The notes under the pieces are model-generated. The model worked only from the letters and a program-made list of their open reading frames with translations, had not been told where the DNA came from and made no database searches. This document shows positions 1-64,000 of a DNA stretch of 64,000 bases, piece by piece; the first letter of the stretch is position 1, and each line of letters opens with the position of its first letter. This stretch comes from Lutibacter oceani (lineage in GTDB: Bacteria > Bacteroidota > Bacteroidia > Flavobacteriales > Flavobacteriaceae), in contig NZ_QTTQ01000009.1 of assembly GCF_003384935.1 (NCBI RefSeq), positions 1,116,001 to 1,180,000 on the forward strand, written 5' to 3'. The position numbers and the translations under genes are program-made.

Positions 1-48
1 GTAACTTACATTAAATTAACATATTTATTACTATTAAATAACACCTCG

Positions 49-82
49 TTAACTTTTCATTTACTTAGTAACTCTTCCTTTG
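49..82 (+). promoter_or_regulatory. Pho-box-like promoter of the TonB-dependent receptor
   Basis: Two 11-bp units, TTAACTTTTCA (49-59) and TTTACTTAGTA (60-70), are followed by 4 nt (71-74) and the 8-mer TTCCTTTG (75-82), a one-mismatch version of the Bacteroidota -7 box TAnnTTTG. The same layout with the same 4-nt gap occurs before the porin and pstS. Inferred: PhoB-type activator site replacing the -33 box. Confidence 0.6.
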
Positions 83-104
83 CGTCAAGAAATATTAGAC
101 AAAA

Positions 105-2840
105 ATGAAGAAAATTTTTACAGTAATTATAGTACTTATTAGTACAGTTATTTTTAGTCAAACTAAAGGAACAATTTCAGGAATTGTTTTAGACAAAGAG
201 GTTGATAATTCGCCATTGCCTTTTGCAAATGTTTTTATTAAAGGAACAACAATAGGAACAACAACAGAATTTGAAGGAACCTATACTTTTCAGGTTAGTC
301 CTGGAACATACACAGTTGTATTCAGTTTTATTGGATATCAAACAATTGAAATTCCAAATGTAGTTGTTTATGAAGGTGAAACAACAAAATTAGATCAGAT
401 ATTAAGCGCAAGCCAAGGGGTTTCTTTAAATGAAATTCAAATTACAGGTTCAACCAAAAAAGAATCTGAAAGTGCACTTTTAACTGAGCAAAAAAAGGCT
501 ACTGTTATTAAAGAAAGTATTGGAGCAGAAAGACTGGCAAAAACAGGTGTTTCTAATGCGGCAGTTGCAACTTCTAAAATTTCAGGAGTAACAAAAAATG
601 AAGGATCAGGTGATATTTATATTCGTGGTTTAGGAGATCGCTATTTAACTTCAACAATGAATGGTTTGCCAATTCCATCTGATGATGTTGAAAAGAAAAA
701 CATAGATTTAAATTTATTCTCTACTGATATTATTCAAAATGTTGGAATAAGTAAAACGTACGCCACAGAAAGTTATGCAGATCAAGCTTCTGGAAATGTT
801 GATATTACAACAAAAGAATATAGCGGCGGTAAATTTTCAGTTGATATTAGTGGTGGTACAAATACCAATGTAATTAAAGAAGGTGTTTTTGATAATTTTA
901 AGGCTACACAAAATGTTAATGATGTTAGTTTTGGTATTTATACAAAACCATACGCCCTGGTGAATGCCATAACTTTACAAAGTTGGAATACTGAAACAAG
1001 AAGTACTCCTTTAGATTTTGGAATTTCATTTTCTGGTGGTAAAAAGTTTGAAATTTTTGGGAAAGATTTATCAATTTTTGCAACAGCTTCTCATGATAAT
1101 TCATTTAGTCATGAAAAAGGGATATTTAAAAAGTACAGGTCTAATGTATTAGATAATTCTTTTACGGATGCTGAAACTTATGGTTCTAATGTTAACACAA
1201 CAGGGCTATTTAATTTAGCATATAAATTAAATGGAAATCATAAAATAAGTTACAACAGTTTATTTGTAAATAAAACTATTGATTATTTATATGAACAAGG
1301 TAGAAATGGGGAAGGTTATGTTTTTGACCAAGATCCTTCTGAATATGGTGCTTTTGTAAGAGATCAAAACTTGAAGCAAACTCGTATGTTTGTGAATCAA
1401 GTTTTAGGTACTCATAATATAACTGAAAACAATAAACTAAATTGGGCTGTTGGTTACAATTATGTAATAGCAAAAGAACCTAACCGTATTAGAAATGAGG
1501 TTAATATACTAGATGAAAATACAGTTCAATTTGCTCATGTTGGAGATTTTCAACAAAGAAAATCAAGTCAAAAAATTAAAGATACGGAGCTAAATGGTTA
1601 TGTAAAAGATCAGCTTATTTTTAATGCGGATAATGACCATCCTATTAAATTAAATTTTGGAGCAAATTTTCGTCAAAAAGAAAGAAGTTTTAGTTCATTG
1701 TTTATTGGTGTAAGAGCAAAGGGATTTCAGGTAGCCTCAATTGATAATTTATCAGAAGCTTTTCAAAAAATGTATTTTGATAATGGTACGCTTATTTTAA
1801 GAGAAAGAACGCCAGATATTTATGAGGCTAATCTTGATGCATATGCGGGTTTTGCAAATGTGGATTTTGGATTTAAAAAATTTACAGGAAATATTGGAGT
1901 AAGATATGAAACGGATGAATTAGGAATAATTTGGGATGTCGGAAATTATGTTGGTAGAGTTGGAAGTTTATCAAACAATTATAACAATATTTTACCAAGC
2001 TTAAATTTAAAGTTTGAAATAGATGAAAAAAACTTTGTACGACTTGCAGGTAGTAAAACAATAACACTTCCTGAATTTAAAGAATTGGCTCCTTTTGAAT
2101 ATGTTTCGCCATTAGGAAGGGTTACTAAAGGAAATCCTGATTTAAAAGAATCAACAAATTACAATATTGATATTAAGTGGGAACTGTTCCCTTCACCAAA
2201 AGAATTGGTTTCTTTTACCAGTTTTTACAAAAGAATTCAAGATCCAATAAACTTATCTCAAACAAGAGGTTCTTCAGGGAATTTCTCATATGATAATACT
2301 GGTGAAAAAGCGGATGTAATTGGAATTGAGTTTGAGACAAGATTAGAGCTTATTGATTCAGAAAAAAGTAATTTAAATCTTAATTTTAACGCTACAAGAA
2401 TGTGGTTTAAACAAGATTTATTAGAGGAATTTCAGTACAACCAAAAAACAGTATCTAATTTACAAGGCGCTTCAGAGTTTATAATTAATACTGCAGTAAG
2501 TTTTTCTAATAACCAAGAAAATGAATTTGTTGCAACATTAGCAGGAAACTATTCGTCTGATAAAATTTATGCACTTGGTGCACCTGAAGATTTTGCAAAT
2601 AGTGCCGTTTTGTATAACGATGAAATTATTGAAAAAGGTTTTGTAACATTAGATTTAGTTTTAAGCAAAAAGTTAAGTGAGAATCTTTCATTGAAAATTT
2701 CTGGCAAAAACATTTTAAATCCAAATATTGAACAATCTCAAAAAGTTAAAAGCTTATCCACTCAGGTTGAAACCAATGAGATAATTAGTTCGTATAAAAA
2801 AGGAATGAATTTAAATTTAGGAATAAAATATACTTTTTAA
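105..2840 (+). CDS. TonB-dependent outer membrane receptor
   Basis: This 911-aa outer membrane receptor should import an unknown ligand with TonB/ExbBD energy. It has a signal peptide (about 1-19, ending FSQ), a carboxypeptidase-regulatory-like beta-sandwich domain (about 22-105), a plug domain (about 130-235, containing IYIRGLGDRY), and a long beta-barrel ending in the C-terminal aromatic YTF. The ATG follows an A-rich leader about 22 nt after a -7-like box. A strong terminator closes the transcript. No SusD-like partner follows; the next gene is a beta-helix lipoprotein. The Pho-type promoter and nearby pst genes suggest a phosphorus-containing ligand, which is inference. The family call is firm, the substrate unknown. 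Confidence 0.9.
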   Translation: MKKIFTVIIVLISTVIFSQTKGTISGIVLDKEVDNSPLPFANVFIKGTTIGTTTEFEGTYTFQVSPGTYTVVFSFIGYQTIEIPNVVVYEGETTKLDQILSASQGVSLNEIQITGSTKKESESALLTEQKKATVIKESIGAERLAKTGVSNAAVATSKISGVTKNEGSGDIYIRGLGDRYLTSTMNGLPIPSDDVEKKNIDLNLFSTDIIQNVGISKTYATESYADQASGNVDITTKEYSGGKFSVDISGGTNTNVIKEGVFDNFKATQNVNDVSFGIYTKPYALVNAITLQSWNTETRSTPLDFGISFSGGKKFEIFGKDLSIFATASHDNSFSHEKGIFKKYRSNVLDNSFTDAETYGSNVNTTGLFNLAYKLNGNHKISYNSLFVNKTIDYLYEQGRNGEGYVFDQDPSEYGAFVRDQNLKQTRMFVNQVLGTHNITENNKLNWAVGYNYVIAKEPNRIRNEVNILDENTVQFAHVGDFQQRKSSQKIKDTELNGYVKDQLIFNADNDHPIKLNFGANFRQKERSFSSLFIGVRAKGFQVASIDNLSEAFQKMYFDNGTLILRERTPDIYEANLDAYAGFANVDFGFKKFTGNIGVRYETDELGIIWDVGNYVGRVGSLSNNYNNILPSLNLKFEIDEKNFVRLAGSKTITLPEFKELAPFEYVSPLGRVTKGNPDLKESTNYNIDIKWELFPSPKELVSFTSFYKRIQDPINLSQTRGSSGNFSYDNTGEKADVIGIEFETRLELIDSEKSNLNLNFNATRMWFKQDLLEEFQYNQKTVSNLQGASEFIINTAVSFSNNQENEFVATLAGNYSSDKIYALGAPEDFANSAVLYNDEIIEKGFVTLDLVLSKKLSENLSLKISGKNILNPNIEQSQKVKSLSTQVETNEIISSYKKGMNLNLGIKYTF

Positions 2841-2855
2841 AAATATTTTAATTCT

Positions 2856-2899
2856 ATAAAAAAGGCTGTTAATTATTAATAATTAACAGCCTTTTTTAT
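2856..2899. terminator. Intrinsic terminator, perfect 44-bp palindrome
   Basis: Two 22-bp arms meet at position 2877/2878 with core AATTATT/AATAATT and a GGCTGTT/AACAGCC section, flanked by an A-run on the left and a T-run on the right. It lies 16 bp after the receptor stop codon and separates it from the beta-helix gene. Confidence 0.9.
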
Positions 2900-2911
2900 T
2901 TAAAAATCGGC

Positions 2912-2943
2912 ATAACATTTTTTTAACATTTCCAATAAATTCG
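2912..2943 (+). promoter_or_regulatory. Pho-box-like direct repeat upstream of the beta-helix lipoprotein
   Basis: ATAACATTTTT (2912-2922) and TTAACATTTCC (2923-2933) are 11-bp direct repeats like those before the receptor, porin and pstS. The downstream 8-mer TAAATTCG (2936-2943) is 2 nt away instead of 4, so the fit is weaker. A second candidate -7 element, GTTATTTG (3001-3008), shares GGTTATTTGCA with the porin promoter and may be the real start signal. Confidence 0.45.
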
Positions 2944-3047
2944 TTTTAATTCATAATATATATTTAATGTTTACTTAAGAACTAGGTATTACTAAAAAAG
3001 GTTATTTGCACATAATTAATATAAATAATAAATCAAACAAAAAACAA

Positions 3048-5003
3048 ATGAAAAAATCGAGCTTTAAATTTATTGGAATAACAGCTTTAGTTGCGTTATT
3101 GACTTTATTTAGTTGTGATGATAATGACCCAAGTCCAATTATAACTCCAGAAAATCCTGTGATTGAAAACTTAAAAGTTGGTGTTATGAATGGAACTTTA
3201 GAAGAAAACTTTACTTTAAATGCATCTACTAATTATCAATTAACAGGTTCATTTATTGTAACTGATGGTGTAACGCTTACAATTCCTTCAGGAACTCAAA
3301 TTGAAGCAGATAATGGAGGTACTGATGTTTATATTGCTGTATTAAAAGGAGGTAAAATTAACATCAATGGAACTTCAAGTAATCCAGTTGTAATGTCTTC
3401 TGCAAATGGTAATCCAGGTGATTGGGGAGGTTTAACACTTTGTGGTAAAGCAACAACAACTGCAGGTATTGATGCTGAGGCTGAAGTAGGTGGTTTTATT
3501 TATGGTGGAGCTGATGATACAGATAGTTCAGGTTCAATTAAAAATTTAGTAATTATTGGAACTGGTGCTCAAATAAATTCAGAATCTCAATACAACGGAG
3601 TTTCTTTTTATGCTGTCGGATCAAACACAATAGTTGAGAATGTAGCGGTTATTAATGGTTCTGATGATGGTGTAGAATTTTTTGGAGGTACAGTTTCTGT
3701 TACAAATATTTATTTAGAAAATAATGAAGATGATGCTATTGATTGGACCGAAGGATGGAGTGGAACAATTGACAACGCTTATGTTGCTCATACAATTGCA
3801 GGTTTTTCTACGGTTGTAGAAGGAGATAAAGACAATAATAATCCTAAAATTAATAATTTAACTGCAATTTCTACCGTTGGAGGTACAGCATTACAATTCA
3901 AAAAGGAATCTGGTGCTACTATTACAAACTTATATTTAAGTGGGTACGATACCAATATTGATATGAAAGATGGTGGAGCATTATCAAATGTAGTAATTGA
4001 TGGTTCTAATGCTGCTGTTGATGTAGCTTATAATACAGGTACTCAAGTTGATATTTCTAACTGGAGTTTTATTAATGGTCAGTTTGTAGCTCTTGAAGTT
4101 TTAAATGGTAGTTTAACTTCAAATAAAACTTTAAATGCTAATACAAATTATACATTAACTGGATCTTACATAGTTCAAGATGGTGTTACATTAACAATTG
4201 AAGCTGGTACAAAAATTTCTGCTGATAAAGGTGGTGTTGATGTTTATATTGCTGTTCTTAAAGGGGGTAAAATTGATATTCAGGGAACTGCTGAAAATCC
4301 AGTTGTTATGACTTCAGTAAATCCTGCTCCAGCAGATTGGGGAGGTTTAACTATTTGTGGAAAGGCAACAACTACTGCAGGTGTTGATGCAGAAGCTGAA
4401 GTTGGTGGATTTATTTATGGAGGTACAGACGATTCCGATAGTTCAGGTTCAATTAAATACTTAGTAATTAAAGGAACTGGTGCGCAAATTAATTCAGAAT
4501 CTCAATACAATGGAGTTTCATTATATGCAGTTGGTTCAGGAACCATATTAGAAAATATTGCCGTAATTGATGGTGCAGATGATGGAGTTGAATTTTTTGG
4601 AGGTACAGTTTCTGTTACAAATATTTACTTAGAAAATAATGAAGATGATGCTGTTGACTGGACTGAAGGTTGGAACGGGACTGTAACAAATACGTATATT
4701 TCTCACACTATTTCAGGTTTTTCAACTGCTTTTGAGGGTGATAAAGTAAATAACAATCCAACATTTATTAATGTTACAGCAATTTCAACTGTAGGTGGTA
4801 CTGCATTACAATTTAAAAAAGAATCTGGAGCAACTATCACTAACCTATATTTAGAAGGGTATGATAAAAATATTGATATGAAAGATGATGGAGCACTTTC
4901 AAATGTTCAAATTGATGGTGCAGATGCTAATACAACAGCAGCTTATGATGGTGGAACACAAGTTGATATTTCTTCTTGGTCTTGGATTGGGGCTGAGTTA
5001 TAA
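3048..5003 (+). CDS. Tandemly duplicated beta-helix lipoprotein
   Basis: This 651-aa secreted lipoprotein has a lipobox LFSC with Cys23. The mature chain consists of two copies of a 305-residue unit (about 44-348 and 349-651), each rich in the short beta-strand and Asn/Gly turn pattern of right-handed parallel beta-helices. Both copies keep DWGGLT, VGGFIYGG, DDGVEFFGG and ALQFKKESGA. The frame is open upstream to a TTG at 3006, but that TTG lies in a GTTATTTG promoter-like element, so the ATG at 3048 after an A-rich leader is chosen. Relatives are sometimes labelled multidrug transporter, which nothing here supports. It follows a TonB receptor and carries a Pho-like repeat upstream. Molecular function is unknown; a surface ligand-binding or enzymatic role in phosphorus acquisition is inference. 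Confidence 0.8.
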   Translation: MKKSSFKFIGITALVALLTLFSCDDNDPSPIITPENPVIENLKVGVMNGTLEENFTLNASTNYQLTGSFIVTDGVTLTIPSGTQIEADNGGTDVYIAVLKGGKININGTSSNPVVMSSANGNPGDWGGLTLCGKATTTAGIDAEAEVGGFIYGGADDTDSSGSIKNLVIIGTGAQINSESQYNGVSFYAVGSNTIVENVAVINGSDDGVEFFGGTVSVTNIYLENNEDDAIDWTEGWSGTIDNAYVAHTIAGFSTVVEGDKDNNNPKINNLTAISTVGGTALQFKKESGATITNLYLSGYDTNIDMKDGGALSNVVIDGSNAAVDVAYNTGTQVDISNWSFINGQFVALEVLNGSLTSNKTLNANTNYTLTGSYIVQDGVTLTIEAGTKISADKGGVDVYIAVLKGGKIDIQGTAENPVVMTSVNPAPADWGGLTICGKATTTAGVDAEAEVGGFIYGGTDDSDSSGSIKYLVIKGTGAQINSESQYNGVSLYAVGSGTILENIAVIDGADDGVEFFGGTVSVTNIYLENNEDDAVDWTEGWNGTVTNTYISHTISGFSTAFEGDKVNNNPTFINVTAISTVGGTALQFKKESGATITNLYLEGYDKNIDMKDDGALSNVQIDGADANTTAAYDGGTQVDISSWSWIGAEL

Positions 5004-5021
5004 ACAGAATTTTTAATAAAT

Positions 5022-5057
5022 AAAAAAAGGGAGCTAATAATTTAGCTCCCTTTTTTT
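5022..5057. terminator. Bidirectional intrinsic terminator
   Basis: A 16-bp stem (5022-5037 with 5042-5057) contains GGGAGCTAA/TTAGCTCCC with loop TAAT and A/T runs at both ends. It serves the beta-helix gene on the plus strand and the convergent MORN-type gene on the minus strand. Confidence 0.9.
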
Positions 5058-5078
5058 GTTAAGAACATTAATTCGAGG

Positions 5079-5426
5079 TTAATTAATCACTAAAGCTTTT
5101 TCTTCAACTTTAATAATTTTATTTTGGTTATAAGTAACCAAATTTATTTTATCTTCTTTAAAATAAGTCCAAACACCATCTTTTTTCCCATTTAAATAAT
5201 TTGCAACTGAAGTTTTATTTCCTGCAATATCATAACTAATCCACGTACCGTGTAACTTTCCATTAGCATCAAAAAAACCTTCACGTTCAATAGCATTAGT
5301 ATTATCTGCAAAATAGTAAGTTGCTTTAACTAAGTCATTGTTTATTTTTTTATAATCTACTTTTTGTTCTTGTGCAAACGCTGTTACACAAAATAATAGA
5401 ACAACTACTTTTATAATGGTTTTCAT
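5079..5426 (-). CDS. Exported MORN/YwqK-type repeat protein
   Basis: This small 115-aa protein has a signal peptide (about 1-19, ending AFAQ) and at least two MORN-variant motifs of the YwqK type: REGFFDANGKLHGTW (about 48-62) and YLNGKKDGVWTYF (about 77-89). Such repeats form short beta-hairpins; no enzymatic residues are visible. The family is often labelled as an antitoxin or nucleotidyltransferase without good evidence. It lies between the receptor/beta-helix pair and the SulP gene and is transcribed convergently to the beta-helix gene. A perfect -7 box lies upstream, and a TTAAC-type repeat lies further up. Function unknown. Confidence 0.7.
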   Translation of the reverse strand: MKTIIKVVVLLFCVTAFAQEQKVDYKKINNDLVKATYYFADNTNAIEREGFFDANGKLHGTWISYDIAGNKTSVANYLNGKKDGVWTYFKEDKINLVTYNQNKIIKVEEKALVIN

Positions 5427-5466
5427 AATTATATGTTTAAGTTAAAATCAGTTTTAAATTCTAACT

Positions 5467-5523
5467 CAAATTTAGGTTATTAGCATTAAATTTACCATTT
5501 GTTAACGTTAAGTTTACATTAAG
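5467..5523 (-). promoter_or_regulatory. Promoter and TTAAC-type repeat upstream of the MORN-type gene
   Basis: On the minus strand TAAATTTG (5474-5467) is a perfect TAnnTTTG -7 box, about 40 nt before the ATG. The 11-bp repeat TTAACGTTAAG/TTTACATTAAG (5502-5523, read on plus) resembles the Pho-like repeats nearby. Its distance from the -7 box does not match them, so a regulatory role here is only a suggestion. Confidence 0.45.
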
Positions 5524-5787
5524 TTTTTCAAAAATTAATCTAAATAACTGGAATAAAGCTATTTATGTATTTTTGTTTTTGACTGGTATAATTTGGAAAT
5601 TAAAATAAAAAGTTTAATGATTGCTGTTTTATTAAAATAGACCAAATTGATTATTTAATAATTACATAATATTTTAGTTACATAAATCTTAAATAGAAAT
5701 TAGATATTCGCATCGTGTATTGGTAATTATATTTAATACACCATTTCATATAAATTATTAGTTTTTGTCAACAATATTTTGAAATGA

Positions 5788-5814
5788 AAAGACCACCAAA
5801 TTTTGGTGGTCTTT
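5788..5814. terminator. Intrinsic terminator after the SulP gene
   Basis: Stem AAAGACCACCAAA (5788-5800) pairs with TTTGGTGGTCTTT (5802-5814) around one T. On the minus strand it lies about 50 nt after the SulP stop codon and ends the carbonic anhydrase-SulP transcript. Confidence 0.85.
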
Positions 5815-5864
5815 ATTTTAAGTGAATTAGAAGAATTATTTAAAAAAATTAATAATTAAATAAT

Positions 5865-7727
5865 TTAGTTGCTGTTTTCTAATTTATTTTTTACCCACGA
5901 CATGCAATCATTAAAGTTATTGAAAATTCGATCTTCAGAAATAAAATCTGGAATGATATCAATTCGTTCCATCATATATCTCGGTTGGTCTAATAATTTA
6001 ACAAAAACAACCTCAATATTTTTATTTTTCAAATCTAATAGCATGTCTTCCATTACATATAAACCAGATTGATCCATATATTGCATACGTCCTAATCGGA
6101 TAATAACCATTGATGCTGTGCTTGGAATTTGCGCTGCTAAAGTCTGAAAATCGCTGGTTGAACCAAAAAATAAAGGTCCTTTAAGGTGTTTTATAAATAC
6201 TTCTTCTTTTAAGTGCTTAGGGAAATCTATTTCATCTTTCCAGGCTTCTTCTTTTAAGGGTTTAACATCTGATCTTTGTGCTGTTAGATCTCCAATTTTT
6301 TTCATGAACATTAAAGATGCTATTACCAAACCAATACCCACAGCATATACCAAATTCCAGAAAGTAGATAATCCCATAACAATAAGCATTATTAATACTT
6401 CAGAGCTTAGTTTTATGGACCCTAATTTAATATCTCTTGGTAAACTTGGAATCGCTTTAAGACCTTTATAATCCATAACCCCAATACCTACTGTAATTAA
6501 AATCCCTGCTAATACAGCCGCCGGAATTTTTGATGCTATTGGACCTAAACCTAACATTATTATTAAAAGCATAACTCCAGCTATCATTCCGGATAGTTTT
6601 GTTTTTCCTCCTGAATTAATATTTACTACAGTACGAATAGTTGCACCTGCTCCTGGAATACCCCCAAATATTGCTGCAATACTATTTCCTATTCCTTGCC
6701 CAACCAATTCTTTATTTGGTTTGTGCTTTGTCTTGGTCATATTATCCGCAACTACACTTGTTAGTAATGAATCTATAGCACCCAATAAAGCTAATGTAAG
6801 TGCTGTAAAAATATAAGGCATTACACTTCCAAGTTTAAAACTTGTAAATATTTCCAGATTTGGAATTGGCAACCCACTTGGTATTTCTTCAATTGATCTG
6901 TAATTTAAACCAAAACTAACTGCAATACCAGACATAACTATTAATGCTACTAACGTACTTGGAACTGCAGTAGTTATACGTTTAAAACCATAGATGATAA
7001 TAATTGTTCCTAATGCTAATAATAATTCCAACCAATTTATGTTTTGTAATGCTCTTGGAATTACTTTTATTGCACCTAGGGCTCCTGAGGCTTCTTTTGC
7101 AGCTAAAGTTTGAGACTCTTTTAAAATATCCTTATCTGAAATTGTTCCTGCTCTATTAATAGTTTCCTTGAAATTTTCAAGAACAAGAATTCCTTCACCA
7201 GCTTCTTCCTTTAAAATGTTTTCAAGAATAAGTTCTTCAGCCTGTGGTTTAAATTGCTGAACAAATTCTGCATCTTCTTTTGGGTAATATCCCAATGATG
7301 GTAAAATTTGAGTAAGTAAAATAATGACACCAATAGCTGTCATAAAACCGGACACAACAGGATATGGAATGTATCTAATATATTTTCCTAAACCTACAAT
7401 ACCTAAGCCAATCTGCATTAATCCTGCTAATAGAAAAACTGTTAAAATTACTGGTAATGCTTTTGAAAGATCTCCATCATTTGTAGCAATAATTCCAGCA
7501 ATAACAACCATACTTACGGCTGTCATTGGTGCAGTAGGGCCAGATATTTGAGTGTTTGTTCCACCAAAAAGTGAAGCAAAAAAACTAATAAATATAGCTC
7601 CATATAATCCAGCAGTAGGCCCTAATCCTGAAGAGACACCAAACGCTAATGCTAATGGTAATGCAACAATTCCTGCAGTAATACCTCCAAAAGCATCACC
7701 TTTAATATTTGAGAATAATTTTTTCAT
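5865..7727 (-). CDS. SulP family anion transporter with STAS domain
   Basis: This 620-aa inner membrane anion transporter of the SulP family (SLC26-like) has a multi-pass domain (about 10-480) and a cytoplasmic STAS domain (about 505-615, with YMDQSGLY). The signature GGTNTQISGPTAPM (55-68) follows the first helices. An unusual hydrophilic, charged insertion of about 80 residues (about 148-230) interrupts the membrane domain. It is the second gene of an operon behind a beta-carbonic anhydrase with a 51-bp gap. This linkage is known for SulP proteins proposed to carry bicarbonate, so bicarbonate is the favoured substrate here. Sulfate or another anion remains possible. Confidence 0.9.
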   Translation of the reverse strand: MKKLFSNIKGDAFGGITAGIVALPLALAFGVSSGLGPTAGLYGAIFISFFASLFGGTNTQISGPTAPMTAVSMVVIAGIIATNDGDLSKALPVILTVFLLAGLMQIGLGIVGLGKYIRYIPYPVVSGFMTAIGVIILLTQILPSLGYYPKEDAEFVQQFKPQAEELILENILKEEAGEGILVLENFKETINRAGTISDKDILKESQTLAAKEASGALGAIKVIPRALQNINWLELLLALGTIIIIYGFKRITTAVPSTLVALIVMSGIAVSFGLNYRSIEEIPSGLPIPNLEIFTSFKLGSVMPYIFTALTLALLGAIDSLLTSVVADNMTKTKHKPNKELVGQGIGNSIAAIFGGIPGAGATIRTVVNINSGGKTKLSGMIAGVMLLIIMLGLGPIASKIPAAVLAGILITVGIGVMDYKGLKAIPSLPRDIKLGSIKLSSEVLIMLIVMGLSTFWNLVYAVGIGLVIASLMFMKKIGDLTAQRSDVKPLKEEAWKDEIDFPKHLKEEVFIKHLKGPLFFGSTSDFQTLAAQIPSTASMVIIRLGRMQYMDQSGLYVMEDMLLDLKNKNIEVVFVKLLDQPRYMMERIDIIPDFISEDRIFNNFNDCMSWVKNKLENSN

Positions 7728-7778
7728 GTGATTTTTTTTATAGATAATTTATATTTTTTTTTGTTCACAATTTAAATC

Positions 7779-8408
7779 TTATTCAAAAAAATCAACGGCT
7801 CCTGTATTAATATCATACATGGCTCCAATAATTTTTATTTCACCCTTGTTTTGCATTTCTGTAAGAACAGGACTTTCTTGTAAGATTCTGTCAATTGTAA
7901 GCTGTACATTTTTAGTTGCAACATTATCAACAAATTCACTGTTTTTAGAGTTGCGAAATTTAATATCTTCGGGTTCTTTAATCGCCTCAACTGCCGGTTT
8001 TATTTTTGCCAGCATATTCGTTAAATTACCTAATTTGGCATCATCACATGCCCCTTTAACGGCTCCACAACTTGTATGCCCTAAAACAACTATTAATTCG
8101 GTTCCTGCAAGCTTACAAGCAAACTCCATACTTCCTAAAATATCTTCATTTACAAAATTTCCTGCAATACGAATACTAAAAATATCTCCTAAACCTTGGT
8201 CAAAAACCAATTCAGCAGAAACCCTTGAATCTATACAACTTAAAATTGTAGCAAAAGGGAATTGACCTTCACTGGTATCATTAACTTGCTCTAATAGGTT
8301 TCTATTTGCTTTTAAATTATTTTGAAATCTAATATTTCCTTCTTTTAAATATTGTAATGACTTCTCTGGTGTCATTGTTGCTTGAGTTTCTTTAGTATGT
8401 GCTTTCAT
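7779..8408 (-). CDS. Beta-class carbonic anhydrase
   Basis: This 209-aa zinc enzyme interconverts CO2 and bicarbonate in the cytoplasm. The beta-class zinc ligands and catalytic dyad are all present: Cys58 and Asp60-Arg62 in SCIDSR, and His111 and Cys114 in GHTSCGAVKGA. Length is normal for the family and no signal peptide is evident. It is the first gene of a two-gene operon with the SulP transporter, which suggests joint control of bicarbonate uptake and hydration. An inverted repeat, TACCAT-N4-ATGGTA, lies just upstream of the ATG. Confidence 0.95.
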   Translation of the reverse strand: MKAHTKETQATMTPEKSLQYLKEGNIRFQNNLKANRNLLEQVNDTSEGQFPFATILSCIDSRVSAELVFDQGLGDIFSIRIAGNFVNEDILGSMEFACKLAGTELIVVLGHTSCGAVKGACDDAKLGNLTNMLAKIKPAVEAIKEPEDIKFRNSKNSEFVDNVATKNVQLTIDRILQESPVLTEMQNKGEIKIIGAMYDINTGAVDFFE

Positions 8409-8424
8409 TATGTTTTATTTTTAA

Positions 8425-8440
8425 TACCATGTAAATGGTA
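8425..8440. promoter_or_regulatory. Inverted repeat in the carbonic anhydrase leader
   Basis: TACCAT-GTAA-ATGGTA forms a perfect 6-bp dyad 17-32 nt upstream of the carbonic anhydrase ATG. It could be an operator or a short mRNA hairpin; no factor can be assigned. Confidence 0.3.
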
Positions 8441-8633
8441 ATTTATCTAATTCTTTCTAAATGGTTTGTTAAAATTAATCTTAAAAATAGTTCCTTTGTT
8501 AAAACAAATATCTAAACATAAGACAACCCAATAAAAAATTATGACCATTCTATTGGTATTTCATTTTTTAAGATTTAAAAAATGAGTTGCAATATTTAGT
8601 TAGTGAACTAAAGGTATTAATAGAATAAATATA

Positions 8634-8921
8634 TTATCCTATGTTGAATTCGGGAGGAGGTGATATTAAATTTACGTGGGGTTTAGGGTATTTTTTGAAT
8701 TGAAATCCCAACTTTTGGTTTTTGAAAGTAACTGGATAAGAGTCTACGACTTCATCTATTTCAGACATCACTAGCTTTAAGTTATTGGTTTCCTCTTCTT
8801 CAGATATATTATACAAAGCAGAAATATCTATAGAGTCATCTATTGAAATAATAATTGAAGGCGCTGAAATAATGCCCAAAAATAATACTGTAAAGAAAAT
8901 AGAAACTGTTTTTTTAAACAT
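8634..8921 (-). CDS. Small exported or membrane-anchored protein, unknown function
   Basis: A 95-aa protein with one N-terminal hydrophobic segment (about 4-24) acting as signal peptide or anchor, an acidic stretch SEEEETNN, and a Pro-rich C-terminus (LISPPPEFNIG). The frame extends upstream to a TTG at 8945, but that TTG lies inside a perfect -7 box (8943-8950), so the ATG at 8921 is the start. I do not recognise the family. It is transcribed away from the porin gene from a shared 266-bp intergenic region. Confidence 0.65.
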   Translation of the reverse strand: MFKKTVSIFFTVLFLGIISAPSIIISIDDSIDISALYNISEEEETNNLKLVMSEIDEVVDSYPVTFKNQKLGFQFKKYPKPHVNLISPPPEFNIG

Positions 8922-8942
8922 CTGTTTTGGTGTACTGAAGTG

Positions 8943-8950
8943 CAAATATA
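8943..8950 (-). promoter_or_regulatory. -7 box TATATTTG for the small exported protein
   Basis: The minus strand reads TATATTTG, a perfect TAnnTTTG, 21 nt before the ATG at 8921. This rules out the in-frame TTG within it as a start codon. No convincing -33 TTG is seen at the usual distance. Confidence 0.6.
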
Positions 8951-9126
8951 AAATTAAAACAATATGAAAATGTTAAATATTTTTTAAAAATCATTAAACG
9001 GTTTAATATCAGTTTAAAAAAATCTTAATTTATTTAGGTTATAATTGGCTTAAAACCTTAAATTTATATAAGTATTAATGAATCATCAAAATCAATAGCT
9101 ATTTTTGACTATAAATTAATCATAAG

Positions 9127-9160
9127 GAAACATTAAGTTAACATAGGTGTTGGTTATTTG
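9127..9160 (+). promoter_or_regulatory. Pho-box-like promoter of the OprO/OprP-type porin
   Basis: GAAACATTAAG (9127-9137) and TTAACATAGGT (9138-9148) form 11-bp direct repeats sharing AACAT. They are followed by 4 nt and GTTATTTG (9153-9160), whose TTTG matches the -7 box end. The layout is the same as at the TonB receptor and pstS promoters. The ATG is 27 nt further on. Confidence 0.6.
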
Positions 9161-9187
9161 CAATGACAAAAAACTAATAATAATTTT

Positions 9188-10378
9188 ATGAAACTTAAAT
9201 TATCTCTTACGGTATTATTAATATCTTTTTCATTATTTACGGTTGCTCAAGAAACTAATGCACCAAAATTTGGAAAAGGTCTCTTAAATTTAGTTGGACA
9301 AGATAGTACTTGGACAATGAATGTTGCAGCTCGAATGCAATTTTTAACCACTGCAAATTTTCAAGAAGGCGAAAGTGGCGAATCAAACTTTTTGGTAAGA
9401 CGTGCTCGTTTAAAATTTGGTGGTTATGCCTTTTCACCTAAACTTAAATATAAGTTGGAATTGGGACTCTCAAATAGAGATATTTCCGGAGCTTCTCAAT
9501 TTACAAGCAATGCCCCTCGATATATTTTAGATGCGGTTATTAAATATAATTTTGCAAAAAATTTAGAATTATGGTTTGGGCAAACAAAATTACCAGGTAA
9601 CAGAGAACGTGTAATCTCTTCTGGAAATATGCAACAAGTGGATCGTTCTTTATTAAACAGTCGTTTTAATATTGATCGTGATTTGGGGATACAATTAAGA
9701 CATCATTTTAACTTAACGGATAATTTTGTTGTAAAAGAAATTTTTTCAATTGCTCAAGGTGAAGGAAGAAATATTACAAGTGGAAATATTGGAGGGCATC
9801 AATATACGGGTCGTATAGAGTTCTTGCCAATGGGAAATTTCACAAGTGGTGGCGATTATTCAGGGAGTGATTTAAAAAGAGAACAAACACCAAAACTTGC
9901 TTTGGGTGTATCTTACGATCATAACAATAACGCAGTTAAAAACAGAAGTAACCAAGGTTCGTATATGACCAATGATGTTGGATTTTACCAAACTAATATT
10001 AACACTCTGTTTATTGATGCCATGTTTAAATATAATGGATTCTCATTTATGGCTGAATATGCAGACAGAGATGCCGATGATCCGTATGCAAAAAATTCAG
10101 ATGGGTCTCTTACAGGAGCCGAGGTACAAGTTGGTCGAGGATTAAATCTACAAACTGGTTATTTATTAAATAATGATTGGGAGGTTTCTGGCCGATATAC
10201 AAATATTGAATTAGACAAGATCGTTACTGGTAAAGATGCAGAAAATCAATACACTTTAGGTGTTTCTAAATATATAGTTGGGCATAAATTAAAAATTCAA
10301 TCAGATATTAGTGTTTTAGATGTTGCAAATAGCAACAACCAAATTATGTATAGATTACAATTTGATATTCACTTTTAA
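9188..10378 (+). CDS. OprO/OprP-type phosphate-selective porin
   Basis: A 396-aa outer membrane porin of the phosphate-selective porin O and P family. It has a signal peptide (about 1-21, ending TVAQ), an N-terminal section with FLVRRARLKFGGYAF typical of the family, alternating amphipathic strands throughout, and a C-terminal aromatic (DIHF) expected of a barrel. It precedes pstS on the same strand with a 172-bp gap that holds a second Pho-like promoter, so the two can be expressed separately. Expected role: diffusion of phosphate or other anions across the outer membrane under starvation. Selectivity is inferred from family and context. Confidence 0.88.
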   Translation: MKLKLSLTVLLISFSLFTVAQETNAPKFGKGLLNLVGQDSTWTMNVAARMQFLTTANFQEGESGESNFLVRRARLKFGGYAFSPKLKYKLELGLSNRDISGASQFTSNAPRYILDAVIKYNFAKNLELWFGQTKLPGNRERVISSGNMQQVDRSLLNSRFNIDRDLGIQLRHHFNLTDNFVVKEIFSIAQGEGRNITSGNIGGHQYTGRIEFLPMGNFTSGGDYSGSDLKREQTPKLALGVSYDHNNNAVKNRSNQGSYMTNDVGFYQTNINTLFIDAMFKYNGFSFMAEYADRDADDPYAKNSDGSLTGAEVQVGRGLNLQTGYLLNNDWEVSGRYTNIELDKIVTGKDAENQYTLGVSKYIVGHKLKIQSDISVLDVANSNNQIMYRLQFDIHF

Positions 10379-10491
10379 AAATTTAATACTTTATTTTACC
10401 AAATAAGAGAGCTTTAATCTTTCTTCTTTGTTTGTAACTTCTTACAATAAATATCTTAAAGTTCTAAAAACATTAAACAATTAATTTTAGG

Positions 10492-10525
10492 TTAACCAAA
10501 ACTTAACAATTGAATCATTTCTTTG
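10492..10525 (+). promoter_or_regulatory. Pho-box-like promoter of pstS
   Basis: TTAACCAAAAC (10492-10502) and TTAACAATTGA (10503-10513) are followed by 4 nt (ATCA) and TTTCTTTG (10518-10525). This is the clearest example of the repeat-N4-(-7) layout, and it sits in front of the gene most expected to be Pho-controlled. The ATG is 25 nt downstream. Confidence 0.65.
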
Positions 10526-10550
10526 TAACATTAAATAAAAAGATAAAAAA

Positions 10551-11501
10551 ATGAAAAAAATAGTATTTATAATCTCTCTTGCAATTGTAGCAATTTCTTG
10601 TGGAGAAAAAAAAGAAAAAAAAGCAACTACTGAAACAGCTGTTTTAGAAGGAACTATTAAAGTAGATGGATCAAGTACAGTATTTCCAATTACTGAAGCT
10701 GTAGCTGAAGAATTTAGAACAGCTCAACCTAATGTAAAAGTAACAATTGGTGTATCTGGAACTGGTGGAGGTTTCAAAAAATTCTCAAGAGGAGAAACAA
10801 ACCTTTCAAATGCATCTCGTCCAATAAAAGATAAAGAAAAAGCAGCTTGTGCTGAAAATAATATCAATTACTTAGAATTAGAAGTAGCTTATGATGGTTT
10901 AGCAGTTTTAATAAACCCTGAAAATGATTGGGTTGATAACTTTACAGTTGAAGAGTTAAAGAAAATTTGGGAGCCTGCAGCACAAGGAGTAATCATGAAA
11001 TGGAATCAAATTAGACCAGAATGGCCAAATGAAGAAATACACTTATTTGGCCCTGGAGTTGCTTCAGGAACTTATGATTATTTTACAGAAGCAATTGTTG
11101 GTAAAAGTGGATCAAGTAGAGGTGATTTTACAGCAAGTGAGGATGATCATGTTTTAGTACAAGGAATTGCTGGAGATAAATACTCTTTAGGTTTCTTTGG
11201 TTTAGCTTACTACGCTGAAAACAAAGATAAATTAACTTTAATAGGTGTTAATAATGGTGAAGAAGTTGTAAAACCAACTTTAGAAACTGTTAGTAATGGA
11301 ACATACAGACCACTATCTAGACCGTTGTTTATTTATGTAAACAGCACTTCTGTTAAATCTGCTGAAGTTGTTGAATTTGTAAATTTCTATATAGACAATG
11401 CAGCTGAATTAGCTGAGGATGTTGGGTATATTCCACTACCTTCAGAATTGTACACGAAGCAAAAAGAAAACTTCAAAGCTTTTGTTGAAAGTAACAAATA
11501 A
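10551..11501 (+). CDS. pstS: Phosphate ABC transporter substrate-binding lipoprotein PstS
   Basis: A 316-aa periplasmic binding protein that captures inorganic phosphate for the PstCAB importer. It carries a lipobox AISC (Cys17), so it should be membrane-anchored. Phosphate-contacting loops are recognisable: DGSSTVFP (39-46), SGTGGGF (69-75), NASRPI (87-92) and a later ASGTYDYF. It is the first gene of the pst operon, with its own Pho-like promoter. A hairpin separates it from pstC, consistent with higher expression of the binding protein than of the permease. Confidence 0.96.
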
Positions 11502-11522
11502 TGAAAAAGAAAAAAGTAGAAA

Positions 11523-11551
11523 ATCAGATATCTTAACCTAAGGTATCTGAT
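11523..11551 (+). promoter_or_regulatory. Intercistronic hairpin between pstS and pstC
   Basis: A 13-bp stem with one G-T pair (11523-11535 with 11539-11551) and loop ACC. It has no following T-run, so it is more likely an mRNA 3'-end stabiliser or partial attenuator for pstS than a full terminator. Confidence 0.6.
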
Positions 11552-11574
11552 ACTGCTTATTTAAAATATAATTG

Positions 11575-12453
11575 ATGCGCAAAATAAAAGAACTTGTAAT
11601 TGAAAAATCGCTCTTATCAAGCGCCTTAGTTACAATTGCAGTAACTTTTGGAATTATTTCCGTTTTAGCAATTGAAGCTTTTCGATTTTTTAGTGAAGTT
11701 TCAATTTTCGATTTTTTCACAGATACACAATGGACACCTTTATTTACAGATAAGCATTATGGTATTTTACCATTGTTGTCCGGTACACTATTAACATCTT
11801 TTATTGCAATTTCAGTTGCACTTCCTGTTGGACTTACCATTAGTATTTATTTAAGTGAATATGCTCCAAGAAGTTTCAGAAAAACAATAAAGCCATTATT
11901 GGAGTTATTAGCAGCTGTACCAACTGTTGTTTATGGTTTTTTTGCCTTAATTGTAGTTACTCCATTTTTACAACAGTTTATACCAGGTTTATCAGGATTT
12001 AATTCACTTTCAGCGGGTATTGTAATGGGTATTATGATTATTCCATTTGTTTCATCTATTAGTGAAGATGCATTACATGCAGTTCCAAAAGATTTAAAAG
12101 AGGCTTCCTATGGAATGGGGGCAACAAAATTACAAACTGCTTTTAAAGTGGTTGTTCCTGCAGCTTCTTCCGGTATTATTGTATCCATAATTTTGGCAAT
12201 TTCAAGAGCAATTGGTGAAACTATGATTGTAGCCATAGCTGCTGGTCAACAACCACGGTTAACCCTAGATCCAACGGTTCCTGTAGAAACTATTACGGCA
12301 TTTATTGTTCAGGTAAGTTTAGGAGATGTTCAACATGGTTCAATTGAGTATAGAACTATTTTTGCAGCTGGAATTACATTATTTGTATTTACATTTTTAC
12401 TGAATACTTTAAGTTATAGAATCAGAAAAAAATACCAAGAAAAATATGAATAG
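11575..12453 (+). CDS. pstC: Phosphate ABC transporter permease PstC
   Basis: A 292-aa inner membrane permease with about six hydrophobic helices. It carries the EAA loop that contacts the ATPase (LKEASYGMGATKLQTAF, about 180-196) and the family motif ISRAIGET (about 213-220). The ATG at 11575 is preferred over the overlapping TTG 3 nt upstream. It overlaps pstA by 8 bp, showing translational coupling. It pairs with PstA to form the membrane channel of the high-affinity phosphate importer. Confidence 0.95.
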   Translation: MRKIKELVIEKSLLSSALVTIAVTFGIISVLAIEAFRFFSEVSIFDFFTDTQWTPLFTDKHYGILPLLSGTLLTSFIAISVALPVGLTISIYLSEYAPRSFRKTIKPLLELLAAVPTVVYGFFALIVVTPFLQQFIPGLSGFNSLSAGIVMGIMIIPFVSSISEDALHAVPKDLKEASYGMGATKLQTAFKVVVPAASSGIIVSIILAISRAIGETMIVAIAAGQQPRLTLDPTVPVETITAFIVQVSLGDVQHGSIEYRTIFAAGITLFVFTFLLNTLSYRIRKKYQEKYE

Positions 12454-13300
12454 CATTCAAAAAAACAGACTAAAAGATCAGCTCTTCAAAATTTGGGGAA
12501 TAGCTTGTACACTATTTGGGTTAGTTTTGCTAACTGTATTTATTGGTGATATTTTAATTGATGGAATTAGAAGAATAGATTGGGCTTTTATTACCGATTT
12601 ACCATCTAGAAAAGCTGAAAAATCCGGAATTTATACAGCTCTAATGGGTAGTATCTGGATTTTAATTCTAACAACAATAATTTCGTTTCCAATTGGAGTG
12701 GCAGCTGGTGTATATTTAGAAGAATACAGTAAAAAAAATAGATTATCTGCATTATTAGAAATTAATATTTCAAATTTGGCAGGTGTGCCTTCCATTATAT
12801 ATGGATTATTAGGTTTAGAGGTTTTTGTAAGAATTATGAGTTTAGGAGCTAGTGTTTTAGCAGGTGCATTAACCTTATCTTTATTAATACTTCCAATTAT
12901 AATTGTAGCTACACGAGAAGCAATAAAAGCAGTTCCTAAATCTATTAGAGATGCTTCGTATGCTTTAGGGGCTTCAAAATGGCAAACAATATGGAATCAG
13001 GTTTTGCCTGCTTCAGGAGGAGGTATTTTAACAGGTGTTATTTTAGCACTTTCCAGAGCCGTTGGTGAAACAGCTCCATTAATTGTTGTTGGTGCTTTGG
13101 CCTATGTACCATTTGCTCCATCAAACCCAATGGACGAATTTTCCGTTTTACCAATTCAAATTTTTAACTGGATTTCAAGACCACAGCACGGATTTATTGA
13201 AAATGCTGCTGCTGCAATTATTATTTTATTATTAATTACCTTCGTAATGAATGGGATAGCGGTTTATTTTAGAAATAAATGGCAAAAGAAATGGAAATAA
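12446..13300 (+). CDS. pstA: Phosphate ABC transporter permease PstA
   Basis: A 284-aa inner membrane permease, the second subunit of the Pst channel. Helices begin at about 17-40. The EAA loop [17 protein letters not shown] and the following [12 protein letters not shown] are characteristic and parallel those of PstC. The start ATG lies inside the last codons of pstC (8-bp overlap), and the 3' end overlaps the longest reading of pstB, so the four Pst genes form one coupled unit. Confidence 0.95.
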
Positions 13301-14121
13301 CAATGACAAAAGTAAAAGATAAAAAGAGTATCGATTTAGATAAAGTTGAACAACAATCTTCAACTGATGGTGCTAAAATAGCAATAAAGGATGTAAAAGT
13401 TTGGTACGGTGATTTTATGGCAATTAAAGGAATTGACATGAATATTAAGCCAAACACTGTTACTGCGTTTATTGGCCCGTCCGGCTGTGGTAAATCTACA
13501 TTTCTTCGTTTATTTAATAGAATGAATGATTATGTAGATGGCTTTAAAATGGAAGGGAAAATTAAACTTAACGGAACTAATATTTATAAAAAAAAGGTAA
13601 ATGTTGAAGAATTGAGAAAAGAAGTTGGTATGGTTTTTCAAAAACCAAATCCTTTTCCAAAATCAATTTTTGAAAACGTTGCATACGGATTAAAAATACA
13701 GGGTATAAAAGATAAGAAATTTATTAATGAACGTGTTGAAAAAGCATTGAAGCAGGCTGATCTTTGGGATGAAGTAAAGGACAACTTAAAAAAATCTGCA
13801 TTGGCTTTATCTGGAGGTCAACAACAACGTTTGTGTATTGCGCGTACATTAGCTGTAGAGCCATCAATTATTTTAATGGATGAACCAACATCGGCATTAG
13901 ACCCTATTTCAACTGCAAAAATTGAAGATTTAATATTTGAACTCAAAGAAAAATATACAATAGTTATTGTAACTCATAATATGCAACAAGCCAGTAGAAT
14001 TAGTGATTATACCGCTTTTTTCTATTTAGGTGAACTTATTGAATTTGATAAAACAAAAACTATTTTTACAAACCCGGAAAAACAACAAACCGAAAACTAC
14101 ATTACTGGTAGATTTGGATAA
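13279..14121 (+). CDS. pstB: Phosphate ABC transporter ATP-binding protein PstB
   Basis: The ATPase that powers phosphate import through PstC/PstA. From the first ATG it is 280 aa. Visible are Walker [10 protein letters not shown] (66-74), signature LSGGQQQR, Walker [13 protein letters not shown], and the switch His in VTHN. The PstB-specific [14 protein letters not shown] follows the Q-loop. Three in-frame ATGs (13279, 13291, 13303) could start translation. The last sits 2 bp after the pstA stop and would give a length closer to the usual 250-270 aa. The gene call is firm, the exact start open. Confidence 0.95.
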
Positions 14122-14132
14122 AATATATTATT

Positions 14133-14798
14133 ATGGTAATAAATGCAGAACAGCAACGAGCTTCTTTAAATGAAGCAGGTTTTGAAATGTTAACTTTATG
14201 TATTTCGCAATTAGAAAAAGCAACTGAAGCATTTTTGACACATGATAGCGATTTAGCTGAAGAGGTTATAAATACCGAAACACGTGTAAATGCGTTGGAC
14301 TTAAAAATTGAGAATGATTGTGAAAAATTTTTAGCGCTTTACAATCCTGTTGCAATTGATTTACGTTTTATAATGGCAATTTTAAAAATTAATTTTGACT
14401 TAGAACGTATTGCAGATCACGCTTATGGAATTTCAAAATATATAGTTGATCAAGATATAAAAATAGCACCTCATTTATTAAAATCGTTAGAGTTTGAAAA
14501 AATGTATAGTACTATTATGATGATGTTTGAAAACATAACGGTAGCTTATGAAGAAAAGGATGTTAAATCGGCTAGAAAAGTATTTAAAAAAGATAAAATT
14601 TTAGACAAAATAAATGCAAACTCATTTGCCATTATTGAAAAGGAAATTAAAAAAGATCCTTCAATAATAGATCAAACGTTATTAATTTTTGGGGTTATTA
14701 AAAAGTTTGAACGTGTTGGAGATTTAATAAAAAACATTGCTGAAGAAATTATTTTTTATATTGATGCTGAAGTATTAAAGCATAAAAGAAAAAAGTAG
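14133..14798 (+). CDS. phoU: Phosphate signalling regulator PhoU
   Basis: A 221-aa cytoplasmic, all-helical protein of the PhoU family, with two three-helix bundles and the acidic metal-binding style motifs ERIADHAYGI (first half) and FERVGDLIKNIAEEI (second half). PhoU links the Pst transporter to the PhoR kinase and limits uptake when phosphate is plentiful. It is the last gene of the pst operon, 11 bp after pstB. No phoR or phoB gene follows; the operon ends at a perfect palindromic terminator. Confidence 0.93.
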   Translation: MVINAEQQRASLNEAGFEMLTLCISQLEKATEAFLTHDSDLAEEVINTETRVNALDLKIENDCEKFLALYNPVAIDLRFIMAILKINFDLERIADHAYGISKYIVDQDIKIAPHLLKSLEFEKMYSTIMMMFENITVAYEEKDVKSARKVFKKDKILDKINANSFAIIEKEIKKDPSIIDQTLLIFGVIKKFERVGDLIKNIAEEIIFYIDAEVLKHKRKK

Positions 14799-14800
14799 AA

Positions 14801-14840
14801 TAAAACAAAAAAGAGTGCTTAAGCACTCTTTTTTGTTTTA
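14801..14840. terminator. Bidirectional terminator, perfect 40-bp palindrome
   Basis: Two 20-bp arms meet at 14820/14821 with core AGTGCTTAAGCACT, flanked by A-rich and T-rich runs. It ends phoU (plus) and the Na/Pi cotransporter gene (minus). The stop codon of the latter lies at the palindrome centre, so the terminator overlaps its last codons. Confidence 0.92.
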
Positions 14841-16603
14841 TTTATATCTCCGTTTTCAAAAAGAGAGTCTTTATTACCATAAAGTAATTCAGCTACTTCA
14901 ATTAGTTTTTTAATCATGTCATTTACATTGGTATTATCATTAAATAATGAAGATGCCATTTCCGCAGAGATTAAATTTTTTCTAATTAATTTATCTATAG
15001 ATTTATTGCTTTGCCTTATATTTTCTTTTGCTTTAATTTTTAATTCTTCTAATTTTTCAGCATATTTTTCAGGTTTTTCTTCGGTTCTAAATAGGTAAAT
15101 AACGCGTAAAACCTGTGTTACTTTTTTTCTAAACCCATTATATTCTGCCAACAAATTTTTATTGTCTAGTGTTAAAGACATGGTTAAGTTTTTATTCAAC
15201 TCTTTAACATCTTTTATTATTTCAACCATTTTTCGGTTGGCAATTTTAATATCAGTAATCGAATTATTTTGATTTTTGGTTAGTTTAAGGCTGTTTTGAG
15301 CCGTTGCAGCGTACCTTAATATTTCTCCATAAATTTTTTTGAATTTTTTATAGTACAAATCTTCAACATTAATATGCATGTCTTTGTTAGATTTTTTAAT
15401 AACTTTTTTAATTTTCAGGTCGGAGATAATATCTTCTCTATGAATATTTAAACCATGCGCAACAATTTCAAAAACTGCATTTTTATATAAATATTTTGTT
15501 TCTTTTATAAGAGCTGATATGGTTGATCCAGGAAATTTTAATACTGCTTCATTCAAATATTTTGGTTCATCAATATCTTTATCTAATTTTTCTTTGAAGA
15601 ATTTAATTAAAAAAGATTCTAATTTTTTAATAAAAGGAATCATAATTAACACACCAAGAATATTAAATATAGTATGGAACAATGCTAATTTTAAAGTATA
15701 ATCAGTAGAAGCAATTCTCATTAAAGTAGCCAAATAGTTTACAAAACTTGCCAGGGGAAATATAAATATTAACGCAACTAAACCTGTAACTATGTTAAAA
15801 ATTAAATGTGCCCCCGCCAATCTTCTTCCCGCAATATTAGATTTTAAAGAACCCAATATGGCAGTTATAGTAGTACCAATATTTGCACCAATTGCCAATG
15901 CTAAAGCATTTTCATATTCTATCTGCCCTGCAGCTAAAGCGGTCAAAATTAACGCAAGTGTTGCGCTGCTTGACTGAAGAATAGTAGTTATTACTACTCC
16001 TAATCCAGTGTAAATAATTACACCTAAAAATCCGGATATTGCAAATTGAGTTAAATCTATATGTTCTTTAAAAACATCAAATCCTTCTTTCATGTAATGT
16101 ATTCCTAAAAAGAAAAATCCTAATCCAGCTAATACATTTCCAATACCTTTTAATTCATTTTTAGTTTGAAAAGAGAATACAAGTCCAAAAATTAACATAG
16201 GCATTGCCAAAGCCGAGATATTTATTTTTAATCCAAAACCAGCAACCAACCATGCTGTAGCTGTTGTTCCAATATTTGCACCAAATATTAATCCCAACCC
16301 GCCAGATAAACTAATTAAACCTGCACTAATAAATGATATGGTAATAACTGAAACAAGTGAACTGGATTGTATAAGAGCTGTTACAAACGCTCCTGCAGTA
16401 ATACTTTTGTATAATTTATTAGTTGTTTTTTTTAAAATATTTTGAAGTGGACCCCTGGTAAATACTTTAAAACCCTCTTCAAGCATTATCATTCCGAAAA
16501 GTAAAATAGCAACTCCTGAGGCAATTGTTTTAAAGTTTGGATTTAAAAATAAAACCGAAGCCAATAGTATTAAAAATACACCAAAAAAAATACGTCTAAT
16601 CAT
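14819..16603 (-). CDS. Na/Pi cotransporter family protein with PhoU-like C-terminus
   Basis: A 594-aa inner membrane protein of the Na+/phosphate cotransporter II family (NptA/YjbB type). Two inverted membrane repeats (within about 1-330) each carry the hallmark QSSS motif (ALIQSSSL and TILQSSSA) and a GANIGTT motif. The C-terminal part (about 350-594) is helical, charged and PhoU-like. In other bacteria the family moves phosphate with sodium, including export. It converges with phoU and lies next to the PiT gene, so the locus holds three phosphate transporters. No Pho-like repeat is seen upstream. Confidence 0.9.
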   Translation of the reverse strand: MIRRIFFGVFLILLASVLFLNPNFKTIASGVAILLFGMIMLEEGFKVFTRGPLQNILKKTTNKLYKSITAGAFVTALIQSSSLVSVITISFISAGLISLSGGLGLIFGANIGTTATAWLVAGFGLKINISALAMPMLIFGLVFSFQTKNELKGIGNVLAGLGFFFLGIHYMKEGFDVFKEHIDLTQFAISGFLGVIIYTGLGVVITTILQSSSATLALILTALAAGQIEYENALALAIGANIGTTITAILGSLKSNIAGRRLAGAHLIFNIVTGLVALIFIFPLASFVNYLATLMRIASTDYTLKLALFHTIFNILGVLIMIPFIKKLESFLIKFFKEKLDKDIDEPKYLNEAVLKFPGSTISALIKETKYLYKNAVFEIVAHGLNIHREDIISDLKIKKVIKKSNKDMHINVEDLYYKKFKKIYGEILRYAATAQNSLKLTKNQNNSITDIKIANRKMVEIIKDVKELNKNLTMSLTLDNKNLLAEYNGFRKKVTQVLRVIYLFRTEEKPEKYAEKLEELKIKAKENIRQSNKSIDKLIRKNLISAEMASSLFNDNTNVNDMIKKLIEVAELLYGNKDSLFENGDINKTKKSA

Positions 16604-16683
16604 AAACGAATAATTATTAACAAAGTAAACAAGTAAATTTAATGTTGATTAATTGTAAACTTACTGCAAATAATTAATAAAAA

Positions 16684-16708
16684 AAAGCCTTCAAAATTTG
16701 AAGGCTTT
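16684..16708 (-). terminator. Terminator after the PiT gene
   Basis: AAAGCCTTCAAA (16684-16695) pairs with TTTGAAGGCTTT (16697-16708) around one A. On the minus strand it is followed by a T-run, about 25 nt after the PiT stop codon. Confidence 0.85.
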
Positions 16709-16730
16709 AAAGTATTTAACAAATTAATGA

Positions 16731-18986
16731 TTATTTATTCGCTTTTTCCTGAATATGAAAATCATGAAATAGTTGTAACAAACTCATTAACGCTGAAATT
16801 AAATCTTTGGTTTCTAATAAAATTCCAAAATATAAGGAAGAGTTTTTTGGACTACTTTCTTCAGTTCTAATTCTGGCAATTTGCTTATCAATTGATTCAG
16901 AAACATAATCGAATATTTCCTGTTTTGCATCAATAATATTTGATAAATCATCAAAATCCTTTTCAGTAAAATCCTTTTCAATTTTATTAAATAGTACTTT
17001 TAATTTTTCATTAATTGCACTTAAATCTTTTATTGATGAAGGCTTTAATTGCTTGTGATTGTTATTTACATGCTTATAACTTGTAGTAGAAATATACTCG
17101 ATAGACTGTGTTATATCTTGTAAATACCCTAAAATTAAAATATAAAATCTACTCGCTTTTACTGAAGAATCGTCTAAAGATTTAATAAAGTAGAACACTT
17201 CCTCTCTTAATTCGTTAACTTCTTTATTTAATTTTCTTACGTGCTTTTCAGTTTTAGAAAGCTTGTTTAAATCATGTGAAGATAAATCAATTACAACATT
17301 TGAAAATAATTTATTTACACGTTTAACAACTTCCGAAATATGATCAGAACTTTCATTTACAACTTCATTAATTGTAATTAATTCAGCACGTTCCATATAT
17401 CTTTTTTCCTTTTTTTCTTTTGCTTTTTTGGTATGCCTAATTGAACTTCTTCCAATTAAAAACAACACAACAATAAGTAAAACAGCAACCGAAACAATTT
17501 CTCCTAAATAAATAATATATAAAAATATTGCCGAAACCATAAAGGCAGAAAATGCAGTTAAAAACCATCCGCCTATTACATTAAAAACACCAGCAACTCT
17601 ATAAACAGCACTTTCTCTTCCCCAAGCTCTATCGGCTAATGAAGTACCCATTGCAACCATAAAAGTAACATAAGTTGTTGATAAAGGTAGTTTTAAAGAG
17701 GTTCCTATTGAAATTAAAATACCTGCTACAAATAAATTTACAGATGCTCTTACCATATCAAATGCTGGTAATTCGTAAGATTTATCTTTAGGTAATTCAA
17801 TTATTGGTTTTTGGAATTTAGAATCTATCCATTTTAACGTTGGGGCAGGTACAACTTTAGCTAACCCTGAACTAAATAAAATTGCACCTCGTACCACAGT
17901 TCTTGAAACTGCATTTGGCTGAAATTTTTCATGTCCTTCACCTTGTCTTGATAAATTAATTCCTGTTTCAATAACAGATTTCGCTTTTTTAGAGAACCAA
18001 AGTGTAATAACCATAATCATACCTGCTATAAATAGCAATGTTGGATTAGAAGGTACTTTTTTAGCTAAAACACCCATTGAAAATTCATTTGCAGCAATAC
18101 CAGACGCATCCCATTCTTGGTATGAATTCCAGGCAGCAATAGGTACACCAATAAAATTCACCAAATCATTACCGGCAAAAGCCATTGCTAATGAGAATGT
18201 ACCAATTATTACAATAAATTTTAAAATATTTACTTTAAATATTGAAATTAGTAACTGTGATAAAATAGTCCATATTACAAATCCATAAATAATTATTTCA
18301 AAGGTTCTACCTTCAATCAAATGTTTTACGTCATCATAAAATGGAGTTCCTTTCATACCTTTTACAAAAATAAAATAGGTAATTGCTGTAATAGCAAAAC
18401 CACCAAATAAGGCATTTATAAAACTTTTTCTTTTTTCAAATTGAAAAGAATACAATAATCGTGATAAAAATTGTACTAAGGCTCCTACAGAAAATGCTAT
18501 AAATACTGAAAGTAAAATTCCAGAAATAATAAGCAATGCTTTTTCTGAATTTATATATTTACCAACATTTGCTAAGGTTTCAGTATCATTATTAGAAATT
18601 TTGATAAGAGCCATTGCAACTGCCGCTCCTAATAATTCAAAAACAATGGAAACTGTGGTTGAAGTTGGCATTCCTAATGAATTAAAGACATCTAACAGTA
18701 AAATATCAGTAATCATAACAGCCATAAAAATGAACATTATTTCATTAAAATAGAATTCACCAGGGTTAAATATACCTTTACGGGCGACTTCCATCATTCC
18801 GCTTGATGTTATTGCACCAAGCGCAACCCCTACACTGGCAATTATTAAAATAGATTTAATTGGAATTGCTTTTGAGCCAATTGCCGAATTTAAAAAGTTT
18901 ACAGCATCATTACTAACACCAACAACCAAATCAATAATTGCCAATACAGTTAGTGCTACAAGCATTAAAATGTAAATATCTCCCAT
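16731..18986 (-). CDS. PiT family inorganic phosphate transporter with PhoU-like tail
   Basis: A 751-aa inner membrane low-affinity phosphate transporter. The duplicated PiT signature appears as GVSNDAVNFLNSAIGSKA (23-40) and later as FAGNDLVNFIGVPIAAW. Helices fill about 1-520. The last 220 residues (about 535-751) form a charged helical domain resembling PhoU, an arrangement common in Bacteroidota and giving a protein much longer than E. coli PitA. It has its own terminator and a -7-like box TTTATTTG at 19060-19053 without Pho-type repeats, so expression may be constitutive. Confidence 0.92.
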   Translation of the reverse strand: MGDIYILMLVALTVLAIIDLVVGVSNDAVNFLNSAIGSKAIPIKSILIIASVGVALGAITSSGMMEVARKGIFNPGEFYFNEIMFIFMAVMITDILLLDVFNSLGMPTSTTVSIVFELLGAAVAMALIKISNNDTETLANVGKYINSEKALLIISGILLSVFIAFSVGALVQFLSRLLYSFQFEKRKSFINALFGGFAITAITYFIFVKGMKGTPFYDDVKHLIEGRTFEIIIYGFVIWTILSQLLISIFKVNILKFIVIIGTFSLAMAFAGNDLVNFIGVPIAAWNSYQEWDASGIAANEFSMGVLAKKVPSNPTLLFIAGMIMVITLWFSKKAKSVIETGINLSRQGEGHEKFQPNAVSRTVVRGAILFSSGLAKVVPAPTLKWIDSKFQKPIIELPKDKSYELPAFDMVRASVNLFVAGILISIGTSLKLPLSTTYVTFMVAMGTSLADRAWGRESAVYRVAGVFNVIGGWFLTAFSAFMVSAIFLYIIYLGEIVSVAVLLIVVLFLIGRSSIRHTKKAKEKKEKRYMERAELITINEVVNESSDHISEVVKRVNKLFSNVVIDLSSHDLNKLSKTEKHVRKLNKEVNELREEVFYFIKSLDDSSVKASRFYILILGYLQDITQSIEYISTTSYKHVNNNHKQLKPSSIKDLSAINEKLKVLFNKIEKDFTEKDFDDLSNIIDAKQEIFDYVSESIDKQIARIRTEESSPKNSSLYFGILLETKDLISALMSLLQLFHDFHIQEKANK

Positions 18987-19279
18987 TTTTATTGTTATTA
19001 ATTTAATATTATAACTACATATAAATAGTAGCTAAAACAGGTAGTAAAAGTACAAATAAATAATAAACCTAAATATAAAAAAAGCCTTAATAAAATATTT
19101 TATTAAGGCTTTCAAGTATTGGGTTGACTATTTATTCAGTTTAATAACACATTTAAATAGTTCTTTAAGAAACAGAATATTAATTGAGTCAAATATCACT
19201 AAAAAACTAAACGTTTATCTTTTTAAGAAAATTTCTTATTCACAAGATATTAACATTTCAATATTTTTTAATAAAATTT
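18987..19279. other. 293-bp interval between PiT and nrdA
   Basis: It holds the PiT promoter region (weak -7 TTTATTTG on minus at 19060-19053) and the nrdA terminator (19081-19112). The nrdA 3' untranslated region of about 170 nt shows no open frame or recognisable RNA. Confidence 0.5.
19081..19112 (-). terminator. Terminator after nrdA
   Basis: A 15-bp perfect stem (19081-19095 with 19098-19112) containing AAAGCCTTAATAAAA, loop TA, with a T-run following on the minus strand. It lies about 170 nt beyond the nrdA stop, giving an unusually long 3' untranslated region. Confidence 0.85.
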
Positions 19280-21661
19280 TTAAGAACCACACATTTCACA
19301 ATCGTCAGGATTGTTTTGTGAAGCAATTAACATGGCCTTTAATTCTTCTGGTGTTAAAGGTGTTTCTTCTTGTTTCTTTTTATTTGAAAGTGTAAACTGA
19401 ATTGCATTTACAGCACTTTTTGTACGTAAGTAATACATTCCTGTTTTTAAACCACTTTTCCAGGCATAAAAATGCATAGATGTTAATTTAGAATAATTTG
19501 CATCTTGCATAAAAAGGTTTAATGATTGTGATTGATCTATAAAATAGCCTCTTTGGCGAGACATGTCTATAATATCTTTCATACTCATTTCCCAAACTGT
19601 TTTATACAAATCTTTCAAATTTTGAGGAATAACATCAATATGTTGAATAGATCCGTTTGCACGCATAATATCCTCTTTCATTTCATTATTCCACAAACCA
19701 AGTTCAACCAAATCTTCCAATAAGTGTTTGTTAACAACAATATATTCGCCACTTAATACACGACGCGTATAAATATTTGAAGTATACGGTTCAAAAGCCT
19801 CATTGTTTCCTAATATTTGAGAAGTTGAAGCTGTAGGCATTGGTGCTACTAAAAGCGAATTTCTAACACCGTTTTCTAACACCTCTTTTCTTAAAGATTT
19901 CCAATCCCAACGACCACTTAAATCATCTTCTGAAACTCCCCACATATTAAATTGAAATTCACCTTGTGACATTGGCGAACCTTCATATGTTGAATAAGGT
20001 TCTTTCACTTTTGCTATTTCCATTGAAGAAGTGACTGCAGCAAAATAGATAGTTTCAAAAATTTCTTCATTTAATTTTTTAGCTTCATCACTTGTAAAAG
20101 GCATACGCAACATAATAAAAGCATCTGCTAATCCTTGAATTCCTAAACCAATTGGTCTGTGGCGAAAGTTAGAATTTTCAGCTTCTTTAACGGGGTAGTA
20201 GTTACGATCTATAACTGTATCTAAATTACGTGTAATCTTTTTAGTAACATTAAACAGTCTTTGGTGGTTGAAAAATTTATTTCCTTTTTCATCTTGTTCT
20301 ATAAACATTGGAATTGCAATTGAAGCTAAGTTACAAACAGCAACTTCATCTTTTGCGGTATATTCCATTATTTCTGTACATAAGTTAGATGAACGGATTG
20401 TACCCAAGTTTTTTTGATTTGATTTTCGGTTAGCAGCATCTTTGTATAACATATATGGGTTGCCCGTTTCAATTTGAGCTTCCAATATTTTTTCCCAAAG
20501 ACTTCGAGCTTTTATAGTTTTACGTCCTTTACCTACTTTTTCATAACCAGTATATAATTTTTCAAATTCATCACCATAAGTATCAAATAAATGAGGACAT
20601 TCATTAGGGCACATTAAGGTCCATTCGCCATTTTCTTCAACACGCTTCATAAATAAATCTGGAATCCACATAGCGTAAAATAAATCGCGCGCACGCATTT
20701 CTTCAGCTCCTGTGTTTTTACGTAAATCTAAAAAGTCAAAAACATCAGCGTGCCAAGGTTCCATATAAATTGCAAAAGAACCTTTACGTTTTCCTCCACC
20801 CTGATCTACATAACGAGCGGTATCATTATAAACTTTTAACATTGGCACAATTCCATTTGAAGTTCCATTTGTACCTCTAATATAAGATCCAGTTGCACGA
20901 ACATTGTGAATAGATAATCCTATTCCACCAGCAGATTGTGAAATTTTAGCAGTTTGTTTTAAAGTGTCGTAAATACCATCAATACTATCATCTTGAATCT
21001 GTAATAAAAAGCATGATGACATTTGTGGTTTTGGTGTTCCAGAGTTAAATAATGTTGGTGTAGCATGTGTAAATATTTTTTTAGACATTAACTCATACGT
21101 TTCAATGGCTTCATCAATATCATTTTGATGAATTCCTATGGCAACACGCATTAACATGTGCTGTGGGCGTTCTGCAATTTCACCGTTTAATTTTAATAAA
21201 TAAGAACGTTCTAATGTTTTAAAACCAAAATAATCGTATCCAAAATCTCTATTATAAATAATAGTTGAGTCTAATTTTGCGGCATTATCTTTTATTACTT
21301 TATAAGTTTCATCAGATAAAAGAGGTGCTTTTTTACCAGTACGTGGATTTACATAGTTGTATAAATCCGTCATTACTTCAGAAAAAGTTTTTTTAGTATT
21401 TTTATGTAAGTTTGAAACGGCTATACGAGCAGCTAAACGTGCATAATCCGGGTGTTGTACAGTCATAGTAGCAGCAGTTTCAGCAGCTAAATTATCAAGT
21501 TCGGAAGTAGTTACACCATCATATAAGCCTTCAATAACTCTCATAGCGACCTTTACAGGATCAACAAGTTTATTTAAGCCATAACACATTTTTCTTACTC
21601 TTGCTGTAATTTTATCAAACATTACAGGCTCTTTTCTTCCGTCTCTTTTTAGTACAAACAT
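19280..21661 (-). CDS. nrdA: Ribonucleoside-diphosphate reductase alpha subunit
   Basis: The 793-aa large subunit of class I ribonucleotide reductase, which reduces ribonucleoside diphosphates to deoxy forms. It opens with an ATP-cone regulatory domain ([17 protein letters not shown], 2-18, to about 95). The catalytic barrel has SSCFLL and NLCTEI, holding the active-site Cys residues and Glu. The C-terminal redox pair is CEMCGS (Cys788 and Cys791). It is second in the nrdB-nrdA operon, with a 121-bp gap containing a 14-bp direct repeat. Confidence 0.97.
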
Positions 21662-21744
21662 TGGTTATAAATTGGTTTTATTAGTTAATATTTATTGAAT
21701 ACAGCTATGCTATTGATTTTTGAAAAAAATCAAATTTCAATTGG

Positions 21745-21780
21745 GGTTTATTGTAATTTGAAAAAAGGTTTATTGTAATT
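21745..21780. repeat. 14-bp direct repeat between nrdB and nrdA
   Basis: GGTTTATTGTAATT occurs at 21745-21758 and 21767-21780, a 22-bp period, just after the nrdB stop codon. It could be a slipped duplication or a regulatory repeat; no function can be assigned. Confidence 0.6.
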
Positions 21781-21782
21781 AC

Positions 21783-22754
21783 CTAAAAATCAGCATCAAA
21801 ACTTATATCTCCAGTTCCTCCAGATTTTACTCCAGCTTTTTGATATTCTGAAACGCGTTTTTCAAAGAAATTGGTTTTTCCTTCTAACGAGATCATTTCC
21901 ATAAAATCAAACGGATTTGAAACGTTATAAACTTCATCACAACCAAACTCTGAAAGTAATCTATCAGTTACATATTCAAGATACTGAGTCATTAATTTTG
22001 CATTCATTCCAATTAAACTAACCGGTAATGATTCTGTTATAAATTTGCGCTCAATATTTAATGCATCAACAATTATTTCTGTAATTCTTTCTTTTGGCAC
22101 CTTATTTACAATGTGGTTATTGTGCAAGTGCACAGCAAAATCACAATGTAAGCCTTCATCACGAGAAATTAATTCATTTGAAAAAGTTAATCCAGGTAAT
22201 AAACCTCTTTTTTTCAGCCAGAAAATGGAGCAAAAACTACCTGAAAAGAAAATGCCTTCAACAGCAGCAAAAGCGATTAAACGTTCTGCAAAACTTGGAC
22301 TGTCAATCCATTTTAATGCCCAATCTGCTTTTAATTTTATAGCAGGAAAAACCTCAATTGCTCTAAATAACTCATCTTTTTCAACTTCTTTTTTAACATA
22401 TGTATCAATTAATAATGAATACACTTCAGAATGAATATTTTCCATCATTATTTGAAACCCATAAAAGAATTTTGCTTCAGAATATTGTACTTCACTAACA
22501 AAATTTTCTGCTAAATTTTCGTTTACAATACCATCTGAAGCGGCAAAAAATGCTAAAATATGTTTTATAAAGTAGCGTTCGTCATCATTTAATTTTGTTT
22601 CCCAATCTATTACATCTTGATGTAAATCGATTTCTTCAGCAGTCCAAATACTTGCCTCTTGTTTTTTGTACCATTCCCAAATATCATGATGTTGAATAGG
22701 GAATATTACAAATCGATCTTTATTTTCTTGTAAAATTGGTTCAATAAATGACAT
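21783..22754 (-). CDS. nrdB: Ribonucleoside-diphosphate reductase beta subunit
   Basis: The 323-aa small subunit that carries the di-iron centre and tyrosyl radical for NrdA. Iron ligands are visible in [10 protein letters not shown] (Glu105, His108), where Tyr112 matches the radical Tyr four residues after the His, and in [10 protein letters not shown]. The radical Tyr makes this a standard class Ia/Ib-like enzyme rather than the Tyr-less class Ic. It is the first gene of the operon. About 95 nt upstream lies a consensus DnaA box, and a weak -7 box AATATTTG is at 22820-22813. Confidence 0.96.
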
Positions 22755-22849
22755 TTATAGTACTTTTTTTGTATTGTTAAATTAAGGTTAATTTTCGTTG
22801 AAACGAGAGAAACAAATATTGAAAAAAAACCAACATAAAAAAAGTGCAC

Positions 22850-22858
22850 TTATCCACA
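22850..22858 (+). promoter_or_regulatory. Consensus DnaA box upstream of nrdBA
   Basis: TTATCCACA exactly matches the classical DnaA-binding consensus. It lies about 95 nt before the nrdB ATG and about 30 nt upstream of the weak -7 box AATATTTG (22813-22820, minus strand), near -45 to -53 of the likely start. DnaA control of nrd genes is known in E. coli; its use here is inference. Confidence 0.5.
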
Positions 22859-22997
22859 TTTATTAATAAGTTTTTAACATTTTATTAAAATGCACTATTT
22901 TAACCTATTATATAAATATCTGAATATCAATTGCATAAATTATTAAAAAAGTGCTGAGTAGTTGGTTTTGCTGACATTTTTTAATTATCTTAAAAGT

Positions 22998-23028
22998 AAA
23001 AAAGAGCACTTTTTTTGTGCTCTTTTTT
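22998..23028. terminator. Bidirectional terminator between nrd and the exported-protein cluster
   Basis: AAAAAAGAGCAC (22998-23009) pairs with GTGCTCTTTTTT (23017-23028) around a T7 loop. It terminates the minus-strand lipoprotein gene ending at 23070. Confidence 0.88.
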
Positions 23029-23069
23029 ATAAAAAAAGTGGTGATATTACTATTAATTATATATATAAA

Positions 23070-23972
23070 TTAATTTCCTTTTCTCATTTTTGCCATTTTT
23101 TGAATCATATTATAGGTTTGGCGCAATTCATCTTCACTCATATGTTGCATTTCCTCATCATCTTTATCTGAAAGGGCCATTTTTTTCCATTCTTCAAAAG
23201 AAAGTTTACTTAGCTTATCCATGTTAGCATCCATATCTTCCATATTGTCCATGTCAAAATTCATTTCTTCATTACTAAAAAAGCTTTCTTCCTTTTTTAT
23301 TGGAAAATCCGGAAGTTTAAAATACTTATCAGGTACAGCTATATTAAATTCAATATTTGTTGCTTTTTTTGAAGTTGTAATACCCATAACAGTAGTTTCA
23401 ATTTTAAGTGTAATATGTTTGTGAACCCATTGTTTTACACCCATAGCTTCCCAAATTTCACAAGGATAGCCCATATAATTTTCTTCACCAATTTTTTTAC
23501 CTCCAAGGCTTTTCACCATTTCTTTTCCGGTATCTCCTGCATCAGAATCTGGGTGAAATGCGGTTATCATATCAATTGGTATAGATCTTTTTGCAGTAAT
23601 TTCTTTTCTTTCAAAATTAACTGTATACCATTCACCATTATCTAATTTATTAACAGTATGTTTAGTGGTTGTTTCTTCTTTAGTTTTTCCAAAGAATTTA
23701 ATATGGGTTGTTTCAGATGATTTTTCATCTTTTAATTCTATAGCACCCCAATCTTTAAAGTAAATTGTTTCAGTACCAGTTCCAGTCATGGTACTTCCTA
23801 ATATTTTACCTGAAATAGTAGAGGTAAAATGAATGATTCCAGATTCAACTTGATAGCGTTTTAGCTTATTTTGTTCAATTTTTACTGCCAAGCTATCTGC
23901 TGGTTTGTTTTCGTTTCCTTTACAACTTATAGTAATTATAAACAATGCGAGTATGATATTTATTTTTTTCAT
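23070..23972 (-). CDS. Lipoprotein of unknown function
   Basis: A 300-aa predicted lipoprotein with lipobox TISC (Cys17). The middle (about 40-215) is a beta-rich domain with regularly spaced strands and a GYPCEIWE segment, resembling DUF4412-like or LolA-like folds, but I cannot assign it firmly. The C-terminal 80 residues are very acidic and Met-rich (MDNMEDMDANMDKL) and probably flexible. It is the last gene of a three-gene run, 11 bp after the preceding gene, and is probably cotranscribed with the OmpA-type protein. Confidence 0.65.
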   Translation of the reverse strand: MKKINIILALFIITISCKGNENKPADSLAVKIEQNKLKRYQVESGIIHFTSTISGKILGSTMTGTGTETIYFKDWGAIELKDEKSSETTHIKFFGKTKEETTTKHTVNKLDNGEWYTVNFERKEITAKRSIPIDMITAFHPDSDAGDTGKEMVKSLGGKKIGEENYMGYPCEIWEAMGVKQWVHKHITLKIETTVMGITTSKKATNIEFNIAVPDKYFKLPDFPIKKEESFFSNEEMNFDMDNMEDMDANMDKLSKLSFEEWKKMALSDKDDEEMQHMSEDELRQTYNMIQKMAKMRKGN

Positions 23973-23983
23973 TTTTAATAATT

Positions 23984-25186
23984 TTATTTAATTTCTTGTA
24001 ATTCGTATTTGAAATAATGACCAAAATTTCCTGTTTTCTCTTTTATAATTTTGGCTAATATTCCAGGCTTGTTGGTAATCATCCAAATTTTAATTTTTTC
24101 ATCAAAACTTCCAAGAGCTTCAATAATTGTGCAGTTAAAAGTGCCTGCAGGAGTTGTAATTTCTTCTTCGCCAACAACTCTAAATGTATCACCTTCTAAA
24201 GGATATAATTTGTTGTACTCGTCATAGTTATTAGGTGGAAGTGCGGTGTCTTCTGGGAGATTATAGCTATCGTATCCATTAAATATATTATCAATACTTA
24301 AAGTTTGTTCATCTTCTTTTACAACTACATTTGCTGTAAGTGTTTTATTTTTAAATATTTCAGTATCTTCAATTAATACGGAATAGTTATACACTAATTG
24401 ATTTACAACACTTAAATTTTCCATCATTTTATAAAAATCTTTCCAAGGTAATTTTTCCTCATCATCATAATAGTTGTAATCTCCATTTTCATTATAAAAA
24501 TCTTCTTCAGAAAAAGATAAGTGTTCAATTTTAGAAGCTTGATTTATTTCTTTTTTAAAAGAATAGCTAGTGTTATTATTTTTTAAAGAAATTTCATCAC
24601 CTGAACTATTAATTACCTTATTTAAGCCTTTTAAATGCTCTAAAGAAAATCCAATAAGGATTACTGTTTTTCCATTTTTATTAAAAATCCAAGTTCCTTT
24701 GCTAGTTGATTGAGTATATTCATCTTTTTCTATTAAAACAAATTCATCTGGAGAATTGAACGATAGTATTTGAACAATATCAGAATCTTTATTGACTAGT
24801 TTCCAAGTTCCGAGTAAGCCAGAAGTTGCATTTGCTTCAGTAATTTGATTTTTATTAATTTTTTGGTAAAATGCTTTTTCATCATCTTTTATACTAACTA
24901 ATTCTTTTTCAGATAGGTTTAAAATTTTTGCTTCTCCATTAAAATCTTTGTCAAATTCAGATTTAGTTATAATTGAATGTTTTTTTTTACTGTACTCCCA
25001 AGTTCCAACCTCTATTCCCATTACAATAAATTTTCCGTTCTCATTATAATCAAAAATTTGATAAGGATTTTGAATTTTAGTTCCAACCTCTACTTTTGTG
25101 AGTAGCCAGTTGCCGACTAATTTTTCTTTTTGTGAATAGCAAAATGACGTAAATACTAATATAAATAATAGTATAAAATTTTTCAT
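23984..25186 (-). CDS. Exported protein with two lipocalin-like repeats
   Basis: A 400-aa secreted protein with signal peptide (about 1-19, ending CYSQ). Two similar segments, LVGNWLLTK (about 23-31) and LLGTWKLVN (about 123-131), each begin a beta-barrel-like stretch with GTWEYSK or GTWIFNK, as in small lipocalin-like domains of Bacteroidota. The C-terminal third is different and contains TPAGTFNCTIIEA, a motif also seen in beta-rich exported proteins. It is the middle gene of the run, with 8 bp on one side and 11 bp on the other. Function unknown. Confidence 0.6.
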   Translation of the reverse strand: MKNFILLFILVFTSFCYSQKEKLVGNWLLTKVEVGTKIQNPYQIFDYNENGKFIVMGIEVGTWEYSKKKHSIITKSEFDKDFNGEAKILNLSEKELVSIKDDEKAFYQKINKNQITEANATSGLLGTWKLVNKDSDIVQILSFNSPDEFVLIEKDEYTQSTSKGTWIFNKNGKTVILIGFSLEHLKGLNKVINSSGDEISLKNNNTSYSFKKEINQASKIEHLSFSEEDFYNENGDYNYYDDEEKLPWKDFYKMMENLSVVNQLVYNYSVLIEDTEIFKNKTLTANVVVKEDEQTLSIDNIFNGYDSYNLPEDTALPPNNYDEYNKLYPLEGDTFRVVGEEEITTPAGTFNCTIIEALGSFDEKIKIWMITNKPGILAKIIKEKTGNFGHYFKYELQEIK

Positions 25187-25194
25187 AGGAATTG

Positions 25195-26931
25195 TTATTT
25201 TAAAATTTTTAAAATAGCAGTTTCTCCATTATATAAAGTTGCAGTTTTGCTATCTTGAATACCCAAATGGAAATCTTTTTCAGAATAAATTACGTCTTCA
25301 GTTTTACCTTTATCTAAGTCACATGTGTAAGTTCCTTGGATTTCTAAATTATTAGATTTACTAAGTACAGAGCCGTTATAATTGTAAGTTACATACTTAA
25401 CAGTAAGCTTGTGGTTGTCATTTTCATCAACATCTAAAATTTCCATTTTACCTAAATTTCCATCGGAAGTAGCATATAAAATTATAGTTCCTTTGCCGTT
25501 AATACTGCCTGAATTATTTGAAATAGGAATATTTATACTTTCTGGTAATGATTCAAGTTTAATTGCAATTGTTTTTTTATCAAGTTGATTAAAAGCTGAA
25601 TTATTGTTATTTGTAGTAGTACTATTTGTTGAAGTTGTTCCTGAAAATTTTACAAATTCTACACGTCTGTTATTGGCTTTTCCTTCTGGAGTTGTGTTAT
25701 TATCAATTGGTTTGCTTTCACCAAAACCTGTATATTTAAGTCTACTTTCTGAAATTCCCATTTCAGTTAATTTATCCATTACAGATTTCCCTCGTGCTTC
25801 TGATAGTGTTTGGTTGTTTGCATCATCTCCATCGCTATCAGTATGACCTTCAACACTAAAATTAATTGTAGGATTATCAACCATTAATTGATAGATTTCA
25901 TTAATTGGCCCCATACTTTCTGGTTTTAAGGTTGCTTTGTTTGTATCGAATTTTATACCATTTACAATAATTTTTCCTTCGGAAAGTACACGATCATAAT
26001 ATTTTACACCACCTTTTGCAATACGAAAATTTTTCATGTATTGAATATCTTCAGGTTTATCGGCAGCATAACCATCCATTTCAAAAGTGATGCCCTTTGG
26101 ATTTCCATTAGCGTGAGGAATATTTATTAAACGAGTTTCATCAATATAAACTTTTAATTTTCCTTTTGTATATGCAATAGAAAAATGACGCCAACCACCA
26201 TTTTTACTCCAATTTCCTTTTTGATCAGGAATTGTTCCAGACGAGTCTCCTATAGTAACTGAATTATTGTAAAAATGGATTGTTTTGTTTTCGTTATTTC
26301 TTTGATTTTTTTTATCAAAAAAATCTAAAAATATTCTTCGGGCATATTCAGGTCTAAAATAAGCATCAAATTCAATGGTAAAAATTTCTGGTAAATAATC
26401 GTCTTTAGCATTTTTTAAATAAGGTACAACTGATCCTCCTTGTGGAAAACTAATTACATTTGTACCATCAACATTTATTATTTCAGCATTTCCTTCATTT
26501 AAATCCCATCTGCTGGGAAATTCCCCATTTTCTTCATCGGTACTTGGTTCATCTTCATAAATAACTTCATCTCCAGGAATAAAATCAAATCTACTCCAAA
26601 CAACGTTTGGTTTATTTGATTTTTCGACTACATCATTTACGTTTGTATTATTTGAGTTATTTGCATCTTTTAAATTTTTATTGCTATTTCCCTCATTTTC
26701 TGTAGTTTTTTCTTTGCTTTTTCCATCTAAAATACCTTCTGCCTTGTCAAACTCTTTATCAATTTTTTTGTTTACACGGCGTTCTGCACGTTTTTCTGCT
26801 TCACGTTCAATTTTCTTTTCAGCTTTTTCCTTTAATTTTTTTAGAAATTGAGCTTCAGATTGGTTAGGGATTAAAAAGAATAATCCAAAAAGAAGTAAAA
26901 TTTTAGGAAGTAAAAGTTGTTTGTTTTTCAT
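25195..26931 (-). CDS. OmpA family protein with LamG-like and peptidoglycan-binding domains
   Basis: A 578-aa exported protein with a signal peptide (about 1-27, ending SEAQ). A strongly charged coiled-coil-like stretch follows (about 30-70, LKEKAEKKIEREAEKRAERR). Next is a concanavalin/LamG-like domain (about 110-305), then an OmpA C-terminal peptidoglycan-binding domain (about 325-430, with EGHTDSDGDD and NNRRVEF). About 145 further residues of unknown type follow, an unusual extension past the OmpA domain. It is first in a three-gene run, likely controlled by or with the upstream TPR/LuxR regulator. Role inferred: anchoring the envelope to the cell wall. Confidence 0.8.
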   Translation of the reverse strand: MKNKQLLLPKILLLFGLFFLIPNQSEAQFLKKLKEKAEKKIEREAEKRAERRVNKKIDKEFDKAEGILDGKSKEKTTENEGNSNKNLKDANNSNNTNVNDVVEKSNKPNVVWSRFDFIPGDEVIYEDEPSTDEENGEFPSRWDLNEGNAEIINVDGTNVISFPQGGSVVPYLKNAKDDYLPEIFTIEFDAYFRPEYARRIFLDFFDKKNQRNNENKTIHFYNNSVTIGDSSGTIPDQKGNWSKNGGWRHFSIAYTKGKLKVYIDETRLINIPHANGNPKGITFEMDGYAADKPEDIQYMKNFRIAKGGVKYYDRVLSEGKIIVNGIKFDTNKATLKPESMGPINEIYQLMVDNPTINFSVEGHTDSDGDDANNQTLSEARGKSVMDKLTEMGISESRLKYTGFGESKPIDNNTTPEGKANNRRVEFVKFSGTTSTNSTTTNNNNSAFNQLDKKTIAIKLESLPESINIPISNNSGSINGKGTIILYATSDGNLGKMEILDVDENDNHKLTVKYVTYNYNGSVLSKSNNLEIQGTYTCDLDKGKTEDVIYSEKDFHLGIQDSKTATLYNGETAILKILK

Positions 26932-27060
26932 TTTAAGTAATTTTTAATTTATAACATAAAATTACTTTAATGAGCTAATTAGGCATTCATTTGTTTAAGT
27001 GATAAACCTCACCTTTTAGGGTGATTTTATAATTGGAAGTCCAATAAAACTAGGTTTAAT

Positions 27061-28665
27061 TTAAATGCCAATCTTTTTTAAAGCTTGAATTCTGTTTTTA
27101 ACATCAAGTTTTAAATAGATATTTTTTATGTGTGTTTTTATGGTGTTTTGCGAAACAAATAATTGTTCTGCAATTTCAATATTTGAATACCCTTTTGAAA
27201 TAAGTGTTAATACTTCAATTTCTCGTTTTGATAAATCAAACTCGCTGTACTTTTCAATAAAATATTGTTTTGAAAGCGAAGATTTATTTTCTACTTTATC
27301 TTTTAATTGATTAATTTGATTTAAATACATCTGTAATTCAGAATTTTTTTGTTCTATTTCCAAATCAGAATTTTTTCTGTAAAGATTTAACAAGTATAAA
27401 AGCCCAATAATTCCAATTAAACTAATTGATGAAATAATAATTAATTTATTAAATGTTGTTTTTGCTTTGTTTTTACTTTGTTCGTTTTCTAAAGCCAATT
27501 GCTGTATTTGTTTGTCTTTTTTAGCACTTTCGTATTCAATTTGAGTACTTATTATACTTTTTTGTGATGATTCATTTAATATGCTATCCTTAAAAGTTGT
27601 TGCAATTTTTTGTGACTCTAAAGCTTTTTTAAAATTTTTAGTTAATGTATAATAGTCAACTAAACTTTTATAACCTAAAGTAATATTTTCTTTCGATTTT
27701 ATATTTTTTGCATTATTTAAACCAAGAGTTATATTGTCTATTGCTTCTTTAAAATTAGCTAAGTTTAATTGATTTTTTCCAATATTTATTAAGGTATTGC
27801 TTAAGTAACGAATATTGTTTGAATTAGTAAAAGTGGGTATTGCTTTTTTGTAATATTCTGTTGAGGCCATATAATCACCTTTTTTTTGAAATAACAAACC
27901 CAATAAATTATACCTAATGGCTTCACTTGCTTTATGTTTATATTTTTTAGTTAAATCTAAAGCGTTATTTATATAATAATAAGCAGAATCATAAGATTTT
28001 TTGTATAAAAAACACTCTCCAATGTTTGATAAACTGTATTCTTGACCTTTTATGCTGTTATTTTTTAAATCTAACGCATAAACTCTTTTAAAATAGTGGA
28101 GCGCTTTATCGTACTCTTCAATATCAATAAATACATTTCCAATACCATTTAGGGCAATAGTTATACTTCTTTCATGTTTAAATTTTTCTGAAAAATCCAA
28201 TGCCTGAAAATAGTATTGAAAAGCTTCTTTTTCAAGATTTACTTTTCGGTAAGTAACACCTAAATTATTTAAGCATTTAATTATCAGTAAAGTATCTGAT
28301 GTTTTATTTAGGTAGTTTAAGGCTCTTTTATGGTATGAAATTGCGTTGTTAAAATCGTTATTTTTTCTAGCGTTAAGACCTTTTCTGTCATAACTTTCAC
28401 CTAAACCTTTTAAATAGAATATTTTTTCTGAAACAATAATTGCCTCATCAATTATTGCTTCATTTGCTTGGTTGTTTTTTATAGCTAGTTTGTAAAGAGT
28501 TATTAAGCTCTCCACTTTAGAAATTGTATTTGGTTTTACTTTAAGTTCTAGAAAAAGACTATCGGTAGAAGAAGTTTTCAGGTTATTTTTTTGGCTAAAA
28601 ATTGAACCAGAAATTAAAAAGGCTAGTATTAATATGGGATAACTGAAATAGTAAATTTTACTCAT
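27061..28665 (-). CDS. TPR-containing membrane regulator with LuxR-type HTH
   Basis: A 534-aa regulator. It has an N-terminal signal or anchor segment (about 5-25), tetratricopeptide repeats (about 60-380, for example [20 protein letters not shown]), a transmembrane helix (about 408-426), a short coiled coil, and a C-terminal LuxR/GerE helix-turn-helix (about 470-534, [17 protein letters not shown] and [10 protein letters not shown]). The architecture places a periplasmic sensor opposite a cytoplasmic DNA-binding domain, typical of Bacteroidota. It lies 129 bp upstream of the OmpA-type operon on the same strand, so it may control those genes. The signal is unknown. Confidence 0.85.
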
Positions 28666-28749
28666 AGCTAAAAAAATCCTATTGCTGTAAATTTACAAAA
28701 TAGTTGAATTTTATATGCTATTAAAGTATCATTTAATTATAAAAAAATG

Positions 28750-29316
28750 TTAAGTGTTAAATGAATCAGCAACTTTTTCAAGTTCTGCATACCAGTTTTT
28801 TCCAAATTTTCTAATAAGTGCCTCTTTTACAAATTTATATACAGGAACTTGAAGTTCTTTTCCTAAAACACAAGCGTCATCACAAATTGGCCATTTATGG
28901 TAATTTACAGCAGTAAACTCGCTATATTCCATGAGTCGGACAGGATATAAATGACAAGATATTGGCTTTTTCCATTTAATTACTCCTTGATTGTAGGCTT
29001 CTTCAATTCCACATTTTGCGGTATTATTTTTATCGAAAATAACATAAGCACAATCTTTATCATTAATTAAAGGAGTTTCATATTCTCCTTCATTAGTAAT
29101 AAAAAGCCCTTGATTTTCAATAGCTTCTATGCCTTCTTTTCTTAAAAATGGCTTTATTCTTGGGTATATATCCAATAAAATTTGCAGTTCGTTTTCTTCT
29201 AATGGTGCTCCAGCCTCACCATCAATACAACATTTACCTTTACAGGCATTTAAATTACAGACAAAATCTTTTTCGATAATATCTTCAGAAACGATTGTTT
29301 TTCCTAGTTGAAACAT
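28750..29316 (-). CDS. DUF3109 family Cys-rich protein
   Basis: A 188-aa cytoplasmic protein of the DUF3109 family, related to YkgJ-type zinc or iron-cluster proteins. Conserved Cys clusters are visible: CNLNACKGKCC (about 22-32), then single Cys in DKDCAYVIF, AKCGIE and PISCHLYPVR, and WPICDDAC. These could bind a metal or cluster; the biochemical role is not established. The mRNA may be leaderless: a perfect -7 box TATTTTTG ends only 4 nt before the ATG. It diverges from marC. Confidence 0.85.
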   Translation of the reverse strand: MFQLGKTIVSEDIIEKDFVCNLNACKGKCCIDGEAGAPLEENELQILLDIYPRIKPFLRKEGIEAIENQGLFITNEGEYETPLINDKDCAYVIFDKNNTAKCGIEEAYNQGVIKWKKPISCHLYPVRLMEYSEFTAVNYHKWPICDDACVLGKELQVPVYKFVKEALIRKFGKNWYAELEKVADSFNT

Positions 29317-29320
29317 TTGG

Positions 29321-29328
29321 CAAAAATA
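29321..29328 (-). promoter_or_regulatory. -7 box TATTTTTG, leaderless layout for DUF3109 gene
   Basis: The minus strand reads TATTTTTG, then CCAA, then the ATG at 29316. A -7 box this close puts transcription start at or next to the A of ATG. The same N4 spacing occurs at panD and tadA. Confidence 0.6.
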
Positions 29329-29344
29329 AACTTTTTACACTAAT

Positions 29345-29378
29345 TTTGGTATTTATAAATAAGGTTTATCTACTTTTG
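29345..29378 (+). promoter_or_regulatory. Promoter of marC
   Basis: TTTG (29345-29348), 22 nt, then TACTTTTG (29371-29378), a perfect -7 box, 26 nt before the ATG. This fits the Bacteroidota -33/-7 layout and overlaps the divergent DUF3109 promoter region. Confidence 0.6.
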
Positions 29379-29404
29379 CCGACCTTAAATTAAAATAGAA
29401 GTAT

Positions 29405-29986
29405 ATGTTAGTTGATATTAAAGAAATAATTACTGGAACAATGGTGTTATTCGCTGTAATAGATGTTATTGGAAATATTCCAATAATTATTGATTTACGC
29501 GATAAATTTGGTCATATTCATTCTGAAAAAGCCTCTATTATTGCTGGAATAATAATGATTGCATTTTTGTTTTTAGGAAAAAGTATTTTAAATTTAATAG
29601 GTATTGATGTAAATTCTTTTGCAGTTGCAGGGGCTTTTATTTTATTTTTTATTGCTTTAGAAATGATTCTAGGAATATCGCTTTATAAAGAGGAAGAAAC
29701 TAATGCTAGAACCATTTCTATTTTTCCATTGGCTTTTCCATTAATTGCTGGCCCAGGTAGTTTAACAACCTTACTTTCCTTAAGGGCGGAGTTTGAAACC
29801 ATTAACATTGTTATTGCAATAATTATAAATATGATTTTTATGTATATAGTGCTTAAAACATCTAATAAATTAGGTAAATTTATAGGTGAAAATGGTATTT
29901 TAATTATTAGAAAAATATTTGGGGTAATTCTTTTAGCTATAGCAGTTAAATTATTTGCATCTAATATTCAAGGATTAATCTCTTAA
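29405..29986 (+). CDS. MarC family integral membrane protein
   Basis: A 193-aa protein with about six transmembrane helices of the MarC/UPF0056 family. The family motif FAVIDVIGNIPI (about 17-28) and FPLAFPLIAGPGSLTTL (about 101-117) are clear. The physiological role of the family is unsettled; early links to multiple antibiotic resistance in E. coli were not upheld. It is followed after 11 bp by a small flavoprotein gene, so the two probably form an operon. Confidence 0.9.
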   Translation: MLVDIKEIITGTMVLFAVIDVIGNIPIIIDLRDKFGHIHSEKASIIAGIIMIAFLFLGKSILNLIGIDVNSFAVAGAFILFFIALEMILGISLYKEEETNARTISIFPLAFPLIAGPGSLTTLLSLRAEFETINIVIAIIINMIFMYIVLKTSNKLGKFIGENGILIIRKIFGVILLAIAVKLFASNIQGLIS

Positions 29987-29997
29987 AAAAACAAATT

Positions 29998-30609
29998 ATG
30001 AATTCTTTTGATGTTTTAATTATTGGAGGAAGTGCAGCAGGGTTATCTTGTGCATTAATTTTAGGATCTGCAAAGGGGAAACCATTTGCTGAAGGTAAAA
30101 GAATAGGAATTATTACCCATCAAAAAAGTTCTGCATTAAATACTGCCGAATTAAACAATGTATTGGGTTTTAAAAAAGGAACAAAAGGTGCTGATGTTCT
30201 TAAAGAAGGGTTGAATCAATTAACAGATTTATATCCTGATGTAGTTCAAATTGATAAGGAAAAAGTTTTATCAGTTACTGGAGAATCTCCAAATATTATT
30301 GTAACAACAAATAAAAATGAATATGTTGCCACTACAGTTGTAGTTGCTGTTGGTCCATCTAATATGTTTGCAATTGAAGGGTTAATGCAATATGTTGTTC
30401 CTCATAAAAGTATTCCTGCTCAAAAAGAAAAAATTATGCTTAAAAACAGTAATCATTTAGTTACAGAAGGTATTTTTGTTGCTGGAGTTTTAGCAGGTTG
30501 GAGAAGTCAGTATGCTATTGCAGCAGGAAGTGGAGCGCAAGTAGCTACCGATATTTTAACAAGTTGGAATCAAGGAAATCATACAATGATACACGATGTT
30601 ATAGCATAA
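29998..30609 (+). CDS. Minimal FAD-binding protein, thioredoxin-reductase-like
   Basis: A 203-aa protein with the FAD-binding fold of the thioredoxin reductase group: dinucleotide motif IIGGSAAGLSC (about 8-18) and C-terminal FAD motif EGIFVAGVLAG (about 159-169). It is far shorter than the usual 310-aa enzyme because the inserted NAD(P)H-binding domain and the CxxC redox motif are missing. No nicotinamide-dependent disulfide chemistry can be predicted. It may be an oxidoreductase with another partner or a flavin-binding regulator. Its operon neighbour is marC. Confidence 0.75.
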   Translation: MNSFDVLIIGGSAAGLSCALILGSAKGKPFAEGKRIGIITHQKSSALNTAELNNVLGFKKGTKGADVLKEGLNQLTDLYPDVVQIDKEKVLSVTGESPNIIVTTNKNEYVATTVVVAVGPSNMFAIEGLMQYVVPHKSIPAQKEKIMLKNSNHLVTEGIFVAGVLAGWRSQYAIAAGSGAQVATDILTSWNQGNHTMIHDVIA

Positions 30610-30635
30610 AAAAATCCAGTTTAAACTGGATTTTT
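30610..30635. terminator. Bidirectional terminator, perfect 26-bp palindrome
   Basis: Core ATCCAGTTTAAACTGGAT with A/T runs on both sides, centred between 30622 and 30623. It serves the flavoprotein gene (plus) and glmS (minus), which converge here. Confidence 0.9.
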
Positions 30636-30647
30636 ATGTTGTAACTA

Positions 30648-32501
30648 TTATTCCACTGTAACGGATTTCGCTAAATTTCTTGGCTGATCTACATTACAAC
30701 CTCTCATTACGGCTATATAATAGGATAATAATTGTAGCGGAATTGTACTTAATAAAGGTGAAAAAGCTTCTTCAGTTTCTGGAATTTCAATTACGTGATC
30801 TGCAATTTCTTTCACCAAAACATCTCCTTCAGTAACAATGGCTATAATTTTACCCTTTCTAGATTTTATTTCTTGAATATTGCTAACAACTTTTTCATAA
30901 TGTCCTTTTTTTGTTGCAATTACTATAACTGGCATAGATTCATCAATTAAAGCAATTGGACCGTGCTTCATTTCTGCTGCTGGATAGCCTTCAGCGTGTA
31001 TATATGAAATTTCTTTTAATTTTAAAGCACCTTCTAAGGCAACTGGAAAATTATAACCTCTTCCTAAGTATAAACAGTTTGGAGCATCTTTATAAATAGC
31101 GGCTATTTTTTCAATTTCAGTATTAATTTTTAACAATTCCTCTACTTTTGAAGGGATTAACTTTAATTCTTGCAGGTAATTATGAAACTTAGAATTTGAG
31201 AGTTCTCCTTTTAAGTGTCCAAGTTTTAAAGCAATTAATGAAAGTACTGTTATTTGTGTTGTAAATGCTTTTGTTGATGCCACACCAATTTCAGGACCCG
31301 CATGTGTATAAGCGCCAGAATCTGTTTCTCTTGCAATTGATGAACCAACAACATTACAAATACCAAATACAAAAGCACCTTTAGATTTTGCAAGTTTAAT
31401 TGCAGCTAGTGTATCAGCAGTTTCCCCAGATTGAGAAATGGCTATTACAATATCATTTTTGTTGATAATTGGATTTCTATATCTAAATTCTGATGCGTAT
31501 TCTACTTCAACAGGAATTCGGGCAATATCTTCAAAAAGGTATTCACCAACTAAACCAGCATGCCATGAGGTTCCACAAGCAACTATTATTATACGTTTAG
31601 CATTTAAAAATTTGGTAATGTTATTATCTACACTTCCCATTTTTATAATGCCTTTATCTGCTAAAAGTCTACCCCTGTATGTATCTGAAATTGCATGAGG
31701 TTGTTCATGTATTTCTTTTAGCATAAAGTGATCGTAACCACTTTTTTCTATTTGTTCTAAATTAAGTTTTAACTCTTGAATATTGGGTTCAACAAAAGAA
31801 TCGTCATTTATTTTTCTAATTCTAATGCTTTTTCCAAGTTTTATAATTGCTAATTCTTCATCATCAAGGTAAATAGCATCCTTAGTATACTCAATAAATG
31901 GTGATGCATCTGAAGCTACAAAAAACTCCTTATTATCATCGCCAATACCAATTGCTAAAGGACTTCCTAAACGTGCAACTATTATTTCATTTGGGTTGTT
32001 AACATCATAAACTGCAATTGCATATGCTCCAACAACATTTGTAAGTGCTAATTGAACAGCTTTACCTAATTTACAATTATTTTTTAGCTGAACTTCTTCA
32101 ATTAAATTAATTAAAACTTCGGTATCAGTATCACTACTAAAAGTGTATCCCCTTTTAATAAGTTCTTTTTTAATGGTATCATAGTTTTCAATAATCCCAT
32201 TATGAACAATAACTAAATTTCCTGTATTTGATATGTGTGGATGTGAGTTTACATTATTTGGAACACCGTGAGTTGCCCAACGTGTATGGCCTAAAGCTAA
32301 ATGACCATTGGTATTGTTTTTTTTTGCAATTTTTTTTAAATCGGATACTTTACCTTTAGTTTTAAATAGTTTTAATTTATTTTCAGATGAAGTTAAAACT
32401 ATTCCGGCACTATCATAGCCTCTATATTCTAATCGCTGTAAACCATTAATAACTATTGGATATGCTTCTCTAAATCCTAAATACCCAGTAATTCCACACA
32501 T
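30648..32501 (-). CDS. glmS: Glutamine-fructose-6-phosphate aminotransferase (isomerizing)
   Basis: A 617-aa cytoplasmic enzyme making glucosamine-6-phosphate from fructose-6-phosphate and glutamine, the entry step to peptidoglycan and LPS amino sugars. The N-terminal Ntn amidotransferase begins MCGITGYLG with catalytic Cys2. Two SIS sugar-isomerase domains follow (about 290-600, with ISQSGETADT and the C-terminus PRNLAKSVTVE). It is third in an operon behind a glycogen-synthase-like fragment and a DUF4270 lipoprotein, with a 13-bp gap. Confidence 0.97.
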   Translation of the reverse strand: MCGITGYLGFREAYPIVINGLQRLEYRGYDSAGIVLTSSENKLKLFKTKGKVSDLKKIAKKNNTNGHLALGHTRWATHGVPNNVNSHPHISNTGNLVIVHNGIIENYDTIKKELIKRGYTFSSDTDTEVLINLIEEVQLKNNCKLGKAVQLALTNVVGAYAIAVYDVNNPNEIIVARLGSPLAIGIGDDNKEFFVASDASPFIEYTKDAIYLDDEELAIIKLGKSIRIRKINDDSFVEPNIQELKLNLEQIEKSGYDHFMLKEIHEQPHAISDTYRGRLLADKGIIKMGSVDNNITKFLNAKRIIIVACGTSWHAGLVGEYLFEDIARIPVEVEYASEFRYRNPIINKNDIVIAISQSGETADTLAAIKLAKSKGAFVFGICNVVGSSIARETDSGAYTHAGPEIGVASTKAFTTQITVLSLIALKLGHLKGELSNSKFHNYLQELKLIPSKVEELLKINTEIEKIAAIYKDAPNCLYLGRGYNFPVALEGALKLKEISYIHAEGYPAAEMKHGPIALIDESMPVIVIATKKGHYEKVVSNIQEIKSRKGKIIAIVTEGDVLVKEIADHVIEIPETEEAFSPLLSTIPLQLLSYYIAVMRGCNVDQPRNLAKSVTVE

Positions 32502-32514
32502 AAAAAGCTAAATT

Positions 32515-34050
32515 TTAATTGTTTAAATCTGTATAAGAAATTTCAAGTTTAATTCTGTTATCTCCAGCGTTTACATTATTGTTAAATAAAACAACACCTT
32601 TAGGATTCCAACTATAATTTTTTATTAAAAGATCTGTAATACTTGTTGGATCATCTGAAGAATTATATACTTTTATACCAAGTTTAACTAAATCAACAGG
32701 ATCATCAGATTTTAATAATTCAGAAATATAATCGGTAATCTTAAATTCATATTTATAAGGATTTCCGTCTTCGTCTCTTTCTAAATCGCCACCAACCATT
32801 GCAATTCCTTCTGAAATCATATCCAAAAGTTGTGTGTGGTCATCATAATTATAGATAAAAAGCTGTTCTGGAATTTCGTTGGTTGATGCATTTTGATCTA
32901 CATAAACAGTTAAACTCGCATCTGTTATTAACCAATTATTGTTTCTAAGTTCTGAAATATCTTCATTTGAAAATAATTCTACCGTAGCAATTGATCCTGC
33001 AGCACCTTGAAGGTATAATCTTTCATCTCCAGAGAGTTTAGAATTTGTGTAATCTCTGTTAAATACATTTGATTTTATACTTCCAAATGGAAAATTGTAT
33101 TGATGTTTGGTTCTAACACCTTGTTCTCCTGTTGTACCATTTCCATTTAAATCTTCATCTGTATCTTCATCTTGATCTTTAGAAAAATAAATGGTCATTT
33201 TAGCTGAAGACATATTTAACGAAATTAAGTGAGATTGTTCATTAGCCAATTCACTTGCTTCAATATAAAATCCTCTGAAAAAATGGGCAAAATTTTCGCT
33301 ATTCACAAACTCAGTATTTCCTGGGTTATCTACAAAAAGTTGCTTTACTAATTCTTCATTTAAAGGAATGTTAATTGAAGGGCTTAAGTCGTCTTGTTGA
33401 ATGGTATCGGTATCATACATTGTTAATCCATCGTTTAAATATCTTTTAATATATGTAACAGTATCGTTAGCATTTATTTTAAAGTTATTTGAATAAAATG
33501 GTGTATCACCTTTTTGAAATTCTTTATCAGAATAATAAACAGCATTTTTTGAAGGGTCTTCTGGGTCTAGTGTGTTTAAAAAGGTTTTTAGTTCAAAAAC
33601 ACTTAATTTAAATTCAACATCGGCATCTCCAAAAACTGAATCTATTGAAAACTTTGGTTTTCCATCAGAATAATCTTCAGTTTCTCTAGTTGATTGATAT
33701 GGAATATTTATAATTACAGAATCAATTAAAGCATTATTTCCATAGCCTAGCACATAAGTTTCACCAAATGTTGGCAGTGTAAGTTGGGTAACAATTGAAG
33801 CTTTTAATTTTCCAAATTCTTCATCAGCATAAACTCCAAGCAAATATTGTGGTAATATATTTGCAGGTACTTTATCAATGTTTTCATTTGAAGTTATAAC
33901 TTCAGATATTAAGCTATTAGTATTAAATTTATTATTATCTACTAGATTTACTCCAATATTTTCAATTTCTTTTTCACAAGAAATGATTGTAAAAAATACT
34001 AAAGAAAATATCCCTAAGTATTTAAATGTACTTACAACTTTTGTTGTCAT
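32515..34050 (-). CDS. DUF4270 family lipoprotein
   Basis: A 511-aa lipoprotein with lipobox TIISC (Cys25) and the DUF4270 N-terminal pattern CEKEIENIGVNLVD. The remainder is beta-rich with no catalytic motif that I recognise. The family is confined mainly to Bacteroidota and functionally uncharacterised. The gene sits between the glycogen-synthase-like fragment (29-bp gap) and glmS (13-bp gap). That arrangement suggests a link to envelope sugar metabolism, but only by position. Confidence 0.88.
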   Translation of the reverse strand: MTTKVVSTFKYLGIFSLVFFTIISCEKEIENIGVNLVDNNKFNTNSLISEVITSNENIDKVPANILPQYLLGVYADEEFGKLKASIVTQLTLPTFGETYVLGYGNNALIDSVIINIPYQSTRETEDYSDGKPKFSIDSVFGDADVEFKLSVFELKTFLNTLDPEDPSKNAVYYSDKEFQKGDTPFYSNNFKINANDTVTYIKRYLNDGLTMYDTDTIQQDDLSPSINIPLNEELVKQLFVDNPGNTEFVNSENFAHFFRGFYIEASELANEQSHLISLNMSSAKMTIYFSKDQDEDTDEDLNGNGTTGEQGVRTKHQYNFPFGSIKSNVFNRDYTNSKLSGDERLYLQGAAGSIATVELFSNEDISELRNNNWLITDASLTVYVDQNASTNEIPEQLFIYNYDDHTQLLDMISEGIAMVGGDLERDEDGNPYKYEFKITDYISELLKSDDPVDLVKLGIKVYNSSDDPTSITDLLIKNYSWNPKGVVLFNNNVNAGDNRIKLEISYTDLNN

Positions 34051-34079
34051 ATTATAAATTAATAATTGTTAAGATTAAA

Positions 34080-34886
34080 CTATAAAACACTATTTAAATA
34101 AAATTCTGTATATGCATTATCAAATTCTTCAATAGGAAAATAATCTAATACAGGTTTATCACTTGTTTTTAAATATTCTAATAAATCATCAGGAAGGTTT
34201 TCACTTGCTTTAATTACTGCGTCAGAATTTTCAACAGCATTTATTAAAATATTTGTATAGTTTGGATTGGAGATAGTTTCAATTTTTGATGCGTCAATGT
34301 TATCAAACATTATTTTTTTACTAAAATCCTTACTTAAGGAACCTTCAAACCCATTATTATAAAGCGATGTTACAATTTTACTGTCAGTAAATAATGGATC
34401 GTTTTTATAAAATTCCTTAATATATAAAGGTAAAAGTGAAGCCATCCAGCCATGTACGTGGATAATATCTGGAGACCAGTTTAATTTTTTTACGGTTTCT
34501 ACAACACCTTTAGCAAAAAATATTGCTCTTTCATCATTATCACTAAATAGTTTGTTATCTTCATCCGAAAACAATGCTTTACGCTTAAAGTATTCATCAT
34601 TATCAATAAAATAAACCTGCATTCTTTCTTTTGGAATAGATGCAACTTTAATAATTAAAGGCATATCCATATCATTAATAACCAGATTCATACCAGATAA
34701 GCGAATAACTTCGTGTAGTTGATGCCTTCTTTCATTAATTAAACCGTAACGTGGCATAAAAATACGTGTTTGCCCACCTTTACCATGAATCATTTTTGCA
34801 GCTTCAAACGAAGTTGTTGATAATTCATTTTCAGGTAAGTAAGGAACAACTTCTGATGAAACAACTAAAACTCTCTTATCTTTCAT
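34080..34886 (-). CDS. Glycogen/starch synthase N-terminal-domain protein
   Basis: A 268-aa protein matching only the N-terminal half of GT5 glycogen synthases (normally about 480 aa). VLVVSSEVVPY (6-16) replaces the usual start, FMPRYG and IIHVHGWMASLLP are recognisable, but the ADP-glucose-binding KTGGL motif is absent (STTSFEAAK follows instead) and the whole C-terminal Rossmann domain is missing. It is therefore unlikely to be a working glycogen synthase. The reading frame is clean and the leader normal, so it looks like a maintained protein rather than a decayed gene. It is first in the operon with DUF4270 and glmS, diverging from panC. Confidence 0.8.
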   Translation of the reverse strand: MKDKRVLVVSSEVVPYLPENELSTTSFEAAKMIHGKGGQTRIFMPRYGLINERRHQLHEVIRLSGMNLVINDMDMPLIIKVASIPKERMQVYFIDNDEYFKRKALFSDEDNKLFSDNDERAIFFAKGVVETVKKLNWSPDIIHVHGWMASLLPLYIKEFYKNDPLFTDSKIVTSLYNNGFEGSLSKDFSKKIMFDNIDASKIETISNPNYTNILINAVENSDAVIKASENLPDDLLEYLKTSDKPVLDYFPIEEFDNAYTEFYLNSVL

Positions 34887-34914
34887 AATCCAATCCTTTA
34901 TTTTAAAGATTATG

Positions 34915-34963
34915 CAAAATTACGAAAATTTATGTAGATTTTGGCTTGAAAAATGTAAGTTTG
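34915..34963. promoter_or_regulatory. Divergent -7 boxes for the GT5-like gene and panC
   Basis: The minus strand carries TAATTTTG (34922-34915), a perfect -7 box 28 nt before the GT5-like ATG. The plus strand carries TAAGTTTG (34956-34963), also perfect, 30 nt before the panC ATG. Confidence 0.6.
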
Positions 34964-34993
34964 CACGCTTTTAACGTTTATTAACAAATACAC

Positions 34994-35833
34994 ATGTTAG
35001 TTTTTGCTAAAATAAAATCTGTTCAACAAAAAATAGAATCTTTAAAAAAAGGAACTTCTGTTGGTTTTGTGCCAACTATGGGAGCGCTTCATCAAGGACA
35101 TTTATCATTAATACATCAAGCAAAAAAGGAAAATGACATTGTTGTTGTTAGTATTTTTGTAAACCCAACTCAATTTGATAAGCAAGAAGATTTAATCAAT
35201 TATCCAAAAACTATTGATAAGGATTTATCGCTGCTAAAATCAGTTTATTGCGATATTGTTTTTGCACCAGCAGCAAATGAAATTTATGCAAATGATATAA
35301 AATCTCAAGCGTTTGATTTTGATGGATTGGAATTTCAAATGGAAGGGAAATTTAGAGATGGACATTTTAATGGAGTAGGAACAATTGTAAAGCGTTTGTT
35401 TGAAATTGTGAAACCTACAAAAGCTTATTTTGGTGAAAAAGACTTTCAGCAGTTGCAAATTATTAGAAATATGGTGAAAAAGCACCAAATTCCTGTTAAA
35501 ATTGTTGGTTGTGATATTTATAGAGAAGAAGATGGTTTGGCAATGAGCTCTAGAAATGCCAGGCTGACAAATGAGCATAGAAAGGTTGCACCATTTATAT
35601 TTAAAACTCTTAAAGAAGCAAAAATTAAGTTTGGCACAAAAAATGCATCAGAAGTTGTAAGTTGGGTTGAAAGTGAGTTTAAAAAACAGCCTTTATTAGA
35701 ATTAGAATATTTTGAAATTGCTGAAGAAAACACACTTTTAACAATTAAAAACAAAGATCCTAAGCAAAAATACAGAGCGTTTATAGCTGTTTTTGCTGGA
35801 AAAATTAGACTTATTGATAATATAAGTTTATAA
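34994..35833 (+). CDS. panC: Pantothenate synthetase
   Basis: A 279-aa cytoplasmic ligase joining pantoate and beta-alanine with ATP, the last step to pantothenate. The family motifs are intact: VPTMGALHQGHLSLI (26-40, with the His33/His36 pair), FGEKDFQQLQIIRNMV, and EEDGLAMSSRNARL. It heads a run with panD (38-bp gap), which makes its beta-alanine substrate, then a membrane protein and radA. Confidence 0.97.
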   Translation: MLVFAKIKSVQQKIESLKKGTSVGFVPTMGALHQGHLSLIHQAKKENDIVVVSIFVNPTQFDKQEDLINYPKTIDKDLSLLKSVYCDIVFAPAANEIYANDIKSQAFDFDGLEFQMEGKFRDGHFNGVGTIVKRLFEIVKPTKAYFGEKDFQQLQIIRNMVKKHQIPVKIVGCDIYREEDGLAMSSRNARLTNEHRKVAPFIFKTLKEAKIKFGTKNASEVVSWVESEFKKQPLLELEYFEIAEENTLLTIKNKDPKQKYRAFIAVFAGKIRLIDNISL

Positions 35834-35859
35834 ACATGAATACATTAACACAAAATTAT

Positions 35860-35867
35860 TAATTTTG
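35860..35867 (+). promoter_or_regulatory. -7 box TAATTTTG, leaderless layout for panD
   Basis: TAATTTTG is followed by CACC and the panD ATG at 35872. If used, this internal promoter gives a leaderless panD transcript separate from panC. A clear -33 TTG is not seen at the usual distance, so use is uncertain. Confidence 0.5.
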
Positions 35868-35871
35868 CACC

Positions 35872-36222
35872 ATGCAAATAGAAGTAGTAAAATCAAAAAT
35901 TCACAGAGTTAAGGTTACCGGAGCCGATTTACAATATATTGGTAGTGTAACAATAGATGAAGACTTAATGGATGCTGCCAATATTATTCAGGGAGAGAAA
36001 GTACAAATTGTTAATATTAACAATGGTGAACGCCTTGAAACTTATGCTATTCCTGGTCCTAGAAAAAGTGGAGAAATTACATTAAATGGTCCTGCAGCTC
36101 GTAAAGTGGCAAAAGGAGATATAGTAATTATAATTTCTTATGGTATTATGAATTTTGAAACAGCAAAATCATTTAAGCCAACACTAATTTTTCCAAATGA
36201 AAACGATAATTCGTTAACATAA
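35872..36222 (+). CDS. panD: Aspartate 1-decarboxylase proenzyme
   Basis: A 116-aa proenzyme that makes beta-alanine from aspartate for pantothenate synthesis. It self-cleaves between Gly24 and Ser25 (YIGSVTID), leaving a pyruvoyl group on the new Ser25 end. The start [12 protein letters not shown] and the conserved LNGPAAR are present. The gene is directly downstream of panC. A membrane protein gene starts 2 nt after its stop codon, implying translational coupling. Confidence 0.96.
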
Positions 36223-36224
36223 GT

Positions 36225-37202
36225 TTGAATAAAAAAATTAAAAAAACAGTTTTTTTAATACTCCCAATAGCCTTGGGAGTATTTTTAATTTGGTACTCTT
36301 TGTCAAAACTATCACCTTCTGATGTTGAGTCTATAAAAACCTCCTTTAAAACGGCTAATTATTGGTGGGTTTTAGTTTCTTTAATTTTCGGAATATTAAG
36401 TCATTTGTCCAGAGCATATCGTTGGCAATTTTTATTGGAACCTTTAGGTTATAAACCCAGATTTGCTAATAGTATTATGGCAGTTTTAATTGCCTATTTA
36501 CTAAATTTATTTATACCAAGATCTGGTGAGTTTGCAAGAGCTGCAAGTGTAAAAAAGTATGAAAATATTCCTTTTGAAAAGGCCTTTGGAACTATTGTAG
36601 CTGAAAGAGTTGCCGATGTAATTATTTTGCTTTTAATTATTGGTGTTGCTTTCTTTTTTCAAACAGAATTAATAAGTAGTTATATTTTTAAAGAAGACCA
36701 ATCTAGTAGTATTTATTATAAAATAGTTGTTTTTGTTGTATTGCCTTTAGTTGGGTTTTTTATATATCGATTTTTAAAAAAATCTAAAAATCCATTTATA
36801 ATAAAGGTAATTTCTTTTGTAAACGGGTTAATTGATGGAGCTAAGAGTATTTTTACCATGAAAAAGAAGTGGGAATTTATATTTCACACTATTTTTATTT
36901 GGGTAATGTATGTACTTATGTTTTATGCAGTAACTTTTGCTTTACCGGAAACTACCAACTTACCTTTTGCAGCAATAATAGTTGGCTTTGTTGTAGGAGG
37001 TTTAAGTATGGCATTAACAAATGGAGGTTTAGGAACTTATCCATTACTTGTTGCTGGTGCACTGGTTTTGTATAAAGTAGAGCACAATCCTGCATTAGCT
37101 TTTGGATGGATTATGTGGACAGCTCAAACCATAATGGTAATCTTATTTGGAAGTCTTTCATTAATATTAATTCCAATTTATAATAAATACCTCGAGAAAT
37201 AG
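36225..37202 (+). CDS. Lysylphosphatidylglycerol synthase TM-region (UPF0104) membrane protein
   Basis: A 325-aa inner membrane protein with about eight helices of the LPG_synthase_TM / UPF0104 family (flippase-domain-like). SHLSRAYRWQFLLEPLGY, FIPRSGEFARA and the ALTNGGLGTYPLL loop are family features. It lacks the soluble aminoacyl-transfer domain of MprF, so lipid flipping or an unrelated envelope role is possible. Translation must begin at TTG 36225, 2 nt after the panD stop, because the next in-frame Met is about 85 codons inside the membrane domain. The gene lies between panD and radA. Confidence 0.85.
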   Translation: MNKKIKKTVFLILPIALGVFLIWYSLSKLSPSDVESIKTSFKTANYWWVLVSLIFGILSHLSRAYRWQFLLEPLGYKPRFANSIMAVLIAYLLNLFIPRSGEFARAASVKKYENIPFEKAFGTIVAERVADVIILLLIIGVAFFFQTELISSYIFKEDQSSSIYYKIVVFVVLPLVGFFIYRFLKKSKNPFIIKVISFVNGLIDGAKSIFTMKKKWEFIFHTIFIWVMYVLMFYAVTFALPETTNLPFAAIIVGFVVGGLSMALTNGGLGTYPLLVAGALVLYKVEHNPALAFGWIMWTAQTIMVILFGSLSLILIPIYNKYLEK

Positions 37203-37241
37203 GTATTTCTTTATATATTTACTTTTTCAATTTTTATAAAA

Positions 37242-38600
37242 ATGGCTAAAACAAAAACTTCTTTTTTTTGTCAAAATTGTGGTGCGCAATATGCAAAATG
37301 GTTAGGACAATGCACTTCTTGTAAAGAGTGGAATACTATTGTTGAAGAAGTTATTCAGAAAGAAGAAAAAAGAAACTGGAAACAAACCGCTTCAGTAAAA
37401 AAAACAAATAAAGCTTTAAAAATAAATGAAATCCAATTGGATAAAGAAGATAGGATTTCAACTAAAAATAACGAGTTAAATAGAGTTTTAGGAGGAGGGT
37501 TGGTTAAAGGTTCTATGACACTTTTAGGCGGTGAACCCGGTATTGGAAAATCTACATTATTATTACAAATAGCATTAGCTATTCCAAAAAAAGTATTATA
37601 TGTTTCAGGGGAGGAAAGTCAGTCGCAAATTAAAATGCGTGCTGAGCGACTTCAAATTAAAAATACCAACTGTTTAATTTTAACCGAAACAAATACACAA
37701 CATATTTTTAGAGCCATCGAAGAAGTACAACCAGAAGTTGTTGTAATCGATTCAATTCAAACCCTACATACGGAATATATTGAAGCCTCACCAGGTTCTA
37801 TTTCACAAATAAGGGAAACTACGGCTGAACTTATAAAATTTGCAAAAGAAACTGCCACACCAGTACTTTTAATTGGTCATATTACTAAAGATGGAAATAT
37901 AGCAGGACCAAAAATTTTGGAACATATGGTGGATGTAGTATTGCAATTTGAAGGAGATAGAAATCATACATACCGTATTTTACGAGCCAGTAAAAATCGT
38001 TTTGGTTCTACTGCTGAACTTGGAATTTACGAAATGCAAAGTATTGGTTTACGTGAAGTTGATAATCCTTCTGAAATATTAATTTCTCAAAAAGAAGACG
38101 ATTTAAGTGGTACGGCAATTGCGGCAACTTTAGAAGGAATGCGACCTTTAATGATAGAGGTTCAGGCATTAGTAAGTACTGCTGTTTACGGTACACCCCA
38201 ACGTTCAGCAACAGGTTACGATACAAAAAGATTAAATATGTTGTTAGCTGTATTAGAAAAACGAGCTGGTTTTAGACTAGGCGCAAAAGATGTTTTTTTA
38301 AATATAGCCGGTGGAATTAAAGTTGATGACCCAGCTATTGATTTAGCAGTTATAAGTGCTATTTTATCTTCAAATGAAGATGAGGCCATTCCTCAAGATT
38401 TTTGTTTTGCTGCAGAAATAGGTTTGGCAGGCGAAATTAGACCGGTAAACCGGGTGGAACAAAGAATTTTAGAGGCTGAAAAACTTGGTTTTAATAAAAT
38501 ATTCATTTCAAAATTTAATAAAATAAGTTCAAAAAACCATAGTATTAAAATTGTTCGGGTTACTAAAGTTGAAGATATTTACGCAAATTTATTTGCATAA
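37242..38600 (+). CDS. radA: DNA repair protein RadA (Sms)
   Basis: A 452-aa cytoplasmic helicase-like ATPase that helps branch migration in recombinational repair. It has an N-terminal zinc finger (Cys10, Cys13, Cys24, Cys27), a RecA-like core with Walker A GGEPGIGKST (96-105), the RadA-specific KNRFG motif, and a Lon-protease-like C-terminal domain (about 270-452). Length is normal. It is the last gene of the panC run and ends at a bidirectional terminator. Confidence 0.96.
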   Translation: MAKTKTSFFCQNCGAQYAKWLGQCTSCKEWNTIVEEVIQKEEKRNWKQTASVKKTNKALKINEIQLDKEDRISTKNNELNRVLGGGLVKGSMTLLGGEPGIGKSTLLLQIALAIPKKVLYVSGEESQSQIKMRAERLQIKNTNCLILTETNTQHIFRAIEEVQPEVVVIDSIQTLHTEYIEASPGSISQIRETTAELIKFAKETATPVLLIGHITKDGNIAGPKILEHMVDVVLQFEGDRNHTYRILRASKNRFGSTAELGIYEMQSIGLREVDNPSEILISQKEDDLSGTAIAATLEGMRPLMIEVQALVSTAVYGTPQRSATGYDTKRLNMLLAVLEKRAGFRLGAKDVFLNIAGGIKVDDPAIDLAVISAILSSNEDEAIPQDFCFAAEIGLAGEIRPVNRVEQRILEAEKLGFNKIFISKFNKISSKNHSIKIVRVTKVEDIYANLFA

Positions 38601-38630
38601 AAAAAACCGAGTTTTAGACTCGGTTTTTTT
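38600..38630. terminator. Bidirectional terminator between radA and hemD
   Basis: A 13-bp stem with core AACCGAGT/ACTCGGTT (38600-38612 with 38618-38630), loop TTTAG, A-run before and T-run after. The two flanking genes converge. Confidence 0.9.
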
Positions 38631-38647
38631 ATAGGTAATGTTATAAA

Positions 38648-39394
38648 CTATTTTTTGTTTACTTCTAAAATATATTTTTCCAAAGCCATAGTCATAGAAG
38701 GTGTTTCTGGAGTTGGTGCTTCAATATTACATTTTAAGCCAGCCTCTGTTGCAGCTTTTACTGTTGAATTTCCAAAAACGGCAATTCTAGTATTATTTTG
38801 CTGAAAATTAGGGAAATTTTGAAATAAGGAATCTATTCCTGAAGGGGAAAAGAAAACCAAAATATCATAAAATACATTTTCTAAATTAGATAAGTCACTT
38901 ACAACAGTTTTAAATAAAATAGCTCTAGTCCAATTAACTTCAAGTTCATTTAAAGTTTCAGGAACAATGTCTTTTAATTTATCAGATGAAGGTAAAAGAA
39001 ACTTTTCATCTTTATATTTTTTAATAATTTTAGATAATTCCGGAAAAGTACGTTGGCCAACATAAATTTTACGTTTTCTATAAACTACATACTTTTGCAA
39101 ATAGTAAGCAACTGCTTCAGATTGACAAAAATATTTCATAGTATCTGGCACAGTAAATCTCATTTCTTCTGCAACTCTAAAAAAGTGATCAACAGCATTT
39201 CTACTAGTTAAAATAATGGCTGTATAGCTTCTTAAATCAATTTTTTGAGTTCTAACTTCTTTTGCAGAAACTCCTTCAACATGAATAAAAGGCACAAAAT
39301 CAATTTTAACTTTTTGCTTTTCTATTAAATCTGTATATGGAGAATTTTCCGTCTTGGGAGCTGGCTGAGAAACCAAAATTGTTTTCACTTTCAT
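38648..39394 (-). CDS. hemD: Uroporphyrinogen-III synthase
   Basis: A 248-aa cytoplasmic enzyme that closes hydroxymethylbilane to uroporphyrinogen III in heme synthesis. The HemD family is low in identity, but ILVSQPAP at the start, IILTSRNAVDHFF and FFSPSGIDSLF are characteristic. The ATG at 39394 is preferred to an in-frame TTG 9 nt upstream. It follows a DUF4271 gene with about 17 bp between them, an arrangement common in flavobacteria. Confidence 0.9.
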   Translation of the reverse strand: MKVKTILVSQPAPKTENSPYTDLIEKQKVKIDFVPFIHVEGVSAKEVRTQKIDLRSYTAIILTSRNAVDHFFRVAEEMRFTVPDTMKYFCQSEAVAYYLQKYVVYRKRKIYVGQRTFPELSKIIKKYKDEKFLLPSSDKLKDIVPETLNELEVNWTRAILFKTVVSDLSNLENVFYDILVFFSPSGIDSLFQNFPNFQQNNTRIAVFGNSTVKAATEAGLKCNIEAPTPETPSMTMALEKYILEVNKK

Positions 39395-39411
39395 AAACTT
39401 CAATTTTGTCT

Positions 39412-40074
39412 TTAAATCGTTAGTTTTAAAATAATTACTATAGGTACTATTTCAAGTGCGCAAAGGTACAAAATAAAATAAAACAAGTTATTAAATATCA
39501 ACTTTTTATTATTTATTAGTAAAAGACCATACCTTATTATTAATAGAAAAAGAAAAACAGCAAGCGTTATTTTAAAAATTAAATCATCAAATTGTTTTGT
39601 GTAAGTAGATAAGATTAATAGGGGTAATATCCATAAAATCAAGTTATTAAAATAACTTATTTTTTGAAATGAAATTTTTTGATGAACGGATTTTATATCA
39701 AAAATGAAAGCTAGAAAAATTCCAGTTAATAAACGAAAAGCAAAATACAAACTTACTCCTATAGCAATTGCTATATATAATTTTAAACCTGCAAAGCCAA
39801 TTTTTAAACCTAAAAATCCATTTAAATAATATAACAATAAAGCAATAGTTAAAAGCTGAACAATAAAAAAAAGTATTTGATAAAGGTTGAAGAAAATATT
39901 TTTTTCTTTATTAAAATAGGAAAGCATGTTCTTTTTCTTAAAAAAAAAGGAACTTGTCTTTAGCAATCTATTTTCAAATAAAAATTTTTCAATTGTTAAA
40001 ATTGAAAGAATTATTAAAAAAACAAAAGTAATCCAGTCGTTATTTAAAATAGTTATTTTTTCTGCACCAATCAT
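39412..40074 (-). CDS. DUF4271 family membrane protein
   Basis: A 220-aa protein with about six hydrophobic helices and an N-terminal extracytoplasmic stretch, matching DUF4271, a Bacteroidota-only family of unknown function. It lies immediately upstream of hemD in the same direction. On the minus strand a perfect -7 box TAATTTTG (40105-40098) precedes its ATG by 23 nt. No catalytic motif is visible. Confidence 0.8.
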   Translation of the reverse strand: MIGAEKITILNNDWITFVFLIILSILTIEKFLFENRLLKTSSFFFKKKNMLSYFNKEKNIFFNLYQILFFIVQLLTIALLLYYLNGFLGLKIGFAGLKLYIAIAIGVSLYFAFRLLTGIFLAFIFDIKSVHQKISFQKISYFNNLILWILPLLILSTYTKQFDDLIFKITLAVFLFLLIIRYGLLLINNKKLIFNNLFYFILYLCALEIVPIVIILKLTI

Positions 40075-40097
40075 TAATCAATGATAAAATTTTAAGG

Positions 40098-40127
40098 CAA
40101 AATTAGTAATAATTTGTTTTATCTTTG
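40098..40127. promoter_or_regulatory. Divergent -7 boxes for DUF4271-hemD and the mannosyltransferase gene
   Basis: The minus strand carries TAATTTTG (40105-40098) and the plus strand TATCTTTG (40120-40127), both perfect -7 boxes. They lie 14 nt apart and point outward. Confidence 0.6.
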
Positions 40128-40144
40128 CCGCATAATTTTTCTAT

Positions 40145-40864
40145 ATGTCAAATACATTAGTAATAATACCAACTTTTAATGAAAAGGAAAATGTTGAATC
40201 AATTATTAGAGCAGTATTTAGTCAAAAAAAACAGTTTGATATTTTAATTGTTGATGATAATTCTCCAGATGGAACTGGAGATATTGTAAGCGAATTGCAA
40301 AAGGAGTTTCAACAATTATATTTAGAAGTAAGAACTGAAAAAAAAGGCTTAGGGACCGCTTATATACATGGTTTTAAGTGGGCTTTAGAAAGAAATTATG
40401 ATTTTATTATTGAAATGGATGCAGATTTTTCTCATAATCCAAAAGATTTAATTAAATTGTATAAAGCTTGTGCTGAAGATGGTGCTGACTTTTCAATAGG
40501 TTCAAGGTATTTAAACAATAAAATAAATGTAGTAAATTGGGATATTAAAAGGTTGTTTTTATCTTACTTTGCTTCAAAATATGTGAAAATTGTAACAAGA
40601 ATACCAATTTTTGATACCACAGCTGGTTTTGTTTGTTACAAACGTAAAGTTTTGGAAAGTATAGATTTAGATAAAATTAAATTTGTGGGGTATGCTTTTC
40701 AAATTGAAATGAAATTTAAAGCTTGGAAACACAATTTTAAGCATAAAGAAGTTTCTATAATTTTTACTGATAGAAAAAGAGGAACATCAAAAATGAGTGG
40801 ATCAATAATTTCAGAAGCTATTTTTGGTGTCATTAAAATGAGAATGCAAGGATTGCCAAAATAA
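40145..40864 (+). CDS. Polyprenol monophosphomannose synthase (GT2)
   Basis: A 239-aa GT2 glycosyltransferase of the dolichyl-phosphate mannose synthase group, transferring a sugar from a nucleotide donor to a polyprenyl phosphate carrier. The nucleotide-binding VDDNSPDGTG (36-45) and the catalytic MDADFSHNP are clear. There is no C-terminal membrane domain, so it is a soluble or peripheral DPM1-type enzyme. It heads an operon with pyrC (14-bp gap) and DUF4296. The exact sugar is inferred from the family. Confidence 0.88.
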   Translation: MSNTLVIIPTFNEKENVESIIRAVFSQKKQFDILIVDDNSPDGTGDIVSELQKEFQQLYLEVRTEKKGLGTAYIHGFKWALERNYDFIIEMDADFSHNPKDLIKLYKACAEDGADFSIGSRYLNNKINVVNWDIKRLFLSYFASKYVKIVTRIPIFDTTAGFVCYKRKVLESIDLDKIKFVGYAFQIEMKFKAWKHNFKHKEVSIIFTDRKRGTSKMSGSIISEAIFGVIKMRMQGLPK

Positions 40865-40878
40865 AGAAAGAGAAAAAT

Positions 40879-42228
40879 ATGGGGTTAACACTTATTAAAA
40901 ACGCTCAAATTGTTAACGAGGGTAATATATTTGAAGGCGATGTATTAATTGATGGTGAATATATTGTAGATATTGATATCTCAATAAGTTCAAAATCTTC
41001 TGATACTGTGGTTATTGATGCTGAAGGAAAATTTTTAATTCCTGGAGTAATAGACGATCAGGTGCATTTTAGAGAGCCAGGACTTACTCACAAAGCAACT
41101 ATTGAAACAGAAAGTAAAGCTGCGGTAGCTGGAGGAATTACTTCATTTATTGAAATGCCAAATACGGTTCCGCAAGCAACTACACAAGAATTACTGGAAA
41201 AAAAGTTTGAAACAGCTTCAAAAACGTCTTATGCAAATTATTCTTTTATGTTTGGTGGAACAAATGATAATTTGGACGAGTTGTTAAAAACAAATCCAAC
41301 AAATGTTGCAGGAATAAAATTATTTTTAGGATCTTCAACAGGAAATATGTTGGTTGATGATGCTGTTGTTTTGGAAAAGATTTTTTCTTCAACAAAAATG
41401 CTTATTGCAGTACATTGTGAAGATGAAGCAACTATAAAAGCTAATTTAGAAACTTATTTAAAGGAATATGGAGATGACATTCCTATTGAAATGCATCCTA
41501 AAATTAGAAGCGAACAAGCTTGTTATTTATCATCTTCAAAGGCAATTGAATTGGCAAAAAAAACAGGTGCACGTTTGCATGTGTTTCATTTATCAACTGA
41601 AAAAGAAACCAAGCTTTTTACAAATAAAATACCTTTAGAGAAAAAGCAAATTACAGCAGAAGTTTGTGTACATCATTTAACCTTTGATGATAGAGATTAC
41701 AAATCAAAAGGAACATTAATAAAATGGAATCCGGCAGTAAAAACTGAAAAAGATAAAGAAGGTTTATGGAAAGCATTGCTTGATGATAGAATTGATGTAA
41801 TTGCAACAGACCATGCGCCACATACAATTGAAGAAAAAAAGCAAGTATATACAAAAGCTCCTAGCGGTGGTCCATTGGTTCAACATGCGCTACCAGCAAT
41901 GTTGAAGGAATACAGAAACGATAAAATTTCAATAGAAAAAATAGTTGAAAAAATGTGTCATAATCCTGCTATTATTTTCAAAATTGAAAAAAGAGGATTT
42001 ATAAAAAAAGGATTTTATGCTGATTTGGTTTTAGTTGATATAGCTTCACCTTGGACCGTAAAAAAAGATAATATTTTGTATAAATGTGGTTGGTCTCCTT
42101 TTGAAGGCACAACTTTTTATTCAAAAATTACACATACTTTTGTAAATGGAAACCTTATTTATAATAACGGAAAATTTAATGATACAATAAAAGGCAAAAG
42201 ATTGTTGTTTAATAGAACAAATGAATAA
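40879..42228 (+). CDS. pyrC: Dihydroorotase
   Basis: A 449-aa zinc amidohydrolase of pyrimidine synthesis, closing carbamoyl aspartate to dihydroorotate. It has GVIDDQVHFREPG (56-68), the Lys expected to be carbamylated in AGIKLFLG, later His ligands in AVHCEDE and HVFHLS, and the catalytic Asp in ATDHAPHT. The usual HxH zinc motif is QVH here (Gln61 in place of the first His). I believe related Bacteroidota enzymes share this. Allantoinase is an alternative, but no purine-degradation genes are near. It overlaps the next gene by 8 bp. Confidence 0.9.
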   Translation: MGLTLIKNAQIVNEGNIFEGDVLIDGEYIVDIDISISSKSSDTVVIDAEGKFLIPGVIDDQVHFREPGLTHKATIETESKAAVAGGITSFIEMPNTVPQATTQELLEKKFETASKTSYANYSFMFGGTNDNLDELLKTNPTNVAGIKLFLGSSTGNMLVDDAVVLEKIFSSTKMLIAVHCEDEATIKANLETYLKEYGDDIPIEMHPKIRSEQACYLSSSKAIELAKKTGARLHVFHLSTEKETKLFTNKIPLEKKQITAEVCVHHLTFDDRDYKSKGTLIKWNPAVKTEKDKEGLWKALLDDRIDVIATDHAPHTIEEKKQVYTKAPSGGPLVQHALPAMLKEYRNDKISIEKIVEKMCHNPAIIFKIEKRGFIKKGFYADLVLVDIASPWTVKKDNILYKCGWSPFEGTTFYSKITHTFVNGNLIYNNGKFNDTIKGKRLLFNRTNE

Positions 42229-42676
42229 ATTTATTTACATAGTACTTATTAGTTTTTTATTGTTGAATTGTACTAGTAATACAATTTTAAAAAAACCGGA
42301 TAACTTGATTCCAAAAGATCAAATGGTTGATTTATTAACCGATCTTTTTATAGCTATGAATGCTCAAACAACTAAAAATATTGATTTAAAAAGAAATGTA
42401 AATTACTTTCCATTGGTTTTTGAAAAGTATAAAATTGATAGCACACAGTTTAAGGAAAGTAATTATTATTATACCTCTAAGGTAGATGATTATGATGATA
42501 TTTTAAACGAGGTTCAAGTACGTTTAGAAACTTTAAATGAGGTTTATAAAAAAGAAAAAAAGCTTAAAGATTCAATAGAAACTGTTACAAAAAAAATTGA
42601 GGACTCAATTAAAAGAGTTGAAGGAATTAATAAACCCATTACAAAACCAATATTTAAATCTAAAATTAAAAAATAA
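42221..42676 (+). CDS. DUF4296 family lipoprotein
   Basis: A 151-aa predicted lipoprotein with lipobox LLNC (Cys17) and the DUF4296 pattern IPKDQMVDLLTDLFIA, followed by a charged, helical, coiled-coil-like C-terminus. The function of this Bacteroidota family is unknown. It overlaps pyrC by 8 bp, so the two are translationally coupled. Its stop codon abuts the stop of the convergent acetyltransferase gene with no base between them and no terminator. Confidence 0.82.
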   Translation: MNKFIYIVLISFLLLNCTSNTILKKPDNLIPKDQMVDLLTDLFIAMNAQTTKNIDLKRNVNYFPLVFEKYKIDSTQFKESNYYYTSKVDDYDDILNEVQVRLETLNEVYKKEKKLKDSIETVTKKIEDSIKRVEGINKPITKPIFKSKIKK

Positions 42677-43213
42677 TTAGTGGTTTTCTATTTTATATAA
42701 AACACAATCTTTTAAGTTTTCAGATTCCAAAAGTAAAGGGTGCATAAAATTTTTAACTTTTTTTAATCCTATTTTCTTCATTACATTTTCTGAAACTATA
42801 TTAATTTTTGGTGCAATAGCATATATTTCATTTAAATTTAAATGTGTAAAAGCATATTCTAAACACTTTTTTGCGCCTTCAGTTGCAAAACCTTTATTCC
42901 ATGCTTTTTTATGTAGTCTCCAACCAATATCTATACAAGGAGTAAAGTCAGCATCATAATTTTGTTCAGAAAGTCCAATAAAACCAATAAACTCATTATT
43001 TTTAATTGTATCAACTGCAAAATAGCAAAACCTTTTTTCAATAAATTGTTGTTGCATTTTTTTAATAAATAATACAGTATCAGTTTCAGAAAGTGTTTTA
43101 GGGAAAAATTTCATAACTTCTTTATCTGAGTTTATTTCAGCCATTTTTTTGAAATCAGATTTTTCCCAATTTCTAAATCCTAACCGTTGTGAAGTAAATA
43201 TATAATTTGACAT
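42677..43213 (-). CDS. GNAT family N-acetyltransferase (RimJ/RimL type)
   Basis: A 178-aa acetyl-CoA-dependent acetyltransferase. The opening SQRLGFRNWEKSDF, the DIGWRLHKKAWNKGFATEGAKKCLEYAF acetyl-CoA loop (described in part, about 102-129) and NVMKKIGL near the C-terminus are typical of the RimJ/RimL group. The substrate may be a protein N-terminus or a small molecule and cannot be predicted. It follows an epimerase gene with only 4 bp between them. Confidence 0.88.
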   Translation of the reverse strand: MSNYIFTSQRLGFRNWEKSDFKKMAEINSDKEVMKFFPKTLSETDTVLFIKKMQQQFIEKRFCYFAVDTIKNNEFIGFIGLSEQNYDADFTPCIDIGWRLHKKAWNKGFATEGAKKCLEYAFTHLNLNEIYAIAPKINIVSENVMKKIGLKKVKNFMHPLLLESENLKDCVLYKIENH

Positions 43214-43217
43214 ATTT

Positions 43218-44225
43218 TTATAAATCTTTCAGATAAAATTTACAGACTTCATTAATACTTGTTGAAATAGGTTGAAATTTAAAATCCAGGGTGTTTTTTA
43301 TTTTTTCAGAAGAAAAATAACGTTTTTGGTGAATTGATTTTGATGATTGTTTTGTTAGTAATGGAGGTTTTTTTATTAAAAATGATTTAACCTTTTCAAT
43401 TCTCCAGCCAATTTCACTCATTAATTTTGTCACTTTTATAGAGGGTATATTTTTATTGAAATTTATAGCAATTTTAGTAAATATATCTTGAAAACTATTG
43501 TTTTCTGCAACTAAAATAAAACGCTCGTTTTGCACATCGCTTTTCATTAAAAGCCGCATTGTTTTTACTACATCATTTACTGAAACATAACCGGTAATTC
43601 CTTCAGAATAAAATTTAAAGCCTTTGTAAATTTTATCAAATATTTTTCCCGATCCGTTTTTCCAAAACCCAGCACCTAAAATAACACCCGGATTAACAAT
43701 AATAACTGGAATTCCTTCTTGAGAAGCACGCCAAACTTCCATTTCAGCGCCATATTTTGAAATGGCATACCCGTAATTACTTTTTTCAATGTCCCATTCA
43801 TTGGTTTCATCAATAGGTTTTTTATGTATTGATTTTCCAACAGCGGCAATAGAGCTAACAAAGCAGAGTTTCCGAATGTTATTTTCAATGCTAAAATTTA
43901 CAATATTTGCAGTGCCCTCAATATTGATTTTTCGCAATTTCTTATAATCATTAGGGTTGAATGAAACCAACGCCGCGGCATGGTATACTTCTGTAACATT
44001 TTTAAAAGCAATTTCTAATGTAATAACATCTGTAATATCTGCTTCAATCCATTGTATTTTATTAAATAACATTTCAAAATCTTCAGAAAAATAGCTAAAT
44101 ACATTTTTTACAGCTTGTAAATTGCTTTTTTTTCTATAAATCGCTTTTACCGTATCATTTTCCAAAGAAAGTTGATACAATAAATGAGAGCCTACTAAAC
44201 CTGTTCCACCTGTAACTAATATCAT
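43218..44225 (-). CDS. NAD-dependent epimerase/dehydratase (extended SDR)
   Basis: A 335-aa NAD(P)-binding enzyme of the extended short-chain dehydrogenase group, with Rossmann motif VTGGTGLVGSHL (4-15) and the catalytic YAISK near residue 155. The ISxxAAVG segment carries the catalytic Ser. It resembles dihydroflavonol-reductase-like epimerases widespread in flavobacteria; the substrate is unknown. It is cotranscribed with the GNAT gene. The minus-strand 8-mer CATTTTTG just upstream is a one-mismatch -7 box. Confidence 0.86.
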   Translation of the reverse strand: MILVTGGTGLVGSHLLYQLSLENDTVKAIYRKKSNLQAVKNVFSYFSEDFEMLFNKIQWIEADITDVITLEIAFKNVTEVYHAAALVSFNPNDYKKLRKINIEGTANIVNFSIENNIRKLCFVSSIAAVGKSIHKKPIDETNEWDIEKSNYGYAISKYGAEMEVWRASQEGIPVIIVNPGVILGAGFWKNGSGKIFDKIYKGFKFYSEGITGYVSVNDVVKTMRLLMKSDVQNERFILVAENNSFQDIFTKIAINFNKNIPSIKVTKLMSEIGWRIEKVKSFLIKKPPLLTKQSSKSIHQKRYFSSEKIKNTLDFKFQPISTSINEVCKFYLKDL

Positions 44226-44279
44226 AAAACGAATGTAACAAAAATGTTTATTTAAAGTTATTTCTACAAAGTAAAATTT

Positions 44280-44287
44280 TATCTTTG
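44280..44287 (+). promoter_or_regulatory. -7 box TATCTTTG for tyrS
   Basis: A perfect TAnnTTTG 21 nt before the ATG at 44309. An in-frame TTG at 44285 lies inside this box and is therefore not a start codon. Confidence 0.6.
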
Positions 44288-44308
44288 CTGAAATTTAAAA
44301 ATTTGGAA

Positions 44309-45595
44309 ATGAATTTTGTTGAAGAACTACGTTGGAGAGGCATGTTACATGATATTATGCCTGAAACTGAAGAATATTTATTAAAAAATAAAACTACTGG
44401 TTATATTGGGTTTGATCCTACAGCTGACTCTTTGCATATTGGAAGTTTGGTCCCAATAATTATTTTAATGCACTTTCAAAAAGCAGGACACAATCCAATT
44501 GCTTTAGTTGGTGGAGCAACAGGTATGGTTGGTGATCCTTCTGGAAAATCTGATGAACGAAACTTATTGGACGAAGAAACATTAAATAAAAATGTTGCCG
44601 GTGTAAAAGGTCAGTTAGCACGATTTTTAGATTTTGATAGTACGGTTGAAAACAAGGCCGAATTGGTAAATAATTACGATTGGATGAAAAACATTTCATT
44701 AATCGATTTTGTTCGTGATGTAGGTAAACATATAACGGTTAACTATATGATGGCAAAAGATTCTGTAAAAAAACGTTTAGGATCAGATTCTCAAGCAGGA
44801 ATGAGTTTTACAGAATTTACATATCAGTTATTTCAAGGATACGATTTTTACCATCTGTATAAAGAAAAAAATTGTGTGCTTCAAATGGGAGGTTCAGACC
44901 AATGGGGAAATATTACAACAGGTACAGAACTTGTTAGAAGAAAAGCACAAGGTAAAGCCTATGCGTTAACCTGCAAACTAATTACCAAAGCTGATGGATC
45001 TAAGTTTGGGAAAACTGCTGGAGGAAATGTATGGTTAGATGCTAACAGAACTTCTCCTTATAAATTCTACCAATATTGGTTAAATTCTTCTGATGAAGAT
45101 GCCGAAAAGTATATTAAAATATTTACTTTTTTAGATAAGGAAACTATTGAAAAATTGATTGCGGAACATAAAGAGGCACCACATTTAAGAATACTTCAAA
45201 AGGCAATTGGTGAGGAAGTAACAGTTATGACTCACGGACAAGAAGCTTACGAAAATGCTATAAAAGCTTCAAATATTTTATTTGGAAAATCAACAGCTAA
45301 TGACTTAAAGAGCCTGGATGAACAAACATTTTTAGATGTTTTTGATGGTGTGCCTCAAGCTGAGGTTGAACGTGCGGTTGTTGAAAAGGGTTTGGAAATA
45401 GTTCCGGCTTTTTCTGAAACAGGATTTTTAAAATCTAATGGAGAAGTACGAAGAGCTTTAAAGGAAAATTCAATATCAGTTAACAAAGAAAAAGTAAATG
45501 AAGAATTTGTAATTACTTCAGATGATTTAATTGCTGATAAATTTGTGTTGTTACAACGCGGTAAAAAAAGTTATTATTTACTAAAAATAATTTAA
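44309..45595 (+). CDS. tyrS: Tyrosyl-tRNA synthetase
   Basis: A 428-aa class I aminoacyl-tRNA synthetase charging tRNA-Tyr. HIGS (43-46), the GSDQWGN tyrosine-binding segment, KFGKT (near 232, the KMSKS loop) and a C-terminal S4 RNA-binding domain are present. The ATG at 44309 is chosen because the upstream frame runs into the promoter. It is flanked by a terminator and a convergent acyltransferase gene. Confidence 0.96.
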
Positions 45596-45618
45596 ATTTT
45601 TAATTAAAAAAAGATTTT

Positions 45619-45644
45619 AAAAGACTACTGGAAAGTGGTCTTTT
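45619..45644. terminator. Bidirectional terminator between tyrS and the acyltransferase
   Basis: AAAAGACTACT pairs with AGTGGTCTTTT with one G-T pair and loop GGAA. T-runs follow in both directions; the two genes converge here. Confidence 0.82.
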
Positions 45645-46625
45645 TTATTTTAAAACTAATAAGTTACAACCTCTAATATCGGAATTATCAAAACGTCCAA
45701 GAACTTCAAAAGTTCCATTTGTATAGGTCTTTCCTAAGTCTTGAGTAGCAATAAAAGAACACGAATTAATATTTGCTAAATCAATTACGTTAATTCCACC
45801 AGATTTTCCTTCGGGTAAAATTGTTAAAGCGTCTTCGGTATCACGAGTTAGTATTTTCATCCAAGGAGGGCATTCAAAAATTCCATTTCCTTTAGAATAA
45901 GCCTGGCTTAACAACTCTGTCATTCCGTATTCTGAATGGATTTTTTCAACTCCAAAACCCTTACATAAAATTTCGTGTAATTCTTCTCTAATTAATTCTT
46001 TTCTTCTGCCTTTCATTCCACCAGTTTCTATAACTATGGTGTTTTTTAAGTTGAAGTTGAATTTTTCAACCAAATCTAGCAAGGCAAAAGAAACCCCAAT
46101 TAAAAGTATTTTTTCACCTTTTTGGTCTAGTTCAACTAAATTTTTCCATAATTTATCTAAATTATTTAAATAAAAGCCACTTTTTGGTTTTTTAGATTTT
46201 TTAATTAAATCATTTACCATGTAAATTAATGAAGAGCCATCCCGTTCTAAATAAGAAGGTAATAAAGCTAAAACAGTGAAATTTTCAATGGATCCATAAA
46301 AAAATTCAAAACCTTTATTAAAGCTGGTTTCATAAATAGATAAATCTGTAACAAAGTGTTTGCTTTGAGTTACTCCCGTGGTACCACTACTTAAAAACAC
46401 TTCTTCTATTGGTTTTGTTGAAGAAATAACAGTGTGTGATTTAAAAAATTGAATAGGGAGAAAAGGAATTTCATTGATATTTTTAATAGAAGAAATATCA
46501 GTATTTAAAAGGCTTAAAAATTTCTGATACACTAAATTATTTGTTGCCTGAAACCTAAAAATATTTAAGGCAGTTTTATTAAAGTCATTAACACTATGTA
46601 ACTTAAATAGCTTATTTGTTTTCAT
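45645..46625 (-). CDS. LuxE/PaaK-type acyltransferase or acyl-protein synthetase
   Basis: A 326-aa protein of the LuxE acyl-protein synthetase / phenylacetate-CoA ligase-like superfamily. The adenylation loop SSGTTGVTQSKH (about 79-90) and IHSEYGMTELLSQAY are the main motifs. It is shorter than full adenylating ligases, and no luciferase or reductase partner is near, so light production is not implied. Flavobacterial copies are often annotated simply as acyl transferase. A perfect -7 box TACTTTTG lies at 46651-46644 on the minus strand. Confidence 0.8.
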   Translation of the reverse strand: MKTNKLFKLHSVNDFNKTALNIFRFQATNNLVYQKFLSLLNTDISSIKNINEIPFLPIQFFKSHTVISSTKPIEEVFLSSGTTGVTQSKHFVTDLSIYETSFNKGFEFFYGSIENFTVLALLPSYLERDGSSLIYMVNDLIKKSKKPKSGFYLNNLDKLWKNLVELDQKGEKILLIGVSFALLDLVEKFNFNLKNTIVIETGGMKGRRKELIREELHEILCKGFGVEKIHSEYGMTELLSQAYSKGNGIFECPPWMKILTRDTEDALTILPEGKSGGINVIDLANINSCSFIATQDLGKTYTNGTFEVLGRFDNSDIRGCNLLVLK

Positions 46626-46643
46626 AAAAATTGGGAAACATCA

Positions 46644-46651
46644 CAAAAGTA
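46644..46651 (-). promoter_or_regulatory. -7 box TACTTTTG for the LuxE-type gene
   Basis: A perfect TAnnTTTG on the minus strand, 18 nt before the ATG at 46625. Confidence 0.5.
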
Positions 46652-46713
46652 ATGTAAATTTACGCAACCTATTATCTTTTTAGGTATCTTATTAACAATT
46701 AAAACGCTAGTAT

Positions 46714-47250
46714 TTGAGTTTAAATAAGCTCATAAAACAATGTGCAAATAACGATAGAAAGGCACAAAAAGAAATTTATCAGCTTTTTGCGGGTAAGTTG
46801 TTTTCTATATGCCTTAAATACTCTAAAAATAAACAAGAGGCTCAAGATAATTTTCAAGATGGTTTTGTAACCATTTTCGATAAAATTGGGCAGTTTAATT
46901 TTAAAGGTTCATTTGAAGGTTGGTTAAAACGCGTTATGGTAAACACGATTTTATTAAAATATAGAAAAAAAACCGTGTTAAATATTGTTACTGAAGAGAT
47001 TCCTGATGAGGTGGTTGTTGACATCGACGATGATGAAATTTCTTTAGATTTTTTGTTAAATCTTATTCAAGAGTTGCCAGATAGATACAGAATGGTTTTT
47101 AACCTTTATGTATTGGATGGTTGTTCTCACAAGGAGATTGCAAAAATGTTGAAAATTGCAGAAGGCACATCAAAATCTAATTTGGCTAGAGCAAGAGGCA
47201 TTTTAAAACAAAAAATCGAAGTATATCAAGAGAGTCAACAGTCTGTTTAA
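46714..47250 (+). CDS. ECF-type RNA polymerase sigma-70 factor
   Basis: A 178-aa alternative sigma factor with region 2 (about 10-75, SICLKYSKNKQEAQDNFQDG) and region 4 (about 120-172, ELPDRYRMVFNLYVLDG then CSHKEIAKML). Translation probably starts at TTG 46714, since no ATG or GTG occurs before the conserved region 2. It is followed after 14 bp by a membrane protein whose N-terminus resembles anti-sigma partners, so the two should form a regulatory pair. Confidence 0.9.
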   Translation: MSLNKLIKQCANNDRKAQKEIYQLFAGKLFSICLKYSKNKQEAQDNFQDGFVTIFDKIGQFNFKGSFEGWLKRVMVNTILLKYRKKTVLNIVTEEIPDEVVVDIDDDEISLDFLLNLIQELPDRYRMVFNLYVLDGCSHKEIAKMLKIAEGTSKSNLARARGILKQKIEVYQESQQSV

Positions 47251-47264
47251 GATAAAAGGTTATA

Positions 47265-48482
47265 GTGAGAGATTATAAAAACATTGATAGAATATTTCAA
47301 GAAAACTTAAAAGATTTGGAGGTGTTTCCACCAAACAGAGCTTGGAGTTCAATTGAAAAAAACTTAGCCCCTGTTTCTAATAAGAAACGATTGCCAATTT
47401 GGATAAAATTTGCAAGTATTGCTGCATTATTAATACTTTTTTTTAGTATTGGTACAATTTACTTTATTCCTGAAAATAATTTTTCAAAAAATTTCCTGAA
47501 AACAACTAGCAAAGAAGAAATAGTTGTTGATGAAAATGCTAGTGTAAATGCAAAAAATTTAAGCGAAAGCAGCAAAAAGAAAAACATAAAATTACTTCCT
47601 AAAACGAATGAAATAGAAACTTTAGAGAATGGTGCTGATTTAACAGATTTAGTTAAAGACATTGAAAATAATAATGTGGAAGACGCTACCTTTAAAAATA
47701 AATCTAATAGAAATTCTATTTTAGCAGATGCATTGAATTTACCACTTTCAAATGAAAAAAATCAGAAAGTTGAGCCTGTTGAAGATACAAATGGAAGAAT
47801 TACTGTGGCAACTATTTTTGCACCAATTTATATTAATTCATTAGGTGATGGTTCTGGAATAGATGGTCAGTTTAAAGATAGCAGAGCATCAGGAAATTCA
47901 TCCTATTCTTACGGAGTTAAATTTGCGTACCAACTTAATAATAGGTTTAGTGTACAATCAGGTGTAAATCTTATTAATTTAGGATATAAAACAAACAACG
48001 TTTATATAACTCCGGGTGTTTCGGTACTTGGGTTTTCTAATTTATCAACAAATCCTATTGCCTCAAAAACACAAAGTTTAGCAACATCAAAACAAAGTGA
48101 TGTAAATGCAATAGATCCCAATAAAGGAAGTATAAATCAAGTGTTTGGTTATGTTGAAATTCCTGTTGAAATAAAATATAGCGTTACCGATGGTAAGTTA
48201 GGAGTAAATTTAGTTGGTGGTTTTAGTACGCTTTTACTTAATAAAGATGAAGTTTTTGTGGAAACAAATTCTTTCACACAAAGTTTAGGAGCTTCAAACA
48301 ATTTAAGATCCATAAACTTTAGTGGAAATATTGGTGTTGATGTAGATTATTCAATAAAGAAGAATTTATACATTAATATTTCACCAATGTTTAAAATGCA
48401 AACAAATACCTTTTCAAAAAACTCGGGTAGTATACAGCCTTACTACTTAGGAGTTTATACAGGATTAAATTATAAGTTTTAG
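47265..48482 (+). CDS. Single-TM protein with C-terminal beta-barrel-like domain, sigma-factor partner
   Basis: A 405-aa protein starting at GTG 47265. Residues 1-40 are cytoplasmic and helical (IDRIFQENLKDLEVFPPNRAW), a transmembrane helix follows (about 44-66), then a low-complexity linker (about 70-180). The C-terminal domain of about 225 residues has amphipathic strands (YGVKFAYQLNNRFSVQSG) like outer membrane barrel proteins and ends YTGLNYKF. The N-terminal pattern resembles anti-sigma proteins found after ECF sigma genes. One chain cannot easily span both membranes as a barrel, so the C-terminus may be a periplasmic beta-domain. Confidence 0.75.
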   Translation: MRDYKNIDRIFQENLKDLEVFPPNRAWSSIEKNLAPVSNKKRLPIWIKFASIAALLILFFSIGTIYFIPENNFSKNFLKTTSKEEIVVDENASVNAKNLSESSKKKNIKLLPKTNEIETLENGADLTDLVKDIENNNVEDATFKNKSNRNSILADALNLPLSNEKNQKVEPVEDTNGRITVATIFAPIYINSLGDGSGIDGQFKDSRASGNSSYSYGVKFAYQLNNRFSVQSGVNLINLGYKTNNVYITPGVSVLGFSNLSTNPIASKTQSLATSKQSDVNAIDPNKGSINQVFGYVEIPVEIKYSVTDGKLGVNLVGGFSTLLLNKDEVFVETNSFTQSLGASNNLRSINFSGNIGVDVDYSIKKNLYINISPMFKMQTNTFSKNSGSIQPYYLGVYTGLNYKF

Positions 48483-48525
48483 TTGGTTTATTATTTGGTT
48501 GGTTACCAAATATTGAATGAAGAGG

Positions 48526-48547
48526 GCCATTTCAAATTTGAAATGGC
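48526..48547 (+). terminator. Terminator after the sigma-factor pair
   Basis: GCCATTTCAAA pairs perfectly with TTTGAAATGGC, extended by G-T pairs, and is followed by TTTACTTTTTAT. It lies 44 nt after the stop codon of the barrel-like gene. Confidence 0.8.
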
Positions 48548-48574
48548 TTTACTTTTTATACCATATAATATTTG

Positions 48575-48582
48575 TAGCTTTG
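48575..48582 (+). promoter_or_regulatory. -7 box TAGCTTTG for the aldehyde dehydrogenase gene
   Basis: A perfect TAnnTTTG 29 nt before the ATG at 48612. Confidence 0.5.
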
Positions 48583-48611
48583 TTAATCAGATAAATTAAA
48601 TAAAACAAAAA

Positions 48612-50165
48612 ATGGAAATTTTAACTATAAAAAGTACTATTAAAAAAGCATTAGATAAATTAGGTGTTAAACAACTAAATAATGGTACATCAACAGGTTC
48701 AAATTCTTTTGGAAAAGGTGAAATTATTCAATCATATTCACCAGTTGATGGTGAATTAATTGGTGCTGTTTCAACTACAACTAAAGAAGATTATAATAAA
48801 GTATTAATTACAGCACAAAAAGCTTTTAAAACTTGGAGATTAAAACCTGCACCTCAACGTGGAGAAATTGTAAGGCAATTTGGAAATAAATTGCGAGAAC
48901 TAAAACAGCCTTTAGGAGAATTAGTTTCTTATGAAATGGGTAAATCTCTGCAAGAAGGCTTGGGTGAAGTACAAGAAATGATTGATATTTGCGATTTTGC
49001 AGTAGGATTATCACGTCAATTACATGGTTTTACAATGCATTCTGAAAGACCTGGACATAGAATGTACGATCAATATCACCCTCTTGGAATTGTTGGTATT
49101 ATTTCAGCATTTAACTTTCCGGTTGCTGTTTGGGCTTGGAATACAGCTTTAGCTTGGATTTCAGGTGATGTTTGTATTTGGAAAGCTTCAGAAAAAGCAC
49201 CTTTATGCAGTATTGCTTGTCAAAATATAATTACAGAAGTATTAAAAGAAAATAATTTACCAGAAGGAATTTCAAATATTATTAATGGAAATTATATTGT
49301 TGGTGAATTTATGACAACCGATAATCGTGTTCAATTAATTTCAGCAACGGGCTCTATTAGAATGGGTAAAATTGTTGCTAAAACTGTGGCAGAGCGTTTA
49401 GGTAAATCATTGTTAGAATTGGGAGGTAATAATGCTATAATTGTAACACCTGATGCAGATCTTAAAATGACTGTTATTGGAGCTGTTTTTGGAGCTGTAG
49501 GTACTGCCGGACAACGTTGTACATCTACAAGAAGGTTAATTATACACGAATCTATGTATGACAAAGTAAAAGATGCATTGGTTACTGCTTATAAACAATT
49601 AAGAATTGGAAATCCATTAGACGAAAATAATCATGTTGGACCTTTAATTGATAAAGATGCAGTAAAAATGTATGAAAAAGCATTAGATAAAGTTATAGAA
49701 GAAGGTGGAAAAATAATAGTTCGAGGTGGAGTTTTAAGTGGGAAGGGATATGAAAGTGGTTGTTATGTAAAACCTGCCATTGCAGAAGCTGAAAATCATT
49801 TTGAAATTGTACAACATGAAACATTTGCTCCTATTTTATACTTATTAAAATATACAGGTGATGTAACGAATGCAATTGAAATTCAAAACGGAGTTGTACA
49901 AGGGTTATCATCAGCAATTATGACGAATAATTTACGTGAAGCTGAACAATTTTTATCTCAAGCAGGATCGGACTGCGGAATAGCAAATGTAAATATTGGT
50001 ACTTCCGGAGCTGAAATTGGAGGAGCTTTTGGAGGTGAAAAAGAAACAGGCGGTGGTAGAGAGTCTGGTTCTGATGCTTGGAAAATTTATATGAGACGAC
50101 AAACAAATACAATTAATTATACTACGGAATTGCCTTTAGCACAAGGAATAAAATTTGATTTATAA
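48612..50165 (+). CDS. Aldehyde dehydrogenase, ALDH7 (aminoadipate semialdehyde) type
   Basis: A 517-aa NAD(P)-dependent dehydrogenase closest in pattern to the ALDH7 group, which oxidises alpha-aminoadipic semialdehyde / piperideine-6-carboxylate in lysine breakdown. The catalytic Glu269 lies in LELGGNN and the nucleophile Cys303 in GQRCTSTRRL. The C-terminal GGGRESGSDAWKIYMRRQTNTINY is ALDH7-like. No other lysine-degradation gene is adjacent, so the substrate is inferred from the subfamily alone. Confidence 0.88.
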   Translation: MEILTIKSTIKKALDKLGVKQLNNGTSTGSNSFGKGEIIQSYSPVDGELIGAVSTTTKEDYNKVLITAQKAFKTWRLKPAPQRGEIVRQFGNKLRELKQPLGELVSYEMGKSLQEGLGEVQEMIDICDFAVGLSRQLHGFTMHSERPGHRMYDQYHPLGIVGIISAFNFPVAVWAWNTALAWISGDVCIWKASEKAPLCSIACQNIITEVLKENNLPEGISNIINGNYIVGEFMTTDNRVQLISATGSIRMGKIVAKTVAERLGKSLLELGGNNAIIVTPDADLKMTVIGAVFGAVGTAGQRCTSTRRLIIHESMYDKVKDALVTAYKQLRIGNPLDENNHVGPLIDKDAVKMYEKALDKVIEEGGKIIVRGGVLSGKGYESGCYVKPAIAEAENHFEIVQHETFAPILYLLKYTGDVTNAIEIQNGVVQGLSSAIMTNNLREAEQFLSQAGSDCGIANVNIGTSGAEIGGAFGGEKETGGGRESGSDAWKIYMRRQTNTINYTTELPLAQGIKFDL

Positions 50166-50180
50166 AAAATAAGAAGAATA

Positions 50181-50319
50181 AAATAAGGCTATTTAAAAAG
50201 TATATTTTTCGTCAACCTGAAATAAATTCAGGTTCTCAAAGTAATTGATTAACGGTACGATGAGATTCTGAAATAAATTCATAATGACGGTTCTCAATAC
50301 TTTTTAAATAGCCTTATTT
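50181..50319. repeat. Outer 23-bp perfect inverted repeat around a REP-like element
   Basis: The arms 50181-50203 and 50297-50319 are perfect reverse complements, with core AAATAAGGCTATTT and A/T-rich flanks like the bidirectional terminators elsewhere in the window. They are 93 nt apart. The right arm overlaps the last codons of dxs. It looks like one terminator stem whose loop has been filled by the inner element. Confidence 0.75.
50210..50289. repeat. REP/MITE-like palindromic element
   Basis: An 80-bp element with 29-bp imperfect terminal inverted repeats, starting CGTCAACCTGAAAT (50210-) and ending TTCATAATGACG (-50289). An inner hairpin, CCTGAAATAAATTCAGG, lies at 50216-50232. It resembles the dispersed GTCA-CCTGAA-type palindromes seen in many Bacteroidota genomes. 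No second copy is in this window. Confidence 0.65.
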
Positions 50320-52086
50320 CAACTTTAATAAAAATTCTTTTATCTTTTCTTTAGATAAATTTATTTTTTCAAAAAGCGCTTCAACTTTTCCATGTTCTAT
50401 AAAATTATCTGGGACTCCTAAGGTTTTTATTACATTATTTTTGTAATTATTTTCAGATGCAAATTCTAAAATAGCAGTTCCAAATCCGCCAATAATTGTA
50501 CCATTTTCTATAGTTACAATAGTTTTAAATTTTTTAAATATTATATGAAGTAATTCAGTATCTAAAGGTTTTATAAAGCGCATGTTGTAGTGAGCTACTT
50601 TATTTTTAGGTAAATCCTTCTGAATATCTATAATTGTATTTCCAATATTACCAATACTTAATATAGCAATTTCATTTCCTTCTGTAATACAATTTCCTTT
50701 ACCAATTTTTATAGCTGAAAAAGGTTGTTTCCAGTCGATAATTGTTCCTCTACCACGAGGATATCTAATTGCAAGAGGGAAATTAATGCCTAATTGTGCC
50801 GTGTACATTATATTACGCAATTCAATTTCATTTAACGGAGCAAATAGTACCATATTTGGTACGCAACGTAAATAAGCAATATCAAAAACACCATGATGCG
50901 TAGCACCATCTTCACCTACAATTCCTGCTCTGTCAATACAAAAAATTACAGGTAAATTTTGCAAAGCTACGTCGTGAATAATTTGATCGTAGGCACGTTG
51001 TAAAAATGTAGAATAAATGTTGCAAAACGGAATTAATCCTTGTGTTGCCATTCCTGCACCCAAAGTAACTGCATGTTGCTCAGCAATACCAACATCAAAA
51101 GCTCTTTCAGGAATTTCATCTATCATTAGTTTTAAAGAACTTCCAGTAGGCATTGCGGGTGTAATACCTACAATATTTTTATTTTTTTTAGCCAGTTCAA
51201 CAATAGTTTCTCCAAAAACATCCTGAAATTTAGGAGGAAGTAATTCATTGCTTTTTGGGGCTAACTCACCTGTAATTTTATCAAATTTACCGGGAGCATG
51301 GTATTTTACCTGGTCTTGTTCAGCTTTTTGTAACCCTTTTCCTTTGGTGGTAATAATATGTAAAAATTTAGGCCCTTTAACCTGCTTTAACCTTTGTAAT
51401 TCCTCAATAACAGCATCAATATTGTGTCCGTCAATTGGTCCCGAATAATTAAAGTTTAAAGCCTCAATGATATTATTTTTTCTAACTTTTTTACCTGCTT
51501 TTACATTGGTAAAATAGTTTTTTAAAGCCCCAACACTTGGGTCTATCCCCATAGCATTGTCGTTTAAAATAATTAACAAATTTGCATCAGTTACCCCTGC
51601 ATGATTTAATCCTTCAAACGCCATTCCACTTGCAATGGAAGCATCACCAATTACTGCAATATGATGTTTTTCAAAATTCCCATTTAATTTTGAAGCAATT
51701 GCCATTCCTAATGCTGCAGAAATTGAAGTTGACGAATGTCCAGTGCTAAAAGCATCATATTTGCTTTCACTTCTTTTGGGAAATCCAGAAATACCACCTA
51801 ATTGTCTGTTAGTATGAAAAACACTTCTGCGTTCAGTTAAAATTTTATGCCCATAAGCTTGGTGACCAACATCCCAAATTAATAAATCATTTGGAGTGTC
51901 AAAAACATAATGCAGCGCAATTGTTAATTCAACAACACCTAAACTTGCACCTAAATGACCTTCTTTAGTTGCAACAATATCAATAATAAAATCACGTAAT
52001 TCTTTAGCAACTTGTGGAAGTTGTTTTTTTGAAAGATTTTTTAAATCTTTTGGATTGTTAATATGTGATAATAAATTGTTTTTCAT
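50314..52086 (-). CDS. dxs: 1-deoxy-D-xylulose-5-phosphate synthase
   Basis: A 590-aa thiamine-diphosphate enzyme condensing pyruvate and glyceraldehyde-3-phosphate, the first step of the MEP isoprenoid pathway. LIWDVGHQAYGHKILTERR, the TPP motif GDASIASGMAFE with NDN, and the C-terminal transketolase domain (about 470-590) are present. Length is slightly below the usual 620 aa without a lost domain. A perfect -7 box TAGTTTTG lies 6 nt before the ATG, so its leader is almost absent. It diverges from tadA. Confidence 0.96.
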   Translation of the reverse strand: MKNNLLSHINNPKDLKNLSKKQLPQVAKELRDFIIDIVATKEGHLGASLGVVELTIALHYVFDTPNDLLIWDVGHQAYGHKILTERRSVFHTNRQLGGISGFPKRSESKYDAFSTGHSSTSISAALGMAIASKLNGNFEKHHIAVIGDASIASGMAFEGLNHAGVTDANLLIILNDNAMGIDPSVGALKNYFTNVKAGKKVRKNNIIEALNFNYSGPIDGHNIDAVIEELQRLKQVKGPKFLHIITTKGKGLQKAEQDQVKYHAPGKFDKITGELAPKSNELLPPKFQDVFGETIVELAKKNKNIVGITPAMPTGSSLKLMIDEIPERAFDVGIAEQHAVTLGAGMATQGLIPFCNIYSTFLQRAYDQIIHDVALQNLPVIFCIDRAGIVGEDGATHHGVFDIAYLRCVPNMVLFAPLNEIELRNIMYTAQLGINFPLAIRYPRGRGTIIDWKQPFSAIKIGKGNCITEGNEIAILSIGNIGNTIIDIQKDLPKNKVAHYNMRFIKPLDTELLHIIFKKFKTIVTIENGTIIGGFGTAILEFASENNYKNNVIKTLGVPDNFIEHGKVEALFEKINLSKEKIKEFLLKLK

Positions 52087-52092
52087 TCATTA

Positions 52093-52100
52093 CAAAACTA
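52093..52100 (-). promoter_or_regulatory. -7 box TAGTTTTG for dxs, near-leaderless
   Basis: The minus strand reads TAGTTTTG, 6 nt, then the dxs ATG. Transcription should start within a base or two of the start codon. Confidence 0.5.
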
Positions 52101-52111
52101 CAATATTTAAA

Positions 52112-52141
52112 TTGTTCGTTATATTAAAATAATTACTTTTG
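52112..52141 (+). promoter_or_regulatory. Promoter of tadA with leaderless layout
   Basis: TTG (52112-52114), 19 nt, then TACTTTTG (52134-52141), a full -33/-7 promoter. Only AATT separates the -7 box from the tadA ATG at 52146, so the mRNA should start at the start codon. Confidence 0.65.
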
Positions 52142-52145
52142 AATT

Positions 52146-52595
52146 ATGATAAATCCTTTTGATGATATTTATTTTATGAAACGTGCTTTGCAGGAAGCTC
52201 AATTGGCTTTTGAAAAAAATGAAGTTCCAATTGGTGCTGTTATTGTAATGAATAATCAAATTATTGCACGAGCTCACAATTTAACAGAAACGCTAAATGA
52301 TGTTACTGCTCACGCTGAAATGCAGGCTTTTACTGCTGCTGCAGATTTTTTAGGAGGTAAATATTTAAAAGAATGCACATTGTATGTTACGCTAGAACCT
52401 TGTCAAATGTGTGCTGGAGCAAGTTATTGGACTCAAATTGGTAAAATTGTTTATGGTGCTTCTGAAGAAAAAAGAGGGTTTTTAGTTATGAATACTACTT
52501 TACACCCAAAAACAAAAGTTATTGGTGGAGTTTTAGAAGAAGATTGCAGTAAACTTTTAACTCGTTTTTTTATTGAAAAGCGGAATTTGAATTAG
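52146..52595 (+). CDS. tadA: tRNA-specific adenosine deaminase
   Basis: A 149-aa zinc deaminase converting adenosine to inosine at the tRNA wobble position. The catalytic HAE (His56-Ala-Glu58) and the PCQMC zinc motif (Cys86, Cys89) are intact. A guanine deaminase-like role is possible for the wider nucleoside deaminase family, but length and motifs favour TadA. It ends tail to tail, overlapping the neighbouring small membrane gene by 4 bp. Confidence 0.9.
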   Translation: MINPFDDIYFMKRALQEAQLAFEKNEVPIGAVIVMNNQIIARAHNLTETLNDVTAHAEMQAFTAAADFLGGKYLKECTLYVTLEPCQMCAGASYWTQIGKIVYGASEEKRGFLVMNTTLHPKTKVIGGVLEEDCSKLLTRFFIEKRNLN

Positions 52596-52831
52596 CTATT
52601 TTTTTTATTATGTTCTTCTAGGTCTTTTCTATATTTATCAAAGGTAAAATCTTTAATATTTTTGTTTTTATATCTATGAAAAATAAATAAAGGCATAAAA
52701 ACAAAAGCTAATACCAACACACCAATTCCAATTATAATTTCACCATTTGGATCTCCTGAACTTTTTGTGTAAAAACCATATCCTAGCGTTCCTAAAATAA
52801 GTATTAAAAGAAAAAATAATGTAAATTTCAT
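52592..52831 (-). CDS. Small two-helix membrane protein
   Basis: A 79-aa protein with two transmembrane segments (about 4-22 and 34-52) and a charged C-terminal tail (TFDKYRKDLEEHNKKNS) probably in the cytoplasm. I do not recognise the family beyond small conserved flavobacterial membrane proteins. On the minus strand a perfect -7 box TAATTTTG (52864-52857) precedes its ATG. The 3' end overlaps tadA by 4 bp. Confidence 0.72.
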   Translation of the reverse strand: MKFTLFFLLILILGTLGYGFYTKSSGDPNGEIIIGIGVLVLAFVFMPLFIFHRYKNKNIKDFTFDKYRKDLEEHNKKNS

Positions 52832-52856
52832 AATTAGTTAAAATATGTATGGATTA

Positions 52857-52864
52857 CAAAATTA
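52857..52864 (-). promoter_or_regulatory. -7 box TAATTTTG for the small membrane protein
   Basis: A perfect TAnnTTTG on the minus strand, 25 nt before the ATG at 52831. Confidence 0.5.
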
Positions 52865-52902
52865 CAAAAAGTAATACATTTAGATAGTTTTTAAAATAAA
52901 AG

Positions 52903-53904
52903 ATGAATAGAGTTTTAGTATTGTTATTATTTATAAGTTTGTTGGGTTGTGAGTACAAAAATTCACCTTCTAAAAGTATGTCTGTTAAAGCCAAAAAAAC
53001 CGTAATAGCGCATAGAGGAGCATCGGGTTATTTACCTGAACACACACTTGCTTCAAAAGCTATGGCTTATGCTATGGGGGCTGACTATCTTGAACAAGAT
53101 ATTGTTTTAAGTGCTGACAATGTTCCAATTGTAATTCATGATATACATTTAGAAACGGTTACCAATGTTGCTGAAAAGTTTCCGGAAAAGAAAAGAATTG
53201 ATGGGAAATTTTACGTGATTGATTTTGCTTTTGAGGAATTAAAACAACTAAATGTTTTGGAAAGATTTAATCCAGAAACTAAAAAAGCTGTTTACCCCTT
53301 GAGGTTTCCTGAAAATAAATCATCATTTAGACTACATTCTTTGCAAGAAGAAATTGAATTAATACAAGGATTAAATAAAAGTACAGGTAAAAATATTGGT
53401 ATATATCCAGAAATTAAGGAACCAAATTTTCATAAAAATGAAGGTAAGGATATTTCAAAAATTGTATTGGAAATCCTTAGTAATTATGGATATACAACTA
53501 AAAATGATAATTGTATTTTACAGTGTTTTAATGCCGAAGAATTAAAACGAATTAGACAAGAACTTAAAAGTGAATTATTTTTATTGCAACTTATAGAGTT
53601 TGGAGAAGATGAAAAAAGAATAGAAGAATTTTCGGAATATGCAGATGGAATTGGACCTTGGTATAAACAAATTATTAAAGGAAAAGATAATAAAGGAAAA
53701 TGGTTAATATCAGATTTGGTTAAACAGGCTCATAAAAATAAATTGATAGTTCATGCATACACTTTTAGAGCAGATCAGTTAGGTGAATTTAAATCGTTTG
53801 AAGAAATATTACAAGTAGCTTTGTTTGATGCTGAAATTGATGGTGTTTTTACTGATTTTCCAGATAAAGTAGTTAATTATATAAATAAAAAAATTAAGCA
53901 GTAA
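52903..53904 (+). CDS. Glycerophosphodiester phosphodiesterase, lipoprotein
   Basis: A 333-aa GDPD-family enzyme releasing glycerol-3-phosphate from glycerophosphodiesters, anchored by a lipobox LLGC (Cys16). AHRGASGYLPEHTLAS (about 36-51) holds the catalytic His and Glu, and EQDIVLSADNVPIVIHD the metal ligands and second His. It resembles the periplasmic GlpQ type. It supplies phosphorus from lipids, but no Pho-like repeat is visible upstream. Its 3' end overlaps the convergent ClC gene by 11 bp. Confidence 0.92.
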   Translation: MNRVLVLLLFISLLGCEYKNSPSKSMSVKAKKTVIAHRGASGYLPEHTLASKAMAYAMGADYLEQDIVLSADNVPIVIHDIHLETVTNVAEKFPEKKRIDGKFYVIDFAFEELKQLNVLERFNPETKKAVYPLRFPENKSSFRLHSLQEEIELIQGLNKSTGKNIGIYPEIKEPNFHKNEGKDISKIVLEILSNYGYTTKNDNCILQCFNAEELKRIRQELKSELFLLQLIEFGEDEKRIEEFSEYADGIGPWYKQIIKGKDNKGKWLISDLVKQAHKNKLIVHAYTFRADQLGEFKSFEEILQVALFDAEIDGVFTDFPDKVVNYINKKIKQ

Positions 53905-55684
53905 CTTCAATCAGTTTTCTTCTGTAAGCTGTTAATAGTCTTGATTTAGAAATAAAACCAAAATATTTACCTTCTTTTATAACTACTAAATTCCAAGCAC
54001 CAGTCATTTTAAATTTATTCAAAATTTCTTCAGTAGAATCTTTTTCATAGTAAATAATATCAGAAGCACTATGCATTAAGCTTTCAACTTTTACTTTTTC
54101 GTATAAATCCTTATTAAACATAATACTTCTTATATCGTTAAGAGTAATAATTCCTAAGAATTCATTGTCGTCATTTACAACAGGAAAATGATTTCTTGAC
54201 GATTTTGCAACTGCATTATTTACAATTTCACCCAAAGTCATTTCGGGATTTAATAAAATAAAATTAGTTTCAATTACTTTATCTAAATCTAGTAACATTA
54301 GCACATTTTTATCTTTATCATGTGTTAAAAGTTCTCCCCTTTTAGCTAATTCAGAAGCATAAATATTATGCGGTATATACCTTTTAGTTATTAAAAATGA
54401 AATAGAAGAAACAATCATTAAAGGAACAAATAATTCATACCCGCCCGTAATTTCTGCAATTAAAAATATTGCAGTTAAAGGCGCTTGTAAAATTCCAGCC
54501 ATTAAACCAGCCATACCAACCATTGCAAAATTTGTGGAAGATAATTGGTGGCTAAAAATGTTACTATTATTAATTATTAAGGCAAATACATAACCTGTAA
54601 TACTACCTGTAAAAAGGGTTGGGGCAAAAACTCCACCAACTCCACCAGCACCAAAAGTTAAAGATGTGGCGATAACTTTAAATAAAACCAATCCTATTAA
54701 AAAGGCAATAACAACCAATATATTATCTACTTCAACATGAAAAATATTATTTGAAATAATAGGTTCAATATTTCCTTTTAAAACATTATTTATTGTTGAA
54801 TAGCCTTCACCAAATAAAGGTGGAACTAGAAAAACGGTAATACCTAGTAAAATTCCTCCAAAAAGTAATCTTTTGTGCGCCCCTTTAAAATCTCTAAAAA
54901 ATGCACTAATTTTAAAATAAACTTTGCTGAAATAAATGGAAGCAGCTGCAGATGAAACACCTAATAAAATGTAAAATAACACATCGTTTAATTGAAACTT
55001 ATCCTCAATATTAAAGTGTAATAATACGTCATCACCAAAAAAGAAATAGGAAGTTAAAACAGCAGTTATTGATGCTAACAATAATGGAATCATTGAAGCT
55101 AAAGTTAGTTCTAAGCTAAAAATTTCAACAGCAAAAACAATTGCAGCAATTGGAGCTTTAAAAATTGAAGACATTGCTCCTGCAGCTGCAGCTCCAATAA
55201 GCAGTGTTCTTGTGGTTTGGTTTAAGTGAAATAATCTGGCAAAATTAGAGCCAAGAGCAGCTCCAGTAGCAACCGTTGGACCTTCCAAACCTACAGATCC
55301 TCCAAAACCAATTGTAATGGGTGCGGTTATTAATGAAGACCACATTTGGTGACTAGGCATTATGCCTTTTAATTTTGATATGGCAAATAAAGTGGAAGGA
55401 ATACCATGACCTACTTTTTTCTTAATTATGTATTTTTTAATAAAACGCACCAAAAGCAACCCAATTATTGGGAAAATGAAATAAAATGCACTATGAATTT
55501 CTTTAATAAATTCACCTTCTAATAGTTCTTGAATTAGGTGGGTAAGGTTTTTTAACATCACGGCTCCAAGACCTGCTAATAAACCAATAACAGCACTAGC
55601 TATACGAATAAATTGTTGATTAGAGATATTCTGATATCTCCACTTTAAAAATTTAAGTAATAAATATTTTGATTTTGTTGACAT
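53894..55684 (-). CDS. ClC-type chloride channel/transporter with CBS domains
   Basis: A 596-aa inner membrane ClC family protein. The conserved SVGLEGP keeps the gating Glu and GGVFAPTLF forms the second selectivity loop. A C-terminal pair of CBS domains (about 460-590, LNPEMTLGEIVNNAV and FPVVNDDNEFLGIITLNDIR) likely senses nucleotides. A perfect -7 box TACTTTTG (55716-55709, minus strand) precedes it. Whether it is a channel or a proton antiporter cannot be told from sequence reading alone. Confidence 0.93.
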   Translation of the reverse strand: MSTKSKYLLLKFLKWRYQNISNQQFIRIASAVIGLLAGLGAVMLKNLTHLIQELLEGEFIKEIHSAFYFIFPIIGLLLVRFIKKYIIKKKVGHGIPSTLFAISKLKGIMPSHQMWSSLITAPITIGFGGSVGLEGPTVATGAALGSNFARLFHLNQTTRTLLIGAAAAGAMSSIFKAPIAAIVFAVEIFSLELTLASMIPLLLASITAVLTSYFFFGDDVLLHFNIEDKFQLNDVLFYILLGVSSAAASIYFSKVYFKISAFFRDFKGAHKRLLFGGILLGITVFLVPPLFGEGYSTINNVLKGNIEPIISNNIFHVEVDNILVVIAFLIGLVLFKVIATSLTFGAGGVGGVFAPTLFTGSITGYVFALIINNSNIFSHQLSSTNFAMVGMAGLMAGILQAPLTAIFLIAEITGGYELFVPLMIVSSISFLITKRYIPHNIYASELAKRGELLTHDKDKNVLMLLDLDKVIETNFILLNPEMTLGEIVNNAVAKSSRNHFPVVNDDNEFLGIITLNDIRSIMFNKDLYEKVKVESLMHSASDIIYYEKDSTEEILNKFKMTGAWNLVVIKEGKYFGFISKSRLLTAYRRKLIEVTA

Positions 55685-55708
55685 TTAATTTTAACAAAAA
55701 AGGATTTG

Positions 55709-55716
55709 CAAAAGTA
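55709..55716 (-). promoter_or_regulatory. -7 box TACTTTTG for the ClC gene
   Basis: A perfect TAnnTTTG on the minus strand, 24 nt before the ATG at 55684. Confidence 0.5.
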
Positions 55717-55730
55717 TTAAAATAATGTGG

Positions 55731-55889
55731 TTAAGTTTTACGTTTGGGACAACTTTTACATTTCTTTTCTCCTTTTTTTTTGTATTTTTTGCAACATTCA
55801 TCTTTGGTATCGCCTTTAGACTTTTTGCCTTCCGGTTTTTCCCAATTAAAATCGTAATTAAAAATAGTTAAAGGTTTTGAATTCGTCAC
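55731..55889 (-). CDS. Small Cys/Lys-rich protein (52 aa)
   Basis: A short open frame starting at GTG 55889 and ending TAA at 55731. It encodes MTNSKPLTIFNYDFNWEK followed by a Lys-rich stretch, with Cys32-Cys33 and Cys44-x-x-Cys47 (DECCKKYKKKG, then KCKSCPKR). Four Cys in a CC...CxxC arrangement suggest metal binding. I recall similar small proteins in flavobacteria but cannot name a family. It fills the gap between the ClC and APC genes. The GTG start is the only option before an upstream stop. Confidence 0.6.
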   Translation of the reverse strand: MTNSKPLTIFNYDFNWEKPEGKKSKGDTKDECCKKYKKKGEKKCKSCPKRKT

Positions 55890-55963
55890 TTTTATTATTT
55901 AGAATGATTTTAAACGAAGGTACAAATACTTTATAAATCATTGTAATTTTTTTTATATAGCAA

Positions 55964-57733
55964 TTAAATAATTAAACGAACTCCTCCTAATTCTTCAATT
56001 TTATAAGGAAACTTATCGCTAGGAGAACCTATAAACATAAAGTTAATTGGAATGTTCCACTTTTTAGAAAGATTTTTGATTAACTCAGGATTAAATTTTC
56101 CATCAACAGTAATAAATTCAATGTTAATTTCAGGATATTCTTTACCTAAAAAATCAATTTCTTGTGCTAAATTTTGAGGAGCGCTTTGGTCCTTTTCTAA
56201 AGCTAATACTATTTTAATTTTTTTTGTATGTTCATTTTTAATAATATAAAGCATTACTTTATTAAGAGAAGCAATATTATCACCCTTTGTAAAAAAAACA
56301 AATTCCTGTGAGTTAATTTTATTTATAGTACGCAGAATTATTCGGTCTGTTTTTAAAACGAAATTTCTAATTGGGTCAAAAACAACATGGATAGCGTTCA
56401 ATAAAAAATTTAATAATACTGTTCTATTTAGCATTATAATAATAAATATTATTGAAGGAACAAAGTAGTCTAGAAAAACTGTTAAATTGCTTGGTGAACC
56501 ATTTTTTGTTTCCATAGAAATATTTCCAAAAAGAGCAATTAAAACAGCTCCAATTGCAATAAATAAAGACAACCAGGAAGCTCTTTCTTGGCGCGGTAAA
56601 GAATTACGTTTTACTTTTAATAAAATATTACCAATTCCAAAAAGAGCCATTACTGATAGAAATGAAATAGTGTAAACTCCAGCTAGTAATTGTACATTTC
56701 CTTTTGTAATTAGCAGTACTGAAACAGATAATAAGAAAAACATTATTATAATTCTATATGAACTACCTGTTGTGCTTTTCTTCAAGAAAAATTGAGGCAT
56801 AATGCGATCCAAAGTCATACGTTCTAACAATCCAGATACACCTACAAAGCTTGTTAAAACGGCACCACTTAATACTAAAAATGCATCAACTGCAATTAAA
56901 ATTGGTAGCCAAGAACCTCCAACGTGTTTTCCCATTTCAATTAATAAAGTATTTTGGTATTCACTGCTTTGTAAAACAGGAATTGCAAATAAAGCTAAAG
57001 CAAAAATGGCCATTAAGGGGTTTATAATACTTACAATACCCCACATATTTTTTAATGTTTTTGGAAAAACTCCTTTTTCTTGTTCTTCAACAAAATTTGC
57101 AGAACTTTCAAATCCAGAAACACCTAACATTGAAGCTGCAAAACCTAAAAATATTGCGTTTGTTATACTACCTCCTTCTAATGGGAAATGCCAGTTTTCA
57201 AAAAAAGTACCAATTCCATTTTGAGTTAAAAAGTAAATAATAAAACCACTTAAAATTACTAATGAAGCTAAATGAAATAGAAAAATTCCAATAGCAACTT
57301 TAGCAGACTCTGTAATACCTCCAATTGTAAGACCTGCAAAAACAGCAAGTAACCCAATTGTGGCAATTATTATTGGCATTGTAGGAATTAAATGATGTAA
57401 ATAATGAATGGCTTCATTTGCAGAAATTACTGCTGTTGCCATATACGATAGTAATGTTAAAGTAGCCGCAAATGATGCCATACTTTTACTAGTAGTATTT
57501 AATAAAGCATTATAAGCCCCGCCATTTAAAGGTAACGCACCAACCACTTCACCATAAATTTTTCGAAATAAGAATAAAACGAATGATACAATTAACAATG
57601 TTATCCAAGCATATTGTCCTGCAAAAGCAATGGCCAAAGCAGAAACATAAAGTACTGAGGAGCTAATATCATTTCCACAAATAGCTGTGGCTGCTAACTC
57701 GTTCAATTTTTTATGGACTTTTTTAGTTTCCAT
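55964..57733 (-). CDS. APC family amino acid permease
   Basis: A 589-aa membrane transporter of the amino acid-polyamine-organocation family with about 12 helices (about 15-440). GNDISSSVLYVSALAIAF near the start and FESSANFVEEQEKGVFPKTLKNMW in the centre are typical. A C-terminal cytoplasmic domain of about 150 residues (about 440-589) resembles the universal-stress-type tail of some permeases. Substrate unknown. It follows aspS on the same strand but behind a strong terminator, so it should have its own promoter. Confidence 0.88.
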   Translation of the reverse strand: METKKVHKKLNELAATAICGNDISSSVLYVSALAIAFAGQYAWITLLIVSFVLFLFRKIYGEVVGALPLNGGAYNALLNTTSKSMASFAATLTLLSYMATAVISANEAIHYLHHLIPTMPIIIATIGLLAVFAGLTIGGITESAKVAIGIFLFHLASLVILSGFIIYFLTQNGIGTFFENWHFPLEGGSITNAIFLGFAASMLGVSGFESSANFVEEQEKGVFPKTLKNMWGIVSIINPLMAIFALALFAIPVLQSSEYQNTLLIEMGKHVGGSWLPILIAVDAFLVLSGAVLTSFVGVSGLLERMTLDRIMPQFFLKKSTTGSSYRIIIMFFLLSVSVLLITKGNVQLLAGVYTISFLSVMALFGIGNILLKVKRNSLPRQERASWLSLFIAIGAVLIALFGNISMETKNGSPSNLTVFLDYFVPSIIFIIIMLNRTVLLNFLLNAIHVVFDPIRNFVLKTDRIILRTINKINSQEFVFFTKGDNIASLNKVMLYIIKNEHTKKIKIVLALEKDQSAPQNLAQEIDFLGKEYPEINIEFITVDGKFNPELIKNLSKKWNIPINFMFIGSPSDKFPYKIEELGGVRLII

Positions 57734-57760
57734 TTTTAGAATATTTAAATGTTTAATATA

Positions 57761-57798
57761 AAAAAAATCCTCGATAAAATTTTATCGAGGATTTTTTT
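57761..57798. terminator. Terminator after aspS, perfect 38-bp palindrome
   Basis: Core ATCCTCGATAAAATTTTATC with A and T runs at the ends, centred at 57779/57780. The aspS stop codon overlaps its edge, so termination begins almost at the end of the coding region. Confidence 0.9.
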
Positions 57799-59554
57799 AT
57801 TTATTTTTCAAATCTAGTTTTAAACATAATTCTTTTAATTGCTCATCATCTATTTTGGATGGTGCATCAATCATTATATCTCTTCCGCTATTGTTTTTCG
57901 GAAAAGCTATAAAATCTCTAATAGTTTCTTGTCCTCCTAAAATGGCAACCAGTCTATCCAACCCAAAAGCAAGTCCGCCGTGTGGAGGAGCACCATATTC
58001 AAAAGCATTCATTAAAAATCCAAATTGTTCTTTTGCCTGTTCAGGTGTAAAACCTAAATGATCAAACATTAAAGCCTGTGTTTTTTTATCGTGAATTCTA
58101 ATAGAACCACCACCTATTTCATTGCCATTTAGCACCATATCATAAGCATTGGCTCTTACTTTTCCTGGATCTGTATCTAAAAGATGCATATCTTCTGGTT
58201 TTGGAGAGGTAAATGGGTGGTGCATTGCATGGTAACGTTGTGTTTCTTCATCCCATTCTAGCAATGGAAAATCTATTACCCATAATGGAGCAAATTCATT
58301 TGGTTTACGTAAACCTAAACGCGTAGCTAATTCCATACGTAATGCGCTTAATTGTCCACGAACTTTATCAGCATTACCCGATAAAACACAAATTAAATCT
58401 CCAGGTTTTGCACCAGTAACTTCAGCCCATTTGGCTAAATCTTCCTGGTTGTAAAATTTATCAACAGATGACTTATAAGTTCCGTCTTCATTACAACGAA
58501 CATACACCATTCCTAAAGCACCAATTTGTGGACGTTTTATCCATTCAATTAATTTATCAATTTCTTTACGAGTATATGCATTTCCACCTGGTACGGCAAT
58601 ACCAACAACCAATTCAGCATTATTAAATACGCCAAAATCTTTGTGTTGAGCAACTTCATTTAATTCGCCAAACTCCATTCCAAAACGAATGTCTGGTTTA
58701 TCATTTCCGTATTTTTTCATGGCTTCTTCGTAAGTCATACGTGGAAATTTAGCAACTTCAACGCCGTTAATTTCTTTTAGTAAATGACGTGTAAGTCCTT
58801 CAAACGTATTTAAAATATCTTCTTGCTCAACAAAGGCCATTTCACAGTCAATTTGTGTAAATTCCGGTTGTCTGTCTGCACGTAAATCTTCATCTCTAAA
58901 GCATTTTACAATTTGAAAATACTTATCCAGTCCACCAACCATTAATAATTGCTTAAAAGTTTGAGGCGATTGAGGCAATGCATAAAACTGACCTTCATTC
59001 ATTCTACTTGGCACTACAAAATCACGGGCGCCTTCTGGAGTAGATTTTATTAAAACAGGTGTTTCAACTTCAATAAAACCTTCATCAGATAAATATTTTC
59101 TTGTTTCAATGGCAACTTTACTTCTAAAAATAAGGTTATTTTTTACTGGATTTCTTCTAATATCCAAATAACGATATTTCATACGCAACTCATCACCACC
59201 GTCTGTTTCATCTTCAATTGTAAAAGGAGGAACTAATGATTTGTTTAAAACCGTAAGTTCTTTAACCAAAATTTCAATTGCACCAGTAGGTATATTTTTG
59301 TTTTTAGAAACACGCTCAATCACTTCACCTTTAACCTGAATTACAAACTCACGCCCTAATGTTTTAGCTTCTTCAACCATTTCTTTAGAACTTCGGTCAG
59401 CATCAAAAATTAATTGCGTAATACCATATCGGTCACGTAAATCAACCCAAATCATAAATCCTTTATCACGGGTTTTTTGCACCCAACCAGCCAAGGTAAC
59501 TTCCTGACCTACATTTTCAATTCGTAATTCTCCGTTAGAATGTGTTCTATACAT
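57797..59554 (-). CDS. aspS: Aspartyl-tRNA synthetase
   Basis: A 585-aa class II aminoacyl-tRNA synthetase. It has an N-terminal OB-fold anticodon-binding domain (about 15-110, [16 protein letters not shown]), the class II core with [16 protein letters not shown], the bacterial GAD insertion domain (about 300-400), and motif 3 [11 protein letters not shown]. The ATG at 59554 is chosen because a perfect -7 box lies between it and an in-frame ATG at 59596, placing the latter upstream of transcription start. Confidence 0.95.
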
Positions 59555-59578
59555 TTTTTTGTATTTTTTAAGAATGTG

Positions 59579-59586
59579 CAAATTTA
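59579..59586 (-). promoter_or_regulatory. -7 box TAAATTTG for aspS
   Basis: A perfect TAnnTTTG on the minus strand, 24 nt before the ATG at 59554. It decides the aspS start. Confidence 0.6.
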
Positions 59587-59748
59587 GTGATTTCATTTAT
59601 AGTTTAAACAGTTTGTACAACTTTTTGTAACAACAGCTATTTTTTTAAGAATTTAATTAGATAAACACAATTTTGTGTTTTAAATATAAAAATAAACAAC
59701 TTATAAATAATTGAAAATAAGTAAGTTGATAAAAAATTTACAATTTAC

Positions 59749-59795
59749 TTGTTAAATAGTACGAAACGTACTATATTCGTAATACGAAACGTACT
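59749..59795 (+). promoter_or_regulatory. padR promoter with two palindromic operators
   Basis: TTG (59749-59751), 20 nt, then TATATTCG (59772-59779) form a near-consensus promoter. AGTACG-AAA-CGTACT (59758-59772) is a perfect dyad in the spacer. A second, imperfect copy, AATACGAAACGTACT (59781-59795), lies just after the -7 box, 23 bp centre to centre. A repressor on both sites would cover the promoter, suggesting autorepression by the PadR protein. Confidence 0.7.
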
Positions 59796-59808
59796 AAAAA
59801 TTAAAATT

Positions 59809-60339
59809 ATGAATATAAAACCAACAGTTTTAGATTTTGCGATCTTAGGCTTAATTCAGGATAATTCACTTTCGGGATATGCAATTAGAAAAATGTTTGA
59901 AGAAACTGCTTTGGGGAGTTACAGTAGCAGTCCTGGAACAATTTACCCGGCTTTAAAAAGACTTCAAAAAGGTGGATTAGTAGAGAAAATTTCACAAATA
60001 GATTCTGCCAAATCTAGTTTTAAAATTACACAACAAGGGTTATTAATATTGAAAAGCTGGTTTTTAAAACCTATAGAAAAAGTTGATGTGGAGAAAAAAA
60101 TAAATGAACTGTTACTTCGATTTGGATTTATGGAATCTTTGATTGATAAACAACAACGAATTCATTTTTTAATATCATTTCAAGAAGAACTTATAAAATA
60201 TATCTCTGAATTAGAAACTTACTATAAAAGCGAAGGATTTAAAATGCCACTTCACGGTAAACTTGCATTTCAATATGGTATTGAATCTAATAAAACAACC
60301 TTAAAATGGTGTAAAAAATCAATTTTACAATTAACTTAA
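59809..60339 (+). CDS. PadR family transcriptional regulator
   Basis: A 176-aa winged-helix repressor of the PadR family. The N-terminal domain (about 5-85) has the typical AILGLIQDNSLSGYAIRK and SSPGTIYPALKRLQKGGLV, and the C-terminal helical part (about 95-176, PadR/Vir C-terminal type) dimerises. The ATG at 59809 follows the operator-promoter region; the upstream frame is promoter DNA. Two palindromes around its -7 box point to autoregulation. It is first of a run with a membrane protein (12-bp gap) and a cupin. Confidence 0.92.
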   Translation: MNIKPTVLDFAILGLIQDNSLSGYAIRKMFEETALGSYSSSPGTIYPALKRLQKGGLVEKISQIDSAKSSFKITQQGLLILKSWFLKPIEKVDVEKKINELLLRFGFMESLIDKQQRIHFLISFQEELIKYISELETYYKSEGFKMPLHGKLAFQYGIESNKTTLKWCKKSILQLT

Positions 60340-60351
60340 AAGCAATTTATT

Positions 60352-61176
60352 ATGAAATCTAATTATTTAAAAGTATTGTTGGGAACCCTTATTATGTTCT
60401 TTTTATACACTATTTATAGGTTAATTACTGGAACAGAAGTTTCTTTCAACACCTCAGGAGTTTTACTTGGATTATTTTCAAGTTTATTAATCGTTATTTT
60501 ACTTAGTTATTATATTTTTCATTCCTCTTTTAAAGGCATTAAATTGGTTTTTGCTGTTTTTATTATTCACTATGTTATTGGGTGTTTTAATATTTTAATT
60601 GAGTCCTATATATTTAATGTTACCAATAGAGTACAAACTTTACAAGAAATGCTACAAGGGTTTTTTGTATCTGTATTTTTTGCTCCAATATTTGTATGGT
60701 TATTAGGGAAATGGAATGATGAATCTGCGAAATTAAAGTTTGAAAAACGTGCTGTTTTTAGTTGGATATGGCGAAGTGCTTTAGGAATTTTTTTGTATTT
60801 AATATTTTATTTAGGTGCAGGAATGGTACTCCAAATGTCATATCCAGAATTAATGGACTTTTACAGTGATAAAATTCCACCCTTTGATGTAATGATTTTA
60901 ACCCAGTTTCCAAGAGGATTATTATTTGTAATAATTGCAATTTTAATATTAAGATCTTTAAAACTATCAAACTTAAAAAAAGCTGTTTTAATTGGATTGA
61001 TATTCTCTATTTTAGGAGGTATTGCACCATTAATTCCACCAAATGATTTAATGCCAAGTAATATTAGATTTGTACATGGAATTGAAGTAGGAATCTCAAA
61101 TTTTTTATATGGATTTATAATTAGCTTTTTGTTAGGTCAAAAAAAGAATAAAACAATGAATGAAATTCAAGGTTGA
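60352..61176 (+). CDS. Multi-pass membrane protein under PadR control
   Basis: A 274-aa protein with about seven or eight hydrophobic helices and short loops. No transporter or enzyme motif is recognised. It sits directly behind padR and before the cupin gene, and PadR repressors commonly control an adjacent membrane protein or exporter. That makes it the likely main target of the regulator. Function unknown. Confidence 0.75.
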   Translation: MKSNYLKVLLGTLIMFFLYTIYRLITGTEVSFNTSGVLLGLFSSLLIVILLSYYIFHSSFKGIKLVFAVFIIHYVIGCFNILIESYIFNVTNRVQTLQEMLQGFFVSVFFAPIFVWLLGKWNDESAKLKFEKRAVFSWIWRSALGIFLYLIFYLGAGMVLQMSYPELMDFYSDKIPPFDVMILTQFPRGLLFVIIAILILRSLKLSNLKKAVLIGLIFSILGGIAPLIPPNDLMPSNIRFVHGIEVGISNFLYGFIISFLLGQKKNKTMNEIQG

Positions 61177-61208
61177 GTTCTAATCTAAAATCTTGTAGAT
61201 TTGTGGTT

Positions 61209-61568
61209 ATGAAAGCTATAAATATTTCAGAAAAATTTAAACTGTTTAATGAACATTGGACTCCAAAAAAAATTGGAGAATTAAATGGACAACAAGTTTT
61301 ACTAGCTAAATTGAAAGGTGAATTTATTTGGCATTCTCATGAAAATGAAGACGAACTTTTTATGATTATAAAAGGTTCCTTAAAAATTGAATTAAGAGAT
61401 AAAACCGTTCATTTAAATGAAGGTGAACTCTATATTATTCCAAAAGGAGTGGAGCACAAACCAATTGCCGAAAAAGAAGTTCATGTACTTTTGTTTGAGC
61501 CTTTAGCGATTAAGCATACTGGAAATGTTACCAATAAATTAACTGTTAAAACATTTGAAACAATATAA
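61209..61568 (+). CDS. Small cupin-domain protein
   Basis: A 119-aa single-domain cupin. The metal-binding motif region WHSHENEDELFMIIKG (about 41-56) has the two His and the Glu expected, followed by GELYIIPKGVEHKP with the third His. The ATG at 61209 is preferred; the frame also opens 36 nt upstream with a TTG overlapping the previous stop. It may act as a small isomerase or binding protein. It ends 2 nt before rsmI. Confidence 0.82.
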   Translation: MKAINISEKFKLFNEHWTPKKIGELNGQQVLLAKLKGEFIWHSHENEDELFMIIKGSLKIELRDKTVHLNEGELYIIPKGVEHKPIAEKEVHVLLFEPLAIKHTGNVTNKLTVKTFETI

Positions 61569-61570
61569 TT

Positions 61571-62242
61571 ATGGGGAAACTTTTTTTAGTTCCTACACCA
61601 ATAGGAAATTTAGAAGATATGACTTTTAGAGCCGTAAAGGTTTTAAAAGAAGTAGATTTGATTTTAGCCGAAGATACAAGAACCAGTGGAAAGTTATTAA
61701 AGCATTTTGAAATTGCTACACATATGCACAGCCATCATATGCATAACGAGCATAAAACGGTTGAAAATATAGTGAAGCGTATACAAAATGGTGAAAATAT
61801 TGCCTTAATTTCAGATGCTGGAACACCAGCAATTTCAGATCCTGGCTTTTTATTAACCCGTGCTTGTATAGAAAATGATATTGAAATTGAATGTTTACCT
61901 GGCGCAACTGCATTTGTTCCTGCATTGGTAAATAGCGGATTGCCAAACGATAAATTTGTTTTTGAAGGATTTTTACCTGTGAAAAAGGGAAGACAAACAC
62001 GGTTAACGTTTTTAGCTGAAGAAACCAGAACTATGATTTTTTATGAATCGCCTCATAAATTATTAAAAACCCTTAATAATTTTGCTGAATATTTTGGAGA
62101 AGATCGTCCAATATCAGTTTCTAGAGAATTAACAAAGTTATATGAAGAAACTATTAGAGGAACAGTTTCAGATTTGATTGAACATTTTACAAAAAAAGAT
62201 CCAAAAGGGGAATTTGTAGTTGTGGCAGGTGGGAAGAAGTGA
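61571..62242 (+). CDS. rsmI: 16S rRNA 2'-O-methyltransferase RsmI
   Basis: A 223-aa SAM-dependent methyltransferase modifying the ribose of C1402 in 16S rRNA. The opening LVPTPIGNLEDMTFRA, the AEDTRTSGKLL segment, SDAGTPAISDPG and the FYESPHKLLKTL motif are all family hallmarks. It is slightly shorter than the 280-aa E. coli enzyme, as is common in Bacteroidota. It starts 2 nt after the cupin gene and ends at a strong terminator. Confidence 0.95.
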   Translation: MGKLFLVPTPIGNLEDMTFRAVKVLKEVDLILAEDTRTSGKLLKHFEIATHMHSHHMHNEHKTVENIVKRIQNGENIALISDAGTPAISDPGFLLTRACIENDIEIECLPGATAFVPALVNSGLPNDKFVFEGFLPVKKGRQTRLTFLAEETRTMIFYESPHKLLKTLNNFAEYFGEDRPISVSRELTKLYEETIRGTVSDLIEHFTKKDPKGEFVVVAGGKK

Positions 62243-62291
62243 AAAACTTAAAGCCTAAGAAATTATTAAATTTCTTAGGCTTTAAGTTTTT
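62242..62291. terminator. Bidirectional terminator after rsmI
   Basis: A perfect 22-bp stem (62242-62263 with 62270-62291) with core AAAGCCTAAGAAAT and loop TATTAA. It serves rsmI on plus and the iron alcohol dehydrogenase on minus. Confidence 0.92.
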
Positions 62292-62301
62292 TAAACTCAT
62301 T

Positions 62302-63462
62302 TTAATAACTCATTTTAACAATTTTTTCAACAGCCTTAGGAGTTACTTTTCCGTGCTCCCCTAATCCTTTCCAACCTCGCTCTTCAAAACGCTTTGAAAT
62401 TATTTGAGCAGTTCCCTTGTAATCTTCGGTATATTCAGACAACTTGGTTTTTATACCTAATGAATGGAAAAATTCAGTAGTTTTTTTAATTCCAGCTTTT
62501 GCTTTATCATCTTTGGTTCCTTCAGTAACATTCCAAACACGTTCAGCATATTGTGCCAATTTATCTTTTTTACTGTCTAAATTAAAAGTATAATGACTTT
62601 CAGCAATAATTGCTAACGTTCTGGCATGGTCTATACCAAATAAAGCTGTTAATTCATGTCCCATCATATGTACAGCCCAATCTGAAGGTACACCTTGCTG
62701 AATTAATCCGTTTAATGCCATTGTACAACTCCACATAAAATTTGAGGCCGCTTTATAATCAGATGGATCTTTTAATATTGCAGGCGCAACTTCAATTAAG
62801 GTTTGTAAAATACTTTCCGCAAAACGATCTTGTAATTTAGCATCTACTGTATAGGTCATATATTGCTCTAACACGTGCGTAAATGCATCTGCCAAACCGT
62901 TTGCAATTTGACGCGTTGGGATTGATTTTACAACTTCGGGATCTAAAATTGAAAATACAGGAAATAATCCTGGTCCGCCCATGGCAAATTTTTCTTTCGT
63001 TTCTGCTCGTGTAATTACAGCTCCAGAATTCATTTCTGAACCAGTTGCTGGCAAAGTTAAAACAGTTCCAAAAGGCATTCCTACCAAAGTACGCATGTTT
63101 TTGGCTAAAATATCCCAAGGTTCTTCGCCTTCATATAAAGCTGCAGCCGATAAAAATTTGGTTCCATCTATTACAGAACCGCCGCCAACACCTAATAAAA
63201 AAGTAATATTTTCAGCTTTAATAATATCTAAGGCTTCTAACAATACTTCATATTCTGGGTTTGCAGGAATTCCACCAAATTCTATCACTTCAAAATTTGA
63301 AAGTGCTTTAGAAACTTGTTCATAAATGCCATTTGTTTTAATACTTCCACCTCCATACAACATTAAAACTTTTGAATTTTCAGGAATTTCAGTAGCTAAA
63401 TTTTCTATTTGCCCTTTTCCGAACAAAATTTTAGTTGGATTTTTATATTGAAAATTATTCAT
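62302..63462 (-). CDS. Iron-containing alcohol dehydrogenase (YqhD/butanol dehydrogenase type)
   Basis: A 386-aa NAD(P)H-dependent alcohol/aldehyde oxidoreductase of the group III iron family. It has the start NNFQYKNPTKILFGKGQIE, the nucleotide-binding GGGSVIDGTKF, the SEMNSGAVIT segment, and the metal-binding His cluster in HMMGHELTALFGIDHARTLAI. It resembles YqhD-type enzymes that reduce toxic aldehydes. It follows a nitroreductase gene with a 23-bp gap, and the pair may act on reactive carbonyl or nitro compounds. Confidence 0.92.
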   Translation of the reverse strand: MNNFQYKNPTKILFGKGQIENLATEIPENSKVLMLYGGGSIKTNGIYEQVSKALSNFEVIEFGGIPANPEYEVLLEALDIIKAENITFLLGVGGGSVIDGTKFLSAAALYEGEEPWDILAKNMRTLVGMPFGTVLTLPATGSEMNSGAVITRAETKEKFAMGGPGLFPVFSILDPEVVKSIPTRQIANGLADAFTHVLEQYMTYTVDAKLQDRFAESILQTLIEVAPAILKDPSDYKAASNFMWSCTMALNGLIQQGVPSDWAVHMMGHELTALFGIDHARTLAIIAESHYTFNLDSKKDKLAQYAERVWNVTEGTKDDKAKAGIKKTTEFFHSLGIKTKLSEYTEDYKGTAQIISKRFEERGWKGLGEHGKVTPKAVEKIVKMSY

Positions 63463-63485
63463 AATAATTTAATTTTTAGTTTTAA

Positions 63486-64000
63486 TTATTCTACTACAGT
63501 TACTAAATCTTCTGTGCTTTTTCTAACTTTAGGCAGGTTAACCAACCAGTCTTTTTCAGTATCTCTATATCCAATCGGTAAAAGCACACAACTTTTTAAG
63601 CCTTTTTCTCTTAAACCTAAAATTTTATCAACGGCTGCAGGATCAAATCCTTCAATTGGAGTTGTGTCAACACCTTCAAAAGCAGCTGCAATAATGGCCG
63701 CACTAAAAGCAATATATGCTTGTTTTGCAGCGTGGTTAAAGTTTTCTTCAGCATCTTTTTGTGGATAGTTGCTCAATAACATTTGGCGGTAGTTTTCCCA
63801 GCCTTCGTTTTTAAATCCACGAACTTCGTTTGTTAAATCAAACATTTTATTAATGCGTTCTTCAGTATAAGTATCCCAAGCAGCAAAAACCAATAAATGA
63901 GAACAATCTGTAATCATAGACTGATTCCAGGAAACGGGTCTAATTGCTTCTTTAATTGCTTGATTTTTAACTACAATTATTTCAAAAGGCTGTAAACCAC
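63486..64000 (-). CDS. Nitroreductase family NAD(P)H-dependent oxidoreductase (5' end outside window)
   Basis: A partial gene running off the right edge. The visible C-terminal 171 or so residues begin GLQPFEIIVVKN and contain SWNQSMITDCSHLLVFA, AFSAAIIAAAFEGVDTTPIEGFDP and LPIGYRDTEKDW, typical of the NfsB-like FMN nitroreductases. Only the first 40 or so residues, including the first FMN-binding motif, are missing. It is cotranscribed ahead of the iron alcohol dehydrogenase gene. Confidence 0.88.
   Translation of the reverse strand, partial: GLQPFEIIVVKNQAIKEAIRPVSWNQSMITDCSHLLVFAAWDTYTEERINKMFDLTNEVRGFKNEGWENYRQMLLSNYPQKDAEENFNHAAKQAYIAFSAAIIAAAFEGVDTTPIEGFDPAAVDKILGLREKGLKSCVLLPIGYRDTEKDWLVNLPKVRKSTEDLVTVVE

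Follow-up and report, generated by a model that had tools for sequence, protein, structure and literature searches.

The 139-bp feature between the aldehyde dehydrogenase gene and dxs of Lutibacter oceani is very probably an old non-autonomous transposon of the IS1182 family, a MITE, which carries a pair of REP sequences as cargo and would have been placed at a stem-loop by a transposase acting in trans. At this site the REP-carrying MITE probably replaced a terminator that had stood at the gene end before. The feature was studied within a window of 64,000 nucleotides, i.e. the whole stretch of DNA that was analysed, and all positions refer to this window. As far as the DNA sequence goes, the case is made up of a composite unit, arms that match IS1182 ends, a placement at hairpin sites, remnants of stems without real target duplication in a young sister family, and the symmetry of the arms.

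The feature is bounded by two inverted arms of 23 nt each (50181-50203 and 50297-50319), which are 100% complementary and separated by a spacer of 93 nt. Between them lies a core of 80 nt (50210-50289), which begins with CGTC, ends with GACG and contains two REP hairpins in inverted orientation. Coordinates and pairing thus confirmed the perfect 23-bp inverted repeat around an 80-bp element that had been described in the earlier note. From the left, the feature consists of the stem foot AAAT (50181-50184), situated outside the transposon end, the left terminal inverted repeat AAGGCTATTTAAAAAGTA (50185-50202, plus strand; consensus of 29 copies AAGGCTGTCTAAAAAGTA), which matches the ends of the IS1182 family, and a linker of 7 nt (50203-50209, plus strand). 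The first CGTC-tagged REP (50210-50234, plus strand) comprises the CGTC tag, an 8-bp stem (AACCTGAA/TTCAGGTT) and a 5-nt loop, and is separated by a spacer (50235-50264) from the second, inverted REP (50265-50289, minus strand), whose stem ATTCTGAA/TTCATAAT has one mismatch and is followed by GACG. A linker of 8 nt (50290-50297, plus strand), the right terminal inverted repeat (50298-50315, minus strand), which is the exact complement of the left one, and the stem foot ATTT (50316-50319) complete the feature. Each arm of the window copy deviates from the arm consensus GAGGCTGTCTAAAAAGTA at 3 of its 18 positions; both arms have GGCTATTT where the consensus has GGCTGTCT.

The window was scanned for inverted repeats of at least 14 nt lying at most 160 nt apart. 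Of the 48 repeats found, the longest 25 were considered; among these, the 23-bp stem was the sole perfect one with a long spacer and tied for the longest with the repeat at 62242-62291, whereas the other perfect repeats of 17-23 nt had loops of 0-4 nt or overlapping arms. The 139 nt fold with -50.2 kcal/mol in comparison to -17.6 ± 3.4 kcal/mol for shuffled sequences (n = 200; z = -9.5), and the opposite strand reached a z of -10.8.

The neighbouring genes are convergent. The ORF on the left (517 aa, 48612-50165, plus strand) is called aldehyde dehydrogenase gene after the earlier note and the plasmid annotation of homologues, and the ORF on the right (590 aa, 50314-52086, minus strand) bears the name dxs given in the earlier note. 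The stop codon of dxs occupies 50314-50316, and the outer edge of the right terminal repeat takes in two of its bases. The overlap of the right arm with the coding end of dxs was hence correctly noticed, as this minus-strand ORF ends inside the right arm. At the corresponding site, the relative G001 possesses a loop-free palindrome (GCTCCTTTAAAGGAGC) differing from the stem in the window, and in the relative G004 another REP-like pair is present, next to which, towards dxs, lies a remnant resembling an arm (4 mismatches). The REP-like repeats in the gap behind the aldehyde dehydrogenase gene differ among Lutibacter species (L034, L037, L038, L046); at L037, in G002, the arm-REP composite is reversed and adjoins another gene behind the aldehyde dehydrogenase homologue. 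Carriage by plasmids or phages was rejected, since the best 20 of 21 plasmid records found with the window query matched the aldehyde dehydrogenase end only, and the phage search with this query gave zero matches. A known RNA family was rejected as well, the single match lying far under the cut-off of that family.

When the 139 bp were used as a query against the own genome (3.38 Mb, 16 contigs), 53 matches were obtained at E ≤ 10, and several of the top matches span the whole 139 bp, arms included. With a covariance model built from nine copies, 50 strand matches were obtained, corresponding to 29 places. According to simple ORF calls, 14 of these places are in convergent and 15 in co-directional gaps, and none is in a divergent one (P451 was assigned on the basis of a converging ORF at a distance of 245 nt). 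Arms, linkers (7-8 nt) and core are conserved as one across the copies. Beyond the own genome, a search pattern in which 5-12 nt separate the arm from the start of a REP matched 47 stretches, the titles of which name Lutibacter, Muricauda, Allomuricauda, Flagellimonas, Tamlana, Sinomicrobium, Xanthomarina, Mesonia, Flavobacteriaceae and one Bacteroidia bacterium; the genera we take to be members of the Flavobacteriaceae. A right arm with at most 3 mismatches in 13 positions is present in 35 of the 47 loci, and at least eight of the remaining 12 have, as judged by eye, the right arm nearer in, behind a core with a single REP. The arm motif with up to two mismatches occurred 95 times in the own genome and 79 times in the reversed control, which is barely higher because the copies are old. 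As the other copies share similar arms and linkers of 7-8 nt, arms and core are one composite. Copies sharing their arms are the finding that the earlier note had named as contrary to its proposal of an element inserted into a terminator stem. Its alternative, that the arms belong to a larger composite element, proved to be the better reading, since the arms recur and match the ends of the IS1182 family.

The comparison of the arms with IS1182 ends was prompted by the literature on IS1272/TnSha1. In G009, another Lutibacter, an IS1182-type element (L248) is bordered by the arm sequence. The arm consensus was present at both ends, with 0-4 mismatches in 18 positions, in 10 of 17 IS1182 loci inspected, although these matching loci represent one clade, nine of the ten having been obtained via homology to the L248 transposase and three coming from one genome. 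At L285, one end matches the consensus at 18 of 18 positions. In the background the minimum was five mismatches, and none of 232 windows fell below it. IS1182 transposases were matched at E ≤ 1e-3 in 18 of 38 Lutibacter genomes, in six of them above the family cut-off, and a search with the L248 transposase at E ≤ 1e-60 found relatives of it in 21 of the 397 genomes of Flavobacteriaceae. The genome of the window gave no match to the IS1182 transposase model (NF033551) and none at 1e-60 in the search with the L248 transposase, so that an autonomous partner with matching ends is absent from it, whereas G009 possesses one (L248). Other IS1182 groups of Lutibacter were rejected as partner, because their ends differ (GAAGCYGTCTCA, GAGGCCACTGAAAAAG). 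The full-length elements of the family (L248, L278-L285) have hairpins just inside their ends, in several cases followed by T runs; these internal hairpins might act as terminators.

G009 also contains a young family of near-identical units of 127 nt (131 nt with GA...TC), which have the same ends and a different REP-like core. At least 16 units were found (L307-L322), and the arm motif occurred far more often in G009 than in the control (145 versus 58). It is likely that this genome holds many further copies. At 15 distinct sites the sequences just outside the two ends form an inverted repeat which is specific for each site, with an identity of 8.13 of 14 positions versus 6.28 after re-pairing (p = 5e-5); L311 was excluded from this test because its flanks equal those of L310. 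The uninterrupted run outside the ends averaged 4.33 versus 1.66 after re-pairing, a value reached in 0 of 20000 re-pairings. An abutting direct repeat was missing at 13 of the 15 sites and measured 2 nt at the other two; in this respect the sister family agrees with IS1272-like elements, which form no target duplication.

The comparison with relatives covered ten sites of G009 and yielded comparable gaps at L307, L310, L313 and L314, those of L313 and L314 containing additional sequence. For the L310 site, the hairpin is unbroken in G029, and long flanks could be aligned to its left and right; in G009 the foot of this hairpin is retained and the MITE replaces the 36 nt of its middle. This hairpin also occurs in G034, G017 and G031, where it may belong to a dispersed repeat. 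The L307 site is occupied by plain terminators in G034, G017 and G029, and G013 is without a clear hairpin there, while at the L314 site a hairpin is present in one of three relatives. Other Lutibacter genomes contain an imperfect hairpin that recurs as a dispersed repeat (ACATAATTGCAGATATAG...CTATATCG..GCAATTATGT; L328, L349, L355, L356), and in G009 it was entered by the MITE.

For the old copies, 19 own sites (18 of the 29 places and that of the window) were compared with at most three relatives each. At 16 of these sites, one or more relatives have a compact hairpin in the orthologous gap; counted by gaps, 24 of 42 contain one, as opposed to 4 of 42 coding windows; 14 of the 16 are clear, the hairpin of P1180 being a REP and that of P664 having 7 bp with two G/C. 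In the gaps of the relatives with a hairpin at these 16 sites, the best match to the arm had at least six mismatches. P121 is the clearest case: here G004 has AAAAAAAGCACCAATTTGGTGCTTTTTTT between flanks that are 93% and 86% identical. A scripted scan detected no compact hairpin in the relatives at P677, P451 and the site of the window. At P677 two relatives are devoid of a hairpin even though the copy has arm-like ends, which suggests that its arms arrived together with the element, and this copy apparently entered without a target hairpin. Plain terminator stems likewise differ among the relatives, and therefore the old sites alone cannot prove replacement. Of the idea that the element targets terminator loops, the terminator-type site between convergent genes and the hairpins of the relatives at 16 of 19 sites have been borne out, but the REP pair did not simply enter a host stem.

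The two arms of a copy change together. Deviations common to both arms numbered 42, compared to 16.1 ± 3.2 after re-pairing (0 of 5000 permutations). This could reflect selection for pairing, as in a bidirectional terminator, a correction of palindromes at the DNA level, or symmetric feet captured at the outermost positions.

Thirteen aligned own cores fit the description of CGTC-tagged REPs (tag, stem of 8-9 bp, loop of 4-5 nt, inverted pairs); in most of these copies the REP tail is CTCAT, compared to CCA in most published CGTC REPs. The core itself is not constant. Different REP-like pairs occur inside the same ends at L095 in the own genome, at L307-L322 in G009 and at L324 and L325 in G004, and the ends are found without any REP core at L089 (own genome) and L326 (G004). 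It seems that capture or exchange of cores took place more than once. Further inserts, often hairpins, are located in REP loops at L091 (C2:419823), L093 (C1:779229) and L094 (C2:483465 and 486077), and also at L202, L205, L206 and L230 of other genomes, resulting in nested palindromes; one recurring insert is TTTACTCAT...GAATTCGTGAATCTTCGATTTCAG. At L079 (own genome, C3:518759-518892) and L136, a REP pair is situated within an unrelated stem (GTTATTTGGAGG...CCTCCAAATAAC), and in the orthologous gap in G020 a REP pair adjoins a separate terminator.

A REP pair that entered, on its own, the loop of a terminator already present in the host, the stem of which then became the arms, would agree with the REP-free stems, with the unrelated stem at L079 and with the different cores, which may enter an existing stem, as well as with the terminators of the relatives at most of the compared sites. 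This explanation is nevertheless improbable, and for the window copy it was rejected, because the arm sequence is shared among copies and matches transposon ends. The linkers are conserved together with the arms, two relatives are without a hairpin at the P677 site, and the arm-only stem L089 itself looks derived from a transposon, with G004 having a different terminator at that position.

Very improbable is a REP-type element, such as a long REP dimer or BIME, in which a transposase dedicated to REPs would move arms and REP pair as one and the resemblance to IS1182 ends would be due to convergence of terminator-like sequences. The conservation of arms, linkers and core as a unit and the lack of an IS1182 transposase in the genome of the window are in agreement with it. 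However, a search for the Y1 transposase (RAYT, PF01797) gave 0 matches in this genome, while the control detected it in 5 of 14 known genomes, and a mobilisation by RAYT was rejected for this reason. The core-only model had matches in five of six Lutibacter genomes, being absent from G001. Around 81 REP pairs from five Lutibacter genomes (21 own pairs and 60 of at least 66 places elsewhere, with six places of G002 left out), the 18-bp arm was present on both sides in 29 cases, on one side in nine and on neither in 43, in comparison to 32 matches in 1620 shuffled single flanks; a significant outer palindrome surrounded 27 of the 81. The 43 armless pairs show that REP pairs also exist outside the arm composite. 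Thus, 52 of 81 pairs do not have the arm on both sides, the same ends enclose other cores, and the resemblance to IS ends lies far beyond the background. A chance structure, or an ordinary terminator with a long loop that arose at the site with no mobile element involved, would fit the fast turnover of terminator stems among these species, but is extremely improbable given that the unit of arm, linker and core recurs across many loci and genera.

For the MITE with IS1182-type ends, the following course can be proposed. An IS1182-type transposase would act in trans and put such elements at stem-loops, chiefly gene-end terminators. The stem-loop would be replaced and the target not duplicated, also at the site in the window. 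The A/T-rich feet of the old terminator and the paired transposon ends would then give a new stem, with the 18-bp terminal inverted repeats pairing as the inner portion of this 23-bp stem, and the convergent genes would be left with a putative bidirectional terminator. The remains of the older terminator may be restricted to the outermost A/T-rich base pairs; the AAAT foot (50181-50184) is possibly such a leftover, as judged from the sister element in G009.

Comparable systems are known. EFAR elements of Enterococcus faecalis are palindromic miniatures that enter stem-loops, whereby most of the target is deleted and a part of its stem is retained. In staphylococci, IS1272/TnSha1 of the IS1182 family are described as replacing unrelated stem-loops, several of which are proven terminators, whereby the target hairpin is lost partly or wholly and no target duplication is formed (PMC5678879, PMC4923244). 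Ends of about 16 bp, hairpin insertion, hairpin loss and the lack of duplication are alike. In contrast, IS1272/TnSha1 are complete staphylococcal elements that contain a gene for a transposase or a cargo gene, whereas the feature described here has 139 bp without such a gene, encloses a REP pair and belongs to the Flavobacteriaceae, the two being likened by their descriptions. The IS1182-type MITEs of Methanosarcina acetivorans (160 and 169 bp), which derive from ISMac2, are likewise short, non-autonomous and assigned to an IS1182-family partner; they come from a different domain of life, and the description consulted is silent on REP cores and terminator sites (PMC3852290).

The core resembles the CGTC-tagged REPs of Di Nocera 2013 (PMC3733652) in its CGTC tag, the 8-bp stem starting with A-T, the 5-nt loop and the inverted unlike pairs, and differs in the tail, which is CTCAT here and CCA in most, but not all, of the REPs described in that study. 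REP families within palindromes were also reported there (CGTC-1 of H. neapolitanus and GTAG-15 of A. variabilis; PMC3733652). In that account, as far as consulted, the palindromes are regarded as targets, no transposon ends are identified and REP-free palindromes were not found in those two species, whereas here the arms match transposon ends and L089 and L326 are free of REPs. IS1182 MITEs (PMC3852290), hairpin-replacing IS1182 elements and palindrome-enclosed REP pairs (PMC3733652) are hence already in print separately. A REP-carrying IS1182 MITE, or the combination of IS1182 MITE, REP cargo and terminator site, was not described in the literature searched, which is weak evidence of novelty because most subscription journals are outside its coverage.

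It is tentatively suggested, at somewhat less than an even chance, that IS1182 MITEs are a general vehicle of REP pairs in the Flavobacteriaceae, with constant ends, exchanged cores (at least five types) and host terminators being swapped, and thereby a route for the spread of CGTC REPs. These REPs 'apparently lack a dedicated transposase', as stated in PMC3733652, and the composite offers a testable answer for part of their spread, namely that they ride between IS1182-type ends. The composite also suggests an insertion strategy of low cost for the host, in which a terminator would be removed and the paired ends of the element would rebuild one. Rebuilt terminators would make terminators safe landing sites, and safe landing would help to explain the accumulation of such repeats between convergent genes. 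IS1182 elements are over-represented between convergent genes, as PMC9208149 reports.
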